Part shown: positions 1 through 64,000 of the stretch, in pieces | Numbering within the stretch: the first letter of the stretch is position 1 | Layout of the letters: every line of letters begins with the position of its first letter | Source: Natrinema amylolyticum | Lineage (GTDB): Archaea; Halobacteriota; Halobacteria; Halobacteriales; Natrialbaceae | NCBI RefSeq assembly: GCF_020515625.1 | Contig: NZ_JAIWPJ010000006.1 | Span: 62,001 to 126,000 of the forward strand | Direction of reading: 5' to 3' | DNA length: 64,000 nt | Notes under the pieces: generated by a model | Told to the model about the DNA's origin: nothing | Database searches by the model: none | The model's input: only the letters and a program-made list of their open reading frames with translations | Translations under genes and position numbers: made by a program

Positions 1-1
1 G

Positions 2-1867
2 AGTGCACTTGGAGATGTTGGAAATCACTACGATCGGGTGCAGGAACTATTTGATGCTCCGAGGAGTTGGTATGAGGTCGGCCGCGCATTCTCTGCAGTC
101 TTAGGGAAGCAGTCCTATGGGAAGAGACATCTAGACCAGTATGCTGTACCCGTGGTGGACGCCGGGAACGCGTTCTTTAGAGAAGCTGAGCATGTATTCT
201 TCTTAGGGATGAATGCAGACGAATTCCCGGGAGAAGCATCCACACCAACGTTTCTACATCGTGAACTCCGTGAGGCTGTATACGAACAGACACGAGCCGG
301 CGAAACACCATATCATCATTTAGATAGTAGAAGATCGAATTATGAAGAGGCACTCGACTTCTACCAAGCAGGACTCTCGACGCTGACTTCAGATGGGACA
401 ATCCGATTGTATCATAGCTATCGGGATGAGCGTGGAAACGAGATCGCATGGTCTCCGTTCATTGATCTGTTCGATGTGAACGCTGACAAGGACGCATCAA
501 ATCGACCAGTCCAAAGACTCTCCGTTGGTGATTGGATGCCAAGTCCAGAGTCTAATACCGAAGCAGATTGGGAAGTTCTTGCCGGTCAAGTGGCACCACG
601 TGAGCGACTCCGGATGTTGCTCTATTATGCGATGCAACCTCATATAGCGGACACAGATACGATTTCGGCGGCCGGTGTGGAGGCGATCGCCGCTCGGCTT
701 AAACAACACCCACTAACAGCACTTGTATTACCTCGTGTTGAACGATATCAAGAGCCACCGACCAGTGTCACCATTCAACCAGACGAAGCCGCATTCAGTG
801 AAGTGTCATTAGATGCTGTCACAGGGGAGCCACATCACCCTCACGAACTGGACATGCAGGCACAGTGTGGATTGAAATACTATTATTACCAATTCATGTA
901 TAATTTCACTGGGAATAATCCCACGAGAGGGGAAATACCAAAGTACTACTCACAGACACCCCATTGGCGACTTGGCCATCTTCCATATATTGTTCGAGAA
1001 AACTACGCGGACCCACGTTACGTCGAAAAGTGGAAAGACATAGTTGAGACGCTCCTTCCCGAGCGTCAGAGCACAAAGCGAGGCCTTGCGCAATTCCAGT
1101 CTCAACAACAGCTCCGAGAATGGGTCCACGATCAGGATCGGTTTTCTGAGTACGATATGAATACAATTTATCAAAACCTTCGTGCCGAGCGGGAGCTTGT
1201 TCTTGCCGAACGGGAAGCCGATATCAAGCGCGATTGGAAATGGCGATCTGGAGGGGAGGTCACAATAGAGGGCCACGATTTAGCTGTCCCAGCGTACCGC
1301 CTTGACAGAATTCAGAACGGTGATAGCACATATGCGCTCCCAATCTTCTTTACTCGATTCTCCAAGCGGGCTAATAGCGCTCTAAAATCTTGTTTTGATG
1401 GAGCTATTTGGGAATCCAACGAACAGACGGGGGAACTATGTCTTGATTGTGGTCGGGAAGAGAACTGCAACTACCACTCGAAGTACGTCATTGATCATCG
1501 TATGATTGCGGGTCACCAGCACGAAAGCAATGAACACGACTCAAAGGTTATTGGAATAGCACTACAGGAACAATACGCGGGACCGAGTGACGGCAACCGT
1601 ACTGTTGCCATTCAAAACAACTATACTAATATTATTGCTCCAGAGGGCGAGTGGGTTGAGAAGTTAGTCCCGCGTGGATATCCCCAAAATTGGGAGAGTA
1701 GTGTCGAAGACTGGAAACAGAACTTTTCTAAGTTAGCGGATACGCTTGATTCATCTAGCGAGATAGAACTAACAGTTAGTCCGACAGTTGTGGATCGTGA
1801 CGATTGTCTTAACTGTGTTTACCGTGATCTGTGCCAGATTCCGGATTCGGGGGTAGAACTCGAATGA
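2..1867 (+). CDS. AddB-like helicase/nuclease subunit with Fe-S cysteines (5' end outside window)
   Basis: The frame is open to the left edge, so only the C-terminal part is present; the first in-window start codon is a GTG at 38. Counted from that GTG, residues 52-65 (VFFLGMNADEFPG) resemble the inactive helicase C-terminal part of AddB, where recombination-type exonucleases keep a helicase fold without motor function. C277 together with C590, C593 and C599 (C-x2-C-x5-C) matches the iron-sulfur clasp of AddB/Cas4-type nucleases. The usual D...DxK nuclease signature is not evident: the expected region reads YRLDRIQ followed by PIFFTRF, so the nuclease may be degenerate. A second Cys cluster lies near residues 469-480. 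The stop overlaps the start of the AddA-like gene (ATGA), indicating one operon and probably one complex. Family assignment is from motifs only. Confidence 0.72.
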   Translation, partial: SALGDVGNHYDRVQELFDAPRSWYEVGRAFSAVLGKQSYGKRHLDQYAVPVVDAGNAFFREAEHVFFLGMNADEFPGEASTPTFLHRELREAVYEQTRAGETPYHHLDSRRSNYEEALDFYQAGLSTLTSDGTIRLYHSYRDERGNEIAWSPFIDLFDVNADKDASNRPVQRLSVGDWMPSPESNTEADWEVLAGQVAPRERLRMLLYYAMQPHIADTDTISAAGVEAIAARLKQHPLTALVLPRVERYQEPPTSVTIQPDEAAFSEVSLDAVTGEPHHPHELDMQAQCGLKYYYYQFMYNFTGNNPTRGEIPKYYSQTPHWRLGHLPYIVRENYADPRYVEKWKDIVETLLPERQSTKRGLAQFQSQQQLREWVHDQDRFSEYDMNTIYQNLRAERELVLAEREADIKRDWKWRSGGEVTIEGHDLAVPAYRLDRIQNGDSTYALPIFFTRFSKRANSALKSCFDGAIWESNEQTGELCLDCGREENCNYHSKYVIDHRMIAGHQHESNEHDSKVIGIALQEQYAGPSDGNRTVAIQNNYTNIIAPEGEWVEKLVPRGYPQNWESSVEDWKQNFSKLADTLDSSSEIELTVSPTVVDRDDCLNCVYRDLCQIPDSGVELE

Positions 1868-4800
1868 ACCACAATGAACTCGTCGCGGACTTGGAACTCG
1901 AAATAGCGGACGGGTTCGAATTTACTGATGACCAAGCTGAGGTCATGTACGCCTTCCAAGAAGGATCTGGTCGGGTCGCAGTTGGATCAGGGGCAGGAAC
2001 AGGGAAAACAGCCACACTTACCAGAGTTGTCGCGGAGACAGTTGCCCGAATGGCTCAGCCTGATCCAGGGTCATTGACCGAGAACCCGTTCACTGATATT
2101 CTTGTTACGACTTTTACCCGAGATGCGGCTGGACAACTGAAAGGCCAAATAAAGAAACTACTCAGAGAGCACGAGGAAAATGTGGACACAGCCTTTGACC
2201 CGGCACTTTGGCGATGGCTAGAAACCGACAGTAATATTTCTACGATCGATTCGTTTGTCGGGGATCTCTTGCGTGAGATCGCCTCTGAGGTACATGTTTC
2301 CCCTGAGTTTGATATCCGAGACGAGATAGAGACAGATGAACTGTTACAGGAGATTGAGCGGACGCTCCGAGACGATGATGAGTATGAAGAGGCGCTTGAC
2401 TTGCTTGAAGAGGCGCTAACGGAAACATCCCCACGACGATATCTATTCAATATCCATCAAGATCTTCGTGAAGCGTGCTATGAGTTCCCTGCTCCGGGGG
2501 CAGATTCAGGTACTGATATTTTCCGAACTAAAATGCAGTCAGGCCTTCACAACGATCGTGAACCACCATTCAACGGCGCGGACATTAGGAATATTGTTTC
2601 CCATGTAACTGGAATCCCGGAGGGCGAAATCTCCGAACCGAGTGATGAGAGCCAAAAAGCAATCGGGGACGAGTATCGGCACAATATTGGATTTGCTAAC
2701 GCCTTGGATGAGTTGTTGGATGCATTTGAAGCAGAGTACGATTCCCGAACCCGAGAATCCGGACAGCTCTCCTATCAGGATATCGTATATATTGTTTGGG
2801 AGTATCTTGAACACGGTGATAGCAAACACCTTCAGAATAGCCTTTCTGATCGCTTCTCTAAGGTTTTTGTTGACGAGTTCCAAGACACCAGTTATGCCCA
2901 GTGCCGTATTCTCAGTCACTTAATCACGAACGATGAAAATGGCGGTGACATTCTCGTCATCGGTGACGTCAAACAGTCGATCTACAGTTGGAGATCGGCA
3001 GATCCAGAGATATTTGCACATCTGCTTGAACATGCTGCTGATGAGGAAGCTAACGGTGATCCTGACCGCTACTTAGAAGTGACCGACTGGGAGAGGGCCG
3101 AGTTGGTAACGAACTTTCGGAGTCATCCTCATCTTGTCCGCGCTGGTAACCACCTGTTTGATCGACTGTTCCAGCATGACGGCTGGGGCGCAATCGGAAC
3201 ATTTTCGACAGACTTCCAGCCATTGCGTCCATACCGTCCTCCCACGAACGATGATCAGAGTCACCTACACGTTCTTCCACTTGGTGACGTAAATGCCGAC
3301 GAATGGCGTCAGCGTGACCCTCAACAGACAGCTGCGACGATTCGTGGGCTAGTCGATAACGACGATATCATGGTTGGTGATGACGATAAAAAGCGGTCTG
3401 TCAAAGCAGGTGATGTCACGCTCCTGTTCCGTCGTGGGAAATACATGGAAGAGTTCCGTGATGCACTTGATGACTACGGGTTAGAGAACGCAATCGTTGC
3501 ACATCGTGGGCTGTTTGCAGCTCAGGAAATTCGGTTCATTATCGATGTTCTTGATTGGTTTGCTCACCCTCACTCGAAAGACTCGCTATTGCGGATTCTC
3601 CGATCGCCAGTAACTGCGTTGTCAGACCATACACTACGATTTCTCGCACGTCATGACTGGAACCTACCGTATGCGCTCGAAGAGTGGTCAGACGACGACT
3701 TAGATCCAGACGACCGCGAGCGATTAGCAGGGCTCGTTGACTTGCACAACGATCTCCGTTGGGACCGAGAGGGATCAAAGGCGGACCTTATCCAGAAAAT
3801 CATTCAGCACACTGGACTCGAAACTGTACTGTTGGCGGGCGAAGATGCGATGCAACGGTATGGGAATCTCTGGGTTCTCGTTGAATTAGCTCGTGACTGG
3901 GAAGAAGAAGAATTGCTTCCGTATCGAGAATTTGTCGATCGACTCCAACGATACCGCGATATGGCAACCTCAAACAATGAAACATTTGAACTCGCCCAAA
4001 CGGCGGATAGTAGTAACGAAAATACGGTTAAGCTACGGACGGTCCACAGTTCGAAGGGATTAGAATTCGACGTTGTTGTCCTTCCAGATCTTTTAGCTGG
4101 CCCAGGAGGGCGAATCCAAAGTCGAGATCGTATTCAATTTCGTGACCCAGAGACCCGCGATCAGGAATTTGCGGTCGCGCCACGCTCACGAGATGGACCA
4201 GTATCATATAATGAAGGGCCAGGAAACAATTGGATCAACTTAGGGTATCGCTCGACGTTGTGGCTTGCTCCAGACCGGGATGATATGGGCCGGTTCAGGT
4301 ATGACCATCCGTTCAATCCGGCTATCAAAGATGAGTTTGGTGAGTTTTGGCGCTTGCTTTACGTAGCCTTCACGCGGGCGAGCGATCACCTCATTCTCCC
4401 ACTTGGGAATGAAATTACATATCATAATGAGTGGTCATCATGGGCACATCCATTGTTAGAGGTGTTCCAGCGTAGAAAGACTTGGACGGCATCTGAAAAT
4501 GATGATCCGGTAACGTTCAATCTTGAGGCAAATAGTATGGAAGCCTCCGACGATGTGCCAGAATCGATACCGCTGGATATCGGGTTATTAGAACAGCCTG
4601 GGCCACCAGCCGCAGAGATGATTGGGCTTCCAGATATTTCTGTATCAGCAGCCGAAAAAAGAGACGAGACTGAGTTTACATGGGACGGTATTCCGTTTGC
4701 GCCACGTCAGCTGAACCCATCGACATTAAACGATCTCATTGCATGTCCACGACGCTATCAGTACCGGGCACTACAGGAGGTGAGCGAAACGCGAGGAGAG

Positions 4801-5502
4801 TCTCCACCGGGAAACAATGCACCAGATGGTGTGCAACCAACGTATTGGGGGACACTTGTTCATGGAGCGATAGAGGCATTGCATGAGGATATCATTGTAG
4901 ATAGATGGGACTCTAAGAGTAATAGCTGGGGGGAAAATGTAACGAACTATATTGAACTGGAAGACGAAATCCGAGATAAGTTGGAAACAAGCCTTGAAAG
5001 CTATCGTGAGTCTAAACTGTGGGAACAAGTGTTGTCAGCTACGACAGTGTTACCGGAGTACGAATTATCGGCAGTCCATCCTGATGAGCCACAGGTTCAT
5101 CTTAACGGGGTCGTCGATCTATTGTTAGAAACGAGTTCCGGCTGGAAGGTTGTTGACTTTAAGACTGGAAAAAAGCCACAGACAGATTCTTATTTGGAGA
5201 AAAAGTATAAATGGCAATTGACGACATATGCTTGGTTGCTAAAAGAGGAATACGACATTGAAGTCGCATCGACAGAGTTATTCTATGTGGAAAGTGGTGA
5301 TCGGATTGAATTCGATACAGACTGGACTAACTTCAGTTCGTATCTCTCTGAACTACCGGATGAATTGCGAGTGACGTCTGGAAAAGGATTACCTGTCCGA
5401 CCGGATCCTGACCCAGCGAGACATACCTTAGATGAATTAGATCTGGAATCTCGGTGTGGTAGTTGCCCATATAAGAGCATCTGTGAAGTTTGGAAAAGCT
5501 AG
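1864..5502 (+). CDS. AddA-like UvrD-family helicase fused to an Fe-S PD-(D/E)XK nuclease
   Basis: This 1212-residue protein carries a full superfamily 1A motor: Walker A GSGAGTGKT (41-49), DEFQDT (about 337), GDVKQSIYSWRSAD (about 367), a TVHSSKGLEFD motif (about 726) and LLYVAFTRASDHL (about 832). The C-terminus is a RecB/AddA-type nuclease with GVVDLLLE, VVDFKTG (about 1097-1103) and a Q-x3-YAWLL motif. C961 plus C1198, C1201 and C1207 form an AddB-style Fe-S clasp, which classical bacterial AddA lacks. ATG 1864 is chosen over an upstream frame start because it gives the ATGA overlap with the previous gene and begins just before the Q-motif region (TDDQAEVMYA). The likely role is ATP-driven DNA unwinding and degradation of ends, in repair or against foreign DNA. 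Base composition is AT-richer than the core chromosome. Confidence 0.88.
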   Translation: MNHNELVADLELEIADGFEFTDDQAEVMYAFQEGSGRVAVGSGAGTGKTATLTRVVAETVARMAQPDPGSLTENPFTDILVTTFTRDAAGQLKGQIKKLLREHEENVDTAFDPALWRWLETDSNISTIDSFVGDLLREIASEVHVSPEFDIRDEIETDELLQEIERTLRDDDEYEEALDLLEEALTETSPRRYLFNIHQDLREACYEFPAPGADSGTDIFRTKMQSGLHNDREPPFNGADIRNIVSHVTGIPEGEISEPSDESQKAIGDEYRHNIGFANALDELLDAFEAEYDSRTRESGQLSYQDIVYIVWEYLEHGDSKHLQNSLSDRFSKVFVDEFQDTSYAQCRILSHLITNDENGGDILVIGDVKQSIYSWRSADPEIFAHLLEHAADEEANGDPDRYLEVTDWERAELVTNFRSHPHLVRAGNHLFDRLFQHDGWGAIGTFSTDFQPLRPYRPPTNDDQSHLHVLPLGDVNADEWRQRDPQQTAATIRGLVDNDDIMVGDDDKKRSVKAGDVTLLFRRGKYMEEFRDALDDYGLENAIVAHRGLFAAQEIRFIIDVLDWFAHPHSKDSLLRILRSPVTALSDHTLRFLARHDWNLPYALEEWSDDDLDPDDRERLAGLVDLHNDLRWDREGSKADLIQKIIQHTGLETVLLAGEDAMQRYGNLWVLVELARDWEEEELLPYREFVDRLQRYRDMATSNNETFELAQTADSSNENTVKLRTVHSSKGLEFDVVVLPDLLAGPGGRIQSRDRIQFRDPETRDQEFAVAPRSRDGPVSYNEGPGNNWINLGYRSTLWLAPDRDDMGRFRYDHPFNPAIKDEFGEFWRLLYVAFTRASDHLILPLGNEITYHNEWSSWAHPLLEVFQRRKTWTASENDDPVTFNLEANSMEASDDVPESIPLDIGLLEQPGPPAAEMIGLPDISVSAAEKRDETEFTWDGIPFAPRQLNPSTLNDLIACPRRYQYRALQEVSETRGESPPGNNAPDGVQPTYWGTLVHGAIEALHEDIIVDRWDSKSNSWGENVTNYIELEDEIRDKLETSLESYRESKLWEQVLSATTVLPEYELSAVHPDEPQVHLNGVVDLLLETSSGWKVVDFKTGKKPQTDSYLEKKYKWQLTTYAWLLKEEYDIEVASTELFYVESGDRIEFDTDWTNFSSYLSELPDELRVTSGKGLPVRPDPDPARHTLDELDLESRCGSCPYKSICEVWKS

Positions 5503-5555
5503 TGACAAAACGATCACTAATAGAATAGTTCCAGACAACTGGTGTGGGGCAGCAT

Positions 5556-6464
5556 TCACCGGAAATTGTCGAAGTCCTTATGATCCCAAAATTGAGGACT
5601 ATTGGTGACGATAATATCGGTATCCCCGAGTTGCGACCGCTGAGACGAGTCACTATTTATCGATCGAGATGCTTTGATCGGTTTTATTCTAAAGTTCTCA
5701 TGAAATTCGTCATGATTCGTATAGAGATTCTTTGCATCATGGGAATTCGTTATCATAACGATAGCTCCCCGACGATGAAGTTTTAATGCAATATCACGTA
5801 ACTCTTTCTGTCGTTCTTCATCGAAGCCACCTGGTTGATACTCGTCGAAATGGCGTGCATCCGACTGTTGCTGGTACGGCGGATCCAAGAACACCAAATC
5901 ATTTTTACCGACTTCCTTTTCGATAAACGTGAAATCCTTTGAAGTGATGGTGGTGTTCTGAAGTGCGTAATGGCCACGTTTTAGATTTCCTTTGATAGAC
6001 TCTGTCTTGATTATCTTACTCTTCATCGGTACGTTAAAATCTCCATCTTCGTTCGTTCGATAGAGTCCATTCCAGCATGTACGGTTTAGGAATAAAAATA
6101 ATACCGCTTCGCGCAGTTTATCTTCACAACGGCCATTTTGCAGTTCGTTAAATTCCCGTCGGCGGGTGTAGTAGAAGTCCTTCATTTTCTCTTCAGAGTT
6201 GAAACGACTGAGATCGTCATCTAGGCGGTTGTTTGCAGTAATTATATAATCGAGATTATCCCGGAATTGCTTGTAGAAGTTTATCAGAGTGGGATTGATA
6301 TCATTGATATGGCCGTTACTTGGCTCTAACTCAAAGAATACAGCTCCACCGCCAAAGAATGGTTCATAATAGTCGTTGAAATCTGTTAACGGCGGAAGGC
6401 GAGACAAAATATCGTCAATCATCTGGCGTTTGCCGCCAGCCCAGCGTAAGATCGGATCTGCCAT
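5556..6464 (-). CDS. Dam-type (D12 class) DNA adenine N6-methyltransferase
   Basis: The 302-residue product begins MADPILRWAGGKRQM, the AdoMet-binding signature of D12-class N6-adenine methyltransferases, and has the catalytic DPPY at 194-197 within LVFLDPPY. The Y-x-EPFFGGGAVFF segment near 32-45 is the second AdoMet motif. ATG 6464 is preferred because the family signature starts there; the frame stays open upstream into the preceding gene. It lies 43 nt downstream of the GHKL ATPase on the same strand and is convergent with the AddA-like gene (53 nt between stops). Within the island it could protect host DNA as the modification arm of a restriction-like system or be an epigenetic regulator. 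The family is clear; target sequence and role cannot be read from sequence. Confidence 0.9.
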   Translation of the reverse strand: MADPILRWAGGKRQMIDDILSRLPPLTDFNDYYEPFFGGGAVFFELEPSNGHINDINPTLINFYKQFRDNLDYIITANNRLDDDLSRFNSEEKMKDFYYTRRREFNELQNGRCEDKLREAVLFLFLNRTCWNGLYRTNEDGDFNVPMKSKIIKTESIKGNLKRGHYALQNTTITSKDFTFIEKEVGKNDLVFLDPPYQQQSDARHFDEYQPGGFDEERQKELRDIALKLHRRGAIVMITNSHDAKNLYTNHDEFHENFRIKPIKASRSINSDSSQRSQLGDTDIIVTNSPQFWDHKDFDNFR

Positions 6465-6507
6465 CTTGCCGTATAATGAGAGGGCGAACTCTAAAATCGC
6501 CCGGTCT

Positions 6508-8373
6508 TCAGTCCAAGGACTCTTTGAGGTGTTCTCTGAGTTCTTCCCAGAGTACCTCATCTGTTGACGAGTTGCCAATATTCAACTGGTTGGTCAATTC
6601 CTTTCTGGTAGTCTCCATAACCCTTGAGCCGCGCTCGTCCTCAGTGTCGCCGCCGAGAACCAAGAATATCTCAGCTTCTTCAGTTGATTTCGAGGGGTCT
6701 TCAAGTTTATCAGCTGTATAGACTGTTGGACCCTGATTGTTCGTTGCTAAATCATCTCCATCTTGACCATCGAGTTCGCCAAGCGTGGCTGGGAGATCAT
6801 CTGGTGCCTCGGAAAGGTCTCGGAGATCTTTCTTTCCGTGTCGGCTCATATGTGCATCATACCGTGCGGTTTGCCATTCTGGAAGATCATTGGGGTAATA
6901 AACACCGTTGTGATGGTGCACACGGGCTAACTCACTGATCTGCCCGGAAATCTCATGGGGATGTTCAGTGGCTACCTCTGCTGGTGCTGAAGAGACAGTG
7001 ACTAGGTTTTCACGGTTGCGATCACTTTCTCGCTCAAGTTGCATGATATAGGCATCAACCTGCGCCTCATCCAAGACGTCCTCACGGGTGATCTGAAGCT
7101 GTGCATCTGCCTGTGCTTTTCGTGTGATTAATTTGATGTCTGAGAGGTCAGTATCAGGCCGATGTTGTTTGACCACTTGAGTTCGATCGGAATAATCGTG
7201 CACCTTCGGTTTGCCGTCGTTGATTGCAGCAGGGTGATCCTCATCATACGGTTCTAGGAACGCTTGCGGAACACGGTCGGCATCGAGATCAAAATACGAC
7301 TGTACAGTGCGCCGCAGCCAATTATACACGCCCTTGCAATCGTCAGTACCCCTCATAAACGGATTGTGCTTATCGATCGATGATTTTTGGGTATCCCACG
7401 GAAGTACTTGACCATCACCATCTGTTTCCAATTCGACGATCACCTTCAACCGTTGATGGCGGGGATTAAAGTTGCCAAGTCGATCTTGTCCACTGCCGAA
7501 TCCGCCTTCTGCATTGCGGAGTCGGCTTGCGACTTTCCGTTCTTGACAGTAGATATCCGTTCCAGCCGCTCGGTTGCTTTTCTTTGTTAACAGGCCGACT
7601 GTAATGTGGAGGTAAACAGGGGCGTCGAATTCCGCAATATTTAGTTCGATATTTTTATACCGTCGAGGATGAAGGCCATCAAACGGTGAGAACGACCAAT
7701 TGGGGATCCCTTCGGGCTCGACTTTCTCTCCGTTCACGATAATTTCCAGATCATAGTTCGTTCCACGGAGCGCCTGCATTTCATCGCTCAAAAACATATT
7801 ATATGCCTCTCCGAGCCGGTTTCGCAGTTCTTGTTCTGTCTCCTCATTCCAATTATAATTTAGATCTTCAATGAGGATTTCGGTTGTTCCGGGTTGGATA
7901 TCTTCGGCGTCATGTACTGGGACAGTCCAGTCCTCGTCATCATTGAACCAGTCTTCTGTAATACGATAGGTCCAACCAACATCTGCTGTCTTGTCACGCG
8001 ACCGGATCTGGAATGGGAGACCAAGATTCACCAGGCTCTTTTTTGCTCCGACACCGAACGTACCAATTGCCCCAGAAACCTGATCTTTTGCAGTTTTTCC
8101 TAAACCAAATAGCATTGCTGCGTCGTCCCGCGGGACGCCGCCTGCCGTATCACGAACGATGAGCTCCGTTCGTTCCCCATGTTCGTTTATGTCTATATCT
8201 ATGTGTGCTTTTCCCGTCCGTTCATTCGATCTTTTCCAAGCATCAAGGGAATTATCACATAATTCTAAAATAGCTGATTCGAGAGTTACGTCGGATTTCA
8301 AAGCGGTTAGGGTATCCTTTGTGGGGAGAAGTTGAGCCCGATCAGGATCTGCATTCTGATAAAACTGGGACAT
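6508..8373 (-). CDS. GHKL (Hsp90/MutL-like) ATPase of unknown function
   Basis: The protein (621 residues from ATG 8373) has the GHKL ATP-binding elements near its N-terminus: ELCDNSLDAW (about 37-46; Asn and Glu for Mg-ATP), DTAGGV (about 75-80) and GTFGVGAKKS (about 104-113, the lid). No histidine-kinase dimerisation helix and no MutL endonuclease motif is visible; the remaining 400 or so residues are unrecognised. A GTG at 8394 would add seven residues, but a TATA-like element at 8397-8404 sits about 27 nt upstream of ATG 8373, the spacing expected for a leaderless haloarchaeal transcript. The gene pairs with the downstream Dam methyltransferase. ATPases of this type recur in prokaryotic defence systems, so a conformational-switch role in anti-phage defence is possible but inferred. 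Confidence 0.82.
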   Translation of the reverse strand: MSQFYQNADPDRAQLLPTKDTLTALKSDVTLESAILELCDNSLDAWKRSNERTGKAHIDIDINEHGERTELIVRDTAGGVPRDDAAMLFGLGKTAKDQVSGAIGTFGVGAKKSLVNLGLPFQIRSRDKTADVGWTYRITEDWFNDDEDWTVPVHDAEDIQPGTTEILIEDLNYNWNEETEQELRNRLGEAYNMFLSDEMQALRGTNYDLEIIVNGEKVEPEGIPNWSFSPFDGLHPRRYKNIELNIAEFDAPVYLHITVGLLTKKSNRAAGTDIYCQERKVASRLRNAEGGFGSGQDRLGNFNPRHQRLKVIVELETDGDGQVLPWDTQKSSIDKHNPFMRGTDDCKGVYNWLRRTVQSYFDLDADRVPQAFLEPYDEDHPAAINDGKPKVHDYSDRTQVVKQHRPDTDLSDIKLITRKAQADAQLQITREDVLDEAQVDAYIMQLERESDRNRENLVTVSSAPAEVATEHPHEISGQISELARVHHHNGVYYPNDLPEWQTARYDAHMSRHGKKDLRDLSEAPDDLPATLGELDGQDGDDLATNNQGPTVYTADKLEDPSKSTEEAEIFLVLGGDTEDERGSRVMETTRKELTNQLNIGNSSTDEVLWEELREHLKESLD

Positions 8374-8396
8374 ACTATTGGACGGGTTCGACACTA

Positions 8397-8404
8397 GTTT
8401 AAAT
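8397..8404 (-). promoter_or_regulatory. TATA-like box for the GHKL ATPase-dam operon
   Basis: On the minus strand the element reads ATTTAAAC, centred about 27 nt upstream of ATG 8373. This is the usual TATA-to-start spacing for leaderless haloarchaeal transcripts and is the reason ATG 8373 is preferred over GTG 8394. Confidence 0.5.
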
Positions 8405-8778
8405 GTTCCGGGAAGATGTCTCTGCTTCTGGAGTGAACTTCAGCGGTGATTCTTGGTAGAAACTCATATCATCAGCAGCCGATGCGACAGCTTTGCCACT
8501 CGCAGGGAGGCCGCTTGACTGGGGCGTAGCGGTAACGGCCTCACAGAGGATGAGACAGTAAGGGCTCGATGGCACCCAAAGACGATCTTCTCCACGCGGG
8601 TGATCCCCTTCGACCTGTCTTTGCATCTCGAATTATGTATCGAACGCATCGCCAATTGCTACGACTCGTTCCCGCATTCGCCCTCAGCGATCAATAGGCA
8701 GATGAAAGAAGATACAATATGTTCACCCCTCCTCACTGCTCCCAGAGTCCATCGTCATGCTCCTGATGGATTTCTGAG
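8405..8778. other. Intergenic stretch without a supportable gene
   Basis: No frame here combines a plausible start, island-like codon use and recognisable sequence. A 75-residue minus frame (8399-8626) ends directly upstream of the ATPase, but its composition does not look coding and it overlaps the promoter. The stretch may hold regulatory DNA or decayed sequence. Confidence 0.4.
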
Positions 8779-9024
8779 TTATGGTTCTTCAGGTGTCGAT
8801 GTATACCCAGGATACCACCAGACCATCCCACGAGCACCAACCTTCTTACATTTAAGCTTATTTTCTTGCTCTAAATTCTCTAATCGATCTCGGACTCCTC
8901 TATGCGTGATGTCGAAGTGAGATGCAATCTCTGACGTAGTCAAAACTGGATCAGAAGACGAGCGAAACACGTCCAGGATATCGTCGTCAGTGATCGTCGG
9001 CTTACGGCCAGGTCCGTCGCTCAT
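8779..9024 (-). CDS. Small winged-helix DNA-binding regulator
   Basis: The 81-residue product starts MSDGPGRKPTIT and carries a winged helix-turn-helix of the type common in haloarchaeal regulators: LTTSEIASHFDITHRGVRDRLENLEQ, followed by a beta-wing rich in Lys and Gly (about 50-70). ATG 9024 is chosen over an upstream in-frame start because the conserved segment begins there. Two palindromes lie just upstream (9059-9079 and 9085-9108), the first overlapping the likely TATA region (AATAAATT on the minus strand), which suggests autoregulation. It is divergent from the DUF7344-like gene at 9209. The target genes are unknown. Confidence 0.72.
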   Translation of the reverse strand: MSDGPGRKPTITDDDILDVFRSSSDPVLTTSEIASHFDITHRGVRDRLENLEQENKLKCKKVGARGMVWWYPGYTSTPEEP

Positions 9025-9058
9025 TATGAAAATCGCTGACCAGATGGTAGTTAGCAAT

Positions 9059-9108
9059 TTATTCTCTTGAGAGAACTAACCATCATTAGTTCTTTCAAAA
9101 GAACTAAT
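9059..9108. promoter_or_regulatory. Two related palindromic operators between divergent regulators
   Basis: Two inverted repeats of one consensus lie 28 bp apart centre to centre. The first (9059-9079) has a TTCTCT/AGAGAA core flanked by TTA and CTAA. The second (9085-9108) is almost perfectly symmetric, with TTAGTTCTTT facing AAAGAACTAA. The first overlaps the probable TATA box of the winged-helix gene starting at 9024. Both also lie upstream of the + strand gene at 9209. The arrangement fits cooperative binding of a dimeric repressor, most simply the adjacent winged-helix protein. Confidence 0.65.
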
Positions 9109-9208
9109 CCCTGACCCAATTTGCACATGGTTATGTTGATGATCGCTCGCAGGCACGTCTTGGGAGTACCGGTATTTGAGAGTCCTGAGCTAACTCTACG
9201 AGTTCACC

Positions 9209-9586
9209 ATGGGCTACGACAATTACAGTGATGACTTTCTCTCGCGGGTCTATCACTCGCTCAGAGCACAGCGCCGTCGATACGTGATCGAGTTGGTGGC
9301 AAAGTGTAACGATGAGCTCTCGGTTCGAATTCTCGCTAAGGAAATCACTGCGCGGGAACAAGACGTTCCGGTGGATAGAGCGACTGGTGAACCCTATCGG
9401 AACGTATACAATGCACTCTCTCAGACGCATCTATCGACCCTTTCAGACGTCAATATCATCATCTATGACTCCGAGAGACAGGTTGTTGTTGCAGGATCTA
9501 ATCTCACGATCGCACTTCTCTTGAACAATCTCAACGAGATTGCGCTCCAGACGTTACAAAGTCAGGGATATACGAATAAAGATTGA
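9209..9586 (+). CDS. DUF7344-like winged-helix protein
   Basis: The 125-residue protein has the pattern of the haloarchaeal DUF7344 family: VYHSLRAQRRRYVIELV near the N-terminus (about 16-32), then LSVRILAKEI and YRNVYNALSQTHLSTLSDVNIIIYDSERQVV (in two parts about 61-91), corresponding to a winged helix-turn-helix with a beta-hairpin wing. The C-terminal LTIALLLNNLNEIAL helix probably dimerises. ATG 9209 follows a purine-rich stretch. It is divergent from the regulator at 8779-9024 across the palindromic operators. Such proteins are often viral or element-borne regulators; no specific target can be named. Confidence 0.78.
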   Translation: MGYDNYSDDFLSRVYHSLRAQRRRYVIELVAKCNDELSVRILAKEITAREQDVPVDRATGEPYRNVYNALSQTHLSTLSDVNIIIYDSERQVVVAGSNLTIALLLNNLNEIALQTLQSQGYTNKD

Positions 9587-9642
9587 TGTCATTGTCGTTG
9601 TACTTTCCTTTAGGAGTTGGTAATACGGTTTCTTAGAGCTAC

Positions 9643-9762
9643 ATGCTTGAACAAGGACCGTTGCACACAGAACCCAGTGATTTTGTCATCTACGTTCAAC
9701 GCGAAAAACCGGGTGAACCCGAGAAGGAGACGATCTTACGCTCGGCATCAACCGGTGATTGA
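9643..9762 (+). CDS. Possible 39-residue small protein in a 314-bp gap
   Basis: The gap 9587-9900 contains one short frame with ATG at 9643 encoding a charged peptide beginning MLEQGPLHTEPSDF. It is too short for a confident call and has no recognised relatives. Nothing else in the gap looks coding; an opposing 72-residue frame (9696-9914) overlaps the next gene's start and is rejected. Confidence 0.28.
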   Translation: MLEQGPLHTEPSDFVIYVQREKPGEPEKETILRSASTGD

Positions 9763-9900
9763 GTAAGTACTTGACTTTCAACGTACACAGTAACATGAGA
9801 ATCTGAAAAGATTATTCTCGGATGCGGAAGGGTACCGACGCACCACTGGTTCAATCTACGTACCAGAAATGACCAGACAATCATTCGTATACAATAACCA

Positions 9901-10551
9901 ATGTTCGTAGCCAAGAGAAATGATATTAACCATATCTACACGGGTAAAGAAATACAAACACTAATTAGTGAAAGTTATTATCCAGGTCTAGAATACAATT
10001 TCAGTTGCCCTATTTGTAATAGGGAAGTCGAATATAATGGGCTGTCAACAGATTATCTGTTCGAATTCTTCGTTCATAAAGATGGATCGCCCGACTGTTT
10101 CGCGGCCGAGTCGGTATCTGGAGGACATCAGATTGCCGTTGAAATAACTGTAAAAACCCTCCACAACCGTATCAATGAAGTCACTGGTAAACAAGTAGAG
10201 ATCAACGTCGAAAAGTGGATTGGGACTCAGCCAAACTTCGTGATCGCGGATGTAAGGATCACGAGTCCTGTACAGATTGCTGCTGAAATTTATTACAAGG
10301 CATCAAAGCTTGCTCTGTATCGCCGCCTCAGAAGAATGTTCTCTAATGGATATCGTACGTATCTGATTTTCCACACCGGCGGACGTCATGATGTCGATCG
10401 GGTGGAACAGTATGTCCAGCGGGTAGCTCCACTCAAGATTGGGCGGTTCAATCCGGCGACTCTGGAACTAACACTCGGTGAGCTATTTACTGAGGAACAA
10501 GTAAACCTCAACCAATATAACTATGATTCTCTACCGGATTACATTAAGTAA
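9901..10551 (+). CDS. CoiA-like / putative PD-(D/E)XK nuclease-fold protein
   Basis: The 216-residue protein has a Cys pair (SCPICNREV, about 34-42), an FFVHKDGSPDC stretch, then AESVSGGHQIAVEI, and later VIADVRI and AAEIYYK. The order of Cys pair, His, E-x(n)-H, D and E-x3-K resembles CoiA-like competence-associated proteins, a branch of the PD-(D/E)XK nuclease fold. The match is by pattern only and the catalytic set is unproven. It stands alone between an unassigned gap and a small orphan. If the fold is right it would process DNA within the mobile island, consistent with a nuclease-rich neighbourhood. The codon use is AT-rich. Confidence 0.5.
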   Translation: MFVAKRNDINHIYTGKEIQTLISESYYPGLEYNFSCPICNREVEYNGLSTDYLFEFFVHKDGSPDCFAAESVSGGHQIAVEITVKTLHNRINEVTGKQVEINVEKWIGTQPNFVIADVRITSPVQIAAEIYYKASKLALYRRLRRMFSNGYRTYLIFHTGGRHDVDRVEQYVQRVAPLKIGRFNPATLELTLGELFTEEQVNLNQYNYDSLPDYIK

Positions 10552-10710
10552 TAAGAACTAAATGTAAATATTCTCATTCTTAAACTCAAAACGGGTTATT
10601 TCAGTTTAGTTTTCATTAGACGTCCAATCACCGGTTGATGAAATGGCTTGCTCCCGCTAATATAGTAGTAGCGGTCAGAAAGAGACCAAATTGTGACCCC
10701 GCTCTCAAGC

Positions 10711-10929
10711 ATGAAACATAACAGCCATCACGGCCCATGTAATTGTAGTTCAGTAGACGAGATAGTAGAGAATCATCGAACAGACCTCGTCAAATTTTCA
10801 CTCCACGGAGATGAGTTTATACGTGTTCTCGCAATCGCCGCTCTTATTCAAGCAGGTGGGAGTGAGGAACTTGCTGAAGTGAAACGAGAAATCGAAATAG
10901 CAGCAGAAGTTAGCAATCAGTGGGAGTAG
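10711..10929 (+). CDS. Small conserved-looking orphan protein, His/Cys N-terminus
   Basis: From ATG 10711 the product is 72 residues (a GTG at 10693 would add six). The start MKHNSHHGPCNCSS is rich in His and Cys and could bind metal; the remainder is an amphipathic helical segment (FIRVLAIAALIQAGGSEELAEVKREI) resembling a HEAT-like helical pair. It ends nine nt before the convergent integrase gene. No function is recognised. Confidence 0.5.
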   Translation: MKHNSHHGPCNCSSVDEIVENHRTDLVKFSLHGDEFIRVLAIAALIQAGGSEELAEVKREIEIAAEVSNQWE

Positions 10930-10937
10930 TCCGCTAT

Positions 10938-12284
10938 CTATTCTTGCAGATCGAAGAGGTCTTGAAGACGTCCAATCGCTTCAGGATGGTTACGAGCCAC
11001 CTCAGCCATCATTTCTCCCTTCTTTAAATTCTCTTTGTCAATTTCCCCACTTACTACAGCTTCGACGAGGGCGTTCCAAGATTCATTAGCAGTTTCTTTC
11101 ATAGCACGTGCAGCTTCGTCTGCAGCACGTCCTTCATCGGGATCGATATCAGTACCACACCAGAGACACGGTCCTCGAAACCGGGTTGTGTATTGTGAAC
11201 AGTCAGGACACTTCACCGGAGCAATCGCCTTTGTTCGTTCATCATCTTCTATGGTTGCGCCTTCGATTTCTGCGAGATCACGCGACGCTTGCTTGCCGAA
11301 TTTTGCCACATAATATTCGGGAGTTGCCGTTCTTTGTTCCCACCCGAACGCCTGGCGCATATCATCAATACTGTACCCTTGACGAAGTGCTGCGACACTT
11401 GCCCGACTTTTTCTGAACCATTGTGGATTACACGGCTTATCGACTCCTGCCTCTTTTCCGGCAGCTTTAGTTATACTAGCCAATTGAGAATAGCTTACAC
11501 GCTGCGATTGATCGCCATTCAGTTTGACCCATACTGGTGTATCTGAATTTTCGTCCATCTCTGCAGTGGGATGCTCTTTTAACCATTCTCTGACATATGG
11601 GACTCCCGTGTAAATTTCCCTTGTTCGGTAGCCTGTTTTGGTATCTTCTGGGATCCGAAGTTCAATTCGATTCTTCCTTATTTCGAGGTTAGACATATTC
11701 AGACTGTAGATTTCACTCTGAGGCCGACCTCCAGACGCCCATAACATTGCCATCCAAGCGCTATCACGGTAATTATTCTGACGACGGTTTTCGATCATCG
11801 GAGTCACATCATCTTCATACCAGAGAATTTCATGGACATTTGGGACATTTTCCCTCGGATTGTAATGACTTGTGTTCGCATATTCGATCATGTTAGGTAT
11901 CCATTCAGTGTTTCCCAATGCATTGATGAACGTTCGAAGTTTGGTGAAGCGATCATCAATGACAGAGTCCTTGAACCCTCGATCTTTCACATGGGTATCA
12001 ATTTCCTTGATCGTTTCTTCCGCTCTACGCTCACTATCAGTTAGACCATTTTGATGCTGACATTCGCGTGGTACAATGAGCTTATGCAGGTCAAATCCGC
12101 GCTCTGCTAAGTCCAGAACGGCATAGAGATCTTTGTAGTGCCTATTCGCCTTAATCTCACTCCCTCGGCGGCGCTGTAGGATGTCGTCGTACTGAAGCAA
12201 GATATCTCGATTTGCCTCAGATATCTCCTCTGATTCCTCTACTCGATTACGCACTTCCTTTACCCTCTCTTGATCAGTTGTCAT
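10938..12284 (-). CDS. Tyrosine recombinase with C-terminal zinc ribbon
   Basis: The 448-residue protein has an N-terminal helical core-binding region and a phage-integrase-type catalytic domain: R187 in ASGGRPQSE, K216 in DTKTGYR, R291 in QWFRKSRAS, W315 in GWEQRTATPEYY and Tyr at 324/325. The box II histidine (HxxR) is replaced by Gln288, which may reduce activity. After the catalytic domain comes a zinc ribbon (C359, C362, C373, C376) and a helical tail, a layout often seen in haloarchaeal integrases. A promoter-like TATATAAA (about 12297-12304, minus strand) and a purine-rich RBS precede ATG 12284. Integration or excision of the island or of an older nested element is the likely role. Confidence 0.85.
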   Translation of the reverse strand: MTTDQERVKEVRNRVEESEEISEANRDILLQYDDILQRRRGSEIKANRHYKDLYAVLDLAERGFDLHKLIVPRECQHQNGLTDSERRAEETIKEIDTHVKDRGFKDSVIDDRFTKLRTFINALGNTEWIPNMIEYANTSHYNPRENVPNVHEILWYEDDVTPMIENRRQNNYRDSAWMAMLWASGGRPQSEIYSLNMSNLEIRKNRIELRIPEDTKTGYRTREIYTGVPYVREWLKEHPTAEMDENSDTPVWVKLNGDQSQRVSYSQLASITKAAGKEAGVDKPCNPQWFRKSRASVAALRQGYSIDDMRQAFGWEQRTATPEYYVAKFGKQASRDLAEIEGATIEDDERTKAIAPVKCPDCSQYTTRFRGPCLWCGTDIDPDEGRAADEAARAMKETANESWNALVEAVVSGEIDKENLKKGEMMAEVARNHPEAIGRLQDLFDLQE

Positions 12285-12700
12285 GGTTTCTCACCCCTTT
12301 ATATACTCCAATGTCTAATCTTTCTTTCGACCCTACGGCGGGAGGATCAAACCGAAGGTGAGACTTTTTAGTATATAAACAACGGTGCTGAACCTGTTGC
12401 TTGTATTGATGAATATTGTTAGTCCATCTTAGGATTGAGTTACGTATACCTCTGTTTTCCACCCTGCACTTAAGTGCTGCATAGACAGCAATTAGGCGAG
12501 TGCGGCTGCAATGTGGTAATTGATTTGCATCTTCGTTATGCTCTCTGGCGTGATCTGGATCGCTCCTCCAGCGACAGCGGTGGAGCGAATGCGCTTTTTC
12601 GAGTAGCGGCATGCAGGCACTGGTTGGCTGGGGGGGTGTTTAGCCAGCCCCCTCAACCCTAGGTCACAGGGGTAATTTTATTATTCCCGAGTATGCGCAG
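12285..12700. promoter_or_regulatory. Divergent promoter region with GC hairpin
   Basis: This 416-bp gap separates the integrase (minus) from the 547-residue gene (plus). Near 12297-12304 the minus strand has TATATAAA followed by GGGGTGAG, a convincing promoter and ribosome-binding site for the integrase. A second AT-rich TATA-like stretch (TATATAAA) lies around 12372-12379 on the plus strand. At about 12623-12655 a G-rich run faces a C-rich run (GGCTGG with CCAGCC, and GGTTG with CAACC), forming a hairpin before the plus-strand gene. No open frame with coding character is visible. Confidence 0.45.
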
Positions 12701-14344
12701 GTGAACGTGTGGCAAGAATATAATTTACATGGTGAATTATTCGCAAACTCACCAAAACTGGGAATCGGGCTTACCTCAACCTGGCCTGAGGCCGTCATCC
12801 AGAAACCGCTCACAGACGTTGAAAAAGACCAGAACCTCAATGCAAAATTCGCACTGGCAGGAAAACAGAGACAGCTGCTGAAAACCGGTCGTGTCAGGAA
12901 CAGGTCCAATCGAAACGAGCAAATCCTGAAGAAGCGCGACCTGCTTCCGGAACGATTCCAGCATCTCATCACAGATGTTGCACTCCTGTCACTCAAATCT
13001 TATTTTTCTGAGGAAAAGTGGGAAGACGGAATTGTTCAACGGCAAACTAACCGAAATTCAACCAAGTTGGCAGAACGGCTAGAGAAGGCAGATTCGGTTG
13101 ATGATATTCCTAATGTCGGAATCAAAGAAACCCAACGCGAGTACTACATTACACCATTCGAGTCACCCGTTGATCTCTGGGAGGAACTCCTGGACATTCC
13201 GCGAAGAACACAACACGTACGTGATGACGTATTTTTCCACGGCCACGCTGTGAACTCGAAAGAGATCCAGTTTGGCTTTGAGATCGGGAACATACTTCGT
13301 ATTCTGCGACCAGACGATTACGACCCAGCGTTCAATGATTGGGATTCGAGTGGCGAACTTATCGGAGAGGGTCTGATGTGGGGATTTCTACTGGCATTTA
13401 TCGGTCAGTCCAAATCGGACCTTGAGAAGGAACGACAGCAACTGGACGAACTGTTTGAAATGTTTCTTCACCTTCAGGATTTGAGAAAGAAGGAATCACA
13501 GAGAATGCCAACAATGAGTGAAATAAAGGATTCACAATACGACGGAGTCACCAAAGAAGCAGTCGAAGAAGCCGGGTTCACACCACATCCCATAATTCTG
13601 AGAGAAGTTGAACACCACCGCGAGAAACTGGAGCAACCGCAAAGAGTCGAAGTGATTGGTACCCTCCCAGATTCCATGCACCAGCAAGACAATCCTCAGT
13701 GGGAGAACGAAAACGATCCAGAAAACGAGATAGGGCCAGACCTTAAAAAAACAATATCAAAACGGCTTGTAAAAGAGATAGACAATTCTACACCTCTGAA
13801 AGAAGTAGATGCTCTCCGACAGGGAATCGAGCCAGATCTAGAAGCAATTCAAAATAGGAGCGTCATGGGGGTAGATTCTGCCTATCAAGTGTTGCAGGAG
13901 GTCTGGGGTCTGCAGGCCAGACATGGGCCTGAAGAGAAGTCACAGAATGGCGACAACACTGGTAATACGGATAGTGAAGAGCCGTTCAATGGGCTAATGG
14001 ACAATACATATGATAAGCAAGAAAAATCAGATATTACTTCGGAAACTATTGGACAGGGAATAGATCTAGCGCAATCCCAGGTGGCGGCGGTGCTAAATCG
14101 GGTTTCAAGTGAGGACGATTATGAACTCTGGACAAGTGCACCTCTTGCCAATAAAACCGGGAGTGGTTCACGCGGCTCAAAATGGAAACTAACACCGTAT
14201 GGATCGTTACTTTGTTACACCAGCTTTGACTGTGATGGAGACACTGAGTGGATGTATCACTGCGCTATTGGTCCAGAAGAGCTCTCTGTATACGAACGAA
14301 AACTCGTGATGAATACCATAGATGACCTAGGCCTCAGTGAATGA
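12701..14344 (+). CDS. Unrecognised 547-residue island protein
   Basis: The start is probably GTG 12701 (no better ATG nearby). The protein is soluble, charged and mostly helical, with no signal peptide or membrane segment. The first 270 residues are rich in helix-forming Leu/Glu/Lys; the middle (about 330-450) is low in complexity and rich in Asp, Glu, Asn and Gln; the C-terminal 90 residues (LAQSQVAAVLNRV, then WKLTPYGSLLCY) look like a winged helix. It does not match a family I know. It could be a replication or regulatory protein of the element, but this is only suggested by the putative C-terminal winged helix and the position between two recombinase modules. Confidence 0.6.
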   Translation: MNVWQEYNLHGELFANSPKLGIGLTSTWPEAVIQKPLTDVEKDQNLNAKFALAGKQRQLLKTGRVRNRSNRNEQILKKRDLLPERFQHLITDVALLSLKSYFSEEKWEDGIVQRQTNRNSTKLAERLEKADSVDDIPNVGIKETQREYYITPFESPVDLWEELLDIPRRTQHVRDDVFFHGHAVNSKEIQFGFEIGNILRILRPDDYDPAFNDWDSSGELIGEGLMWGFLLAFIGQSKSDLEKERQQLDELFEMFLHLQDLRKKESQRMPTMSEIKDSQYDGVTKEAVEEAGFTPHPIILREVEHHREKLEQPQRVEVIGTLPDSMHQQDNPQWENENDPENEIGPDLKKTISKRLVKEIDNSTPLKEVDALRQGIEPDLEAIQNRSVMGVDSAYQVLQEVWGLQARHGPEEKSQNGDNTGNTDSEEPFNGLMDNTYDKQEKSDITSETIGQGIDLAQSQVAAVLNRVSSEDDYELWTSAPLANKTGSGSRGSKWKLTPYGSLLCYTSFDCDGDTEWMYHCAIGPEELSVYERKLVMNTIDDLGLSE

Positions 14345-14471
14345 GTGAGCGTAGTCATAGAATCTCTGGAAGCCGGATTCTCATAAAGTCAGAGCCTCAG
14401 CAGTGGATACCCTGACACAGCAGAATCAAGCGTCGGCAATGTTTATCTGCGCTATCCCCAACGGGAGAAGT

Positions 14472-14900
14472 ATGAATAATATCGAAGGCCAAGTCATCAC
14501 CACTGTACGTCATTTGGCCAGCAATACCCCTGACGAGTTGACGTGGGAAGTCACCATTTCTGGGACATCAATCGCACTTGAACTCGGTGACGGTTCGCTG
14601 CTTATTCCGGTTAGTGACGCCGAAGGAAATGGGCCAGGTGTATTCCGCGGGAAAAATATCGATGACTGGGAAACCCTTACTGGATCCCGCATAACGGATA
14701 TAACTCCAATGTCACGGGCGGCAATGGAATATCGGGGCTGGGAAGATGTCTCCGGGTACCGGCCACCCATACTCACGCTGGATACTGGGGAACAGCTCTA
14801 TCCAGTGGCCGATTCGGAAGGTAATCAACGCGGGGTACTGTTTCGAGTGCAAGACGAGAAGACGTTTATCATTGATTTTGATCCGGTGGACACCGAGTAG
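14472..14900 (+). CDS. Haloarchaeal hypothetical protein with internal repeat
   Basis: ATG 14472 with an upstream GGGAG gives a 142-residue protein; an upstream in-frame start at 14403 lacks support. Two halves repeat a beta-rich motif: LELGDGSLLIPVSDAEGNG (about 42-60) and LTLDTGEQLYPVADSEGNQ (about 103-121), each followed by a G-V/A-x-F element. Proteins of this pattern are frequent in haloarchaea and their plasmids, but their role is unknown. It lies between the 547-residue orphan and the integration module. Confidence 0.68.
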   Translation: MNNIEGQVITTVRHLASNTPDELTWEVTISGTSIALELGDGSLLIPVSDAEGNGPGVFRGKNIDDWETLTGSRITDITPMSRAAMEYRGWEDVSGYRPPILTLDTGEQLYPVADSEGNQRGVLFRVQDEKTFIIDFDPVDTE

Positions 14901-15038
14901 GAGCGACTCGAACTTTAACACAACCGCTTTCTGTGAAAAGCTCTGAAGAGCGAGAGTCGAGCAAATTCGACCATAATAAACGCTGTGGTTAGACCAAGGT
15001 GGTCAGATATCAGTCAGAACCCCTGTGCGCGAACTCCT

Positions 15039-15320
15039 ATGCGGATAATGCGCCCACAGGAAGATTTCACTGACACGAACCCCTCTAACGGAACCGACTC
15101 AGAAATTTCTCAACATCTCCACGAGGCCAGATCAGCCACCAAATCGAACCCTCGAATAGCATCACTCTCAAAATTTCACGATCAGCCGCTCGGTGTTTGC
15201 GTAGTCCTGACAGCCGCCGATTTGACTGCCTTAGGCATCAACCCGTCCGGTGTTACCACAGTCCTGTACTGGATCGATCCAGATGAGCAGCAACTCTGCC
15301 TCAGCGGACAAGACCAGTAA
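15039..15320 (+). CDS. Small haloarchaeal hypothetical protein
   Basis: ATG 15039 (or 15048) gives about 93 residues; the frame is open further upstream without a good start. The N-terminal half is polar and probably disordered, while the C-terminal half (LGVCVVLTAADLTALGINPSG and VLYWIDPDEQQLCL) looks like a compact beta-alpha-beta unit of a kind common in haloarchaeal elements. It directly precedes the ribbon-helix-helix/integrase module on the same strand and may belong to it. No function is recognised. Confidence 0.55.
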   Translation: MRIMRPQEDFTDTNPSNGTDSEISQHLHEARSATKSNPRIASLSKFHDQPLGVCVVLTAADLTALGINPSGVTTVLYWIDPDEQQLCLSGQDQ

Positions 15321-15388
15321 AATGACGAGGAGCAGCTGTTCGCCTCAATCGCCGATTGTCTATCACATTCCAGCGACTGGTGAGTACA

Positions 15389-15880
15389 ATGCCTGACATC
15401 GCATCCGACAAAGCTACCGCGGTCACGTACCCTCCTCAGCCGCTCTACGATAAGTGGTGTCAACAGGCAGATTCCCTCAACATGAGTATCAGCCAGTTCC
15501 TCATTCGGATGGTCGAGGTAGGTCGAAAGCAAGTCGATCTCGAAGATATCGCAGAAGAATCGCTCCGCGATCTCCATAACCAGGTCACTGATCTGCAGCG
15601 AGAACTCAACCAACAACGCACGCGGAATCAAAAACTTGAACGGCAACTTCACCGGACCGTTCACGGCGAGATCCTCGACTACGTCGAAGATAATCCCGGC
15701 GTAACCACACCGGAAATTATGCAATACGTAGCTGATACCGTTCCGAGTCGCGTTGCGAGTTACCTTGACCTGCTCGAAGGAGACGAACTCGAACTTCGAG
15801 ACGGAGAGTACTACCTCCAAGAGACTGACTCAGGCCATCACTTGGCCTCAACAGACGGAACACAATCAACCGACGAATGA
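15389..15880 (+). CDS. Ribbon-helix-helix/coiled-coil protein of the integration module
   Basis: The 163-residue product (ATG 15389, MPDIASDKATAV) has a ribbon-helix-helix-like N-terminus (VTYPPQPLYDKWCQQADSLNM then SISQFLIRMVEVG), a heptad-patterned coiled coil (about 55-95, RDLHNQVTDLQRELNQQ) and a C-terminal winged helix (HGEILDYVEDNPGVTTPEIM). It overlaps the next gene by an ATGA. Small DNA-binding partners encoded beside an integrase are known to assist recombination in SNJ2-type haloarchaeal integrase modules; this protein fits that role, but the link is by arrangement and not by demonstrated homology. Confidence 0.7.
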   Translation: MPDIASDKATAVTYPPQPLYDKWCQQADSLNMSISQFLIRMVEVGRKQVDLEDIAEESLRDLHNQVTDLQRELNQQRTRNQKLERQLHRTVHGEILDYVEDNPGVTTPEIMQYVADTVPSRVASYLDLLEGDELELRDGEYYLQETDSGHHLASTDGTQSTDE

Positions 15881-16380
15881 CGCACAACCGACTAGCAACG
15901 CCCAAACAGTACGCTGGAGCGATCCAGTATTACGACACAATCCCGAAACGGTATCGACTAAAAACGTACGCTGGTCGGTACCGTAATAAGGACACATGGG
16001 ACCGCTATATGGAAGAGGTGTTACTAAAGCAGTATGACTCTGACCGAATGCGACAGGCGGCCCGCCTCGCGGGCACGTCGTGGAAAGACCATATGGAAGA
16101 CCGTGGCCGCCACCACGCACTCGCCTCACCGCGTGACGTCGAGGCGTGGTGCGACACTCTCCTCGAAGATAAGGTTCCAAAGACGTGTTACGAATACTAC
16201 TTTCTCCGCATCTACGACTTCTATGACTACCTCAAAACTGATTTCCAGCACCCCCACCTCTATAATCCAGTCCTGCTAGCGGCAATCAATCATAGTGCTG
16301 CACGGACGATTTGGATGGTACGGGTCAAACGACGGCGCGAAAAAGCTGCGAAACGCCAAACGGAGGAACGTGATGAGTGA
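15877..16380 (+). CDS. Lone integrase core-binding (SAM-like) domain protein
   Basis: The 167-residue protein contains the four-helix arrangement of an integrase core-binding domain (YEYYFLRIYDFYDYLKTDFQ; HPHLYNPVLLAAINHSAAR) without any catalytic domain. It ends in a strongly basic tail (VKRRREKAAKRQ). It overlaps both neighbours: its ATGA start with the upstream coiled-coil gene and its last eight bases with the integrase start, so the three are translated as a unit. A plausible role is binding the arms of the attachment site or forming mixed complexes with the integrase. Confidence 0.75.
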   Translation: MTHNRLATPKQYAGAIQYYDTIPKRYRLKTYAGRYRNKDTWDRYMEEVLLKQYDSDRMRQAARLAGTSWKDHMEDRGRHHALASPRDVEAWCDTLLEDKVPKTCYEYYFLRIYDFYDYLKTDFQHPHLYNPVLLAAINHSAARTIWMVRVKRRREKAAKRQTEERDE

Positions 16381-17536
16381 TGATGACATACACGTAGGTG
16401 AAGCACTGGAGAAATCTCCAGAGCAGATCCGCGAAGAATATGCTGAGGCATTTGACCAGCCAACAGATCCGCTCGCTCAGTATAACAATGTGTTTACTGG
16501 TCTCCCCGATCCGTTCGACTACTTTATCTACATGGTCGTTACGAATCGAGACAGAATCGATAAGCCCGACACAATTGAGGAGTACCGCCGAACGTTTCGG
16601 CAATGGCGGGAGTTCATGGCCACAACAGACCGACATCCTGCTTGTCCCACGAAGCAGCAGATCAAGTCGTTCATTACATGGAGGCGGGACGTCCACAATA
16701 ATGCGCCGTCAACCATCAAGTTGAAACTCTCGCGTCTGAACCAAGCCTACGAATACTGGCAAGACGAGTCAGTCTTCCCACATCCAATTGAATACAATCC
16801 AATCCAGATCGCGCGGAAAGAGGTCGCGTTCGGTGAAAACAAGGAGAAACCATTCCCAAACCTCTCACTCCAATCACTTCGTGACATATTCAGCCAGATT
16901 GCCAATATCCGGTCACGAACACTCATCGGATCGCAGTTGAAACTAGGGATCCGCGCCGGGGAACTTCGGAACTGGATGATCAGGGATATACATATTAGCC
17001 ATGCTGGCGTGCAGAAATGCTATCCCAATCTTGGGACACACCCCGCGCTTGAAGATTACACGGATGTAGTAGTTATTCCCCCAGATCGGGATGGTAACAA
17101 ATCGAGTGTTCCCCGGCTACTACCGATCGACGAAGAACTCCGTTGGCTACTCATTCGGCATCTCATGACTCGCCCACAAGTAGACGAACCCTGGGTCTTC
17201 TTGTCGACACAGTCGTTCACTCAGTTGAGCACCACTCGGCCAGTCAACCGACCATGGAAAGAGGCTTTCCATCCGGAATATGCTGAAACGGATGACAACC
17301 GTGCGGTGACGAGTCATTTCGGTCGGCATTGGTTCAGTTCTTATACGCGACTTGAGATGGGTCTCAATCGGGAACTGGTCCAGTATATGCGCGGTGACTT
17401 GATCGAACCAGAAGGTGAAAATGAGTGGGAAGATGCTATTGATGATTACCTGCACCCGAATTATGAACACATCAATGACGACTACCGAAATGAAATCTTC
17501 AAGCTTAATATTCCGATGAAACACTACGCTCTATAA
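16373..17536 (+). CDS. Tyrosine integrase (SNJ2-like module)
   Basis: ATG 16373 gives 387 residues; an upstream extension overlaps the previous gene fully and is unlikely. The core-binding domain covers about 45-145. The catalytic domain shows R194 (LGIRAGELRN), K243 (GNKSSVPR), H315-x-x-R318 (SHFGRHWF) and a C-terminal tyrosine, probably Y359 in DDYLHPNYEHI. All catalytic positions appear intact, unlike the recombinase at 10938-12284, so this is the best candidate for the enzyme that moves the island. The operon-like triplet with two small DNA-binding proteins resembles the arrangement described for the pleolipovirus SNJ2 integrase family. The attachment site is not identified in this window. 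Confidence 0.88.
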   Translation: MSDDDIHVGEALEKSPEQIREEYAEAFDQPTDPLAQYNNVFTGLPDPFDYFIYMVVTNRDRIDKPDTIEEYRRTFRQWREFMATTDRHPACPTKQQIKSFITWRRDVHNNAPSTIKLKLSRLNQAYEYWQDESVFPHPIEYNPIQIARKEVAFGENKEKPFPNLSLQSLRDIFSQIANIRSRTLIGSQLKLGIRAGELRNWMIRDIHISHAGVQKCYPNLGTHPALEDYTDVVVIPPDRDGNKSSVPRLLPIDEELRWLLIRHLMTRPQVDEPWVFLSTQSFTQLSTTRPVNRPWKEAFHPEYAETDDNRAVTSHFGRHWFSSYTRLEMGLNRELVQYMRGDLIEPEGENEWEDAIDDYLHPNYEHINDDYRNEIFKLNIPMKHYAL

Positions 17537-17603
17537 TTCCATGTGAAACAAGGACAAACCTCTCAAAGAAATATTTTATTCAATTATAGATATTGTCTCT
17601 GCC

Positions 17604-19616
17604 CTACATTATTATATATAGGGAAATGATCCCACAAAGAACCATGGATCCTAAAAGTAAAACCAGCAACAGAGGACAATATTCAAAATAATGCTGAGGT
17701 GTTATATCTTCAAATAGGTCAATATCGACTTCATCTGGTTTGGTTGACTCTTTTCGAATTTCAGGGAAGGTGATTTCAGTGTCACTGGTTGACGAAGACA
17801 TTCTTAAAGAAGAGGACCAGAAGTTGGCCTCTGAGGTTTCGAAGTGGCTATAGAGCTTATATAGAAGCCAAAGTGATGGAATTGTTGAGGACAATAATGT
17901 TATTTTTATTGGAGCTTCATTCTCAATCACTGACGTTTGTATTTCTAAGTTATTAAGAAGTACTGTTATACTATTGGGACTCCATTCTGATATCACAAAT
18001 GTACTATAAAATATAATTATAGCCCAAATAAGAACCAAAATATAATATATCTTACTTATGGTTTGTTTTGCATTTTCTAAAGATTTATAAGCAGTTTTGA
18101 GATGAATTTCGTGCTGATCCTCAATCTTACCGAGGTCAAAAACTCGTGTACCTACGTGACTACGAATCTCGGAAAGATAGACAATGAAATCACCAGTACG
18201 ATTCTCCATTATCGCTTGAGTTTCTCCAATTTCGTTTTGTATGATGGGGAAATAGAAGATTAGAATTCCCGCGATCGCTGAGATACTGAAAGGGGCAAGA
18301 ACAGCGAGATCTGAATAGCGAAGAATCAGAACGAAATTAGTTACAATAGCTGCTAGAAGTGTAATGATAATCTTTTGAATATCAGAAGTTAGTGATTGGG
18401 AAGCCTCTGAAAGCGAGGTGGCAACGGTTCTTGTGAGCTCAAATGCCTCCTCAATTGTATTTTGAAGTTGATCTAATTCTTTTTTAGCATCTTCTTCTCG
18501 TAGAAAGCCATAATAGTGACTGATCTCACGGTTCTTTGTAGAGATTTCAGTAAAAGACGAGCAATGAGTAGCAACTGATCGATGCCAATGGGTTAGAGAA
18601 GACGGTCCGTCTGGGTGAACAACTTCCTCCAATAATTTATATATTTCTGGCATGTGGCGATCATCGATCGTATCAGTGGTTGGATCACCGAAATCAATTT
18701 GGCTGGATGCATGATGACGGTCTGTCTTGGTCTCAGCTTCAAAGTGGTTCCCGTCAAGAGAATGTGTAGTAGCTAAACAAGCTATCGCCGACGAAATAAA
18801 AACAGGTTCATAAATATCACGCAAAACAGGGTTATCAAATATAAGTGGCGACACTCTAGGTGGATTGAAATCTGTGTCATCAAACAGATTTGTTAATGTA
18901 CTTTGCTCCTCCTCATAACTACTTTGACAACTAACGGGATAGTAGTCTGTACCACCATTTAGTAGTGAATATAGAGAAATAAATCCAACATATTGACTCT
19001 CTACGATACTGTCACCATCTAAAAAGCAATGATATGGTGTTGATGTGCCACTGAATTGGGATTCAATGATACTCTCAACATTCTTGTCATCAATCCAATA
19101 TTCAAGAGTTTTTTTACTAGTCCAAAACTGTGGTGAGGAGTCACCTATCTCTATATCACATTCATCAAATAGATCATCTTTGATATTCGATTTGTTTATC
19201 GATATTGATAAACGTAGTTGACCGTCACCAGATATACTTAATATATCATATATTAGTTCAACACCATCTCTATAATTTTCTCCTGAAAGCTGGTCAGATA
19301 TCCGACCTGCCCAATCAGAACTACTTTGTTCAGTAGAGGCCAGTAGCAGATCTACCCCCTGCTGCTTAAGACAAACACCATTTTGAAGGTACAGAAGTAG
19401 AGTTTCTGTCTCGTAGCTTGATGGAGCAGGAATACTGAGCTGAAAATCTCTAAACCAGCGTGGCCTGTCGGCTATTTTTTCTACTATTGATTTCAAGTCA
19501 GACTTATCTATATCATCAATTGATTGGTCTGAAATAGAAATGGTATTCTTACTCCAATTTCCTTCCTCTAAATACGCCTCCTGTAAATTAGCTAAGAATG
19601 ATAATTCATCTATCAT
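17604..19616 (-). CDS. Unrecognised membrane protein with large soluble N-terminal domain
   Basis: The 670-residue protein has a soluble N-terminal region of about 390 residues, a short coiled coil (KKELDQLQNTIEEAFELTR, about 380-400), then four hydrophobic segments: about 415-460 (a helical hairpin), about 540-560, about 585-605 and a C-terminal one at about 645-670 ending in SLYIIM. It overlaps the upstream acidic-protein gene by 11 nt, so the two are cotranscribed. The DNA is the most AT-rich of the whole window, a sign of recent acquisition. No family is recognised. The plan of a membrane protein paired with a soluble partner resembles several two-gene defence systems, but no specific one is claimed. 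Confidence 0.78.
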   Translation of the reverse strand: MIDELSFLANLQEAYLEEGNWSKNTISISDQSIDDIDKSDLKSIVEKIADRPRWFRDFQLSIPAPSSYETETLLLYLQNGVCLKQQGVDLLLASTEQSSSDWAGRISDQLSGENYRDGVELIYDILSISGDGQLRLSISINKSNIKDDLFDECDIEIGDSSPQFWTSKKTLEYWIDDKNVESIIESQFSGTSTPYHCFLDGDSIVESQYVGFISLYSLLNGGTDYYPVSCQSSYEEEQSTLTNLFDDTDFNPPRVSPLIFDNPVLRDIYEPVFISSAIACLATTHSLDGNHFEAETKTDRHHASSQIDFGDPTTDTIDDRHMPEIYKLLEEVVHPDGPSSLTHWHRSVATHCSSFTEISTKNREISHYYGFLREEDAKKELDQLQNTIEEAFELTRTVATSLSEASQSLTSDIQKIIITLLAAIVTNFVLILRYSDLAVLAPFSISAIAGILIFYFPIIQNEIGETQAIMENRTGDFIVYLSEIRSHVGTRVFDLGKIEDQHEIHLKTAYKSLENAKQTISKIYYILVLIWAIIIFYSTFVISEWSPNSITVLLNNLEIQTSVIENEAPIKITLLSSTIPSLWLLYKLYSHFETSEANFWSSSLRMSSSTSDTEITFPEIRKESTKPDEVDIDLFEDITPQHYFEYCPLLLVLLLGSMVLCGIISLYIIM

Positions 19617-20886
19617 CTAATATATCATCCAAATTTTTATATTCTGACAGATCGGGGAAAAGGGATATATCAATTGTTTCATCCTCTTCTTCTTCTCCTT
19701 CTTCTTCGCCATTTGACGACTGACGATAAGTACCTTTTCCAACAGGCCGGAAGGCTGGTTCTTGACCTCTTATAACTGTGAATATTTCACCAGTATCGGT
19801 GTTTTCATAGAAATCAATTGGATCCTGTTCAAGAACTTGACCCACCGTGAACCCTTGTATCTTGAAATTGCCAATCTCTATTACAATACCACTATCCCAA
19901 TATTTCTCAAGATTATCTTGTAACTCGCTCTGGTCTACATCAGCAAGTGAATCAATTTCAGCAAAGGGATCTTCGATATCCTCATTATCAGTCTCATCAT
20001 CTTTCACTTGTTTCAAAATATCAATTCGTTGTTCTGCTAATATCTCGTCTTTATGATCTACTCCCTGTAAATCAAGAAATTCATGCCAATACTGGGCTTG
20101 TCCATTTCTCTGGTAAAGATATGCTACTCCAAGTGACTCTCCATCTGAGTTATCTTCATCTTCATCAGTACCCTCTCCGCCATTAGTTTCATTTTCGGAA
20201 TCATCTTGGGAATTTGACCCACGATCCTCATTTGATGTTCCTTGAAAAGGGTATAATATAGATTTTTTCAATGTGTCATCAAATGCATCCTGTAGATTAG
20301 AAAATAATTCCTCGGCATCTTCATCATTATCTTCTCCAGGAATGAAAACATCTTCTCTAAGTGGGAGTTGAACGATCATAAGTCGATTCTCAGATTCAAA
20401 TCTATCACTTTCCCAGGAATATTCAATGAATAATAAAAAGCAATCAACGCTATTAGAAGCCTTTTCATACTTCTCTATTAAAGGATCTGCCTGATTGGAA
20501 AAGCCGTCATTCGTATTATTTTCTTCAGTAGATGTATCGTCGTCTTCTTCTACTTCTTCTGCTTCCTCTGCTTCTTCAGCCTCACTTTCAGGAGAATTCA
20601 CATCGGATTCCGCATTATTGAGATGGAAGGTTGAAAGTTCGTTAAGAGTTGATTGCGTTTCTTGGTCCTCTAGCTCGTGTTTTCGAGCATTCTTGATCGA
20701 GGGGTCTTTATATTGCTTTTTTTCTAAGTTTCCCATGAAGCCCCGGACAATATCTTTCGTATTTTCATAATTATCTAGTTCATCAGCTGATATTTCCTCA
20801 TAGAGTTCCCACCAAGGATCATCAGCCTGTGGATGGCATTGATAAATAGAAACATGTTGAACATCTCCCTTCTGCTGATCAGTCAT
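19606..20886 (-). CDS. Unrecognised acidic soluble protein, partner of the membrane protein
   Basis: The 426-residue protein starts at ATG 20886, downstream of a TATA-like TTATTATAGG on the minus strand near 20910-20920. It has no membrane segment. Two low-complexity acidic tracts (about 100-120, with repeated EEAE; and about 225-250, Asp/Glu/Asn) separate more structured parts: SVDCFLLFIEYSWESDRF, LGVAYLYQRNGQAQYWHEFL and IVIEIGNFKIQGFTVGQVL. A third acidic run (GEEEGEEEEDE) is near the C-terminus. It does not match any family known to me. The 11-nt overlap with the downstream membrane-protein gene indicates coupled translation and probably a shared function. Confidence 0.75.
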   Translation of the reverse strand: MTDQQKGDVQHVSIYQCHPQADDPWWELYEEISADELDNYENTKDIVRGFMGNLEKKQYKDPSIKNARKHELEDQETQSTLNELSTFHLNNAESDVNSPESEAEEAEEAEEVEEDDDTSTEENNTNDGFSNQADPLIEKYEKASNSVDCFLLFIEYSWESDRFESENRLMIVQLPLREDVFIPGEDNDEDAEELFSNLQDAFDDTLKKSILYPFQGTSNEDRGSNSQDDSENETNGGEGTDEDEDNSDGESLGVAYLYQRNGQAQYWHEFLDLQGVDHKDEILAEQRIDILKQVKDDETDNEDIEDPFAEIDSLADVDQSELQDNLEKYWDSGIVIEIGNFKIQGFTVGQVLEQDPIDFYENTDTGEIFTVIRGQEPAFRPVGKGTYRQSSNGEEEGEEEEDETIDISLFPDLSEYKNLDDILDDR

Positions 20887-21067
20887 TCTTCATGATGTTC
20901 TTAGACATCCTATAATAAAAGTGGCGTTTGCCAGTTCAGCACATAGGCCTAAGAGAAGTATATGATCCGCGGATCAGCACAGCTCACAAACTTCCGTTCG
21001 TGAATGTAATACTATATTGGAAATAAAGCCAGCAAAGAGGACTGGTCTCCAAACTACTAGTAGTTCT
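20887..21067. other. Right boundary of the island, with palindromes
   Basis: Composition switches from very AT-rich to very GC-rich across about 21,065-21,090. Two exact palindromes sit here: TGATCCGCGGATCA (20963-20976) and ACTACTAGTAGT (21053-21064), the latter four nt before the first ATG of the interrupted zinc-ribbon gene. The second could be part of the attachment-site core, but the other end of the island is outside the window so no direct repeat can be confirmed. No tRNA gene is present at this junction. Confidence 0.55.
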
Positions 21068-21751
21068 ATGGTCTTACCGGACAACACTGTCCTCGTCCAC
21101 GACGTCGACGGCTACCAGCCCGTCGCGTGGCTGACCCGCGCCGACAGCGTCTCGAGCGACCGGCGAGACGGCTTCACCCTCGTTGCGAAGAAGGACACCC
21201 AGACGCTGCGGATCGCCACCCACGAACGCGACGGATTCGCTCACTATCCGGCTTCGGCGGCCGGAACGCCCGTCGGGGACTGTCCCGACTGCGGCGCGGC
21301 GTTAGTGCGCTCGAGCGGCGTCCACTGTGTCGGCTGTGGCGACCGCTACGGCGTGCCGGCGGACGCGACGGTCCGCGACGAGCACTGCGATTGCGACTGC
21401 GGGCTCCCCAAGATGCGCGTCGAGCGCGGTCTCGCCTTCAACGTCTGCCTCGACCGCGGCTGTGAGTCCCTCGACGCGGCGGTCAAGGGAGCCTTCGACC
21501 GCGAGTGGGAGTGCCCAGAACCGGACTGCGACGGCGACCTCCGGATCCTCCGGCGCGGTGGGCTCATCGCCGGCTGCGAGCACTACCCCGACTGCGACAC
21601 CGGTTTCGCCGTCCCCGCGGGCGTCGTCGACGGCGAGTGCGACTGCGGGCTACCGACCTTCGAGACCGCCAGCGGCGTCCGCTGTCTCGACGCGACCTGC
21701 GATCGCGCACTCGAGAGCCCGCTCGGGGCCGACTCCGTCGCCGACGACTGA
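21068..21751 (+). CDS. NucS/DUF91-type zinc-ribbon protein, N-terminus probably lost at island junction
   Basis: The 227-residue frame from ATG 21068 matches my recollection of haloarchaeal DUF91/NucS-like proteins from NTVLVHDVDGYQPVAWLTR onward. It contains several Cys-rich ribbons: CPDCGAAL...CVGCGDRY (about 75-100), CDCDCGLPKM, CPEPDCDGDLRILRRGG...CEHYPDCDTGF and a last CDCGLP, resembling topoisomerase C4 zinc fingers. In the full-length relatives I recall, about 30 residues precede this point; here those residues are replaced by island-derived sequence (the frame could start at TTG 21017 but its first codons look unrelated). The first few codons after 21068 (TTA, ACT) are also unlike the GC-rich remainder. 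The gene is either a 5'-truncated remnant or is expressed with an island-supplied start. Confidence 0.7.
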   Translation: MVLPDNTVLVHDVDGYQPVAWLTRADSVSSDRRDGFTLVAKKDTQTLRIATHERDGFAHYPASAAGTPVGDCPDCGAALVRSSGVHCVGCGDRYGVPADATVRDEHCDCDCGLPKMRVERGLAFNVCLDRGCESLDAAVKGAFDREWECPEPDCDGDLRILRRGGLIAGCEHYPDCDTGFAVPAGVVDGECDCGLPTFETASGVRCLDATCDRALESPLGADSVADD

Positions 21752-22085
21752 CTCCTACCGTGTCGTCTTCCCACCGCGCGACAGCCGAAAGATCAGCCGG
21801 CGCTGCGGTGGGCGGGACTGAAAGGGGCTGGTGCGCTGAGCGGACGCCTCGCGTCCGCGATGCTCGGGAGAGCGACGCTCTCCCGTTGCTCGACGAACCC
21901 CGACGATGCAAGGACCGGAAGGAGCGAGCGGAGCGAGCGACCGAGGACCGCAGCGAGGCGCGGGAGTCGAGCGCACCAGGGGCTTTCAGCGTGTTCGATT
22001 CGGACCCGATTCCTCAGGAAACGATAGTGACGACGAATAGGGATCGATCCGCAGCCACTTAGTGCCGGCCGGCCAAACCCCGGCT
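21752..22085. repeat. Hairpin-rich intergenic region
   Basis: This gap contains two perfect 8-bp hairpins in succession: GCGGACGC-CTC-GCGTCCGC (about 21839-21857) and GGGAGAGC-GAC-GCTCTCCC (about 21869-21887). Downstream is a purine-rich GAGCGAGCGGAGCGAGCG stretch of a kind often seen between haloarchaeal genes. The hairpins could act as terminators for the zinc-ribbon gene. No coding frame is supported. Confidence 0.5.
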
Positions 22086-23162
22086 ATGTCACTCGAGGGG
22101 CGGTTCGACGCGGACGAGGGGGTCGTCCACGTGGGCGGCGACGCGCGCCAGCGATATCACGACTCGCGGGGCTACGGCTATCCGCTCGAGGGGAACGAGA
22201 TCGCGCTCGCGCCCGTGGAAGCGGCCCACCTCCTGTATCGAGGGGACCTCGAGGCGGTCGTGAATACCGCGAGCGGCGAACGGCTCGGGTTCCGGGAGTT
22301 CATCGCCCGCGAGCCCGGCGACGATTTCGGCGTTCGGTTTCTCGTCTACGCGGATCTGCGATCGCGGGGCTTCTACCTCTCGCCGGCCGCGGAGCCGTGG
22401 GTGTCGGACCCGCCCGGCGGCGAGGCCGACTTCGCGGTGTTCCCGCGAGGGAAGGGGCCCGGCGACGGCGAAATTGCCTACGCCTTGCGGATCATCGGCG
22501 AGCGAACCGACATTCCCGCCGCCGAGCTCCGGGAGGGCGTGCTGGCGGTGGTCGACGAGGAGAGCGAAATCACCTACTTCGAGGTCGGCCGCCGTGACCC
22601 GACGGGGACCTCGGACTCCGACGCGTCGCTGCCCACGGAGTGCGAGGCCGACCTGCTCGCCGACCGGGTCGTCGTCTGGGAGCCGCCGCTCGACCTCTAC
22701 GAGCGGACGTTCTACGGCCAGCCCCTCGAGGGCCGGGAGTACGACGAGCCGACGCTGCAGTGTTCCCTGCTCGAGGCGGCCTACCTCGCCGAACGGGGGG
22801 CGATCGACCTCGAGCCCGAGACGGTCCGCGAGCGGGGTCGCGAGGTCGAGGGCGAGCGCTTCGATCGGCGGCTGACCGTCTACACTGCGCTCCGGGAACG
22901 CGGCGTCGTCCCCAAGACGGGGTACAAGTTCGGCGCCGACTTCCGGACCTACGCCGACGTGGAGTCCGTCGAGGATCTCGGCCACTCCGAGTTGTTGGTT
23001 CGCGTCCATCCCGCCGGCTACGTCTTCGAGCCGCGGGATCTGGCGCTGGACGTGCGGCTCGCTCACGGCGTCCGGAAGACGATGGTGTTCGCACTGGTGG
23101 GCGAGGGATCCGACGGCCGCGCGGAACTCGAGTGGTGGTCGCTCGAGCGGCTGACGCCCTGA
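22086..23162 (+). CDS. endA: tRNA-splicing endonuclease EndA
   Basis: The 358-residue protein is a two-repeat (tandem) tRNA intron endonuclease as found in haloarchaea. The C-terminal repeat holds the catalytic triad environment: the tyrosine in KFGADFRTY, the histidine in GHSELLVRV and the lysine in LAHGVRKTMVFAL; the N-terminal repeat carries the matching fold (YGYPLEGNEIAL; FLVYADLRSRGFYL). It cuts bulge-helix-bulge introns from pre-tRNAs, such as tRNA-Trp in haloarchaea, and from some rRNA precursors. ATG 22086 starts right at the family N-terminus. It is transcribed toward the tubulin-like gene after a 135-bp gap; a TrpRS gene follows 3 kb downstream. Confidence 0.93.
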   Translation: MSLEGRFDADEGVVHVGGDARQRYHDSRGYGYPLEGNEIALAPVEAAHLLYRGDLEAVVNTASGERLGFREFIAREPGDDFGVRFLVYADLRSRGFYLSPAAEPWVSDPPGGEADFAVFPRGKGPGDGEIAYALRIIGERTDIPAAELREGVLAVVDEESEITYFEVGRRDPTGTSDSDASLPTECEADLLADRVVVWEPPLDLYERTFYGQPLEGREYDEPTLQCSLLEAAYLAERGAIDLEPETVRERGREVEGERFDRRLTVYTALRERGVVPKTGYKFGADFRTYADVESVEDLGHSELLVRVHPAGYVFEPRDLALDVRLAHGVRKTMVFALVGEGSDGRAELEWWSLERLTP

Positions 23163-23228
23163 GTCGGCCGTCGCTCGGCCGTCGGCGACGCCGCGTCGAT
23201 CGGTACGGCCCGTCGACCCGCGCCGACT

Positions 23229-23389
23229 GACCGCTCGTTTCTCACAACAGTCCGCGCGAGCGGAATCCTCAAAACCCCGACGGACGAGGAACGCACCATG
23301 CAACTCGAGGTGATCGGCGTCGGCGGCGCGGGCTGTCGGATCGCCGACGCGATCCGGGCCGCGGAGCCGACCGACCGCTCGTTTCTCAC
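23229..23389. repeat. 17-bp direct repeat upstream of and inside the tubulin-like gene
   Basis: GACCGCTCGTTTCTCAC occurs exactly at 23229-23245, before the gene, and again at 23373-23389, within codons encoding DRSFLT. The copies are 144 bp apart start to start. This may be the trace of a small duplication that created or reshaped the 5' end of the gene. Confidence 0.6.
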
Positions 23390-24458
23390 CGATGTCTTCG
23401 CGTTCGACACCGACGGGAACGACCTGAATCGGACCGTCATCCCCGAATCGAACCGGGTTCGGTACGGCCCCGACGATATCGAGGGCGGCCTCGAAGGCGA
23501 TCTCGAACGAGGGCGGTCCGTCGGCCGAGATTACGCCGACGACCTCCTCGAGAGCGCGGACCGTTCCACACCGGGCGCGGCCGACGGGATTCTCGTCGCG
23601 GTCGGCCTCGGCGGGGCGACCGGCAGCGGTGCGGTCCCCGCGCTCGTCTCAGCGCTCCAGCGGCGGTCCGACGCGCCGGTCTACGTCCTGGCGACGCTGC
23701 CGGCCGACCGCGAGTTCGACGCCGCGGCGGACGCGTCGGGAAGCGGCCCTCGCGCGAGCGAGCCGAGCACCGCCGACGCACCGCCGCGACCGAACGCGGC
23801 GGTGAACGCCGTCGCCACCCTCGAGCGACTCGACGGGGTCGCGAGCGCGATCATCACGTTCGACAACGAGGACTGGCTCCGCCCCGGCGAGACGCTCGCC
23901 GACGGTCGCGACCGCTGCAACCGCGAGCTGGCGACGCGCGTCGCGGCCGTCTTCGCCGACGGCGGCGGTTCAGCGGAGTCGGTCGCCCAGACCGTCATCG
24001 ATGCGAGCGACATCCGCCGGATCGTCGGCGACCAGTCGGCCATCGTCGCGCTCGGCTACGGAGACCAGGCGGTCGAGACGAGCGGCTCGCGGTTCGGCCT
24101 CGGGCTCCTGTCGGCGGAGCCGGACGTCGACACGAGCGAGGCGGTCAGCGCCGTCGAGACGGTGGTCAGAAAGGGGATCCGCGGGAAATTGACCCTCGAC
24201 TGTGACCCCGAAACGGCCGAGCGCGGACTGCTGATCGTCGGCGGCCCGCCGGCGTGGCTCAACCGACGCGCGATCGCCGAGGGACGGCGAACCCTCGAGT
24301 CGGCCGTCGGCGGTTCGGGCATCCTCGGCGGCGATTCGCCCCGGCCCGACGGCGACCGCGTCTTCGCAGCGGTCGTCCTCGCCGGCGTCGAATCGGATCG
24401 ACTCGCGGCGTTGCGAACGGCGGCCGATCGGGCCGACCAGACGGACCGAGCCGACTGA
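23298..24458 (+). CDS. Tubulin/FtsZ-superfamily GTPase (divergent, CetZ-like)
   Basis: The 386-residue protein begins MQLEVIGVGGAGCRIAD, the nucleotide-binding start of the FtsZ/tubulin superfamily, and has the signature loop as GLGGATGSGAVP (about 95-106; canonical GGGTGSG with the third Gly replaced by Ala). The T7-type region and the C-terminal activation domain (AVSAVETVVRKGIRGKLTL onward) follow. An Ala/Pro/Ser-rich insert lies around 145-165. It differs from the standard haloarchaeal CetZ start (MKLAMIGFGQAGGK type) and from FtsZ1/2, so it is probably one of the non-canonical tubulin-like proteins; a role in shape or division is inferred from the superfamily only. Confidence 0.82.
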   Translation: MQLEVIGVGGAGCRIADAIRAAEPTDRSFLTDVFAFDTDGNDLNRTVIPESNRVRYGPDDIEGGLEGDLERGRSVGRDYADDLLESADRSTPGAADGILVAVGLGGATGSGAVPALVSALQRRSDAPVYVLATLPADREFDAAADASGSGPRASEPSTADAPPRPNAAVNAVATLERLDGVASAIITFDNEDWLRPGETLADGRDRCNRELATRVAAVFADGGGSAESVAQTVIDASDIRRIVGDQSAIVALGYGDQAVETSGSRFGLGLLSAEPDVDTSEAVSAVETVVRKGIRGKLTLDCDPETAERGLLIVGGPPAWLNRRAIAEGRRTLESAVGGSGILGGDSPRPDGDRVFAAVVLAGVESDRLAALRTAADRADQTDRAD

Positions 24459-24512
24459 CGTCGACTCCGGACGCGATAGCTCGCGGAATCGCTCGTTAGT
24501 TCGTCGCCCGAG

Positions 24513-25469
24513 CTATGCGAATCGCTTGAGGAACCGTTTCCCCAGGACGACCTCCGTCCCCGCCAATCCGACCGAGCAAAAGAGCGTGACGTCGTCCTCG
24601 CGCTGCCGGCCGAGTCCCGGGTCCTCGAGCATGTCGGCGAGTTCGATCATCCGCTCGCGGTCCTCGCCCGCCACGATGTACGGGCGGTCGTAGTCGTCGA
24701 CCTGCGGGAGCGAGTCGGTGGCGACGACGTCGGCGCGATCGACGACCGCGAGCGGGAGTTCGTGGGCGTCCCGAAATCGCGGTCCGATCGTCGTGACGTG
24801 GGTGCCGGGCGCGAGCCAGTCGGCATCGAAGACCGGCTCCTCGCTGTCGGTCGCACAGACGAGCGCCTCGGCTTCGCGGACGACCGGTTCGGGGTCGTCG
24901 ACCGCGCGAACGGGCGGGTCGACCTCGCCGTCGACCGTCTCGGCGAAGGATTCGCGGCTTCCGGTGGTCGGACTGTAGACCAGTACCTCCGTGAACTCGC
25001 GGGCCGCACAGGCCGCACCGACCTGCGCTCGAGCCTGGAAGCCCGACCCGAGAACGCCGACCGTCTCGCACCCTTCGCGAGCGAGACGGTCGATCGCGAC
25101 GCCGCCGATGCCCCCAGTGCGGAGGCCACCGATCGCATGGCCGACGACCAGCCCTTCGAACGCGCCGGTCGTCGCGTCGAAAATCGCTACCAGTTCCGTG
25201 TGTCCCTCGCCGTCATCGGGATGGGTCTCGTAGACTCGGAAGCCGGCGGCGTTAGCCGGACCAGTCGCGGCTCCCGCAGTGAAGACGAGTTCGCCCTCGC
25301 CGGCGTCGACGTGCCAGCGCGGCGGGGCCTCGAGGGTGCCGGCGGCCCGTTCAGCGAACGCCGACCGCACGGCGTCGACGACCCCCTCGTAGTCGAACTG
25401 CGAGTAGATATCGCCGTCCGTCAGGATCGGAACGTCGGTCACGATCGACGTATCAGTCGGAGGAACCAT
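24513..25469 (-). CDS. Ornithine cyclodeaminase/mu-crystallin family dehydrogenase
   Basis: The 318-residue protein has the OCD/mu-crystallin architecture: an N-terminal substrate domain with the conserved APPRWHVD region, then a Rossmann fold with GVLGSGFQARAQ (about 142-153). Family members deaminate ornithine to proline or act as alanine dehydrogenases or imine reductases; substrate cannot be told from sequence. ATG 25469 starts with a short polar leader (MVPPTDTSIVTD). It is a distant paralogue of the gene at 50164-51156. It is convergent with the tubulin-like gene and sits 38 nt downstream of the methyltransferase gene on the same strand, whose stop precedes it. Confidence 0.86.
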   Translation of the reverse strand: MVPPTDTSIVTDVPILTDGDIYSQFDYEGVVDAVRSAFAERAAGTLEAPPRWHVDAGEGELVFTAGAATGPANAAGFRVYETHPDDGEGHTELVAIFDATTGAFEGLVVGHAIGGLRTGGIGGVAIDRLAREGCETVGVLGSGFQARAQVGAACAAREFTEVLVYSPTTGSRESFAETVDGEVDPPVRAVDDPEPVVREAEALVCATDSEEPVFDADWLAPGTHVTTIGPRFRDAHELPLAVVDRADVVATDSLPQVDDYDRPYIVAGEDRERMIELADMLEDPGLGRQREDDVTLFCSVGLAGTEVVLGKRFLKRFA

Positions 25470-25507
25470 AACAGGTGCGGCACAGGAATCGTTCGAGAAC
25501 CGAACCG

Positions 25508-25903
25508 CTACGGCTCACCGGGAATCGCGGCCCCCTCGTGCTCGAGCAACCGTCGTTTCAACGCCAGTCCGCCCGCGTAGCCGGTGAGCGAGTCCGCGCC
25601 GACGATTCGGTGACAGGGCACGATCACGGGAACCGGATTGCGGCCGCAGGCCTGCCCGACCGCGATCGGTGCGCTGTCGAGTGCCGACGCGATCTCCCCG
25701 TACGTTCGGGTTTCGCCGGCCGGAATCGCCGTCATCGCGCGCATGACAGTCCCCGTGAAGTCGTCGGGAAACGCGATCTCGAGGTCGAACGCCGTCCGCT
25801 CGCCGGCCTCGTACTCCCGCACCTGGTCGCGGATCACCGCCGGCTCCGCGTCGATCGCCGAGCCGTCGATCTCCTGTTCGCGCCCGAATAGCTGAATCCG
25901 CAT
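25508..25903 (-). CDS. Methylated-DNA--protein-cysteine methyltransferase (Ogt/MGMT)
   Basis: The active-site signature PCHRIVG and the upstream VGQACGRNPVPVIV are characteristic of O6-alkylguanine-DNA alkyltransferases, which transfer the alkyl group to the cysteine irreversibly. ATG 25903 (MRIQLFGREQEID) gives 131 residues with a short N-terminal domain; longer in-frame extension upstream is unsupported. The helix-turn-helix (TRTYGEIASALDSAPIAVGQ in part) and the arginine-finger region are present. It is divergent from trpS, sharing a 104-bp region that contains palindromes. The role is direct repair of alkylation damage. Confidence 0.92.
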   Translation of the reverse strand: MRIQLFGREQEIDGSAIDAEPAVIRDQVREYEAGERTAFDLEIAFPDDFTGTVMRAMTAIPAGETRTYGEIASALDSAPIAVGQACGRNPVPVIVPCHRIVGADSLTGYAGGLALKRRLLEHEGAAIPGEP

Positions 25904-25944
25904 CGTACTCGACGTTCGGGGCGCACCGACATCACTCTCGGTGA

Positions 25945-25996
25945 CCGAATATTTCGGCAGAGCCGAAGCCGAAGGCTTTTGCGCGCTGGCGCGCCA
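25945..25996. promoter_or_regulatory. Palindromes between the alkyltransferase and trpS
   Basis: The divergent region contains CCGAA-TAT-TTCGG (25945-25957) and TGGCGCGCCA (25987-25996), the latter inside a larger near-palindrome with TTTTG and CAAAA arms ending 12 bp before the trpS ATG. They could be operators for either gene, or an untranslated-leader hairpin of the trpS mRNA. Confidence 0.4.
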
Positions 25997-26007
25997 AAAC
26001 GCACCTA

Positions 26008-27603
26008 ATGACCGGAGACGACCCACTCGAGGAGTCCGAGTCAGGGGAACCGACGACCGGGGAACCGCTCACGGATGGAGGGGCCGCAGGTGCAGACGAC
26101 GTCGCGCTGGACCCCTGGGGTTCCTCGAGCGTCTCCGACTACCGGAACCTGTTCGAGGAGTTCGGCATCGAGGAGTTCGACGACGTTTTGGAGGAGGTCC
26201 CGAACCCGCACTACCTGATGCGCCGGGGCGTCATCTTCGGCCACCGCGACTACCGGCCGGTCGCGGAGGCGCTACAGAACGACGAGCCGGCGGCCGTCCT
26301 CTCGGGCTTCATGCCTACCGGCGACCCCCACATCGGCCACAAGCTGGTCTTCGACGAGATCATCTGGCACCAACAGCAGGGGGCCGACGCCTACGGGCTG
26401 ATCGCCGATCTCGAGGCCAACTCCGCCCGCGGAATGAGCTGGGACGAGATCGACGAGCACGCTCGGGACTACCTCCTCTCCCTGCTCGCGCTCGGCTTCG
26501 ATCCCGAGGAGGGCGAACTCTACCGGCAGTCGACCAACCGAGAGCTACAGGACCTGGCCTTCGAACTGGGAGCCGACGCCAACTTCTCGGAGTTTCAGGC
26601 GATCTACGGCTTCGACGGCGAGACTGACGTCTCCCACATGCAGTCCGTCGTCACCCAGATGGCCGACATCCTCTACCCGCAACTCGAGGAGCCCAAGCCG
26701 ACCGTGATCCCCGTCGGCCCGGACCAGGACCCCCACGTCCGGCTGGCGCGGGACCTCGCCGAGCGAATGCGCTTCTTCAAAGTGAGCGAGGCGTACGCCA
26801 GCTTCGAACTCGAGCCCGAGGAACGCGCGCTGGTCGCCGAATTCTACGAGCGACTCGAGCCCGCCGACTTCGACGACGACGACCTCCGCTGCGTCCACGT
26901 CGCCGAGGCGATCGAGGAGACGCCGCTGTCGGAGCTCGAGGTCGACGCGGACACGCTGAGTTCGGTGCTGACGAAGCTCGAGGAGGCGGGGATGGAACCG
27001 ATCCGACCGCGGACTCGCTTCTTCGACCGGCGGGCGACCGACGAGGCCTTCGACGCGTTGGTCGACGCCATCGACGGCGAAAAGCGGGTCTACGAGAGCC
27101 ACGTCGACGCCTTCGATCTCGACCGCGCCGCGGCCGAGGAACTCGCCCGCGAGGTCGAGGTCGACAACGGCGGTTACGGCTTCCAGCCGCCGTCGTCGAT
27201 CTACCACCGCTTCATGACCGGACTCACCGGCGGCAAGATGTCCTCCTCGATTCCCGCCTCGCACATCTCGCTGCTGGACGACCCCGAGGACGGCTACGAC
27301 AAGGTGAAGGCCGCGTCCACGGGCGGCCGCGAGACCGCCGAGGAACACCGCGAGAAGGGGGGACGGGCGGACGAGTGTCCCGTCTACGAACTCTACGCCT
27401 ACCTGCTGGCCGGCGACGACGACGAGTTCGCTAAGCGCGTCTACGACGAGTGCGTCGGCGGCGAGCGCCTCTGTGGCGACTGCAAGGAGCAGGCCGCCCA
27501 GCTCATGAAAGAGTTCCTCGAGGAGCACCAGGAGAAACGCGAGGAAGTCGAGGAACTGCTCGAGGAGGCGGACATCGAACTCGAGTCACCGCGGCGTCGC
27601 TAA
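26008..27603 (+). CDS. trpS: Tryptophanyl-tRNA synthetase, long form
   Basis: The 531-residue class I synthetase has the HIGH-type motif in GDPHIGH (about 108-114), the Trp/ATP region GPDQDPHVRLARDLA (about 237-251) and the KMSKS-type GGKMSSS (about 410-416). The eukaryal/archaeal TrpRS order is kept, but between the nucleotide-binding halves there is an acidic insert of about 120 residues (roughly 270-390), which distinguishes this long haloarchaeal form from the shorter paralogue at 58706-59923. The Cys pair ERLCGDCKEQ near the C-terminus may bind zinc. It charges tRNA-Trp. The start is ATG 26008, followed by an acidic low-complexity leader. Confidence 0.93.
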   Translation: MTGDDPLEESESGEPTTGEPLTDGGAAGADDVALDPWGSSSVSDYRNLFEEFGIEEFDDVLEEVPNPHYLMRRGVIFGHRDYRPVAEALQNDEPAAVLSGFMPTGDPHIGHKLVFDEIIWHQQQGADAYGLIADLEANSARGMSWDEIDEHARDYLLSLLALGFDPEEGELYRQSTNRELQDLAFELGADANFSEFQAIYGFDGETDVSHMQSVVTQMADILYPQLEEPKPTVIPVGPDQDPHVRLARDLAERMRFFKVSEAYASFELEPEERALVAEFYERLEPADFDDDDLRCVHVAEAIEETPLSELEVDADTLSSVLTKLEEAGMEPIRPRTRFFDRRATDEAFDALVDAIDGEKRVYESHVDAFDLDRAAAEELAREVEVDNGGYGFQPPSSIYHRFMTGLTGGKMSSSIPASHISLLDDPEDGYDKVKAASTGGRETAEEHREKGGRADECPVYELYAYLLAGDDDEFAKRVYDECVGGERLCGDCKEQAAQLMKEFLEEHQEKREEVEELLEEADIELESPRRR

Positions 27604-27720
27604 CGCGGGGTGCTCGCGGCCGCTTCCGTCGACTTTCGCGGATCGGTTCGGCAGGGAGCGGACATACATTTTGGCGTCTGACGAAGATATATAGGGGCAG
27701 TCGTGGAACCGTGAGCCACG

Positions 27721-29100
27721 ATGGCCCCGCACCGCCGCGGCTCGACCGACGACCGACTGGTCTGTGCCGACGTCCTCGGCGCGTTCGGCGTCACGGCGGC
27801 GGACGTTCGACGGAACGCGTCCGGCGACGTCACCCTCGAGGCGGCGCTGGTCGACGCGCTCGCGACGGGCGTCGATCGGACGACGGTGCTCCGGCGGACG
27901 ATCGCGCGGAGCGACCGCGGCCTCGCGTGTGCGGCCCGGTACTCGCGGGCCGACCTCGAGTCCGAACTCGCGGCCGTCTTCGAGGCGATCGGCTGGTCGC
28001 TCGAGCTGTCGGCGACCCGCGACGGACTGGAACTGACCGCGTCGGATCCCCGCGGCCGAGCGCGGGAGGCGACGATCGCCTCCCCCGAGACGCCGCTCGG
28101 GACCGACAACCTCCCGGCCGTCCTCCGGACGATCGACGACGCGATCCTCGCGGGTACCGACGCGCGGTTCGTCCTCCTCTCGTCGGGCGTCGACCGCTGG
28201 CGCGCCGCGCTGGTCGACCGGAGCGAACTCGAGCGGCTCCGCGAGCGCTACGGCTCCCGAATCGAGGCCGTCGATCGACCACTGCTTCCGAAGCACGGAC
28301 TCGCGGCGTACGTCCCCGCGGCCGGCGACGAACCGGACGGATCGATAGATACCGGAGCCGGCGCTGACGCCGACGATCCGTGGCCGCCCTGGGCGCTCGA
28401 ACGCGGGACGCGTCGATCGAGCGAACTGCCGTCCGACGTCGGCTCGCTCATCGACGAAGCCGAACCGTCCGTGCGTCCGGAATCGGAGTCGAGTTCGGAC
28501 GGGACGGCCGCGGCGCGATCGAGCGACGCGACGGTCAGCACGGCGTCGACGGCTGCCTCGGAACGATCGGCCACGACAGCGCCCGCGAGCGAGGTCGACG
28601 GCTTCGAACTCCGGGGATCGCCCGCCGTATCACGGCAACGCGACGAGGCCGTCGACCGGGCCGCGGAGCGCGACGCCGCGGCGGCCGCCTCCGGTCGCTC
28701 GGAAACGGTGGACGACTCGAGTCGGGACGAGCGAGCGACGGGCCCGGACGAGAGCGAGACGAATTCGGACGGGTTCGGGACGCTCTCGGGGACCAGCCAG
28801 ACGGCGCGGGTCAGCAACGACTCGTTCGGTACGGAACTCGATCCCCAGGCCGACGACGACCAGTATCGCGCGCTCGGCGCGGCGCTCGACGCGGGCGGGA
28901 CCGTCTCCGTTCGAGGACTGCTCGAGGACGACGATTTCCTCCCCGAACTGCCGGCCACAGAGTCCGCCGAGACGCGCATCGAGTTCGCCGACGGGTGCGC
29001 GCCCGTGGAGGTTCCAGAGACGACCGCGGCCGCCGAGCAGTCCGGCTTCGAATGGGTCGAGAGCGGCTCGCTCGAGACGACGCGGGTGTCCGAGGGATAG
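27721..29100 (+). CDS. Haloarchaeal hypothetical protein with acidic Ser/Thr-rich middle
   Basis: The 459-residue protein has an N-terminal structured part (about 1-200; LVCADVLGAFGVTAADV and ATIASPETPLGTDNLPAVL), a long disordered Ser/Thr/Asp/Glu-rich middle (about 205-370) and a short C-terminal segment with FEWVESGSLETTRV. A TATA-like GATATATAGG lies about 25-35 bp before the start at ATG 27721. No family is recognised. It sits between trpS and pheS on the same strand, but gaps of 117 and 350 bp make cotranscription uncertain. Confidence 0.8.
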   Translation: MAPHRRGSTDDRLVCADVLGAFGVTAADVRRNASGDVTLEAALVDALATGVDRTTVLRRTIARSDRGLACAARYSRADLESELAAVFEAIGWSLELSATRDGLELTASDPRGRAREATIASPETPLGTDNLPAVLRTIDDAILAGTDARFVLLSSGVDRWRAALVDRSELERLRERYGSRIEAVDRPLLPKHGLAAYVPAAGDEPDGSIDTGAGADADDPWPPWALERGTRRSSELPSDVGSLIDEAEPSVRPESESSSDGTAAARSSDATVSTASTAASERSATTAPASEVDGFELRGSPAVSRQRDEAVDRAAERDAAAAASGRSETVDDSSRDERATGPDESETNSDGFGTLSGTSQTARVSNDSFGTELDPQADDDQYRALGAALDAGGTVSVRGLLEDDDFLPELPATESAETRIEFADGCAPVEVPETTAAAEQSGFEWVESGSLETTRVSEG

Positions 29101-29450
29101 GCGGTGGTCGTCGGTAGTGGTGTGGTGACCCGTATCACAACGTTTTTAGCCGACTCGCGAGTGCTACCGAGTATGGCACTCGAATCCCGCGTCCGTGCCG
29201 GTGTCGACAGCCGACCACAGCGCCAGCGATCGGGATTCGGCTTCTTCTTCGCCCGGTGAATCCGGGCCGGTGGAGCCGAGAGCGACCGGATCGGTCGCTC
29301 GCGGCGAAACCGTCCGCGGCAGTATCGTCCGCTCGAGCACCGTCCGCGTTCGGTTCGCGGACATCGCGACGTCCGTCACGGACTCGAGCATCGATACCGA
29401 ACTGAGTCGGAACCGCTAACTGACCGACCCACAGCAATGCAAGTAAGCGA
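29101..29450 (+). other. 350-bp gap with a possible small ORF (29195-29419)
   Basis: A 74-codon frame starting with GTG 29195 ends at 29419 and has mostly G/C third positions, as real genes here do; its peptide (PVSTADHSASDRD onward, ending TELSRNR) is not recognised. A second short frame (ATG 29173, 28 codons) overlaps it. The two frames could also be the remains of one small frameshifted gene. An AT-rich ACGTTTTTAG near 29141-29150 may be a promoter or terminator element. Confidence 0.3.
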
Positions 29451-30977
29451 ATGCAACTTCCAGCACAACAGGTCGCGGTCCTAGAGGCCGCGAACGCGGA
29501 CGAGGCAACGTCCGTCGACGCCCTCGCCGCGGCGACCGACCTCCCGCCCGAAACCGTCACCGGGGCCGTCTTCGAACTCGAGGACGAAGGGCTGGTCGCC
29601 GTCAGCGAGCGCGTCGACGAAACGGTCGCCCTGACCGACGAGGGGCGCGACTACGTCGACGACGGACTGCCCGAGGTCCGGCTCTACGAGGCCGCCCTCG
29701 AGGCCGGTGCCGACGCAGACCCCGTCTCGATGGGGCAGGTCATCGGCGCGTCGGGACTCGAGGGCAGCGCGGTCGACATCGCGCTCTCGAACTACGCGCG
29801 CAAGGGGTACGGCGCGATCGACAGCGGCGAGATCACGGCCGACCCCGACGCGGACCCGGACGCCGATGCGGAGGCGAACGCGCTCGAGGCACTGGCCGAC
29901 GTCGACGACGCCCCGGTCGACAGCGTCGACGTCGATTCGGAGACGCTCGAGTCCCTCGAGCGGCGCGGACTGCTCGACCGACGCGAGTCGACGGTCCGCG
30001 AAGTGACGCTGACCGAGCGCGCCGTCACGGAGCTGATGGCGGGCATCGAGACTGCCGAGACGGTCGGCCAGGTCACCCCCGAACTGCTCACGAGCGGCGA
30101 GTGGGAGGACGTCGAGTTCTCCGAGTACAACGTCGAGGCCGACGCCGAGCGGTTCGACGGCGGCAAGGTCCACATCCTGCGCCAGACCGCCGAGCGCGTC
30201 AAGGACACCCTCGTCGGGATGGGCTTCCAGGAGATGGACGGCCCGCACGTCGACGCGGACTTCTGGATCAACGACTGCCTGTTCATGCCCCAGGACCATC
30301 CCGCGCGCACGCACTGGGACCGGTTCGCCCTGGAGCAGCCGACCCACATCGACGAACTCCCCGAGGACCTCGTCGACCGCGTCGAGCGCGCTCACCGGGA
30401 AGGCGTCGGTCCGGACGGCGAGGGCTACCACTCGCCGTGGGACGAGGACTTCGCGCGGGCGCTCGCGCTGCGCGGGCACACCACCTCACTGTCGACGCGC
30501 TACCTCTCGGGCGAGGAGGTCGGCGACCTCGAGCCGCCACAGCGGTACTTCAGCGTCGAGAAGGTCTACCGAAACGACACGCTCGACCCGACCCACCTGC
30601 TCGAGTTCTTCCAGATCGAGGGCTGGGTGATGGCCGAGGACCTCTCCGTTCGCGACCTCATGGGGACCTTCGAGGAGTTCTACTCCCAATTCGGGATCGA
30701 GGACATCCAGTTCAAGCCCCACTACAACCCCTACACGGAGCCCAGCTTCGAGCTGTTCGGCACGCATCCGACGACCGGCGAACTCGTCGAAATCGGCAAC
30801 TCGGGGATCTTCCGCGAGGAGATGCTCGAGCCCCTCGGCGTGGAGTGCGACGTGATGGCCTGGGGGCTGGCCTTAGAGCGACTGCTCATGCTGATGTACG
30901 GCTTCGAGGACATTCGAGACATCCACGGGACGCTGTGTGACCTCGAACTGCTGCGAGAGACGGAGGTGACCTACTGA
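29451..30977 (+). CDS. pheS: Phenylalanyl-tRNA synthetase alpha subunit
   Basis: The 508-residue class II synthetase subunit has the archaeal/eukaryal layout: N-terminal winged-helix DNA-binding-like domains (about 1-200) rather than the bacterial coiled coil, then the catalytic core with FFQIEGWVM (motif 2 region, about 386-394), FKPHYNPYTEPSFELF (about 420-435) and GLALERLLMLMYG (motif 3, about 480-492). The acidic linker around 125-155 is a haloarchaeal feature. It pairs with PheT to form an (alpha-beta)2 enzyme that charges tRNA-Phe. Its TGA overlaps the pheT start (TGATG), so the two are translationally coupled. Confidence 0.95.
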   Translation: MQLPAQQVAVLEAANADEATSVDALAAATDLPPETVTGAVFELEDEGLVAVSERVDETVALTDEGRDYVDDGLPEVRLYEAALEAGADADPVSMGQVIGASGLEGSAVDIALSNYARKGYGAIDSGEITADPDADPDADAEANALEALADVDDAPVDSVDVDSETLESLERRGLLDRRESTVREVTLTERAVTELMAGIETAETVGQVTPELLTSGEWEDVEFSEYNVEADAERFDGGKVHILRQTAERVKDTLVGMGFQEMDGPHVDADFWINDCLFMPQDHPARTHWDRFALEQPTHIDELPEDLVDRVERAHREGVGPDGEGYHSPWDEDFARALALRGHTTSLSTRYLSGEEVGDLEPPQRYFSVEKVYRNDTLDPTHLLEFFQIEGWVMAEDLSVRDLMGTFEEFYSQFGIEDIQFKPHYNPYTEPSFELFGTHPTTGELVEIGNSGIFREEMLEPLGVECDVMAWGLALERLLMLMYGFEDIRDIHGTLCDLELLRETEVTY

Positions 30978-32689
30978 TGCCCACGGTCGATATCGACCCC
31001 GACGAACTGCGCGACCTGACCGGTCACGACGAGAAGAGCGACGAAGAGCTACAGGAGGACCTGTTCGGGCTCGGCCTCGAGTTCGAGGGCCGCACCGAGG
31101 ACGGAGCGTTCGAACTCGAGTTCGCACCGGACCGGCTCGACCGGCTCTCCGTCGAGGGTGTCGCCCGCTCGCTGCGGTACCAGTACGGCGACGCGCGCGG
31201 GGTGCACGTCCCCTCGCCGAACTCGTCGGAGTGGACTATCGAGGTCGACGAGTCGGTTCCCGACGAGCGTCCCTACGTCACCGGCGCGGTCGTCCGCGAC
31301 GTGGACTTGGACGAGGAGAGCCTCGAGTCGCTGATCCAGCTCCAGGAGAAGCTTCACGCGACGATGGGGCGCAAGCGTGCGAAGGGCGCGATCGGGATCC
31401 ACGACCTGACGATGCTGAAGGGGACCGCCGTAACGGAGGGGAACCCGACGATCCAGTACGTCGGCGTCGAACCCGACGAGGACCGGTTCGTCCCCCTCGA
31501 TTCCGATCGGGAGATGACGCCGGCCGACGTGCTCGAGGACCACCAGACGGGGCAGACCTACGCCGATCTGGTCAGCGAGTACGAGCGCTATCCGGCGATC
31601 TACGACAGTATCGGCCTGTTCTCGTTCCCGCCGGTGATCAACGGTCGGCGTACCGAGGTCTCGACGGACTCGCGGGACCTGTTCGTCGAGATGACGGGCA
31701 CTGACCAGTGGACGATCGACAAGATGCTGAACATCGTCTGCTACGCGCTGTCGGCCCGCGGGGCCACGCTCGAGGAGGTGCGGGTCGAGTACCCCGATCA
31801 CGAGGTCGTCAGACCGGACCTCTCGATGAAGACGAAGACGGTCGCCCACGACCGCATCGAGACCATCCTCGGCATCGGGCTCGGTCCCGACGAGGTGATC
31901 GATTTGGCCGAGCGCTCGGGCCTCAAGGCCGAAAAGGAGGAAAACGAGGACGGCGAGCTCGTCTACGAGGTGACGATCCCGCCCTATCGCGTCGACGTGC
32001 TCCACCCCCTGGACGTTATCGACGACCTCGGGCGGGCCTACGGCTTCAACGAACTCGAGCCCCGCTATCCCGACGTGGGAACCGTCGGCGGCCGCCACGA
32101 GCGCTCTCGACTCGAGAACGCCGCCCGCACCCAGCTCGTCGGACAGGGCTTCGAGGACCTGCTGAACTTCCACATGATCAGCGAGGGGGAGAACTACGAC
32201 CGCCTCGATATCTCGCCCGGCGACGACGTCTACGGGGCCGGCGAGCCGGCGACCATCAAAGAACCCTACAGCGAGGACTTCACCATGTTGCGGACCTGGG
32301 TCATGCCGTCGCTGCTGATGGTCCTCGAGCGGAACACCCACCGCTCCTACCCGCAGAACCTCGCCGAGATCGGCTTCGCGGCCGAGGTCGACGAGAGCGA
32401 AAATATGGGCGTCGCGGAGGGCCGCCGCGTCGGGGCCGTCCTCGCCCACCACGAAGCCGGTTACGAGGACGCCAAGGCCCGGCTGCAGGCGCTCGCCCGC
32501 AACTTCGACGTCGATCTCGAGACGCCGCCGACCGACCACCCAACCTTCATTTCGGGTCGAACGGCAGCGGTCGTCATCGACGGCGAGGAAGTCGGCGTGA
32601 TCGGCGAGGTCCACCCGAAGGTGCTCGTTGAGCACGATCTCGAGGTGCCGGTGTCGGCCTTCGAGTTCGACCTCGAGGCACTCCGATAG
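30977..32689 (+). CDS. pheT: Phenylalanyl-tRNA synthetase beta subunit
   Basis: At 570 residues this is the short archaeal/eukaryal-type beta subunit, lacking the extra bacterial N- and C-terminal domains. It contains the B3/4 editing region (about 90-260, with KGAIGIHDL and FPPVINGRRT), the B5 domain (about 275-350; IPPYRVDVLHPLDVIDD) and the catalytic-like module (PYSEDFTMLRTWVMPSLL and GVIGEVHPKVL). It hydrolyses Tyr mischarged onto tRNA-Phe and supports tRNA binding. Its ATG is embedded in the pheS stop. Confidence 0.95.
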   Translation: MPTVDIDPDELRDLTGHDEKSDEELQEDLFGLGLEFEGRTEDGAFELEFAPDRLDRLSVEGVARSLRYQYGDARGVHVPSPNSSEWTIEVDESVPDERPYVTGAVVRDVDLDEESLESLIQLQEKLHATMGRKRAKGAIGIHDLTMLKGTAVTEGNPTIQYVGVEPDEDRFVPLDSDREMTPADVLEDHQTGQTYADLVSEYERYPAIYDSIGLFSFPPVINGRRTEVSTDSRDLFVEMTGTDQWTIDKMLNIVCYALSARGATLEEVRVEYPDHEVVRPDLSMKTKTVAHDRIETILGIGLGPDEVIDLAERSGLKAEKEENEDGELVYEVTIPPYRVDVLHPLDVIDDLGRAYGFNELEPRYPDVGTVGGRHERSRLENAARTQLVGQGFEDLLNFHMISEGENYDRLDISPGDDVYGAGEPATIKEPYSEDFTMLRTWVMPSLLMVLERNTHRSYPQNLAEIGFAAEVDESENMGVAEGRRVGAVLAHHEAGYEDAKARLQALARNFDVDLETPPTDHPTFISGRTAAVVIDGEEVGVIGEVHPKVLVEHDLEVPVSAFEFDLEALR

Positions 32690-32724
32690 GGCCGCGAGCG
32701 AAGCGAACGACTCTTCGTCCGAAT

Positions 32725-35526
32725 TCACCGGATCTCGCCGTAGGTCCGGACGAGCTCCCCCTCGCGATAGCGCCGCTGCTCGAACCCGAGGGCGTTGCAC
32801 ACGAGCGTATGCCCCATGAACGAGAGAGAGTAGTCGGCCATGCCGAACGGATGCAGGACCGTCTGTTGTGCGGGCGGCAGAATCGATCCGAGAACGTTGA
32901 TCTCGGCGTCGCCCGCCGCGAGGGTCCCGGCGCTGACGCCGCCGCCGGTCGTTCCGGCGGCGCGACCGCCGGCCGCGTCGAACGCGTCGCCGTCGATGAT
33001 CGTCGCCGGCTGGTCGACCCCGGTGGTGTACCCGAGTTGCGGGCCCTTCCACATCTCCTGCTGTCGCGGGCGGACGCCATCGAGCAGCGGATGATCGAAG
33101 TCCCTGTCCGCGAGGTTCGCGAACTGGACCTCGACGGTCTCGAGGTCGTCGGGATCGATCGCCGCCGCGTCGCCGACGTCGAGCGCGCCGAGCAGGTGTA
33201 CGCCCGTATCGGTCAGCACGAGGTCGCCGCCGGCCTCGACGAACGACTCGATCGCGGCGACGTACTGCGGGTCGTCGAGACCCGCGTCGTGGGAGACGAC
33301 CAGTTTGTCGTAGCGGCGCTTCCCGGAGTTGCCCCGAAGCAATCGACCGTTGCCAACGTCGTGGACCCGGAGCCCGTCCATGTCGCCGTCCTCGAGGTGA
33401 TCGGAGAGATCGGCAAAGAACTGCATCGGATTGACCGTATACTCGCGTTGCTCGTAGCCGAGTACCGCTCGCGGATCGGGATACTCGTCGTCGGTGTCCA
33501 GCACGGTCATCTCGACCTCGATGTCGGCGTCGCTCTCGACCTCAACGTCCCACCGGCCGGCGTCGGGTCGATGGCGGAACCACCCCTCGAAGTCGTGAGG
33601 CCGGGGCGTCGAGGTGTCCGGGTCCGCCTTCGCGGCGAGATCGATCTCGTGAACGACCGTTCCGGCGGGGTCGGTGACGCGAATGTGACCGTCGGTCGCG
33701 TCGCCGACGCCGGTAAACCGGACCGACAGCGAGTGAGACGATTCCGTCGCCTCGGTGCCGACGGTCTCCCGATCGGCGGGGCCGGGCTGGACGACCTCGT
33801 GACGACGACGGACCTCGGCCGCGCGGCTCCGGCCGGGTCCGCGGCCCTCGCCGGGACGCTCGTCGGTGTACGGGAGATCGGCGGACGAGCGCGTGAGTTC
33901 GTCAGTCGTCACGTATGCGGTGTCCTGACCGCCGGTCGCGACGGTCGCATCGGTGTCTGTCGCGGTCATCTCGGCGTACTCGCGCATCGAGATTCGGTAG
34001 GCGGTGACCAGGTGGCGTTCGATGTAGGGTTTCCACTGGATCCGGGCTTCCGAGAAGTGGTTCGCGAAGATGATCTCGGGTGCGACCGTGACGGCCCCGA
34101 GCCCGCCGAACTCCTCCGGCTGTCCGGCCCATCCGAGGAACGCGCCGGTCACTTGGTACGCGAGGGAGTCGTAGATCGTGCCGTAATCGAACAGTCCGTC
34201 GGGGACGTACCCCGAGACGCCGTACTGCTCCTCGCACGCGCGCTCGATGTCGTCCGCGATCGCCTCGATGCCGCCCCAGTGGGCTTCCATCCCCTCGCCG
34301 ATGCGGACGTTGACCTCGTCGAGGTCGTGGGTCCCGTCGTGATCGAACGGGGCGTTCGTCTCGAGGTTGAACACCATGTGATCAGCGGTGTACATCCCGT
34401 GGTAGTCACAGAGGTACTCCACGTTCTCGTACTCGCGGAAGTGATCGACGATCGCCAGCGAGTCCGGGACCACGTCGTAATACTCGTCGGGTGCATCGTC
34501 GGGCTCGGCGGGCCAGAACGCCGGATCGACCCATCCCATCGTCGGGTACTGCCGATTGGTGTCGACGCCGGCCGCGTTCCCGCGCCGGAAGTTGATCTGG
34601 GTCTCCCCTCGCGGAATGTCGAACACGGGGTCGCGCGCCACCCAGCCGTCGGGGTTCGTGAACACGAAGACGAACGCGATGTCGTCGAGTAGGCCCTCGA
34701 AGCCGTCGGCTTCGCCTCGAGCGAGGTCCTCGACGAGCCGAGCGCCGGTCTCGACGCCCGCTCGCTCGTCGCCGTGAATCGAGAGGGAGTAGACTACCTT
34801 CTCCTTCTCGGCGAACGACGCCTCGTCCCGGACGTCGTTCGTGACGTCGACGACGTAGATGTCCTGCGGATCGGGACTCTCGCCGGTGTACCGGTTCGGC
34901 CAGCCCGGCGATTCTTCGAGGGCGTGGACGCGCACGCGGTCGGAGAAGTCCGCCTCGAGGCGGGCGAGCCCCTGGCCAACCTCGCGGTAGGAGACGAACT
35001 CCCGGGCTTCCTCGACCGGCGGGAAGACGTCCTCGGCATAGGGCTCCTCGAGTTTCCACCACGGGTTCGCGCCGGGAGAGAAGTCCATCAGTTCGATCCC
35101 GTCCCGCTCGAGCACGTCCGCGACCTCGTCGGCGGTGAGACGCGCGTGCGCCGCCGGCGTCGGCGATTCTCGGGTTACCGCCTTCGGCGCATGGGAGAGG
35201 TCCGGGCCGGGGGTCTCCTCGTATTCGGCCGCGAAGGCCTCGAGCGCGGTTTGGTCAGCAAACTCGATGACGGTCGCCGCCTCGTACTCCGCCGGGGTAT
35301 GGTTGACGACGAACTCGTACTCGTCGGTCATCGGTTCGCCGCGGACGTCCGCGGTAGCGGAACCGGGGAGCGCGAGCGCTGCTCCCGTCGCCGCGGAGAG
35401 TGACAGGAACGTCCGTCGGTCGATGGCGCTGCCGGCGAACGCGTCGTCCGAACACCGGTCGGCAGCGTCGTCGGTCGAACGGTCAGCGGATCGTCGCGGT
35501 TGCGTATGGTATGGTCCGTTTGACAT
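32725..35526 (-). CDS. Tat-exported M14 zinc carboxypeptidase with C-terminal GATase-like domain
   Basis: From ATG 35526 the protein is 933 residues. A twin-arginine signal (DRRTFLSLSAATGAALALPG, about 35-54) predicts folded export, usual in haloarchaea. The peptidase domain follows, with zinc ligands in SIHGDERAG (HxxE, about 249-252) and DYHGMY (about 374), about 125 residues apart as expected for M14. Beyond it are a beta-sandwich-like segment (about 560-690; HIRVTDPAGTVVHEID) and a C-terminal alpha/beta region with GDLVLTDTGVHLLGALDVG (about 745-765) resembling GATase/DUF4350-type modules. It probably trims extracellular peptides or modifies a surface protein. The gene is convergent with pheT, 35 bp apart. 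Confidence 0.87.
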   Translation of the reverse strand: MSNGPYHTQPRRSADRSTDDAADRCSDDAFAGSAIDRRTFLSLSAATGAALALPGSATADVRGEPMTDEYEFVVNHTPAEYEAATVIEFADQTALEAFAAEYEETPGPDLSHAPKAVTRESPTPAAHARLTADEVADVLERDGIELMDFSPGANPWWKLEEPYAEDVFPPVEEAREFVSYREVGQGLARLEADFSDRVRVHALEESPGWPNRYTGESPDPQDIYVVDVTNDVRDEASFAEKEKVVYSLSIHGDERAGVETGARLVEDLARGEADGFEGLLDDIAFVFVFTNPDGWVARDPVFDIPRGETQINFRRGNAAGVDTNRQYPTMGWVDPAFWPAEPDDAPDEYYDVVPDSLAIVDHFREYENVEYLCDYHGMYTADHMVFNLETNAPFDHDGTHDLDEVNVRIGEGMEAHWGGIEAIADDIERACEEQYGVSGYVPDGLFDYGTIYDSLAYQVTGAFLGWAGQPEEFGGLGAVTVAPEIIFANHFSEARIQWKPYIERHLVTAYRISMREYAEMTATDTDATVATGGQDTAYVTTDELTRSSADLPYTDERPGEGRGPGRSRAAEVRRRHEVVQPGPADRETVGTEATESSHSLSVRFTGVGDATDGHIRVTDPAGTVVHEIDLAAKADPDTSTPRPHDFEGWFRHRPDAGRWDVEVESDADIEVEMTVLDTDDEYPDPRAVLGYEQREYTVNPMQFFADLSDHLEDGDMDGLRVHDVGNGRLLRGNSGKRRYDKLVVSHDAGLDDPQYVAAIESFVEAGGDLVLTDTGVHLLGALDVGDAAAIDPDDLETVEVQFANLADRDFDHPLLDGVRPRQQEMWKGPQLGYTTGVDQPATIIDGDAFDAAGGRAAGTTGGGVSAGTLAAGDAEINVLGSILPPAQQTVLHPFGMADYSLSFMGHTLVCNALGFEQRRYREGELVRTYGEIR

Positions 35527-35793
35527 TACCGATCGTGGGGATACCCCACGTCCACGGCCCACAATGATCTGGAATAAATATGGTAACGAACGAGTGAATG
35601 TCTCTGAGACGCGTATATTTATGTAGTTGGTGGGAAGGGGTTGGGAAACCCACAGACGATATTCGAGACCGTCAAGGCAGGTAATGACGGCACAGAACTG
35701 TCGAATTACGCCTATTGGCGTAAAAAACGATACCTGACAGTAGCGAAACGACTGCCGGGCCGTTCGAGACGCTCGAGAGAAGAAGACCGTCCC

Positions 35794-35991
35794 CTAGAAC
35801 TCGTGTTCGACGTCGTCTTCGTCGGCTTTCTGGATGATTATTTTCCCGTCCCGGACTCGGACGAAGACCTCGTCGCCGATATCCATGCCCGCGACCTCGA
35901 GTTCGTCCTCGTGGAGGTTGAGGTGGACGTTGTGGTAGTTACCGTCGTCGTCTTTCGCACCGCTTGGACTCAGCTTCTTTTTCCGTACCAT
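35794..35991 (-). CDS. Small AbrB-like haloarchaeal protein
   Basis: The 65-residue protein begins MVRKKKLSPSGAKDDDGNYHN and has a swapped-hairpin-like beta pattern (VHLNLHEDELEVAGMDIGDEV then FVRVRDGKIIIQKAD) typical of AbrB/SpoVT DNA-binding proteins. The basic N-terminus and acidic C-terminus fit a small conserved haloarchaeal protein of unknown function. ATG 35991 is the only good start. The 267-bp gap to the carboxypeptidase gene holds no other frame with coding character. Confidence 0.75.
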   Translation of the reverse strand: MVRKKKLSPSGAKDDDGNYHNVHLNLHEDELEVAGMDIGDEVFVRVRDGKIIIQKADEDDVEHEF

Positions 35992-36229
35992 CGCGGGATT
36001 CTATTCCGAACTTCGCCGTAGGATATACTTAAGTGTTTTCGACGACCGAACGAATGATCTTGTTACACACGCGTCGGAGCGACAATCACGAGACGGCGTC
36101 GAGCACGTGCTGTAGATAGTGCGGTGGAATAGCGTGCGCGATGCACTTAAACATACCGCCGCAGTCGGTCGATTTGTGGGGATATCTTTATGTCGGATCG
36201 TGTGCTGAATTGACACGGAGGCGAAATTC

Positions 36230-36538
36230 ATGGTACGCGAAGACGGGAAACGAAACTTTGCACTGCGCGAATCGGGCGGTGACGAGTCAAGCGTCTTCTC
36301 GGGCAACACGCCCCGGCAGGCGGCGCTCAAGGCGGCCCGACGGCTCGAGCCGGGCTCGAGCGAGGAGGAGGCAGAGCGAGTCGAACTGCAACTCCGAGAG
36401 AAGGGCACGGACAAGGTCCACATCTACGACGGGTGGGCGTGGGAGGAGACGGCTCCCGACGACAAGCCCGACTGGATGCCCGGCGAGATCACGGAGGCGA
36501 ACGTCTCGAAGAAAGGGATCGAACACCTCGAGGAGTGA
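36230..36538 (+). CDS. Chromosomal protein MC1
   Basis: The 102-residue protein matches the MC1 family of archaeal DNA-bending chromosomal proteins: KRNFALRESGGDES, VFSGNTPRQAALKAARR (about 22-38) and ELQLREKGTDKVHIYDGW (about 52-69) are the diagnostic elements. MC1 bends DNA sharply as a monomer and contributes to chromatin in methanogens and haloarchaea. A TATA-like TCTTTATG lies about 40 bp upstream. It is oriented away from the AbrB-like gene, so a DNA-binding pair is expressed divergently. Confidence 0.93.
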   Translation: MVREDGKRNFALRESGGDESSVFSGNTPRQAALKAARRLEPGSSEEEAERVELQLREKGTDKVHIYDGWAWEETAPDDKPDWMPGEITEANVSKKGIEHLEE

Positions 36539-36928
36539 GTCGTTGACTCGGTAGATTTCTCCGACGCGAATCGTCCCGAGCGGTGTCGTTCGACGGGTCT
36601 CGAGACACGGATGTGCCGACGCGTATTCTCTCGGTAGTCGGCGGCAAACGGATATACGGCCACCGCTGTCGTCTCGCCTGCGACGGAAAGCGCCCACGAG
36701 TCCGCTTGCCCCGAGTCGTGACGCGATCGGTTGATCGGCGTGAATCCGAAGAACTGCCAACAGCGCTGGTCTTGGATTTACATTATTACAATAATAGGCG
36801 AGAATAGCACGTTTGTACGAAGACTATACGGCATAATACTGGTCGTTCTTATTGGATCAAGCCCCAATAGTTGGGGAGACGCTAATAAGTAGATTTATAC
36901 GATAGTCGCCGGACCACCTGAGTGAGCC
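36539..36928 (+). promoter_or_regulatory. 390-bp regulatory gap before the NarK-like operon
   Basis: No coding frame is supported here. The part nearest the next operon has a perfect inverted repeat CCCCAA-TAG-TTGGGG (36862-36876), then a TATA box TTTATA (36894-36899), about 32 bp before ATG 36929. The palindrome centre is 27 bp upstream of the TATA centre, a position suited to an activator. A second AT-rich palindrome (ATTATT-AC-AATAAT, 36782-36795) lies further up. Confidence 0.6.
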
Positions 36929-37078
36929 ATGTGGATGTACGTCGAAGTAAATGAGGAGACAGGGACAGTAGATGAAGGTTCTTCGGTAGAAGGGCAAACG
37001 TATGACTCCCGATTCTCGTATTTGGTGGGTGAAATGCGAGATATGAGTATCGGTGTGATCGGGGGTGACCAGCCGTGA
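36929..37078 (+). CDS. Small 49-residue ORF translationally coupled to the NarK-like transporter
   Basis: ATG 36929 lies about 32 bp downstream of a TATA box, and the TGA (37076-37078) overlaps the GTG start of the transporter gene as GTGA. The peptide ([19 protein letters not shown] onward) is acidic and unrecognised. Position and overlap argue for real translation, either as a small protein or as a leader that couples ribosome flow into the transporter gene. Codon use is less GC-rich than the neighbours. Confidence 0.45.
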
Positions 37079-38388
37079 TTAGGATGACCAAGTGGCGGAC
37101 CCTCGTGCTGGCGACGATCGGGTTCAACTTCTCGTTCCTGATCTGGTTCTCATTCGCTCCCTTCACGGGGCCGATGGCCGACGAGTTCGGCCTCTCAGTC
37201 GCTGAGATCGGGATCCTGGCGAGTGCAGCGATCTGGCTCGCGCCGTTCGGGCGGATCCTGACCGGGTGGCTCTCCGATCGCTGGGGCGCACCGACGGTGT
37301 TCGCCATCGTGTTGACCTACGTGGGCGTGTTCTCGATGGCGTCGGCGTTCGCCCAATCGTACGCCGTCTTCTTCGTTGAGCGACTGATCGTCGCGACGGC
37401 CGGGATCACCTTCGTCATCGGCATCCAGCACGTCTCCGAGTGGTTCGAGGAGGAAGAGCTGGGCACCGCCGAGGGGATCTACGCCGGCGTCGGAAACGCC
37501 GGCGCGGCGGGTGGAGCGCTCGTCCTCCCGCGCGTGTTCACCGAGAGCTGGAGCGGACCGATCTTCGACACGAGCTGGCGGGCGGCCTTCTTTTACACCG
37601 GGATCGTCTCGATCCTGCTGGCGATCGTCTACTACACGATCGGTGAAGCCGCTAAGAGCGACGCGAAACGACAGGCGACCAAGTCGACTGCGAACCTCAA
37701 GGACTGGCTCTACACTGCTACGCGCTACGGCACCGTGGTGCTCGCACTGGCCTACGTGATGAGCTTCGGTCTCGAGCTCTCGATGAACGGCTGGCTGGCG
37801 ACCTACTACCGTGAGGGCTTCAACACGGAGAACCTCGTGCTCGCGAGCACGTTCGCCGCGACGTTCTCGGTCGCGGCCGGCCTGCTGCGCCCGATCGGCG
37901 GCTACATGAGCGACCGTCTCGCCCGCAACGAGACGAACGTCCTGCCGATCTTCACGGGCCGCTACCGCGAGCAGTGGACGTTCGTCTCGCTGTGTTTCAT
38001 CGTCGTCGCGATGGTCGGGATGACGCTGGCGGGGATGACCGGCCGAGTGTTGCTGGCCGTCGCGGCCGGCTTCGTCGTCGGCATGGGCTGTGCGTTCGCC
38101 GAAGGCGCGATCTTCGCGCAGGTCCCGGCGATGTTCCCCGATAGCTCGGGCAGCGTCGCCGGCGTCGTCGGCGGCGTCGGCACCGTCGGCGGGATCGCCT
38201 ACCCGCTGGTCTACGCCGCTCCGATGATGCCGAGCCTCCACACCGGCTACTCCGTGGTCGCTGCCACGATGATCCCCATCGTCTTGCTGTGCGCGTGGGT
38301 CTTCCAGCCCCACGTCGCGGCTCGCGCGACCGACGACGGCTTCCTCGCCTCGAGCGAGGGGCCGTCTCACGCACCGACCGACGACTGA
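37075..38388 (+). CDS. NarK-like major facilitator transporter (nitrate/nitrite or related anion)
   Basis: The 437-residue protein (GTG 37075, or ATG 37084 beginning [16 protein letters not shown]) has twelve predicted membrane helices and the MFS pattern of the nitrate/nitrite porter branch: [14 protein letters not shown] in helix 1, [15 protein letters not shown] between helices 2 and 3, [20 protein letters not shown] in helix 5 and [19 protein letters not shown] in helix 11, the last two being the glycine-rich nitrate signatures. A role in nitrate or nitrite movement is likely, but no nitrate reductase gene is in the window and oxalate/formate-type relatives are an alternative. It is preceded by the coupled small ORF. 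Confidence 0.85.
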
Positions 38389-38473
38389 CGCTCGTCCGAC
38401 GTCGACCGGGCGCGGGTCTGAGAGTCCGCGAGACCCGACGGTCTTTTGACCCGTTCGCTCCTATCGGTGGGCA

Positions 38474-39286
38474 ATGGCTGCAGTCACGCTCGGACCCGAG
38501 GGGACCTACTCTCACAGAGCGACGAGTGCGATCGCCGACGACGACGAGATCGACTTCCGACAGTCGGTGACCGCGATCGTCGACGCCGTCGCGAGCGGCG
38601 AGTACGACCGCGGTGTGATCCCGATCGAGAACAGTATCGAGGGCTCCGTGACGGAGAGTCTCGACGCCGTCGCCGACTACGACGTCGCCGTCGTCCGCGA
38701 AATCGTCACCCCGATCAGACACGCCTTGCTCGCACAGGGTCCGGAGTTCGACACCGTCGCCAGCCACTCCCAGGCGTTGGCCCAGTGTCGGACCTACCTC
38801 GAGCGGGAGTACCCCGACGCCACCGTCGAGGCCGTCGCGAGCACGGCACAGGGCGTCGAGTTCGCCCGCGACGATCCCTCGGTGGCGGGCATCGGTCATC
38901 CGGCTCTCGGCGGCGACGACCTCTCGGTGCTCGCCGAGGACATTCAGGATCAGGACTCGAACGCGACGCGCTTCTTCGCGATCGCACCCGCCGCGGAGCG
39001 CTCGAAGGGCGGCGGCAAGTCCTCGCTGGTGGTCTACCCGAGCGCGAACTACCCCGGCCTGTTGCTCAAATTGCTCGAGCCGTTCGCGGACCGGGACATC
39101 AACCTGACCCGCGTCGAGTCGCGGCCGAGCGGCCAGCGACTGGGCGACTACGTCTTCCACATCGACTTCGAGGCCGGACTGTACGAGTCGCGAACGGCGG
39201 AAGCGATCGAAGAACTCGAAGACCTCGCCGAGGACGGCTGGGTCCGCCGGCTCGGCTCGTACGATACCGAGCACGTCGTCGAGTAG
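38474..39286 (+). CDS. pheA: Prephenate dehydratase
   Basis: The 270-residue monofunctional enzyme converts prephenate to phenylpyruvate in phenylalanine synthesis. It begins VTLGPEGTYSHRA, has GVIPIENSIEGSV (about 51-63), the catalytic TRF motif in DSNATRFFAI (about 160-169) and a C-terminal ACT domain (SLVVYPSANYPGLLLKLLEPF then INLTRVESRPSG), which allows phenylalanine feedback. It starts at ATG 38474, 85 bp after the transporter gene. Its closeness to pheST (7 kb) is probably incidental. Confidence 0.94.
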   Translation: MAAVTLGPEGTYSHRATSAIADDDEIDFRQSVTAIVDAVASGEYDRGVIPIENSIEGSVTESLDAVADYDVAVVREIVTPIRHALLAQGPEFDTVASHSQALAQCRTYLEREYPDATVEAVASTAQGVEFARDDPSVAGIGHPALGGDDLSVLAEDIQDQDSNATRFFAIAPAAERSKGGGKSSLVVYPSANYPGLLLKLLEPFADRDINLTRVESRPSGQRLGDYVFHIDFEAGLYESRTAEAIEELEDLAEDGWVRRLGSYDTEHVVE

Positions 39287-39400
39287 ACCGCATCGGGGTC
39301 ACGCTCGAGGCGCTCGGCCCGCTGTTTCTGTGGAATTGCGGCCCCTCGAGGCGGTGTGGCGACGACTGGCGGGACGGGCGACCGTCGGAACGGCGAGAAG

Positions 39401-39473
39401 GTCCGGGTGCGAGAATCGAACTACGCGTCTCAGCCTGCACAGGCTGAAGGATGGCCACTACCCCAACCCGGAC
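39401..39473 (-). tRNA. tRNA-His-like gene (GUG), irregular: possibly a pseudo-tRNA
   Basis: On the minus strand a 73-nt cloverleaf begins GUCCGGG and ends CCCGGAC. It can be read as a seven-pair acceptor stem preceded by G(-1) opposite C73, the tRNA-His identity feature. The D arm (GGGU/AUCC) and T loop (UUCGAUU) are clear, and the anticodon GUG lies in the loop of a CAGCC/GGCUG stem. Two defects stand out: the anticodon loop has six nt instead of seven, and the T stem (GCG-U-AG against CUCGC) has a one-nt bulge. No CCA is encoded. Either this is a degenerate copy, or a single-copy gene with sequence errors. No other tRNA is visible in the window. Confidence 0.55.
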
Positions 39474-39653
39474 ACGAGTACGGTGCACACATGGCTACCA
39501 CGGCCGACCGATAATACGCTCGGAGAGTCCTCACTGCGTGTGAATCACGGAGAGATACTTGAGGGAAACCGGCGATCGACGCAGACGGCCGGCGGCGGGC
39601 GAGTCGCTCGCCGTACCGCAAGTTGTTTCTCCGCGTCCCGCGCTACCACGTAT

Positions 39654-40112
39654 ATGCCACTCGCTGCGGGCGACGACGCGCCGACCGTGACCGCACCGAA
39701 TCAGGACGGAGAGGACGTCAGCCTCGCGTTCGAGGAGCCGACGGTCCTCTACTTCTATCCGAAAGACGACACGCCCGGCTGTACGATCGAGGCGAACCAG
39801 TTCCAGCGCGAGCGCGAGACGTACCGGGATGCCGGCGTCGACGTCTACGGCGTCTCGACCGACGACGTGGAGTCCCACCGGTCCTTTTGCGAGTCGGAGG
39901 GCCTCGAGTTCGACCTGCTGGCCGATCCCGACGGGGAGATCGCCGACGCGTTCGACGTCGAACTGCGCGACAGCGGCGTGACCAGCCGAACGACGTTCGT
40001 CCTCGCCGACGGCGAGGTACAGGCGGTCTACGAGGGCGTCGATCCGGACGGTCACGCGCGCGAGGTCCTGCTCGACGCCCTCGACGACGGGCTCGTGACC
40101 CTTCCCGAGTAG
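39654..40112 (+). CDS. bcp: Peroxiredoxin, BCP/AhpC-TSA family
   Basis: The 152-residue protein has the thioredoxin-fold peroxidatic site LYFYPKDDTPGCT (about 33-45) with the catalytic cysteine. In typical BCP the resolving cysteine sits five residues later; here that position is asparagine (TIEANQF), so it may work as a one-Cys enzyme or use the Cys in HRSFCESEG. It reduces peroxides using thioredoxin-like donors. ATG 39654 follows a TATA-like TATATG region and is the family start; the longer upstream frame covers the tRNA region and is not coding. Hsp20 follows 62 bp downstream. Confidence 0.92.
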   Translation: MPLAAGDDAPTVTAPNQDGEDVSLAFEEPTVLYFYPKDDTPGCTIEANQFQRERETYRDAGVDVYGVSTDDVESHRSFCESEGLEFDLLADPDGEIADAFDVELRDSGVTSRTTFVLADGEVQAVYEGVDPDGHAREVLLDALDDGLVTLPE

Positions 40113-40174
40113 TCGCTCCTTCTGTCGTCGTCCCGCGGGCAGAATTTATCCCCGTCGGGACCCTACTGCGACGC

Positions 40175-40594
40175 ATGCGAGGAAACCCGTTCGACGAAAT
40201 CGAGGAGATGCTCGACCGCGTCAGCCGGCAGGTCGAGGAAGGCATGACCGCCGGCGGGCTGCAAGTACCGGGCTCGGTGCCGGTCGACGTCGCCGATACG
40301 GACGAAGAGTATATCGTCACGGCCGACCTGCCCGGCTACGAGACCGACGACATCGAGTTGACCCTCTCGGACGGCACGCTCCGCCTCGAGGCCAATCGGA
40401 CGGACGACGAGGCCTACGCTGAGGGAACGTATCTCCGGCGCGAGCGGACCGAAACGTCGGCGAGTCGTCGGATTCGGCTGCCGGAGCCGGTCGACGAGGA
40501 GTCGGTGGCCGCCGGCTTCGAGAACGGCGTGCTGACGGTCCGACTGCCGAAGGTGTCGGGCGGCGAAGATTCGAAACAGATCGACATCGAGTAG
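40175..40594 (+). CDS. Hsp20/alpha-crystallin small heat shock protein
   Basis: The 139-residue protein has a short N-terminal helix (MRGNPFDEIEEMLDRVSRQ) and an alpha-crystallin domain from VPVDVADTDEEYIVTADLPGY (in parts about 36-56) to FENGVLTVRLPK (about 118-129), containing the conserved A/G-x-x-x-NGVL motif. The C-terminal tail ends KQIDIE, giving the I-x-I anchoring motif. Such proteins hold unfolded clients in an ATP-independent way. It follows the peroxiredoxin, grouping two stress proteins. Confidence 0.92.
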   Translation: MRGNPFDEIEEMLDRVSRQVEEGMTAGGLQVPGSVPVDVADTDEEYIVTADLPGYETDDIELTLSDGTLRLEANRTDDEAYAEGTYLRRERTETSASRRIRLPEPVDEESVAAGFENGVLTVRLPKVSGGEDSKQIDIE

Positions 40595-40643
40595 CTCGCT
40601 CGCCGACGGCCCGTCGCTCGAGCCGTCGATTCGAACCGGTGTT

Positions 40644-41414
40644 TCAGTACCACGCCCCGCCCGACGAGACGTTAATGTCCTGTCCCGTGACGTGCCGCGA
40701 GTCCGAACTCGCGAGGTGGACGGCCATGTCGGCGACGTCCTCGGGCGGGACCAGGTCGTCGATCATGAGGCTCTCGAGGATTTCGTCCTCGACTTCCTCG
40801 GGGGAAACGCCCTGTTTCTCGGCCTGCCGTTCGAAGACGGTGCGAATGCGGTCGCCCTCGACCGGACCGGGACAGATCGCGTTGACCGTCACGCCGTCGT
40901 CGCCGAACTCCGCCGCGAGCGCGCGGGTCAGCCCGATCACGCCCATCTTCGAGGCGGCGTAGGGGGTCCGATTCGCGTACGGTCGCTTGCCGCCGATCGA
41001 GGAAATGTTGACGACGCTCCCTCGCTCCGACTCGCGGAGGTAGGGAGCCGCCGCCCTCGTGACACGAGCGATGCCGACGACGTTGACGTCCAGCGTCTCG
41101 AGCCACTCGTCGTCGGTCGTCTCCTCGATCGGCGCGGTGGGTCCGGCGATCCCCGCGTTGTTCACGAGACAGTCGAGCCCGCCGAAGGTCGCGACCGTTT
41201 CGTCGATCGCGTCGGTTACCGACTCGGGATCGGTCACGTCGGTCTCGACGGCCAGCGTTCGATCGGGCGCGTCGATCAGGTCCGCGGTCTCGTCGATCCC
41301 GTCGCTCCGGGCCGCGAGGGCGACGTTCGCGCCCTCATCGGCGAACGCGAGGGCGATTTTGCGGCCAAGGCCCTGGCTCGCTCCCGTGACGAAAGCAGTG
41401 GAGTTAGTTACCAT
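40644..41414 (-). CDS. Short-chain dehydrogenase/reductase (SDR)
   Basis: The 256-residue protein starts MVTNSTAFVTGASQGLG, the TGxxxGxG cofactor motif of classical SDRs, and has NNAG (about 84-87), a catalytic Ser in NISSIGG and the YAASK site (about 154-158). The 13-residue C-terminal segment (GQDINVSSGGAWY) is typical of 3-oxoacyl-ACP-reductase-like or polyol dehydrogenases. The substrate is unknown. ATG 41414 is preceded on the minus strand by a promoter-like AT stretch; the 54-codon upstream extension of the frame is unsupported. It is divergent from leuS. Confidence 0.9.
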   Translation of the reverse strand: MVTNSTAFVTGASQGLGRKIALAFADEGANVALAARSDGIDETADLIDAPDRTLAVETDVTDPESVTDAIDETVATFGGLDCLVNNAGIAGPTAPIEETTDDEWLETLDVNVVGIARVTRAAAPYLRESERGSVVNISSIGGKRPYANRTPYAASKMGVIGLTRALAAEFGDDGVTVNAICPGPVEGDRIRTVFERQAEKQGVSPEEVEDEILESLMIDDLVPPEDVADMAVHLASSDSRHVTGQDINVSSGGAWY

Positions 41415-41625
41415 GACCCAATATGGGGCGAGCCGAGAATAAAACGTCCCGCTTCCCGGAACCGTCGGCGGGCGTCTCGCGTGCGAGTTCGCCCGCGAGC
41501 TCGAGCCGGCAGCGGGTCGCCGGAAACGTTGTTCTCGAGCGGCGAGACTGGCGTCGCTCGACGGGCGGCGGGCCACGGTATGGAAAGGTATAGGGTGGCG
41601 TCCCGCCCTATTGGTATATAAGCAA

Positions 41626-44274
41626 ATGAGCGACGCGGGATACGACCACGCGACGGTCGAACGGCGCTGGCAAGAGGCGTGGGACGACGCGGACGTCTAT
41701 CGGACGCCCGACGACGTCGACGATCCGACGTACGTCCTCGGAATGTACCCGTATCCGTCCGGGAAGCTCCACATGGGCCACGTCCGTAACTACACAATTA
41801 CGGACGCGTACGCTCGCTACCGTCGGATGCGCGGCGACGATGTCCTCCACCCGATGGGCTGGGACGCGTTCGGCCTCCCCGCGGAGAACGCGGCCAAAGA
41901 GCGCGACACGAACCCTCGCGACTGGACCTTCGACTGCATCGACACGATGCGCGACCAGATGACCGCGATGGGCTTCGGCTACGACTGGGACCGAGAGATA
42001 GCCACCTGCACGCCCGACTACTATCAGTGGAACCAGTGGCTCTTCTCCCGGTTCCACGAGGAGGGACTGGTCGAGCGCCGCGACGCCGAGGTCAACTGGT
42101 GTCCCCACTGCGAGACCGTCCTCGCCGACGAGCAGGTCGAGGGCGAGGCCGAACTCTGCTGGCGCTGTGACACGCCCGTCGAACAGCGCGAACTCGAGCA
42201 GTGGTTCCTGAAGATCACCGAGTACGCCGACGACCTGCTCGAGGCGATCGACGACCTCGAGGGGTGGCCGAACTCGGTGCGACAGATGCAGCGCAACTGG
42301 ATCGGCCGACAGTACGGGACCGAACTGGACTTCGATATCGAGGGCTACGGCCCGGTCGAGGCCTTCACCACTCGCGTCGACACGATCCACGGCGCGACCT
42401 TCTTCGCGCTCGCGCCGGATCACCCGATCAGCGAGGAGTTGGCCGCCGAAGACGACGAGATCCACGAGTTCGTTCACCACGAGGCGGATCCGGACGGCGA
42501 CGAACCGAACGGCGTCGAGACGGACCTGACCGCGACGAATCCCGCCACCGGCGAGGAGATTCCGGTCTACGTCGCCGACTTCGTCCTCTCGGACGTCGGA
42601 ACGGGCGCGCTGATGGCCGTGCCGGCCCACGACGAGCGCGACCACGCCTTCGCCGAGAAGATGGACATCGAGATCCGGCCCGTCATTGCCCCCGAGCCCG
42701 AGGGCGACGAGGAGCCGACCGCCCCTGACGTGAGCGAAGGGGCTTACACCGAGGACGGCGTCCTGATCAACTCCGGGGAGTACAGCGGGCTGGACAGCGA
42801 GACGGCCCGCGAACGGCTCACGGAGGAGATCGATAGCGCCGAGGAAGCCACGCAGTATCAGCTTCGCGACTGGGGGATCTCCCGCCAGCGCTACTGGGGC
42901 ACGCCGATTCCGGTCATCCACTGTTCGGACTGCGGCCCCGTGATGGTCCCCGAGGAAGACCTGCCGGTCGAACTCCCCGAGTTCATCAACACGACCGGTA
43001 ACCCGCTGGACGCCGCCGAGGAGTGGCAACAGACCACGTGTCCGGAGTGCGGGGCCGACGCGACCCGCGAGACCGACACGATGGACACCTTCGTCGACTC
43101 CTCGTGGTACTTCCTGCGGTACGTCTCGCCCGACCTCGAGGACGCGCCGTTCGACCGCGAGAAGGCGAACGACTGGATGCCGGTCGACCAGTACGTCGGC
43201 GGCATCGAACACGCCGTGATGCACCTGCTGTACTCCCGGTTCTTCACGAAGGTGCTGGCCGACCACGAGGGCCTCGAGCACCGAGAGCCCTTCACGAACC
43301 TGCTGGCACAGGGGATGGTCCAACTCGAGGGCGAAAAGATGTCCAAGTCCAAGGGGAACGTCGTCTCGCCCCAGCGGATCGTCGAGGAGTACGGGGCCGA
43401 CACCGCGCGCCTGTTCATGATGCAGGCCGCCCAGCCCGAACGCGACTTCGACTGGAGCGAGGAGGGTGTCCAATCGACGTACGCCTTCCTCGAGCGGCTG
43501 CAGGGGCTGATTGAGGGATACGTCGCCGAGGAACCCGACGGCGACGACGACGCCATCGCGAGCTACGTCGACGCGGAGATCGACGCGACGATCGCCATCG
43601 CCAGCGGCGAGTACGACGATCTGACGTTCAACAAGGCGCTGCGCGAAACGCAGGACCTCGTCCGAACGCTGCGGCAGTACGTCGACTATACCGAACCCCA
43701 CCCCGAGACGTACGAGCGGGGGCTCTCCGCGGTCGTCCGCCTGCTCTCGCCGGTTGCGCCCCACATCGCCGAGGAGCTGTACGAAACGCTGGGCGGCGAC
43801 GGGTTCGTCGCGAACGCCGAGTGGCCGACCGCCGAGGTCGACCGCGACTACGTCGCCAAGCGCCGCCGACTGGTCGAAAACACTCGCGAGGACATCCGCG
43901 ACATCGTCGAGGTCGCTGGGATCGAAGACCCCACCGGGATCGACGTCGTCATCGCGCCCGAGTGGAAGTACGACGCCCTCGATATCGCGATCGAGAGCGA
44001 CGCCGACAACCTGATCGGCGAACTCATGGGCGAGTCACACATCCGCGAGCAGGGCGACGCCGCGGCCGATTACGGCCAGGACCTGCAGGCCGAACGGGAG
44101 GCGCTCTCGACGACCCTCGATCCGGACGCGGAGTTCGCGGCCCTCGAGTCCGCAGCGTGGCTGATCGAGCGCGAGTTCGACGCGCCGGTTCGCGTCGTTC
44201 ACGCCGACGACGCCGACGACGACGTCCTCACGAACGCGGAACCCGGCCGACCGGCGATCGAAATCGACGACTGA
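41626..44274 (+). CDS. leuS: Leucyl-tRNA synthetase, bacterial-type
   Basis: The 882-residue class I enzyme has the HIGH motif as PSGKLHMGHVRNY (about 45-57), a zinc-knuckle region CPHCETVLADEQ...CWRCDT (about 157-185), the CP1 editing domain (about 225-410; TTRVDTIHGATFF, and AVPAHDERD) and KMSKS in GEKMSKSKGN (about 569-578). The layout and editing-domain position follow bacterial LeuRS rather than the typical archaeal form, in line with what has been reported for haloarchaeal LeuRS. ATG 41626 is the family start. A TATATAAG lies only 7-15 bp upstream of this ATG, closer than usual for a haloarchaeal promoter. Confidence 0.95.
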   Translation: MSDAGYDHATVERRWQEAWDDADVYRTPDDVDDPTYVLGMYPYPSGKLHMGHVRNYTITDAYARYRRMRGDDVLHPMGWDAFGLPAENAAKERDTNPRDWTFDCIDTMRDQMTAMGFGYDWDREIATCTPDYYQWNQWLFSRFHEEGLVERRDAEVNWCPHCETVLADEQVEGEAELCWRCDTPVEQRELEQWFLKITEYADDLLEAIDDLEGWPNSVRQMQRNWIGRQYGTELDFDIEGYGPVEAFTTRVDTIHGATFFALAPDHPISEELAAEDDEIHEFVHHEADPDGDEPNGVETDLTATNPATGEEIPVYVADFVLSDVGTGALMAVPAHDERDHAFAEKMDIEIRPVIAPEPEGDEEPTAPDVSEGAYTEDGVLINSGEYSGLDSETARERLTEEIDSAEEATQYQLRDWGISRQRYWGTPIPVIHCSDCGPVMVPEEDLPVELPEFINTTGNPLDAAEEWQQTTCPECGADATRETDTMDTFVDSSWYFLRYVSPDLEDAPFDREKANDWMPVDQYVGGIEHAVMHLLYSRFFTKVLADHEGLEHREPFTNLLAQGMVQLEGEKMSKSKGNVVSPQRIVEEYGADTARLFMMQAAQPERDFDWSEEGVQSTYAFLERLQGLIEGYVAEEPDGDDDAIASYVDAEIDATIAIASGEYDDLTFNKALRETQDLVRTLRQYVDYTEPHPETYERGLSAVVRLLSPVAPHIAEELYETLGGDGFVANAEWPTAEVDRDYVAKRRRLVENTREDIRDIVEVAGIEDPTGIDVVIAPEWKYDALDIAIESDADNLIGELMGESHIREQGDAAADYGQDLQAEREALSTTLDPDAEFAALESAAWLIEREFDAPVRVVHADDADDDVLTNAEPGRPAIEIDD

Positions 44275-44570
44275 CCGTCGGTCGTCTCCGCGATTGGGCC
44301 AGTACTCTTCAACGATGATTTTCTCACTCGACCGTCTACCGAGTCAGTACACGCTTTATCATCTGACTAAAACTCGTACTGTGTTTATTTGATACTTTTA
44401 GGGCTGGAGAGCTATCCGGTCGAGACCGCCTGTACAGACTATTGATACGGGATAGTGAATGACTATCTCTCGTGACAATCAGTTCGACCGATACATTCAA
44501 CTGGGACGGGTGAGCAAAGGTAACGAAGGCATCGAGCAGTGCGACGCTGCTCGACCACTCAGTTGACATT

Positions 44571-46826
44571 ATGGCACTCGAGGACAAGTTCCCCGATCGG
44601 TTCAGAGAAACGTACAGTGTAAAGATCGGCCTGATTTTCCTGTTGGTCATCGTGCTGACGATCGCCGTCTCGGCGCTCTTTTTCGGTCACGTCTCCGGCA
44701 CGGTCGGCCCGGCGGCGGAAGAGCACTTCAGCGATCGAACCGACGACCGCAGTGACGTCGCGGCGGCCTGGCTCGAGACCACTGCCGAAACGACGGACGG
44801 GCTCACCGCGGACGCGACCGTCCGAACGGGAACGTCCGACGAGATCAGTGACCGACTCGCGACGGTACAGTCCGCCCGCGAGGATCGAATCGCGGAGATT
44901 CACTATCTCGACGGCGACGGCGACGTCCTCGCGAGCAGTGCGGACGCTGCCGTCGGGGAGAACGTCTTCGAGACGGCCGGCGTACAGGGTGCCACCGACG
45001 GACCCAGCGCCACTCACGAGGCGATAACGAGCGACGAGTCCGTGTTCTCGTTCGTCTCGAGCGTCGAGGGCGACGACGAACGGTACGTGGCCGTCTCCGC
45101 CTCGACCGCCGCGTTCGCATCGGTCCTCGAGACCGAAGGCGAGTCGCGTCGCACGGTCGTCACGAACGCCGACGGCGAGACGATCGCGGCGGTCGGTCAG
45201 GTGGCGTCGGTCGGTGACGAGACGGTGCTCGCCGCGGTCTCACCGAGCGACGACGGCGTCTCGACCGGCGTCCCCGAGGGCTCCGAGACGGAGTTCGCGG
45301 CGACGGCGGCGACGATCGATGCCGGCGGCGAATCGCTGACGGTGACGACCTACGAGACGGCAGCGGCCGTCTACGGACCACAACAAACGGCGACGTCGTC
45401 GCTACTCGCAGTCCTCTTGCTCTTCGTCCTCCATCTCGGACTCGTCGGGGTCGTCCTCGGCGGCAACATTTCGCTGTATCTCCGCCGGCTCGCGAACAAG
45501 GCCGAACGGATGGGCGACGGCGACCTTTCGGTCGACCTCGAGACCGATCGGGTCGACGAGGTCGGGAGCCTCTACGCTTCGTTCGCGTCGATGCGGGACT
45601 CGTTGCGGGAGACGCTCGTCGATCTCGAAGACCAGCGCGAACGCGCCCGCGAGGCTCAGGAACGGACCGAAAAGCGCAACCGCGAACTCGAGGCCGAGGC
45701 CGAACGCTACAGCGAGGTCATGGCAGCGTGTGCCGACGGCGACCTCGAGAAGCGCTTGGAGCCCGAAACGGACCACGAGGCGATGGTGTCGATCGCCGAG
45801 GCGTTCAACGAGATGATCGCCGATCTGGAGACCGCGGTCGCACAGGTCAAGACGATCTCGGCGGAGGTCGCCAGGACGAGTACCGAGGTCCAGACCAGTT
45901 CCGACGAGATCCGACGGGCCAGCCAGGAGGTCAGCACGTCGGTCCAGGAGATCTCGGACGGATCCTCGAAGCAGGCCGAGGACCTGTCGGTGGCGACAAC
46001 CGAGGTCAAGGAGATGTCCGCGACCGTCGAAGAGGTCGCCGCCGCGACGAGTAACATCGCCGAGCAGTCGAGCCAGGTCGACGAACTGGCATCGGACGGT
46101 CAGCAGGCGGCGACGGAGACGACCGCGGAGATGCACGCGGCCAGCGACCGGACGGAAGCCGTCGCGGAGACGATCCGAACGCTGGACGAGGAGGCCGAAC
46201 AGATCCAGGAGATCGTCGAGTTGATCGACGAGATTGCCGGCCAGACCAACATGCTCGCGTTGAACGCGGCCATCGAGTCCGCGCGATCGGAGAGCGCCTC
46301 GAGCGAGAGCGACGGGTTCCAAGCCGTCGCCGACGAGGTCAAGGAACTCGCAGAGCAGACCCAGACGGCGGTCGAGGATGTCGAAATCATGATCGAATCG
46401 ATACAACAGCGAGCGACCGAGAGTGCGACGCAGATCGAGGAAGCCGAGTCGACGATCGGGTCGGCGACTGAACGAGTGGACTCGCTCTCGACCAAACTCG
46501 ACCGGATCGCGACGGAGATCGAACAGGTGACGTCCGGCGTCCAAGAGATCGACCAGGCGACGGACGAACAGGCCAGCTCCGCCGAAGAGCTGGCGACGAT
46601 CGTCCAGGACGTCGCGAGCGTCGCGAACGAAACGACGTCGCAGGCCGAGCAGGTCGCGGCGGCCGCCGAGGAGACGACCGCGACGATTACCGACGTCTCC
46701 GCCGAGGCGACGCGACTAGACGAGCGGGCCGCGGATCTCGCCGACGCCGTCGACGAGTTCACCGTCTCGTCGTCGCCGGCCGGTTCGACCGTGGCCCCGG
46801 CGGGACAGGGAGGTGAGTCGCAATGA
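44571..46826 (+). CDS. Halobacterial transducer (methyl-accepting) paired with an opsin
   Basis: The 751-residue transducer has TM1 (about 18-40), a large extracellular region of about 235 residues, TM2 (about 276-298), a HAMP domain (about 300-350) and a long cytoplasmic coiled coil. The signalling tip is clear: ELIDEIAGQTNMLALNAAIE (about 550-569), followed by GFQAVADEVKELAEQT. Glu/Gln pairs suited to methylation are visible along the coiled coil. It overlaps the opsin gene by ATGA, as in htr-sop pairs, so the two should form a complex that feeds CheA/CheW. The extracellular domain may bind a ligand and has no recognised family. The 296-bp upstream gap holds AT-rich promoter DNA. Confidence 0.92.
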   Translation: MALEDKFPDRFRETYSVKIGLIFLLVIVLTIAVSALFFGHVSGTVGPAAEEHFSDRTDDRSDVAAAWLETTAETTDGLTADATVRTGTSDEISDRLATVQSAREDRIAEIHYLDGDGDVLASSADAAVGENVFETAGVQGATDGPSATHEAITSDESVFSFVSSVEGDDERYVAVSASTAAFASVLETEGESRRTVVTNADGETIAAVGQVASVGDETVLAAVSPSDDGVSTGVPEGSETEFAATAATIDAGGESLTVTTYETAAAVYGPQQTATSSLLAVLLLFVLHLGLVGVVLGGNISLYLRRLANKAERMGDGDLSVDLETDRVDEVGSLYASFASMRDSLRETLVDLEDQRERAREAQERTEKRNRELEAEAERYSEVMAACADGDLEKRLEPETDHEAMVSIAEAFNEMIADLETAVAQVKTISAEVARTSTEVQTSSDEIRRASQEVSTSVQEISDGSSKQAEDLSVATTEVKEMSATVEEVAAATSNIAEQSSQVDELASDGQQAATETTAEMHAASDRTEAVAETIRTLDEEAEQIQEIVELIDEIAGQTNMLALNAAIESARSESASSESDGFQAVADEVKELAEQTQTAVEDVEIMIESIQQRATESATQIEEAESTIGSATERVDSLSTKLDRIATEIEQVTSGVQEIDQATDEQASSAEELATIVQDVASVANETTSQAEQVAAAAEETTATITDVSAEATRLDERAADLADAVDEFTVSSSPAGSTVAPAGQGGESQ

Positions 46827-47587
46827 TACCCGAACTTCAACTCTACCAGTTCGCGTTCTACGCGATGACGGTAGCGACCCTCTGCTTCCTCGTATGGGTC
46901 GCCCGGATGCCAGCGGGAAAACGGCGATACTACCTCCCCGTGCCGATCCTCTGCGGAACGCTCGCACTCGCGAACTTCGGCATGTCGATCGAACTGTTCC
47001 GCATCACGACGGCGGGCGGCGATCCGATCCCGATGACCCGGTACGCCGACTACGTGATCGCGACGCCGATCATGGTCTTCATCGCCGGGCTGATTGCCGG
47101 CGCGACGAGACGACAACTGGCCGTCGCGACCGTCCTGAGCGTGGCGTGGGTCGGGTCGTCGGCCGTCCGTTATCTCGTCGATCCCCCGTTGAACACCGTC
47201 GCTGGGATCGTCACGATCGTCTCTCTCGTGGGGATCGTCGTCCTAATGATCTGGCCGCTCACGAAACGCTCCGGCAAGCAAAGCGGTGAACGAGTCCTCC
47301 TCTACGGCAAACTCCGGAACCTGCTGCTCTTGCTCTGGGTGTTCTACCTCGTTATGGGGTTCGTCTCGCGACAGGGGCTGGGACTGCTCGACGCGTTCAG
47401 CGGTATCTTCGTCGCCGCGTATCTCGACATTCTCGCCCGGATCGGGTTCGGTGTCTTGGTGTTACGGGCGACCGACGCGACCGATCAGGTGATCGCGGGA
47501 CTCAGATCGACCGATAGCGGCGACGACGGCTCGGATGGCGTCACCCTCGAGCGGTCCGACGAGTCCGCGGTCGATCCGGCCGACTGA
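46823..47587 (+). CDS. Lysine-less microbial rhodopsin-like protein (sensory opsin fold, Schiff-base Lys replaced by Arg)
   Basis: This 254-residue protein has seven predicted membrane helices and aligns with bacteriorhodopsin and sensory rhodopsin I by its key helices: helix C TRYADYVIATP keeps R73 and the counterion D76; helix F keeps W172 and Y175; helix G YLDILARIGFG keeps D202. The retinal-binding lysine at the position of bacteriorhodopsin K216 is R206 (codon CGG, 47438-47440). No lysine lies elsewhere in helix G, so a normal retinal Schiff base cannot form. The proton-donor position (BR D96) is Ile. ATG 46823 overlaps the transducer stop. Opsins lacking the lysine have been reported as a class; this one may act as a non-photic partner of the transducer. 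Confidence 0.93.
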   Translation: MIPELQLYQFAFYAMTVATLCFLVWVARMPAGKRRYYLPVPILCGTLALANFGMSIELFRITTAGGDPIPMTRYADYVIATPIMVFIAGLIAGATRRQLAVATVLSVAWVGSSAVRYLVDPPLNTVAGIVTIVSLVGIVVLMIWPLTKRSGKQSGERVLLYGKLRNLLLLLWVFYLVMGFVSRQGLGLLDAFSGIFVAAYLDILARIGFGVLVLRATDATDQVIAGLRSTDSGDDGSDGVTLERSDESAVDPAD

Positions 47588-47685
47588 CGGCGGTTCGACC
47601 GAATCGCCATCGGATCTGAAAGCAAGCTATCTAGTTTATACGCGGGTTCATCGTAGGGTTTCGACAGCACCTGTTCGCTTCGAGG

Positions 47686-48450
47686 ATGAACGCACAACGT
47701 ACGGATCCCTTTCGATGGACGTTCGCAGATGAGTCGTCGCCGAAAGCACCGCACGTCGCCTCGATGACCTGGCGTGACGGATTGTTCGTCCACTGGCCAG
47801 TCGATCCGGACGACCTTCGCCCGCACGTTCCCGGCCAGTTAACGCTCGAGACGCGGGACGGTCACGCCTGGGTGAGCGTGCTCCCGTTCGTGCTCACGAA
47901 CGTGGGACTTCGCGGGACGCCATCGATTACGCGACTGGCCTTTGCAGAACTCAACGTCCGGACGTACGTCCGGTATCGGGGCGACCCCGGCCTGTTTTTC
48001 TTCAGTATCGATGTCGGGAACCCGCTGGTCGCCGCGACCGTCGGCCGGACGACGAGGTTGCCCGTCTATCGCGCTCGAATGCGGGTCGGCGCCACCGAAG
48101 CGAATCACGTGACCTTCGAAAGCGAACGCCGGGAGACGGAGGCGACGGGCGGCGCTCCGGCCAGGTTCGCCGCGACCTACCGCCCCGACGGCGAGGTCTT
48201 CACCGCCGAGCCAGACACGCTCGTACACTGGCTCACGGCGCGTCGTCGGTTCTACGCTCCGAACGCTGACAGCGTCCTGGCCGGCGAGATCGCACACGAC
48301 CCGTGGCCGCTCCAGCCAGCCGCGGTGACGATCCACGAGAACGCGATGCTCGAGGCCAACGGGTTACCGGCGCCGATCGGTGATCCGATCGTCCACTACG
48401 CCGACGAACTGTCGATGACGGGTTCGATTCCGCGGCGGATCGAACCCTGA
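47686..48450 (+). CDS. DUF2071 (YqjF-like) family protein
   Basis: The 254-residue protein matches the DUF2071 pattern: WRDGLFVHWPVDPDDLRPHVP near the N-terminus (in part about 29-49), VSVLPFVLTNVGLRG, ELNVRTYVRYRGDPGLFFFS (about 88-107) and HWLTARRRFY with the late ADELSMTGSIPRR. Members are acetoacetate-decarboxylase-fold relatives whose biochemical role is largely unknown. It begins at ATG 47686 after about 100 bp containing AT-rich promoter-like sequence. The nearest upstream gene is the opsin on the same strand, but the gap suggests a separate transcript. Confidence 0.87.
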   Translation: MNAQRTDPFRWTFADESSPKAPHVASMTWRDGLFVHWPVDPDDLRPHVPGQLTLETRDGHAWVSVLPFVLTNVGLRGTPSITRLAFAELNVRTYVRYRGDPGLFFFSIDVGNPLVAATVGRTTRLPVYRARMRVGATEANHVTFESERRETEATGGAPARFAATYRPDGEVFTAEPDTLVHWLTARRRFYAPNADSVLAGEIAHDPWPLQPAAVTIHENAMLEANGLPAPIGDPIVHYADELSMTGSIPRRIEP

Positions 48451-48626
48451 CCGAGCCCCAGCGGACCCGCCGGCATCGATTCGGGCCGGAACCGCCGATC
48501 CACGTTCGGACCGCCGAAACCGACCCGTGTAGCGCGCCGGACGCGACCACCCCACCCCCGCACGTGAGGTCGCGTATCGTTAGATTTGTTAACTACGGTT
48601 TGAAACAATATTTCTACATAGTATCG

Positions 48627-50066
48627 ATGTCAACGACACGCACAGGAGCGACCGGCAGCGGCCGGAATTCGTTCATCTACGTCGTCGCGGCATTGGCCGC
48701 GCTCAACGGACTACTGTTCGGGTTCGACACCGGCGTCATCTCGGGCGCGATGTTATACATTCGAAACACGTTCGAGCTGGCGACCGTGTTCGGATATTCG
48801 ATAAACGCCTCATTGATCGAGGGGATCATCGTCAGCGGGGCGATGATCGGCGCGATCGTCGGGGCGGCGCTGGGCGGTCGGCTCGCGGATCGGCTCGGTC
48901 GACGACGCCTCATCCTCGTCGGAGCCGTCGTCTTCTTCGTCGGATCACTCATCATGGCGATCGCGCCGACCGTCGAGATACTGATCGTCGGTCGGATCGT
49001 CGACGGGATCGGCGTGGGATTCGCCTCGGTCGTCGGTCCGCTGTACATCTCGGAGATCTCACCGCCGGAGATCCGCGGATCGCTGGTCTCGCTGAACCAG
49101 CTGACGATCACCAGCGGCATCCTCATCGCGTACCTCGTGAACTTCGCGTTCGCCGGCGGCGGCGAGTGGCGCTGGATGCTCGGCCTCGGGATGGTCCCCG
49201 CCGCAGTCCTGTTCGCCGGCATGCTGTTCATGCCCGAGAGCCCCCGCTGGCTCTACGAGCACGGTCGCGAGAGCGACGCCCGCGAGGTCCTCGCCAGTAC
49301 CCGCGTTGAGAGTCAGGTCGAGAACGAACTCCGCGAGATCGAGGAGACGGTCCGAACGGAGTCCGGAACGCTTCGTGACCTGTTCGAGCCGTGGGTACGA
49401 CCGATGCTGATCGTCGGCATTGGCCTGGCGGCGTTCCAGCAAGTTACCGGCATCAACACGGTCATGTACTACGCGCCGACGATCCTCGAGTCGACCGGGT
49501 TCGCGGACACCGCCTCGATCCTCGCGACCGTCGGGATCGGCGTCGTCAACGTCGTCATGACCGTCGTCGCAGTGGTGTTGATGGACCGCTCCGGCCGCCG
49601 TCCGTTGTTGCTCACGGGGCTGGCTGGGATGACCGTCATGCTCGCCGTCCTCGGGATCGCGTTCTACCTGCCCGGTCTCTCGGGCGCGATCGGCTGGATC
49701 GCGACCGGGAGCCTGATGTTGTACGTCGCGTTCTTCGCGATCGGGCTCGGACCGGTCTTCTGGCTACTGATCTCCGAGATCTACCCGATGGAGGTCCGCG
49801 GCACGGCGATGGGCGTCGTCACCGTCGTCAACTGGGCCGGCAACCTGCTCGTCTCGCTGACCTTCCTCCGGCTGATCGACGTCGTCGGCCAGACGGGGAC
49901 GTTCTGGCTGTACGGCGCTCTCTCCCTGCTCGCGCTGGTCTTCTGTTATCGGCTCGTCCCCGAGACGAAGGGACGGTCGCTCGAGGCGATCGAGGCCGAC
50001 CTCCGCGAAACGGCGTTCGGACGCGACACCGGTGAACGGCCCCGCGCGACGGAGACGGACGACTAA
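48627..50066 (+). CDS. Sugar-porter family MFS transporter
   Basis: From ATG 48627 (MSTTRTGATGSG) the 479-residue protein has twelve predicted helices and the sugar-porter signatures: GLLFGFDTGVISGA in helix 1, GRLADRLGRR (loop 2-3), PESPRWLYEHGR (after helix 6), QQVTGINTVMYYAP (helix 7) and PETKGRSLE at the C-terminus. These fit proton-coupled sugar uptake; the sugar cannot be named. The 21-codon upstream extension of the frame falls in AT-rich promoter DNA (AACAATATTTCTACATAG), so the later ATG is chosen. Confidence 0.92.
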   Translation: MSTTRTGATGSGRNSFIYVVAALAALNGLLFGFDTGVISGAMLYIRNTFELATVFGYSINASLIEGIIVSGAMIGAIVGAALGGRLADRLGRRRLILVGAVVFFVGSLIMAIAPTVEILIVGRIVDGIGVGFASVVGPLYISEISPPEIRGSLVSLNQLTITSGILIAYLVNFAFAGGGEWRWMLGLGMVPAAVLFAGMLFMPESPRWLYEHGRESDAREVLASTRVESQVENELREIEETVRTESGTLRDLFEPWVRPMLIVGIGLAAFQQVTGINTVMYYAPTILESTGFADTASILATVGIGVVNVVMTVVAVVLMDRSGRRPLLLTGLAGMTVMLAVLGIAFYLPGLSGAIGWIATGSLMLYVAFFAIGLGPVFWLLISEIYPMEVRGTAMGVVTVVNWAGNLLVSLTFLRLIDVVGQTGTFWLYGALSLLALVFCYRLVPETKGRSLEAIEADLRETAFGRDTGERPRATETDD

Positions 50067-50163
50067 CGGTCGAGATGGACGGCACATTGATCGAGACGGA
50101 CGAGTTTCGGTCGAGAACGGATGCGGGTCGCGTCGATGACCTAACGGCCGGCGAACGGACCGC

Positions 50164-51156
50164 CTACTGACCGGTATCGATCATCCCGAACCCGTATCCG
50201 GCGTCGTTCTCGCGGGCGGTCTCGTAGACGACCCGGGCGGCCGCGACGTCCTGAATCGCAAGCCCGGTCGAATCGAAGACGGTGATACCGGTCTCGTCGG
50301 TCCGGCCCGCCGCCGCATCGACGACGAGTTCGCCGATCTCGGCGTGGATGTCCGCGTCGGTCAGGATCCCCTCGCCGTAGGGGACGTTGATCTCGCCCGA
50401 GTGGGTACACTGCTCGTGGTCGTCGATTACGATCCGCGCCGCGCCCAACAGCTCGTCTTCCAGTTCGTGTTTCCCCTCGGCGTCGGCTCCGATCGCGTTG
50501 ATGTGCGTGCGCTCGCCGACGTCCTCGAGTCCGACGATCGGGTCCTCGACGGGCGTCACGGTCGAGAGCACGTCGCAGTGACCCGCCTCCGAAATCGAGC
50601 CGGCCCGAACGTCGAACCGGTCGGCGAAGGCCTCGACGAACCGCTGAACGCGTTCCTCGTCGGGGTCCGAGACGACGACCTCTTCGATCGATCGGACCTC
50701 GCTGATCGCCTCGAGTTGGGTGTACGACTGAACGCCGGCCCCGACGAGGCCGAGGCTTGAGGCGTCCGCGACGGCGAGGTAGTCGGTGGCGACGGCCGCG
50801 GCGGCCCCCGTCCGCTTCATCGTGAGCGTCGTCCCGTCCATGATCGCCAGCGGGAAGGCGGTCTCGGGATCGGAGTAGATCATCGTCCCCAGCACCGTCG
50901 GGAGGTCGTGATCCGCCGGGTTGTCGGGGTGGACGTTGACCCACTTCAGCCCCGCGGCGTCCCAGTCGCCCGTGTCGAGATAGGCGGGCATCGACCGGAA
51001 GTCGCCGTTGTACTGCGGGAGGTCGATATAGGACTTCGCGGGCATTTGGGAGTCACCGCGTTCGAATGCCGCGAATGCCTGTTCGACCGCATCGATGACG
51101 TCGGACAGTCGCGCGAACTCGTCGACGTCGTCGCTGTCCAGAAGAAGCGTGTTCAT
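50164..51156 (-). CDS. Alanine dehydrogenase / ornithine cyclodeaminase family
   Basis: The 330-residue protein starts MNTLLLDSDDVDEFARLSDV and carries the mu-crystallin-family substrate lysine region (AAGLKWVNVHPDNP, about 67-80) and a Rossmann motif GLVGAGVQSYTQ (about 134-145). The overall pattern is closest to archaeal alanine dehydrogenases of this family, which interconvert alanine and pyruvate, but ornithine cyclodeaminase activity is possible. ATG 51156 is chosen because the family begins there; the long upstream frame is not coding. It is a distant paralogue of 24513-25469. Confidence 0.88.
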   Translation of the reverse strand: MNTLLLDSDDVDEFARLSDVIDAVEQAFAAFERGDSQMPAKSYIDLPQYNGDFRSMPAYLDTGDWDAAGLKWVNVHPDNPADHDLPTVLGTMIYSDPETAFPLAIMDGTTLTMKRTGAAAAVATDYLAVADASSLGLVGAGVQSYTQLEAISEVRSIEEVVVSDPDEERVQRFVEAFADRFDVRAGSISEAGHCDVLSTVTPVEDPIVGLEDVGERTHINAIGADAEGKHELEDELLGAARIVIDDHEQCTHSGEINVPYGEGILTDADIHAEIGELVVDAAAGRTDETGITVFDSTGLAIQDVAAARVVYETARENDAGYGFGMIDTGQ

Positions 51157-51275
51157 ACTGGCGAATATTGCGGGCTCGTACTTAATTCGTCGTGAATCGA
51201 CGGATGCGTGCGAGACGAGAGCATCCGTTATACGATCCGATAGCATCGCTCCGACGACAATTGACTCGGAGACGA

Positions 51276-52076
51276 TCAGGCCGTCGCCCGGAGCAACACG
51301 ACGCCTGTCCGGTACGACGCGAGCCGCTCCCCGTCGCCGTCGGACTCGTACCGAAACTCGAACGCCTCCTCGAGACCGTCCGGCGCATCGGACAGCAGGG
51401 TTCGGATCGCTCGCCGATCGGCAGCCGGTACGTCCATGCGATCGAGCCACGCGTCGACCTCGAGTCGCCGACTCGTTTCCTCGACCGCGTCGACCGTCAG
51501 CCCCGTCTCCGCGAGCCAGTCGAGCCACTGCGCCGGGGAGTAGGTCTCGACGTGGCCCGAATCGCGGAGCCGTTCGATTCGATTCACGTACGCCGCTAAC
51601 TCGGGATCGGCCGGGACGCAGAGGTCCTCAAGCGCGAGTACACCACCCGGCGCGAGCACGCGTTCGACCTCCGCGAGGAACGCTTCGGGATCCGGAAAGT
51701 GATGCGCGGCGAACCGGCAGGTGACCGCGTCGAAGCCGTCCGACGAGAAGGGCAGTCGCTCGGCGTCGACGACGGCTCCCTCGAGCCCGTCGTACTCGGC
51801 CGTCGCCGTCGCGACCATCTCCGGCGAGAGATCCGCCGCGACGACGCGGGACACACTGCGGTCGGCGAGGGTACCGGCGACGTGACCGCCACCGGTGGCC
51901 ACATCGAGGACCCGCGTCGCGTCCGCACACCAGTCGACGAGTCGCTCGAGGTCGGCGCCCTCCTTGAGGACGGCACCGTCCCGATAGCCGTCCGCGGCGT
52001 CCCCGAAGGCCGTCGCGACGTCGCGCTTTCTGTCGGCGTCTTTCGTCACGGCCACCACTTGTAGAGAAAAGCACAT
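51276..52076 (-). CDS. Class I SAM-dependent methyltransferase (UbiE/COQ5-like)
   Basis: The 266-residue protein has the motif I RVLDVATGGGHVAG (about 54-67), an acidic residue after strand 2 (VVAADLSPEM), and the late motifs FDAVTCRFAAHHF and LAPGGVLALEDL, typical of small-molecule methyltransferases of the UbiE type. The substrate is unknown. ATG 52076 gives an N-terminus (MCFSLQVVAV) less conserved in style; a GTG several codons further in may be the true start. It is convergent with nothing and is followed downstream by the alanine-dehydrogenase-family gene on the same strand, 119 bp away. Confidence 0.87.
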   Translation of the reverse strand: MCFSLQVVAVTKDADRKRDVATAFGDAADGYRDGAVLKEGADLERLVDWCADATRVLDVATGGGHVAGTLADRSVSRVVAADLSPEMVATATAEYDGLEGAVVDAERLPFSSDGFDAVTCRFAAHHFPDPEAFLAEVERVLAPGGVLALEDLCVPADPELAAYVNRIERLRDSGHVETYSPAQWLDWLAETGLTVDAVEETSRRLEVDAWLDRMDVPAADRRAIRTLLSDAPDGLEEAFEFRYESDGDGERLASYRTGVVLLRATA

Positions 52077-52352
52077 GAGCGTTGCGTGGGGACCGGTCGC
52101 GAGGGGGTCATCGCTCGAGGGTGGGTTCGATGAGAGCAGAGCTATACGAACGACGAACGAATCCGAAAGACGGGATTCGGGAGCGACAACGAAATATGGA
52201 GAAATGGGCCGACTCGGTGGAATCGAGATGGGCTAGTCGAAACGGCGGGTCGATACGAGCGGCGTCCTCCGTTCCTCGCCGCGAGGGCCGCAGGCCCGAG
52301 CGGGCCGACGACCGATGTGAGCGGAGTGAACGGAGGGAGGAGTGCTTTTATA
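52077..52352. other. Intergenic region without a supportable gene
   Basis: The stretch contains GC-rich purine repeats (GAGCGGAGTGAACGGAGGG at about 52319-52337) and no frame with haloarchaeal codon use and a recognisable product. A plus-strand frame of 148 codons (52082-52528) runs into the terminator hairpin and thermosome antisense and is rejected. Confidence 0.4.
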
Positions 52353-52401
52353 CTAAATTTTGCCGAGGGCCGCCGAAGGCGGCCCGCAGAGCAAAATTTA
52401 G
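52353..52401 (-). terminator. Large bipartite hairpin after the thermosome gene
   Basis: Outer arms CTAAATTTTGC (52353-52363) and GCAAAATTTAG (52391-52401) are perfectly complementary (11 bp). Inside them is a second perfect 8-bp hairpin, GGGCCGCC-GAA-GGCGGCCC (52367-52385). The structure begins three bases after the thermosome stop codon on the minus strand, so transcription termination or mRNA 3'-end stabilisation is likely. Confidence 0.72.
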
Positions 52402-52403
52402 TT

Positions 52404-54083
52404 TTACATCATGCCGCCCATGCCGCCGCCCATACCGCCCATGCCGCCGCCCATGCCACCGGGGCCGCCGGCGGGCATGTCTTCGTCGTCGTCGTCGTGG
52501 GAGACCGCGAGGTCGCCCGCGGCGATGACGTCGTCGATGCGGAGCAGCATGACGGCCGCCTCGGTGGCGGACTCGATGGCCTGGGTCTTCACGCGGAGCG
52601 GCTCGTAGACGCCCTCGGCGTCCATGTCGATGGTGTCGCCGGTGTAGGCGTCGAGACCGGCAGCGGTGTCGCCGCCGTCGTGGGCGCTGCGAAGCTCGAC
52701 CAGCGAGTCGATGGGATCGAGGCCCGCGTTCTCGGCCAGCGTGCGCGGGATGACCTCGAGCGCGTCGGCGAAGGCCTCGACGGCCAGCTGTTCGCGGCCG
52801 CCGACGGAGTCGGCGTAGTCGCGCAGCGAGAGCGAAACGTCGATCTCGGGTGCGCCGCCGCCGGCGAGCACCTTGCCGTCCTCGATGGTCGTCCGGACGA
52901 CGCCCAGCGAGTCCTCGACGGCGCGGTCGATCTCGTCGATGACGTGCTCGGTGCCACCGCGGAGGATCAGGGTGACGGCGCGCGCGTCCTCGACGTCCTC
53001 GACGAAGATGCGCTGGTCGCCGGCGATCTCCTTCTGTGCGACGCTGCCGGCAGCGCCGAGATCGTCCTCGGTCAGGTCGTCGACGCTCGAGACCGGCGAG
53101 GCACCGGTCGCGCGAGCGAGCTGGGCCTGGTCGCTGGACTTGACGCGACGGACGGCGATGATGCCCTCCTGTGCGAGGTAGTGCTGGGCCATGTCGTCGA
53201 TACCGCCGTCGACGAAGACGACGTCAGCGCCGACGTCGGCGACCTGTTCGGCCATCTCGCGCAGCTGTGCCTCTTCCTGTTCGAGGAACTGCTCGAGCTG
53301 GTCGGGGTCGGTGACGTTGACCTCGGCGTCGATCTCGGTCTCCTTGATCTCGAGATCGCCGTTGACGATCGCGACATCGGCGTCCTCGGCGAAGTACGGC
53401 ATGTTCTCGGAGACGCGCTCCTTGTCGATGATGACGCCCTCGACGAGCTCGGAGTTCTCGACCGAGCCGCCGACGACCTTCTCGACTTTGATGTTGTCCG
53501 TGTCGACGCCGTCGTCGTCGGCGACCGCGCGAACGGCCTCGACGATGAGCGACGAGAGGAGGTCCTTGGCGTTCTCCGCGCCCTTGCCGGTCATCGCCGT
53601 CGCGGCGATCTGCTCGAGGATCTCGGTGTCGTCCTCGTCGACGTCGATGGCGATCTCTTCGAGAGCCGCGGTGGCTTCCTCGGCGGCCTCTCGGTACCCC
53701 TGGGCGAGGGTGGTCGCGTGGATGTCCTGGTCGAGGAGGTCCTCGGCCTGGCTGAGGAGTTCGCCGGCGACGACGACGGCGCTCGTCGTACCGTCACCGA
53801 CTTCCTCTTCCTGCGTCTCGGCGACTTCGACGATCATGTCGGCCGCGGGATGATCGATCTCCATCTCCGAGAGCAGGGTGACACCGTCGTTCGTGACGAT
53901 GACGTTGCCCGAGGAGTCGACGAGCATCTTGTCCATCCCCTTCGGGCCGAGCGTCGTCCGAACCGATTCGGCGACGGCCTTCCCGGCCTGCACGTTCATC
54001 GACTGCGCGTCCTCCCCGGAGGTTCGCTGGCTGTCCTCCGAGAGTACGATAAGGGGCTGGTTGCCCATCTGCTGTTGAGCCAT
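52404..54083 (-). CDS. Thermosome subunit (group II chaperonin)
   Basis: The 559-residue protein begins [20 protein letters not shown] and has all the group II chaperonin signatures: [15 protein letters not shown] (about 42-56), VTNDGVTLL, the ATPase [15 protein letters not shown] (about 95-109), the apical domain with its protruding helix, and [11 protein letters not shown] (about 404-414). The C-terminus has the Gly/Met-rich tail ([12 protein letters not shown]) facing the cavity. It folds proteins in a double-ring complex with built-in lid. ATG 54083 is preferred over an upstream in-frame ATG by the TATA spacing. The gene is framed by a strong promoter and a large terminator hairpin. Confidence 0.95.
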
Positions 54084-54106
54084 AGTCAAGGGAACGATTG
54101 TTTGTT

Positions 54107-54130
54107 GTTCTATATAAGGTTTTCGTTTGT
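54107..54130 (-). promoter_or_regulatory. Thermosome promoter (TATA and upstream CGAAA)
   Basis: On the minus strand AACGAAAACC is followed by TTATATA (54111-54117), about 31 bp before ATG 54083. This resembles heat-inducible haloarchaeal chaperonin promoters, where a TATA box and flanking CGAA-containing sequence set induction. Heat regulation here is inferred from that resemblance. Confidence 0.6.
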
Positions 54131-54164
54131 GGTACGGGCGACCCCCGTTCCGTACGGGAGTTTT

Positions 54165-55571
54165 TCACACGCCGTCGATCTCGAATCGGGCACCGCCGTG
54201 GTCGCCGTCGGTCACGGAAAGATTCCAGCGGTGGGCGTCGACGATCTCGCGGACGATATGGAGTCCGAAACCGGTCCCGTCGTCGCTGTCGGTGTACCCG
54301 CGCTCGAAGATTCGGGACCGCTCCGGGGCCGGAATTCCGGGGCCGTCGTCGGCGACGAAGAACCCGTCACCGTCGCCGATCGTTCCGACCGTGACGACGA
54401 CCCCGTCGTCCGCTCCGCTTCCGTCACTGTCGTCGCCGGCCTCCGGCCGACTGCTCGGAGAGCCAGGTTCTACACTGTCGTCGGCTGCTGACTGACTGCT
54501 CGGAGAGCCGTGCTCTACAGCGTTCCGAAAGAGGTTCTCCAGCAACTGTCGAAGCCGATCCGGGTCGGCATCGAACGTCATCGAGTCCGTGACGCGGAGC
54601 GTCGCATCGGGCGTCTCGACGGTTCCCCAGGCCCGTCGAGCGGCCGAGTCGAGGTTGACCGGTTCCGCGTCGTCGATCCCCTGGCCCTGCCGAGCCAGGG
54701 TCAGCGTGTGCTCGATGATCCGATCGATGCGCTCGTGGGCGTCTTTGACCTCCTGAACGTACTCCTCGTCGCCGGTCTCGACGGCCATCTCGAGGTAGCC
54801 CTCAGCGACGGACAGCGGGTTCCGCAGGTCGTGCGAGACGATGTTCGCGAAGTCCTGGAGGTCCTTGTTTTTGCCCTTGAGTTCGGCGCGGTCGTCCTCG
54901 AGCGATCGGATCCGGCGGCGGCGCTCGATCGCACCGACCGCCGCCGTCGCGATCGGCCGGAACGTTCGGACATCGATCTCGCTCACCGCGTCAGCGTCGA
55001 CGTCCCCGAGTCGGACGATTCCCAACGTCTCAGACGGGATGACGAGTTCGGTCGACGCTACGGTGGTTGGTTCGTCCGATCGGAACGACGACCACCACGG
55101 GTCCACACCGTCGGTAATCGGTTCGATCTCGAAGCGGGCTTCGGCCTCGGGCGTGACGACCTCTGGGACGAGTTCGGATCGGAGTCCGTCGTACCGGTAG
55201 ACGGCGACTGTGGTCGTATCGAAGAATTCGTCCGCGATGTCGGTCACCGACTCCGTAATCCCCTCGATCGTTTCCGACTTGACGAACGATCGGACGGCGG
55301 CGTCGATGACTTCTGATCGAGACTGATCGGTGCCATCGTCGCCACTGTCGTCGACGTCGTCCGTCCCCGTCGGCGGATCGTCGACGTCGAGGCTCTCGAC
55401 CCATCGCTCGACGGCGTCGGTCGAGAGCCCGGTGAGCGCGGCGATCTCCGCTGTCGAACGGCCCCGGTGAGACGCCAGCGCCACCAGCAGGCCGTCCCGG
55501 GTGGCCGACGGCTCATCTGCCAAGACGGCCTCGACGGCGTCAGTGTCCGACAGCGGGTCGAGATCGGACAT
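54165..55571 (-). CDS. Histidine kinase with N-terminal helix-turn-helix and GAF-like domain
   Basis: The 468-residue protein lacks membrane segments. It has an N-terminal helix-turn-helix (about 24-61; STAEIAALTGLSTDAVERWV), an acidic linker, a GAF-like sensor (about 95-215), a coiled coil and a HisKA box with H247 in NIVSHDLRNPL, then an HATPase domain with an N-box ENLFRNAVEHGS, DDGPGIP and GTGFGLHIV. Between N-box and G1 box lies an expanded Ser/Pro/Asp-rich region containing two copies of a 15-codon unit (GSPSS starts; DNA copies at 54449-54464 and 54494-54509). The HTH hints at direct DNA contact, unusual for a kinase. It is divergent from the FIST gene (181 bp apart). Confidence 0.88.
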   Translation of the reverse strand: MSDLDPLSDTDAVEAVLADEPSATRDGLLVALASHRGRSTAEIAALTGLSTDAVERWVESLDVDDPPTGTDDVDDSGDDGTDQSRSEVIDAAVRSFVKSETIEGITESVTDIADEFFDTTTVAVYRYDGLRSELVPEVVTPEAEARFEIEPITDGVDPWWSSFRSDEPTTVASTELVIPSETLGIVRLGDVDADAVSEIDVRTFRPIATAAVGAIERRRRIRSLEDDRAELKGKNKDLQDFANIVSHDLRNPLSVAEGYLEMAVETGDEEYVQEVKDAHERIDRIIEHTLTLARQGQGIDDAEPVNLDSAARRAWGTVETPDATLRVTDSMTFDADPDRLRQLLENLFRNAVEHGSPSSQSAADDSVEPGSPSSRPEAGDDSDGSGADDGVVVTVGTIGDGDGFFVADDGPGIPAPERSRIFERGYTDSDDGTGFGLHIVREIVDAHRWNLSVTDGDHGGARFEIDGV

Positions 55572-55752
55572 TGGCTTGCAGATAGTAACGAAACGGCATA
55601 GTCATTGTGGGCCGTCGAGGGCCACTCGCGGGCGGGCCGCGTTCGAACTGTCTCCGCGTCTCTTCGCCGTCTCGAGTCGGAGTAGACGTCGCTGCAGATG
55701 GGACGGACAGTATGTTTATATGAATGTGCCCCCATCCTTGGCAGTAGTATCG

Positions 55753-57003
55753 ATGAGCGAGATTCTCGCCGGAGTCGGCCACGCGACCGACGACGACCCG
55801 ACGGCGGCCGGCCGACGCGCAGCCCGCGCCGCACGAGACGACCTCGACGGTGAGGAACGGCTCGCGTACGCATTCGGCTCGAGCGAGTACGACCAGACCG
55901 CGTTACTCGGCGGTATCGAGGACCGCCTCGACTGTCCGATCGTCGGCTGTTCGACGGCCGGTGAAATCGCCCACGCCCAGTCGTACACGGAGAGCGTCGT
56001 CGTGCTCGCGCTCGCGGGCGACGGCATTCGTCCCGGTATCGGATCCGCATCGGGATTCGACGAGCATCCGAGACAAACGGGAATGGAAGCGGCCTCGGCG
56101 GCCGTGGACGAACTCGGCGATGGGGCCATTCCGACGACGGTATCGACGTCCGAGTCGGACCGCCGGCGCTGGTACCCGAAACTGCTCGTGAACGCGTTCG
56201 GACCCGGCCTGACCGGTAGCAAGGAGTGGGCGCTGATCGGCGTCCAGGACGCGCTGGGCTGGGCGCATATTTCCGGCGGATTCGCGGCCGACGACTGGAA
56301 ACTCGACTCGACGTGGGTCTACCGGGACGGCGAACCAGTGCAGGATTCGATGACGGTCGCCGCGATGGACGTCGACGTCAAGACCGGCATCGGCGTTGCC
56401 AACGGCCTCCGCGAGACCGAGCACACGTTCACCGTGACGAGAGCCGAGGAGAACCGCCTCTACGAACTCGACGGCAAACCCGCGCTCGAGGCCTACCGCG
56501 ACCGCTACGGCGACCGGGTGACCCAGGAACACTTCCTGCTGACCCATCCGCTCGGAACGGACGACGACGGGGACGAGAACCACATCGCGATGCTCACCGA
56601 GGTCGACGAGGCGGAGGGATCGATGATCGTCGGCGAGCAACCGCTCGAGGAGGGCCAGGAACTGACCGTCATGGATACGTCGGCCGACGCGGTCCTCGAC
56701 GGCGTCGAGACCGCTGTCGATCGGGCGCTGACGGCCGCTGGCGGTCCAGAGGACATCGCGGCCGTCCTGGTGTTCGATTGCAACTGCCGGTGGTTTCACC
56801 TATCGGACGAGGAGACTCGCAACGCCGAACTCGACATCGTCAGAGAGCGCGTCGGGGCGGACGTTCCGGTCGCCGGGTTCTACAGCTACGGAGAGATCGC
56901 GACGCCGAACCCGCTGTGGAGCGACGATCCGCGGTCGCTCATGCGCCAGGACGTCCACCATCAGAGTATCGCCATCGAGGTCATCACCAATGAGTCGCTG
57001 TAA
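55753..57003 (+). CDS. FIST domain sensory protein
   Basis: The 416-residue soluble protein has the FIST N and FIST C domains: SSEYDQTALLGGIEDRL and PIVGCSTAGEIAHAQSYTES (in parts about 44-80), and the late FDCNCRWFHLS and VPVAGFYSYGEIA. FIST proteins sense small ligands, perhaps amino acids, and often accompany signal transduction proteins. ATG 55753 is the family start (MSEILAGVGHATDD), after a TATA-like TTTATATGAA near 55712. It is divergent from the kinase gene and followed by a small 101-residue gene, forming a likely signalling set. Confidence 0.9.
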   Translation: MSEILAGVGHATDDDPTAAGRRAARAARDDLDGEERLAYAFGSSEYDQTALLGGIEDRLDCPIVGCSTAGEIAHAQSYTESVVVLALAGDGIRPGIGSASGFDEHPRQTGMEAASAAVDELGDGAIPTTVSTSESDRRRWYPKLLVNAFGPGLTGSKEWALIGVQDALGWAHISGGFAADDWKLDSTWVYRDGEPVQDSMTVAAMDVDVKTGIGVANGLRETEHTFTVTRAEENRLYELDGKPALEAYRDRYGDRVTQEHFLLTHPLGTDDDGDENHIAMLTEVDEAEGSMIVGEQPLEEGQELTVMDTSADAVLDGVETAVDRALTAAGGPEDIAAVLVFDCNCRWFHLSDEETRNAELDIVRERVGADVPVAGFYSYGEIATPNPLWSDDPRSLMRQDVHHQSIAIEVITNESL

Positions 57004-57040
57004 CCGCGCGTCCGACGCGACGCTCGAGAGCGTGTAATCC

Positions 57041-57346
57041 ATGTCCATGACGAACGAACCTCCCGGCTACACCGCACTGATTCAGGCCGCGATCGACCGG
57101 GAGAAAGACATTCTGGGACCGGACGACGCGGTCGACTGTGCCGAGTCGGTCGACGGGCTCGTCGTCGATAGTGACGGGACCGTCGTCGACGTTGAACGCG
57201 ACGAGCAGGCCGTCCTCGGTGACCTCGTCAACGCGTACGTGGCGACGGCGGGCGACGTGGCCGCGTTTCTCATCGCCCGTCGCCTCGAGAACATGTGTGA
57301 CCGGGAGTCCGTCGAACTCCCCGACAACCTCGCGAAACACATGTGA
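57041..57346 (+). CDS. Small conserved-looking protein following the FIST gene
   Basis: The 101-residue protein (ATG 57041 or 57047) is acidic and mainly alpha-beta: YTALIQAAIDREKDILGPDDAV (in parts about 10-31), then the beta segment DGLVVDSDGTVVDVERDE and a C-terminal helical half (AFLIARRLENMCDRE). It follows the FIST gene by 37 bp on the same strand, so cotranscription is likely. Its function is unknown; association with sensing is inferred from position. Its stop codon lies inside a 25-bp tandem repeat. Confidence 0.7.
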   Translation: MSMTNEPPGYTALIQAAIDREKDILGPDDAVDCAESVDGLVVDSDGTVVDVERDEQAVLGDLVNAYVATAGDVAAFLIARRLENMCDRESVELPDNLAKHM

Positions 57347-57392
57347 CTCGCGGAAGAATACTCGACGGTGACTCGCGGAAGAATACTCGATG
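57343..57392. repeat. Tandem 25-bp duplication across the stop codon of the 101-residue gene
   Basis: The unit starting GTGACTCGCGGAAGAATACT occurs at 57343-57367 and again at 57368-57392 with a single mismatch near the end (C versus T). The TGA stop of the upstream gene is in the first copy. This is a recent local duplication. Confidence 0.85.
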
Positions 57393-57466
57393 CCTCAGCG
57401 GCCGTCGGTCGTAACTCGCCGTCCGAGAACGACCGCGGGACAGCGATCGATGATAGCGGCTCGCAA

Positions 57467-58015
57467 TCAGCCGGAGAACCGGTGATACTCCATCCCCTTG
57501 TGTTTCATCTCGTTGTGTTTCTCCTCGAGGAAGGAGTAGACCGCGCCGTGTGGCGCGCCGTCTAAGAGCATCTCGGCGGCGCTGCGGACGGCGTCGACCT
57601 CCTGGGGTGCGCCGATGATGCCCAGCGTTGAGCCGTAGATGACGACGTCGGCTCCAGTCAGCTCTTCCATCAGTTCGCGAGTTCGGCCGCCCTCACCGAT
57701 GAGCCGACCCTTCTTGCGTTTCATGTCGTTTTTGTTGCGCGCGGCGGCGTCGATATCGACGACGTCGAACAACATCATGTCGTCCTCGAGCAGTCGCAGG
57801 GCGTCCTCGGGTGCGAAGCCGCGGCCGATCGCGCGAACGATTTCCGGGCCCTTGAGGCCGAGCACGGGGTCGCCGACCGTCTCGACGGCGACGGAGCCGT
57901 TCTCCGAGTCGATGTCGAGCCGTACTTCGGCCTCCGCCTCGATCTCGCGCATCGTCTCGCCGCCTTCGCCGATGAGAACGCCGATGCGGTCCTGCGGAAT
58001 CTTCACGTGCTGCAT
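57467..58015 (-). CDS. KH-domain RNA-binding protein (Dim2/Pno1-like)
   Basis: The 182-residue protein has two KH folds, each with a GxxG-type loop: GVLIGEGGETM (about 12-22) and GRLIGEGGRTREL (about 103-115). The order and the IYGSTLGIIG, SAAEMLLDGAPHGAVY segments match archaeal relatives of eukaryotic Dim2/Pno1, which act in small-subunit rRNA maturation. ATG 58015 is chosen because the first KH strand (VKIPQDRIG) starts there. RIO1 kinase, its usual partner in ribosome biogenesis, is 2.1 kb upstream on the same strand. Confidence 0.9.
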   Translation of the reverse strand: MQHVKIPQDRIGVLIGEGGETMREIEAEAEVRLDIDSENGSVAVETVGDPVLGLKGPEIVRAIGRGFAPEDALRLLEDDMMLFDVVDIDAAARNKNDMKRKKGRLIGEGGRTRELMEELTGADVVIYGSTLGIIGAPQEVDAVRSAAEMLLDGAPHGAVYSFLEEKHNEMKHKGMEYHRFSG

Positions 58016-58125
58016 ACAGTCTGCTACTGGCTGGGTGAGGTTAAGCGCTTGGTCCGCGAGCACCGGGTGAGTCGTGGCACCGACGCACGCGGCTATCTCG
58101 AGTCACGCGGCGGTCGAATCCGGGC

Positions 58126-58629
58126 CTAGCCGAGAACCGAGCGAAACTCCACCGACTCCGAGCGCGTGTCGAGGATCGCCACGGTACGGTCGTCCTCGGA
58201 CTTCGTCAGGAAGTGTGCACCAGGGTTGAGTACCGTCGTTCGGCCCTCCTCCGAGAGTTCGCGCTCGTGATGGTGGCCGTAGCAGACGAAATCGTAGGTC
58301 TCGCCGGCGGCGATCGCTTCGACTTCGGCTTTGCTCTCGCCGTGGAGCACTGCAAACGAGAGGCCATCGAACTCGAGGTCGGCGAACCGGCCGTGGAGTT
58401 CGCTCTCGCCGCCCAGTCCGTCGAACGCGGCCCGGAGGTTGGCCACGTCACCGTCGTTGTTCCCGAGGACCCCGTGGAGTTCGAACTCGTCGAAGTAGGG
58501 GACCATCAGCGGCGCGACGAAGTCGCCGCAGTGGACGACGGTCTCGACGCCCTCCTCCCGGAAGATCTCCGTCGCGCGCTCGGTCGCCTCGGCGTTGTCG
58601 TGGGTGTCCGAAATGATCCCGACGTTCAT
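58126..58629 (-). CDS. Metallophosphoesterase (YfcE/MJ0936 family)
   Basis: The 167-residue protein begins MNVGIISDTHDNAEAT and carries the calcineurin-like metal ligands: D8 and H10 in SDTHDN, HCGDFVAP, GVLGNNDGD, LHGE and YGHHHERE, the set seen in YfcE/MJ0936 phosphodiesterases. The enzyme hydrolyses phosphodiester bonds in a metal-dependent way; its natural substrate is not known. It is on the same strand as the KH protein and TrpRS, consistent with a run of housekeeping genes. Confidence 0.93.
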   Translation of the reverse strand: MNVGIISDTHDNAEATERATEIFREEGVETVVHCGDFVAPLMVPYFDEFELHGVLGNNDGDVANLRAAFDGLGGESELHGRFADLEFDGLSFAVLHGESKAEVEAIAAGETYDFVCYGHHHERELSEEGRTTVLNPGAHFLTKSEDDRTVAILDTRSESVEFRSVLG

Positions 58630-58705
58630 ACGCGTTCCCGCGAGAGCGAGCCACTAAGGCGTTCGGGGCCGCCGTGCGTCGGCGGATTGAACGGATCGAA
58701 TACGC

Positions 58706-59923
58706 TCACGGCTCGAGGCCCGTCGGCACGCCCGCCCGCTCGAGCGCCCGTCGCCGCTCCCCGTCGGTCAGCCGGAAGGGATCGAGCTCGGTCTCGAGCG
58801 GTCCCAGTTCCCCGCGCCGGCGCTGGTGTGCGTCGAGAAAGTCGGTGATCCGCTCGATCGCGATTTCCTTCAACTCGCCGCTGAGCAGTTCGCCCGCTCG
58901 ATAGTCGGCGGCGATCCGCTCAAGCCGCTTGTCGTCGGCTTCGAAGAAGAATCGGAGGTACTGAAAGGGAACGTCGACGGTCGGATCACCGCCGTTCTCA
59001 CGGTGGTCCTCGAGGGTCGCCCGACCGCCAGTGTACGCGTGCGTTCGGATCGTCTCGGCGACCGTTTCGGGGTCTGCGGTGAGTTCGATCGACGGCGCAT
59101 CGCCGGAGGAACTCATCTTCCCTGGCCCCTCGAGGCTCGGGAGGAAACGCCCGAGCAGCGCGCCCGGTTTTTCGACCGGCAATGCCTCCTTCGCGGCGAC
59201 GTCGCGACAGACGCGGACGTGAGGGTCCTGATCGACGGCGATCGGGACCAGCGTCGGTCGACGGCCCGCGACGAGTTGCGGGAGCAGGAGGTGAGTCGCC
59301 TGCACGGCGGGGTAAAACTGCAGGCCGACGGTGTCCTGATCGCCGTAGACGGTGTCGACCGTGGCCGGCGTGAGGTGCGTCGCGAGGCGAAGCGCGATCG
59401 GGTAGATCACGTCCGCGTCGGCGGTGTCGACGATGATCCGCGTCCGGTCGGGGTCGAAGCCGACGGCGAGGATGTCCCGTAGGTTCTCGCGGGTGTGCTC
59501 GCCGATGGCGTCGAACGACTGGTCCTTCGCGAGGAACTTCTCGTCGTCCGAGAGCGGGATATAGACCGTCGCGCCGGTCTCCTGCTGGAACCGCTTCGCG
59601 AGGTACAGCGGGAGGACGTGCCCCAGGTGCATCGGTCCCGAGGGGCCGCGACCGGTGACGACCGCGTGCGGATCGCTGGCCGCAGCGGCCTCGAGGTAGT
59701 CGTCGACGTCGCGTCCCGCGTAGAACGTTCGGCGACGGAGTAAGGGGTGATCGGGGAAGCGAGCGATCTGCTCGTCGGTGAGCGACTCGGCACCGAACCG
59801 CTCGAGGAGTTTCTCGTAGTTGATCTCCCCCTCGACGGCGTAGGGGGTGACGGTGAACTCGTCGGCGGTCGGCCGTGATTCGGTACGAGCGGTGCTGTCG
59901 GCGGGTTCGTCTGGTTCTGTCAT
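58706..59923 (-). CDS. trpS: Tryptophanyl-tRNA synthetase, short paralogue
   Basis: The 405-residue class I synthetase has the HIGH-type motif GPSGPMHLGH, the VDQDPHVRVCRDVA Trp/ATP region and GPGKMSSSGDAPSI (KMSKS-type). Its length and order are those of the standard eukaryal/archaeal TrpRS, without the large acidic insert of the paralogue at 26008-27603. Both forms are full length with intact signature motifs, so the cell has two candidates for charging tRNA-Trp. ATG 59923 (MTEPDEPADSTA) is chosen because the upstream frame is Arg-rich and non-coding in character. Confidence 0.93.
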   Translation of the reverse strand: MTEPDEPADSTARTESRPTADEFTVTPYAVEGEINYEKLLERFGAESLTDEQIARFPDHPLLRRRTFYAGRDVDDYLEAAAASDPHAVVTGRGPSGPMHLGHVLPLYLAKRFQQETGATVYIPLSDDEKFLAKDQSFDAIGEHTRENLRDILAVGFDPDRTRIIVDTADADVIYPIALRLATHLTPATVDTVYGDQDTVGLQFYPAVQATHLLLPQLVAGRRPTLVPIAVDQDPHVRVCRDVAAKEALPVEKPGALLGRFLPSLEGPGKMSSSGDAPSIELTADPETVAETIRTHAYTGGRATLEDHRENGGDPTVDVPFQYLRFFFEADDKRLERIAADYRAGELLSGELKEIAIERITDFLDAHQRRRGELGPLETELDPFRLTDGERRRALERAGVPTGLEP

Positions 59924-60154
59924 TCGTGTCGTGGGGTCGACTGCAGCGGCTGGAAGACGATACGGATCGAAAACGAGCGGAGGGAGCGTTCGCCGCCGCA
60001 GTCGCCGGGTTAGGCCGCGTCGCCCGCCGCGACGACACTGTCCGCTCTCGAGAGGGGTTGCCAGCGCCACTGCCACTCGAGAGCGGTCGTCACTGTTGCG
60101 TTCTTTTCAGACGGCAGTAAAGAGCGTTTCGGAGAATATCGAGGTCTCCGATCG

Positions 60155-61030
60155 TCAGTCTCGAGACGGATCCGGCTCCGGGTTCGTGACGAACTCGAGT
60201 AAGTCGTCTTCGGTGACCTCGAGCCCCTGTCGCGAGAAAAAGCCCGCCACGTTCCGGCAGTCGCGCTCCAGGAACTCGCGGCTGTTGGGATGGTGGATCG
60301 TCACCGCCTGACCGAGATCGATGAAGACGAGTTGTCCCTCGGTCTCGTCGAAGACGACGTTGTACTCGCTCAGATCGCCGTGGATCAGCCCCGCCGAGTA
60401 GAGGCGACGCATGTACTCGCGCATGACCTCGTAGGCGGTCCGCGGGTTCTCGATCTGGACCTCGCCGAGCCGTTTCGCGCGGCCGTCCTCGTTCCCGATG
60501 TACTCCATGACCAGCACGTTGCGCTCGGTGGCGATCGGTTCCGGAACCCGCACGCCGGCTGCCTGCGCTCGTCGGAGGTTCGCCAGTTCCTTCTTGGTCC
60601 ACGCGAGCACGACGTCCTTCTTCTTGCCGCCGAGGCCCTCGAAACGGGGGTCGCCCTCGAGGTAGTCGCGCATCTGACTGAAGTTCGAGGCGTTGATCCG
60701 GTAGATCTTGACCGCGACCTCGCGGTCGTCGCCCAGCGCGTGGTAGACGTTCGCCTCCTTGCCCGTCGAGAGCGGCCCGCCGAAGGCCTCGACGTAGCCG
60801 TCCTGGACGAGCTTGTACAGCGCCGCGAAGGTCGCGTCGTCGAACACCGACTGCTCGACCTTGAACTGTTCGGCGTCCTTGATGCGCTCTTCGAACTGCT
60901 CGAACTCCCGGTCGCGCTTCCGTGCGATCCGATCGGCCTCGGTCTCCGAGACGTCGATCTCCTCCCACTCGTCGCCCGGGGTGTCGGCTTCCTCGAGGTC
61001 GACCAGTCCGAACTCCGTTCCCTGTCCCAT
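60155..61030 (-). CDS. RIO1 family atypical serine kinase
   Basis: The 291-residue protein has the RIO1 elements: an N-terminal charged helical region, GGPLSTGKEANVYHAL (P-loop, about 85-100), AVKIYRINASNFSQMRDYLEG (in parts about 110-130; RIO1-specific STGKEA and flexible loop), catalytic HGDLSEYNVVF (about 220) and metal-binding FIDLGQAVT. It acts as an ATPase/kinase in late small-subunit ribosome maturation, together with the KH protein encoded nearby. ATG 61030 is the family start. It is divergent from the ferredoxin gene. Confidence 0.94.
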   Translation of the reverse strand: MGQGTEFGLVDLEEADTPGDEWEEIDVSETEADRIARKRDREFEQFEERIKDAEQFKVEQSVFDDATFAALYKLVQDGYVEAFGGPLSTGKEANVYHALGDDREVAVKIYRINASNFSQMRDYLEGDPRFEGLGGKKKDVVLAWTKKELANLRRAQAAGVRVPEPIATERNVLVMEYIGNEDGRAKRLGEVQIENPRTAYEVMREYMRRLYSAGLIHGDLSEYNVVFDETEGQLVFIDLGQAVTIHHPNSREFLERDCRNVAGFFSRQGLEVTEDDLLEFVTNPEPDPSRD

Positions 61031-61195
61031 CTGTCTCCGTCTACGGGCCGGGTGCGGGTAAGTACTGGGTCTCGATCGACGGTTCCGATCCGACCGTGGC
61101 CGGGCGAGCGGACACGTTCCCCTTTTTTCGCTGTCGGTCCTAGGACCGATCATGAGTACCATGACCGAACGACGGCCGACAGTCGAGGGCCACCG

Positions 61196-61585
61196 ATGAC
61201 GAGCTACGACGTCACCCTCGAGTGGACGGACGGCCGAACCCGGACGATCGCCGTGTCTGAGAGCCAGACCGTCCTCGAGGCGGCCCAGCGGATCGGCGTC
61301 CGACTGCCGTACGACTGCCGGAGCGGGACCTGCATCACCTGCGTCGGCCGACTGATCGGGCTCGAGGGCGAGGCCGCGGAGAGCGACGACTCCGGCGAGA
61401 GCGAGGCGGACCGGCCGCTCGACGCCGCGGACGGGTTCACTTATCAGCGGACCCCGCAGGCGCTGACCGACGACGAACGCGCGGACGGCTACGTCCTGCT
61501 GTGTATCGCCTCGCCGCGAGCCGACTGCCGTATCGAGGTCGGGCCGCGAGTACGTGCCGAAGTCGGTGACAGCCCCTGGGCGTAG
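61196..61585 (+). CDS. Plant-type 2Fe-2S ferredoxin
   Basis: The 129-residue protein has the 2Fe-2S signature DCRSGTCITC (C-x4-C-x2-C, about 39-49) and the last ligand in LCIASPRADC near residue 105. An acidic loop of about 20 residues (about 60-80) separates the cluster halves, as in haloarchaeal ferredoxins. It is closely related to the ferredoxin at 63084-63458, sharing the N-terminal VTLEWxDGRTRTIAV pattern. It is the first of three genes on the same strand flanking the selenium-binding protein, and may carry electrons for an oxidoreductase. Confidence 0.9.
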   Translation: MTSYDVTLEWTDGRTRTIAVSESQTVLEAAQRIGVRLPYDCRSGTCITCVGRLIGLEGEAAESDDSGESEADRPLDAADGFTYQRTPQALTDDERADGYVLLCIASPRADCRIEVGPRVRAEVGDSPWA

Positions 61586-61651
61586 TCCCCCCGTCCGGTC
61601 TCGTCGCGGGACCCGGCTAGACTTATCTCCGTGCTCGTAGTGGGGCCACCC

Positions 61652-63049
61652 ATGAGTGGAAGTGACACGCAACGAGGCGCGGAGCCGGAGCACGACCACG
61701 AGCACCACCACCACGAGGGGCCCGGCTACGCGACGCCGCAGGCCGCCATCGAGGAGAGCGAACGGGAGAAGCTGGCATACGTGATGAGCCTGTACGTCGG
61801 CACGGACGTCGATGCGTCGGACTTCGTGGCGGTCGTCGACCTCGATCCGGACTCAGACACCTACTGCGAGATCGTCGATCGGATCGAGATGCCCGAGCGC
61901 GGCGACGAACTCCACCATTTCGGGTGGAACGCCTGCTCGTCGTCCTGCCACATGGACGGCCTCGAGCGGCGGCACCTGATCGTCCCCGGCCAGCGCTCCT
62001 CGCGGATCCATGTGATCGACGCGAAAGACCGACGAAATCCGGAACTGGAGACGGTGATCGAACCCGAGGAGGTCTTCGAGTACGACCTCTCGGCACCGCA
62101 CACCGTCCACTGCATCCCGGACGGGGAAATCCTGATCAGCATGCTCGGCGACGCCGACGGCGAACTGCCGGGCGGGTTCCTCGAGTTGAACGATGACTTC
62201 GAAATCGAGGGCCGGTGGGAGCCGCCAGGCGAGATAGAGATGAACTACGACTACTGGTACCAGCCCCGTCAGAACGTGATGGTCTCGAGCGAGTGGGCCG
62301 CCCCCAAAACGTACTACCCTGGGTTCGACCTCGACGACGTCGAGGACGGCAACTACGGCCAGCGACTGAACTTCTGGGACTGGGAGGAGGGCACCGTAGA
62401 ACAGACCATCGACCTCGGCGAGGAGGGGCTGATTCCCCTCGAGGTGCGATTCCTCCATACCCCCGAGTCGACCCACGGGTTCGTGGGGGCCGCGCTCTCG
62501 TCGAACGTCTTCCACTTTTACGAAGACGACAACGAGTACCGCGCCGAGAAGGTGATCGACTTCGAGAGCCGGGAGCACGACGACTGGGACATGCCGGTCC
62601 CCGCCCTGCCGACGGACATCCTGATCTCGATGGACGACCGCTACCTGTTCGGCTCGAACTGGCTCCACGGCGACGTCTGGATGTACGACATCTCGGACCC
62701 GTCGAACCCGCGACGGGCCGACTCCCTGTCGGTCGGCGGCACCTTCGGCGAGAGACAGGAAGTCCAGGGTCGTGAACTGGCCGCCGGCCCGCAGATGCTG
62801 CAGCTCTCGCTGGACGGCGAGCGGCTCTACTGGACCACCTCGCTGTTCTCCTCGTGGGACGACCAGTTCTACCCCGAGGAGGCCGATCGCGGCTCGGTGA
62901 TGCTGAAAGCCGACGTCGATCCTCGGAAGGGAACGATGGAACTCGACGAGGACTTCCTCGTCGACTGGGGCGAGTGTCCCGAGGGCCCGGCCCGCGCCCA
63001 CGAGATCCGGTGGCCCGACGGCGACTGCACGAGCGACGTCTGGCAGTGA
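61652..63049 (+). CDS. Selenium-binding protein / methanethiol oxidase family
   Basis: The 465-residue protein belongs to the SELENBP1 (methanethiol oxidase) family: HHFGWNACSSSCHMDG (about 84-99, the conserved Cys site), SAPHTVHCIPDGE (about 145-157) and later PLEVRFLHTPESTHGF and the C-terminal AHEIRWPDGDC. A His-rich N-terminus (HDHEHHHH, about 14-21) could bind metal, probably copper as in other family members. It would oxidise methanethiol to formaldehyde, hydrogen peroxide and sulfide, a sulfur-compound detoxification. It is placed between two paralogous ferredoxin genes on the same strand. Confidence 0.92.
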   Translation: MSGSDTQRGAEPEHDHEHHHHEGPGYATPQAAIEESEREKLAYVMSLYVGTDVDASDFVAVVDLDPDSDTYCEIVDRIEMPERGDELHHFGWNACSSSCHMDGLERRHLIVPGQRSSRIHVIDAKDRRNPELETVIEPEEVFEYDLSAPHTVHCIPDGEILISMLGDADGELPGGFLELNDDFEIEGRWEPPGEIEMNYDYWYQPRQNVMVSSEWAAPKTYYPGFDLDDVEDGNYGQRLNFWDWEEGTVEQTIDLGEEGLIPLEVRFLHTPESTHGFVGAALSSNVFHFYEDDNEYRAEKVIDFESREHDDWDMPVPALPTDILISMDDRYLFGSNWLHGDVWMYDISDPSNPRRADSLSVGGTFGERQEVQGRELAAGPQMLQLSLDGERLYWTTSLFSSWDDQFYPEEADRGSVMLKADVDPRKGTMELDEDFLVDWGECPEGPARAHEIRWPDGDCTSDVWQ

Positions 63050-63083
63050 TCGCTGCGGGTGATCGGCCGGGGACGCCGGAGCC

Positions 63084-63458
63084 GTGACGAGCCACGACGT
63101 GACCCTCGAGTGGCCCGACGGCCGGACGCGGACGATCGCGGTCCGCGAGGACGAGACGGTGCTGGAAGGAGCCGAACGGGTCGAGATCGGGCTCCCGTTC
63201 GGCTGTCGGACCGGTGCCTGCGGGACCTGTACGGGACGGTTACTCGCGATTGACGGGACGAAACGCGGAGACGGCGTCGATACGGGAGGGGGCGATGTCG
63301 AAGCCGCGTTCGCGTATCGCCGTCCGCCTCGAGCCCTGAAGGATCGACACCGGGACGACGGCTACGTACTGCTGTGTATTGCCTCGCCGCGGACTGACTG
63401 TCGGATCGCGGTCGGCTCGAGCGTCCACACCGAACTGGTGGAGAATCCCTGGAAGTGA
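63084..63458 (+). CDS. Plant-type 2Fe-2S ferredoxin, paralogue
   Basis: The 124-residue protein starts with GTG 63084 (MTSHDVTLEW) and has the same layout as the ferredoxin at 61196-61585, with cluster cysteines in GCRTGACGTC (about 40-49) and LCIASPRTDC. The acidic insert is shorter and less acidic. It follows the selenium-binding-protein gene by 34 bp, so the two are probably cotranscribed. The pair of ferredoxins may have arisen by a local duplication around the central gene. Confidence 0.88.
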   Translation: MTSHDVTLEWPDGRTRTIAVREDETVLEGAERVEIGLPFGCRTGACGTCTGRLLAIDGTKRGDGVDTGGGDVEAAFAYRRPPRALKDRHRDDGYVLLCIASPRTDCRIAVGSSVHTELVENPWK

Positions 63459-63551
63459 CGCGTTTCGACCCGATCGAGCCGATAGCGACGCGAAGCGGCC
63501 GACACGCAGTCAGTACTGTTAACGGGGGCGAACGGCTACCCTCGGGCAAGA

Positions 63552-64000
63552 ATGCCAGTCGCCGACAAGGACGCGGACGAAGACAACCCCTATCTCCGGG
63601 ATCCGCCGACCGACTTCGCACCGGTCGAGGAACTCTCGGAGGCCGAAGCCGAGCGCCAGGTCGAACTGCTCCGAGAGGCCGTCCGCGAACACGACCGCCG
63701 ATACTACGTCGAGAGCGAGCCGCTGATCGCTGATCGAACCTACGACGCGCTGTTCGCCCGCCTGCGCGACCTCGAGGACGCCTTCGGCCTCGACCATCCC
63801 GACAGCCCCACCCGAAGCGTCGGCGGAGAACCGATCGAGGAGTTCGAGACGGTCGAGCACGTCGCGCCGATGCTCTCGATCGATCAGAGCGGCGAGGAGG
63901 AGGACGTCCGGGAGTTCGACGAGCGCGTGCGACGAGAGTTACGTGCCAGCGGGCACGCAGGCGACGTCCGATACGTCTGCGAACCCAAGTTCGACGGTGT
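63552..64000 (+). CDS. ligA: NAD-dependent DNA ligase LigA (3' end outside window)
   Basis: The first 149 residues are present. They show the LigA Ia domain (AERQVELLREAVREHDRRYY, about 34-53, the NAD-binding YxxD region) with PDSPTRSVGGE (about 92-102) and the adenylation site CEPKFDG (Lys about 147), at which the ligase becomes AMP-modified. NAD-dependent ligase is a bacterial-type enzyme acquired by haloarchaea, which also carry an ATP-dependent one. ATG 63552 gives an acidic leader (MPVADKDADEDNPYL) usual in halophiles. The frame continues past the window end. Confidence 0.93.
   Translation, partial: MPVADKDADEDNPYLRDPPTDFAPVEELSEAEAERQVELLREAVREHDRRYYVESEPLIADRTYDALFARLRDLEDAFGLDHPDSPTRSVGGEPIEEFETVEHVAPMLSIDQSGEEEDVREFDERVRRELRASGHAGDVRYVCEPKFDG

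What the first reader, a model, noticed from the sequence alone, without database searches (positions are those of the whole stretch)
46823..47587. Sensory opsin without its retinal-binding lysine, coupled to a transducer
The protein keeps the seven-helix rhodopsin fold, the counterion aspartates (D76 and D202), R73, W172 and Y175, but the Schiff-base lysine is Arg206 (codon CGG). Going from a lysine codon (AAA/AAG) to CGG takes at least two base changes, so a single sequencing error is unlikely. Helix G holds no other lysine. Lysine-less opsins are known as a class, but their function is unsettled. Tight ATGA coupling to a full chemotaxis transducer suggests an active, non-photic or non-covalent-ligand sensor rather than a decaying gene: the frame is intact and codon use is normal.
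Basis: partly seen in the sequence, partly recalled or inferred. Interest (0 to 1): 0.88.

Follow-up and report, generated by a model that had tools for sequence, protein, structure and literature searches.

The report
Retinal-less opsin paired with chemoreceptor
This salt-loving archaeon carries an intact relative of a light-sensing protein that has lost the part that holds its light-absorbing pigment yet stays tied by gene order to a chemical-sensing receptor; the class has been known since 2016, but this branch is unusual in keeping most of the signalling wiring.

Summary
In detail: an intact 254-aa type-1 opsin with Arg206 (CGG, 47438-47440) at the Schiff-base lysine position, overlapping by 4 nt a 751-aa HAMP/MCP transducer. 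It is no error or relic. All 23 orthologues found, the window's included (Natrinema, Haloterrigena, one more genus), have Arg there, all have the transducer at the same overlap, and dN/dS is 0.127. It is the genome's only opsin, and beta-carotene dioxygenase (blh, retinal synthesis) is absent. Among the 23 genomes blh occurs in 7/7 with a second, Lys-bearing opsin and 0/16 without. The class is known: haloarchaeal opsin-related proteins (Becker et al. 2016), including Arg versions beside MCPs. New here is an Arg subclade fitting neither published group: its retinal pocket is rebuilt (W76Y, V108W, P175L, W178G, each 23/23), yet it keeps most of the SRII signal relay (R72, D/E75, Y174, D189, Y199, D201; T204 in 20/23 but Ala in the window). 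Its transducer has an HtrII-type TM2/HAMP and its own predicted dCache ligand-binding domain. Best reading: a non-photic subunit of a chemoreceptor complex built like SRII-HtrII; ligand unknown. The window's species has a che cluster but no detectable archaellin, so the output there is unclear.

The parts
46823..47587 (+). lysine-less type-1 opsin (haloarchaeal opsin-related protein, ORP), 254 aa
   Evidence: predicted seven-helix rhodopsin fold, mean pLDDT 80, best matches SRII/HtrII, deltarhodopsin, BR
47438..47440 (+). codon 206 CGG = Arg at the Schiff-base lysine position (K205 of NpSRII)
   Evidence: Arg in 23/23 orthologues with CGG/CGA/CGC codons
44571..46826 (+). cognate HtrII-type transducer, 751 aa: TM1, extracellular dCache-like domain, TM2, HAMP, MCP signalling domain
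   Evidence: HAMP and MCPsignal; TM2-HAMP region matches NpHtrII chains, E 2.7e-24; same architecture in the aligned orthologues, 747-785 aa
44688..45395 (+). extracellular sensor domain of the transducer, predicted double-Cache fold
   Evidence: AlphaFold2 model matches dCache domains of KinD, DctB, PctA, Tlp3 (Z up to 16.8, 191 residues, 2.5 A)
46823..46826 (+). ATGA start/stop overlap coupling transducer and opsin
   Evidence: same coupling in 23/23 orthologues
45432..45434 (+). His288 of the transducer, position of NpHtrII Asn74 that bonds SRII Tyr199
   Evidence: alignment; His in 16 and Asn in 7 of 23 aligned transducers

Best explanation
It is a functional, retinal-free opsin that acts as a membrane subunit of a chemoreceptor complex built like sensory rhodopsin II-HtrII. 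Shown: the protein lacks the retinal lysine, is conserved with Arg in its place, is always encoded with an HtrII-type transducer that also carries a predicted dCache domain, and persists in genomes that do not make retinal. Inferred: helices F and G dock on transducer TM1/TM2 through Tyr200 and Asp190 as in SRII; Arg206 sits between Asp76 and Asp202, replacing the protonated Schiff base as the buried cation; occupancy or protonation of the rebuilt pocket shifts helices F/G, moves TM2, and so tunes the output of the transducer to CheA. The ligand or stimulus is not identified.
For: 23/23 orthologues have Arg, with silent codon turnover (CGG 15, CGA 6, CGC 2), and 23/23 have the coupled transducer. 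omega 0.127. It is the only opsin of a 99.98% complete genome, and blh is absent there; in the family blh follows the Lys-opsins, not this protein: 7/7 against 0/16 (Fisher p 4e-6, not corrected for kinship). Pocket positions that are W76, P175 and W178 in 30/30 Lys-opsins are Y, L and G in 23/23, while R72, Y174, Y199 and D201 are 23/23, D189 22/23, T204 20/23 and D/E75 23/23. Tyr199 and Thr189 make the SRII-HtrII hydrogen bonds and Tyr174-Thr204 carries the signal (review PMC3274258). The transducer partner position of Tyr199 is polar (His/Asn) in 23/23. Two relatives' transducers (L041, L116) have no extracellular domain at all, so there the opsin-like subunit is the natural input. Purified ORPs of two other haloarchaea showed no 480-580 nm peak with retinal (PMC4915679).
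Against: No ligand, no interaction and no expression was tested. The transducer has its own predicted ligand-binding domain, so the opsin may add nothing to sensing. In the window's species and its two closest relatives Thr204 is Ala; mutations of Thr204 disrupt phototaxis signalling in SRII (PMC3274258), so the SRII relay may not work as such here. No archaellin is detectable in this genome, nor in 7 others of the 23, so taxis by archaella cannot be the output there. Acid at 75 with base at 205 is clade-bound, not an independent repeat.
Confidence: 0.58

Rival explanations
1. Passive or gain-setting subunit: the dCache domain of the transducer does the sensing, and the opsin is kept only because the HtrII-type TM helices need an SRII-like partner for folding, stability or a set signalling bias.
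For: The transducer has a complete predicted dCache domain; H. salinarum HtrII is known to be a serine receptor as well as a phototransducer (PMC3274258); the contact residues are well kept; Thr204 is lost in the window's own lineage.
Against: Pocket positions 76, 83, 108, 174, 175, 178, 201 and 205 are fixed across the clade although most do not face the transducer; related transducers without a sensor domain also have such an opsin.
Confidence: 0.27
2. Photoreceptor with a non-covalently bound retinal or another chromophore.
For: The fold and part of the counterion network are kept; a bacterium without known retinal genes builds functional rhodopsins (PMC7734400, abstract only).
Against: No lysine in helix G, ring-binding and polyene-binding aromatics replaced, Trp at 108; blh absent in all 16 genomes where it is the only opsin found; ORPs tested by others gave no pigment.
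Confidence: 0.05
3. Lipid scramblase or other membrane role of the opsin fold, unrelated to signalling.
For: Bacteriorhodopsin and actinorhodopsin scramble phospholipids without light or retinal (PMC5572738, PMC12805836).
Against: Strict 23/23 coupling to one transducer type and conservation of transducer-contact residues are not expected.
Confidence: 0.05
4. Decaying gene or sequencing error.
For: omega is about twice that of Lys-opsins in the same genus.
Against: Intact frame, omega 0.127, 23/23 Arg, normal codon use, conserved coupling.
Confidence: 0.02

Closest known systems
Haloarchaeal opsin-related proteins (ORPs), Becker et al. 2016, PLoS One e0156543 (PMC4915679)
   Same: Lysine-less opsins forming one side of the tree against Lys-opsins; W178 lost, D189 and Y199 kept; beside HAMP/MCP transducers; found where retinal genes are missing
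   Different: Fits neither group: Arg as in group A, but W76Y not W76D, Y174 kept not Leu, Trp108 not Met, and on the tree it lies with group B, whose members were described as hydrophobic at this position
Sensory rhodopsin II-HtrII (N. pharaonis; H. salinarum HtrII)
   Same: Seven-helix fold, operon with transducer, HtrII-type TM2/HAMP, contact and most relay residues; like H. salinarum HtrII the transducer also carries an extracellular sensor domain
   Different: No Schiff-base lysine, rebuilt pocket, about 25% identity to NpSRII
Rh-noK of betaproteobacteria and lysine-less freshwater FArhodopsins (PMC10308929)
   Same: Type-1 opsins without the lysine
   Different: Those sit in tandem with a normal rhodopsin or beside flotillin, without a transducer; this one is the sole opsin and has a transducer

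Membership tests
Type-1 (microbial) opsin fold, Pfam PF01036 | Sequence and seven-helix fold match | tested here: met
   68.9 bits, cut-off 24.6; Foldseek E 3.5e-10 to 4fbz, Z about 25 to SRII and BR
Retinal-binding rhodopsin | Schiff-base lysine in helix G | tested here: not met
   Arg206; 0 of 23 orthologues have Lys
Retinal-binding rhodopsin | W76, P175 and W178 of the retinal pocket | tested here: not met
   Y, L, G in 23/23; W, P, W in 30/30 Lys-opsins
SRII-HtrII signalling complex | Co-operonic transducer with HtrII-type TM2/HAMP | tested here: met
SRII-HtrII signalling complex | Tyr199-Asn74 type contact | tested here: met
   by alignment only: Tyr 23/23, His/Asn 23/23
SRII-HtrII signalling complex | Physical complex and light response | not testable with these tools
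   needs co-purification and spectroscopy
Haloarchaeal ORP (Becker 2016) | Lys-less and on the ORP side of the opsin tree | tested here: met
   100/100 branch against Lys-opsins
Haloarchaeal ORP (Becker 2016) | No retinal genes where no canonical opsin occurs | tested here: met
   blh 0/16; own CarR_dom hit is a single 112-aa protein, not a two-domain cyclase
ORP group A | Arg at position 205 | tested here: met
ORP group A | W76D, Y174L, Met108 | tested here: not met
   Y, Y, W in 23/23
ORP group A | Same clade as group A sequences | tested here: inconclusive
   Separate clades at 100/100 and 100/99, but a tree with both Arg groups together is not rejected, p-AU 0.20
ORP group B | Hydrophobic residue at 205 and Y174L | tested here: not met
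   Arg and Tyr, 23/23
ORP group B | Gly at 178, R72 kept | tested here: met
   23/23 each
Rh-noK | Tandem with a Lys-bearing rhodopsin | tested here: not met
   only opsin in the genome

The most novel reading that the evidence does not exclude
The clade is a chemosensory opsin: the former retinal pocket binds a small, probably anionic, ligand held by Arg206 (with Asp76/Asp202), and drives an SRII-type relay into a transducer that has a second, dCache sensor, giving a two-input receptor in which the opsin fold works like a ligand-gated GPCR.
Probability: 0.25. Interest if true: 0.85.

Novelty: new variant of a known kind. Interest (0 to 1): 0.5.

Why it matters
What lysine-less opsins do has been open since 2016. 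This clade changes the pigment pocket but keeps most of the known SRII output path, sits strictly with one transducer, and occurs in genomes with no other opsin and no retinal synthesis. That makes the question 'can an opsin signal without a chromophore' directly testable, because a response cannot come from a second rhodopsin, and the SRII-HtrII mutants tell which residues to change.

Tried and rejected
Sequencing error and pseudogene: rejected by 23 orthologues and omega. Viral copies: one scan of viral contigs found no relative. Association of base at 205 with acid at 75: the pairs look linked (no acid with a hydrophobic residue), but only one or two independent contrasts exist, so no test is possible. 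Convergent origin of Arg in two ORP groups: suggested by the tree, not established (p-AU 0.20). Link between the gene and archaellin within Natrinema: archaellin in 9 of 15 genomes with the gene against 3 of 14 without, p 0.06, kinship ignored. Looking for archaellum genes beside the che cluster by comparison with two relatives: no synteny in the stretches fetched. The genome-contig scan gave only seven loci. A conserved-pocket statistic was not attempted because the list of positions was chosen after seeing the alignment.

Full report
What is there. The ORF at 46823-47587 is intact, 254 aa, and a type-1 opsin by Pfam and by predicted fold (mean pLDDT 80; best PDB matches deltarhodopsin and SRII/HtrII). 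The residue aligned with the retinal lysine K205 of N. pharaonis SRII is Arg206, codon CGG. The preceding gene, 44571-46826, is a 751-aa transducer with HAMP and MCP domains, joined by an ATGA overlap.

Is it conserved? In 125 genomes of the family, 23 (the window's own included) carry an orthologue of 53% identity or more, after which identity falls to 38%. All 23 have Arg206 (codons CGG 15, CGA 6, CGC 2), and all 23 have the transducer at the same overlap. A codon model gives omega 0.127; eight Lys-opsins from the same genus give 0.058. The pairwise NG86 ratio to the closest orthologues is 0.18. This is a maintained protein.

Is it a retinal protein? No lysine lies in helix G. The pocket is rebuilt: positions that are W76, P175, W178 in 30/30 Lys-opsins are Y, L, G in 23/23; V108 is W and I83 is M in 23/23; F127 is N, G or T in most. 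Which positions line the SRII pocket is taken from PMC4915679 and otherwise from general knowledge of bacteriorhodopsin. The genome has no other opsin and no blh (the model finds blh in 63 of 125 relatives, most at about 1e-70, so the miss is meaningful). Across the 23 genomes, all 7 that have a further, Lys-bearing opsin have blh and none of the other 16 does. Kinship makes the p-value (4e-6) too small, but the pattern shows that this protein does not need retinal synthesis. A short single-domain relative of the lycopene cyclase domain exists (112 aa); it is not a full cyclase. The second opsins were sought by similarity to this protein, so distant pumps could have been missed in genomes other than the window's.

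What has been kept. R72, Y174, Y199 and D201 are 23/23, D189 22/23, D or E at 75 in 23/23, T204 in 20/23. In SRII, Tyr199 and Thr189 make the two hydrogen bonds to HtrII, and Tyr174-Thr204 passes on the signal (PMC3274258). Other Lys-less groups mostly lose that pair: group A has Leu/Ile/Phe there, most of group B Leu with Leu or Trp. The transducer's TM2-HAMP region matches NpHtrII (E 2.7e-24), and the partner position of Tyr199, Asn74 in NpHtrII, is His or Asn in 23/23. In the window's own species and two closest relatives Thr204 is Ala, so the classical Tyr-Thr bond cannot form there.

The transducer's own sensor. Between TM1 and TM2 lie about 235 residues that Pfam does not name. A predicted model (pLDDT 78, five sequences) matches double-Cache domains of KinD, DctB, PctA and Tlp3 with Z up to 16.8. 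Such domains bind amino acids or carboxylates in those receptors, but fold does not give the ligand. H. salinarum HtrII is likewise both phototransducer and serine receptor (PMC3274258). In contrast, two more distant ORP transducers (L041, L116) have TM1 and TM2 joined by a short loop and no sensor domain.

Phylogeny. With column 205 removed, all Lys-less haloarchaeal opsins lie on one side of a 100/100 branch against Lys-opsins; group A (30 sequences fetched, all Arg) is 100/100; the window's Arg clade is 100/99 and lies with group B relatives that bear Leu, Phe, His, Val, Met or Thr (92/84). A tree with both Arg groups together is not rejected (p-AU 0.20), so Arg may be the ancestral state of Lys-less opsins or may have arisen twice.

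Known or new. Becker et al. 2016 (PMC4915679) described 48 such proteins in 80 haloarchaeal genomes, with group A having Arg and 15/16 beside an MCP, group B having hydrophobic residues, transcription of eight of nine tested, no pigment with retinal in two, and the proposal of non-light sensing. By the tested residues it fits neither group, so I file it as a variant. I could not see whether their tree held Haloterrigena sequences of this clade.

Mechanism. Shown: conservation, coupling, absence of retinal synthesis, pocket change, kept relay residues. Inferred: complex formation through helices F/G; Arg206 as the buried cation between Asp76 and Asp202; modulation of TM2 and CheA by pocket occupancy or protonation. 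Main rival: the dCache domain senses and the opsin is a passive or gain-setting partner. Output: the genome has cheW, cheB, cheA, two cheC-like genes and cheD and seven MCPs, but no archaellin and no ArlJ over the cut-off. Eight of the 23 genomes lack detectable archaellin. In those the pair must control something else, or be left from recently lost motility while its frame is still intact.

Noticed in passing
L158 (G000:C2:840000-859990) and whole genome: The window's genome has a che cluster and seven MCPs but no detectable archaellin, while close relatives have 3-5 archaellin genes; what the Che system controls here is unclear.
   Followed up: partly
L159 1829-11741 (G000:C2:861828-871740): A type IV pilus-like cluster (T2SSF protein, DUF7289, DUF7261/bactofilin-like) lies a few kb beyond cheD; a possible Che output in a cell without archaella.
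   Followed up: no
L158 12812-17047: CheA is in an open frame of 1411 aa, with some 740 residues between the P2-like region and the dimerisation domain; unusually long linker.
   Followed up: no
L041 2418-4001 and L116: ORP-linked transducers without any extracellular domain (two TMs and a short loop), coupled to ORPs with Leu or Phe at the lysine position.
   Followed up: partly
L059 (two ORFs on the - strand): Two Lys-less opsin genes in tandem in one genome of the same family (G079).
   Followed up: no
window 39400-39472 (-): ARAGORN reports a tRNA with an undetermined type and a four-letter anticodon (gtgc).
   Followed up: no
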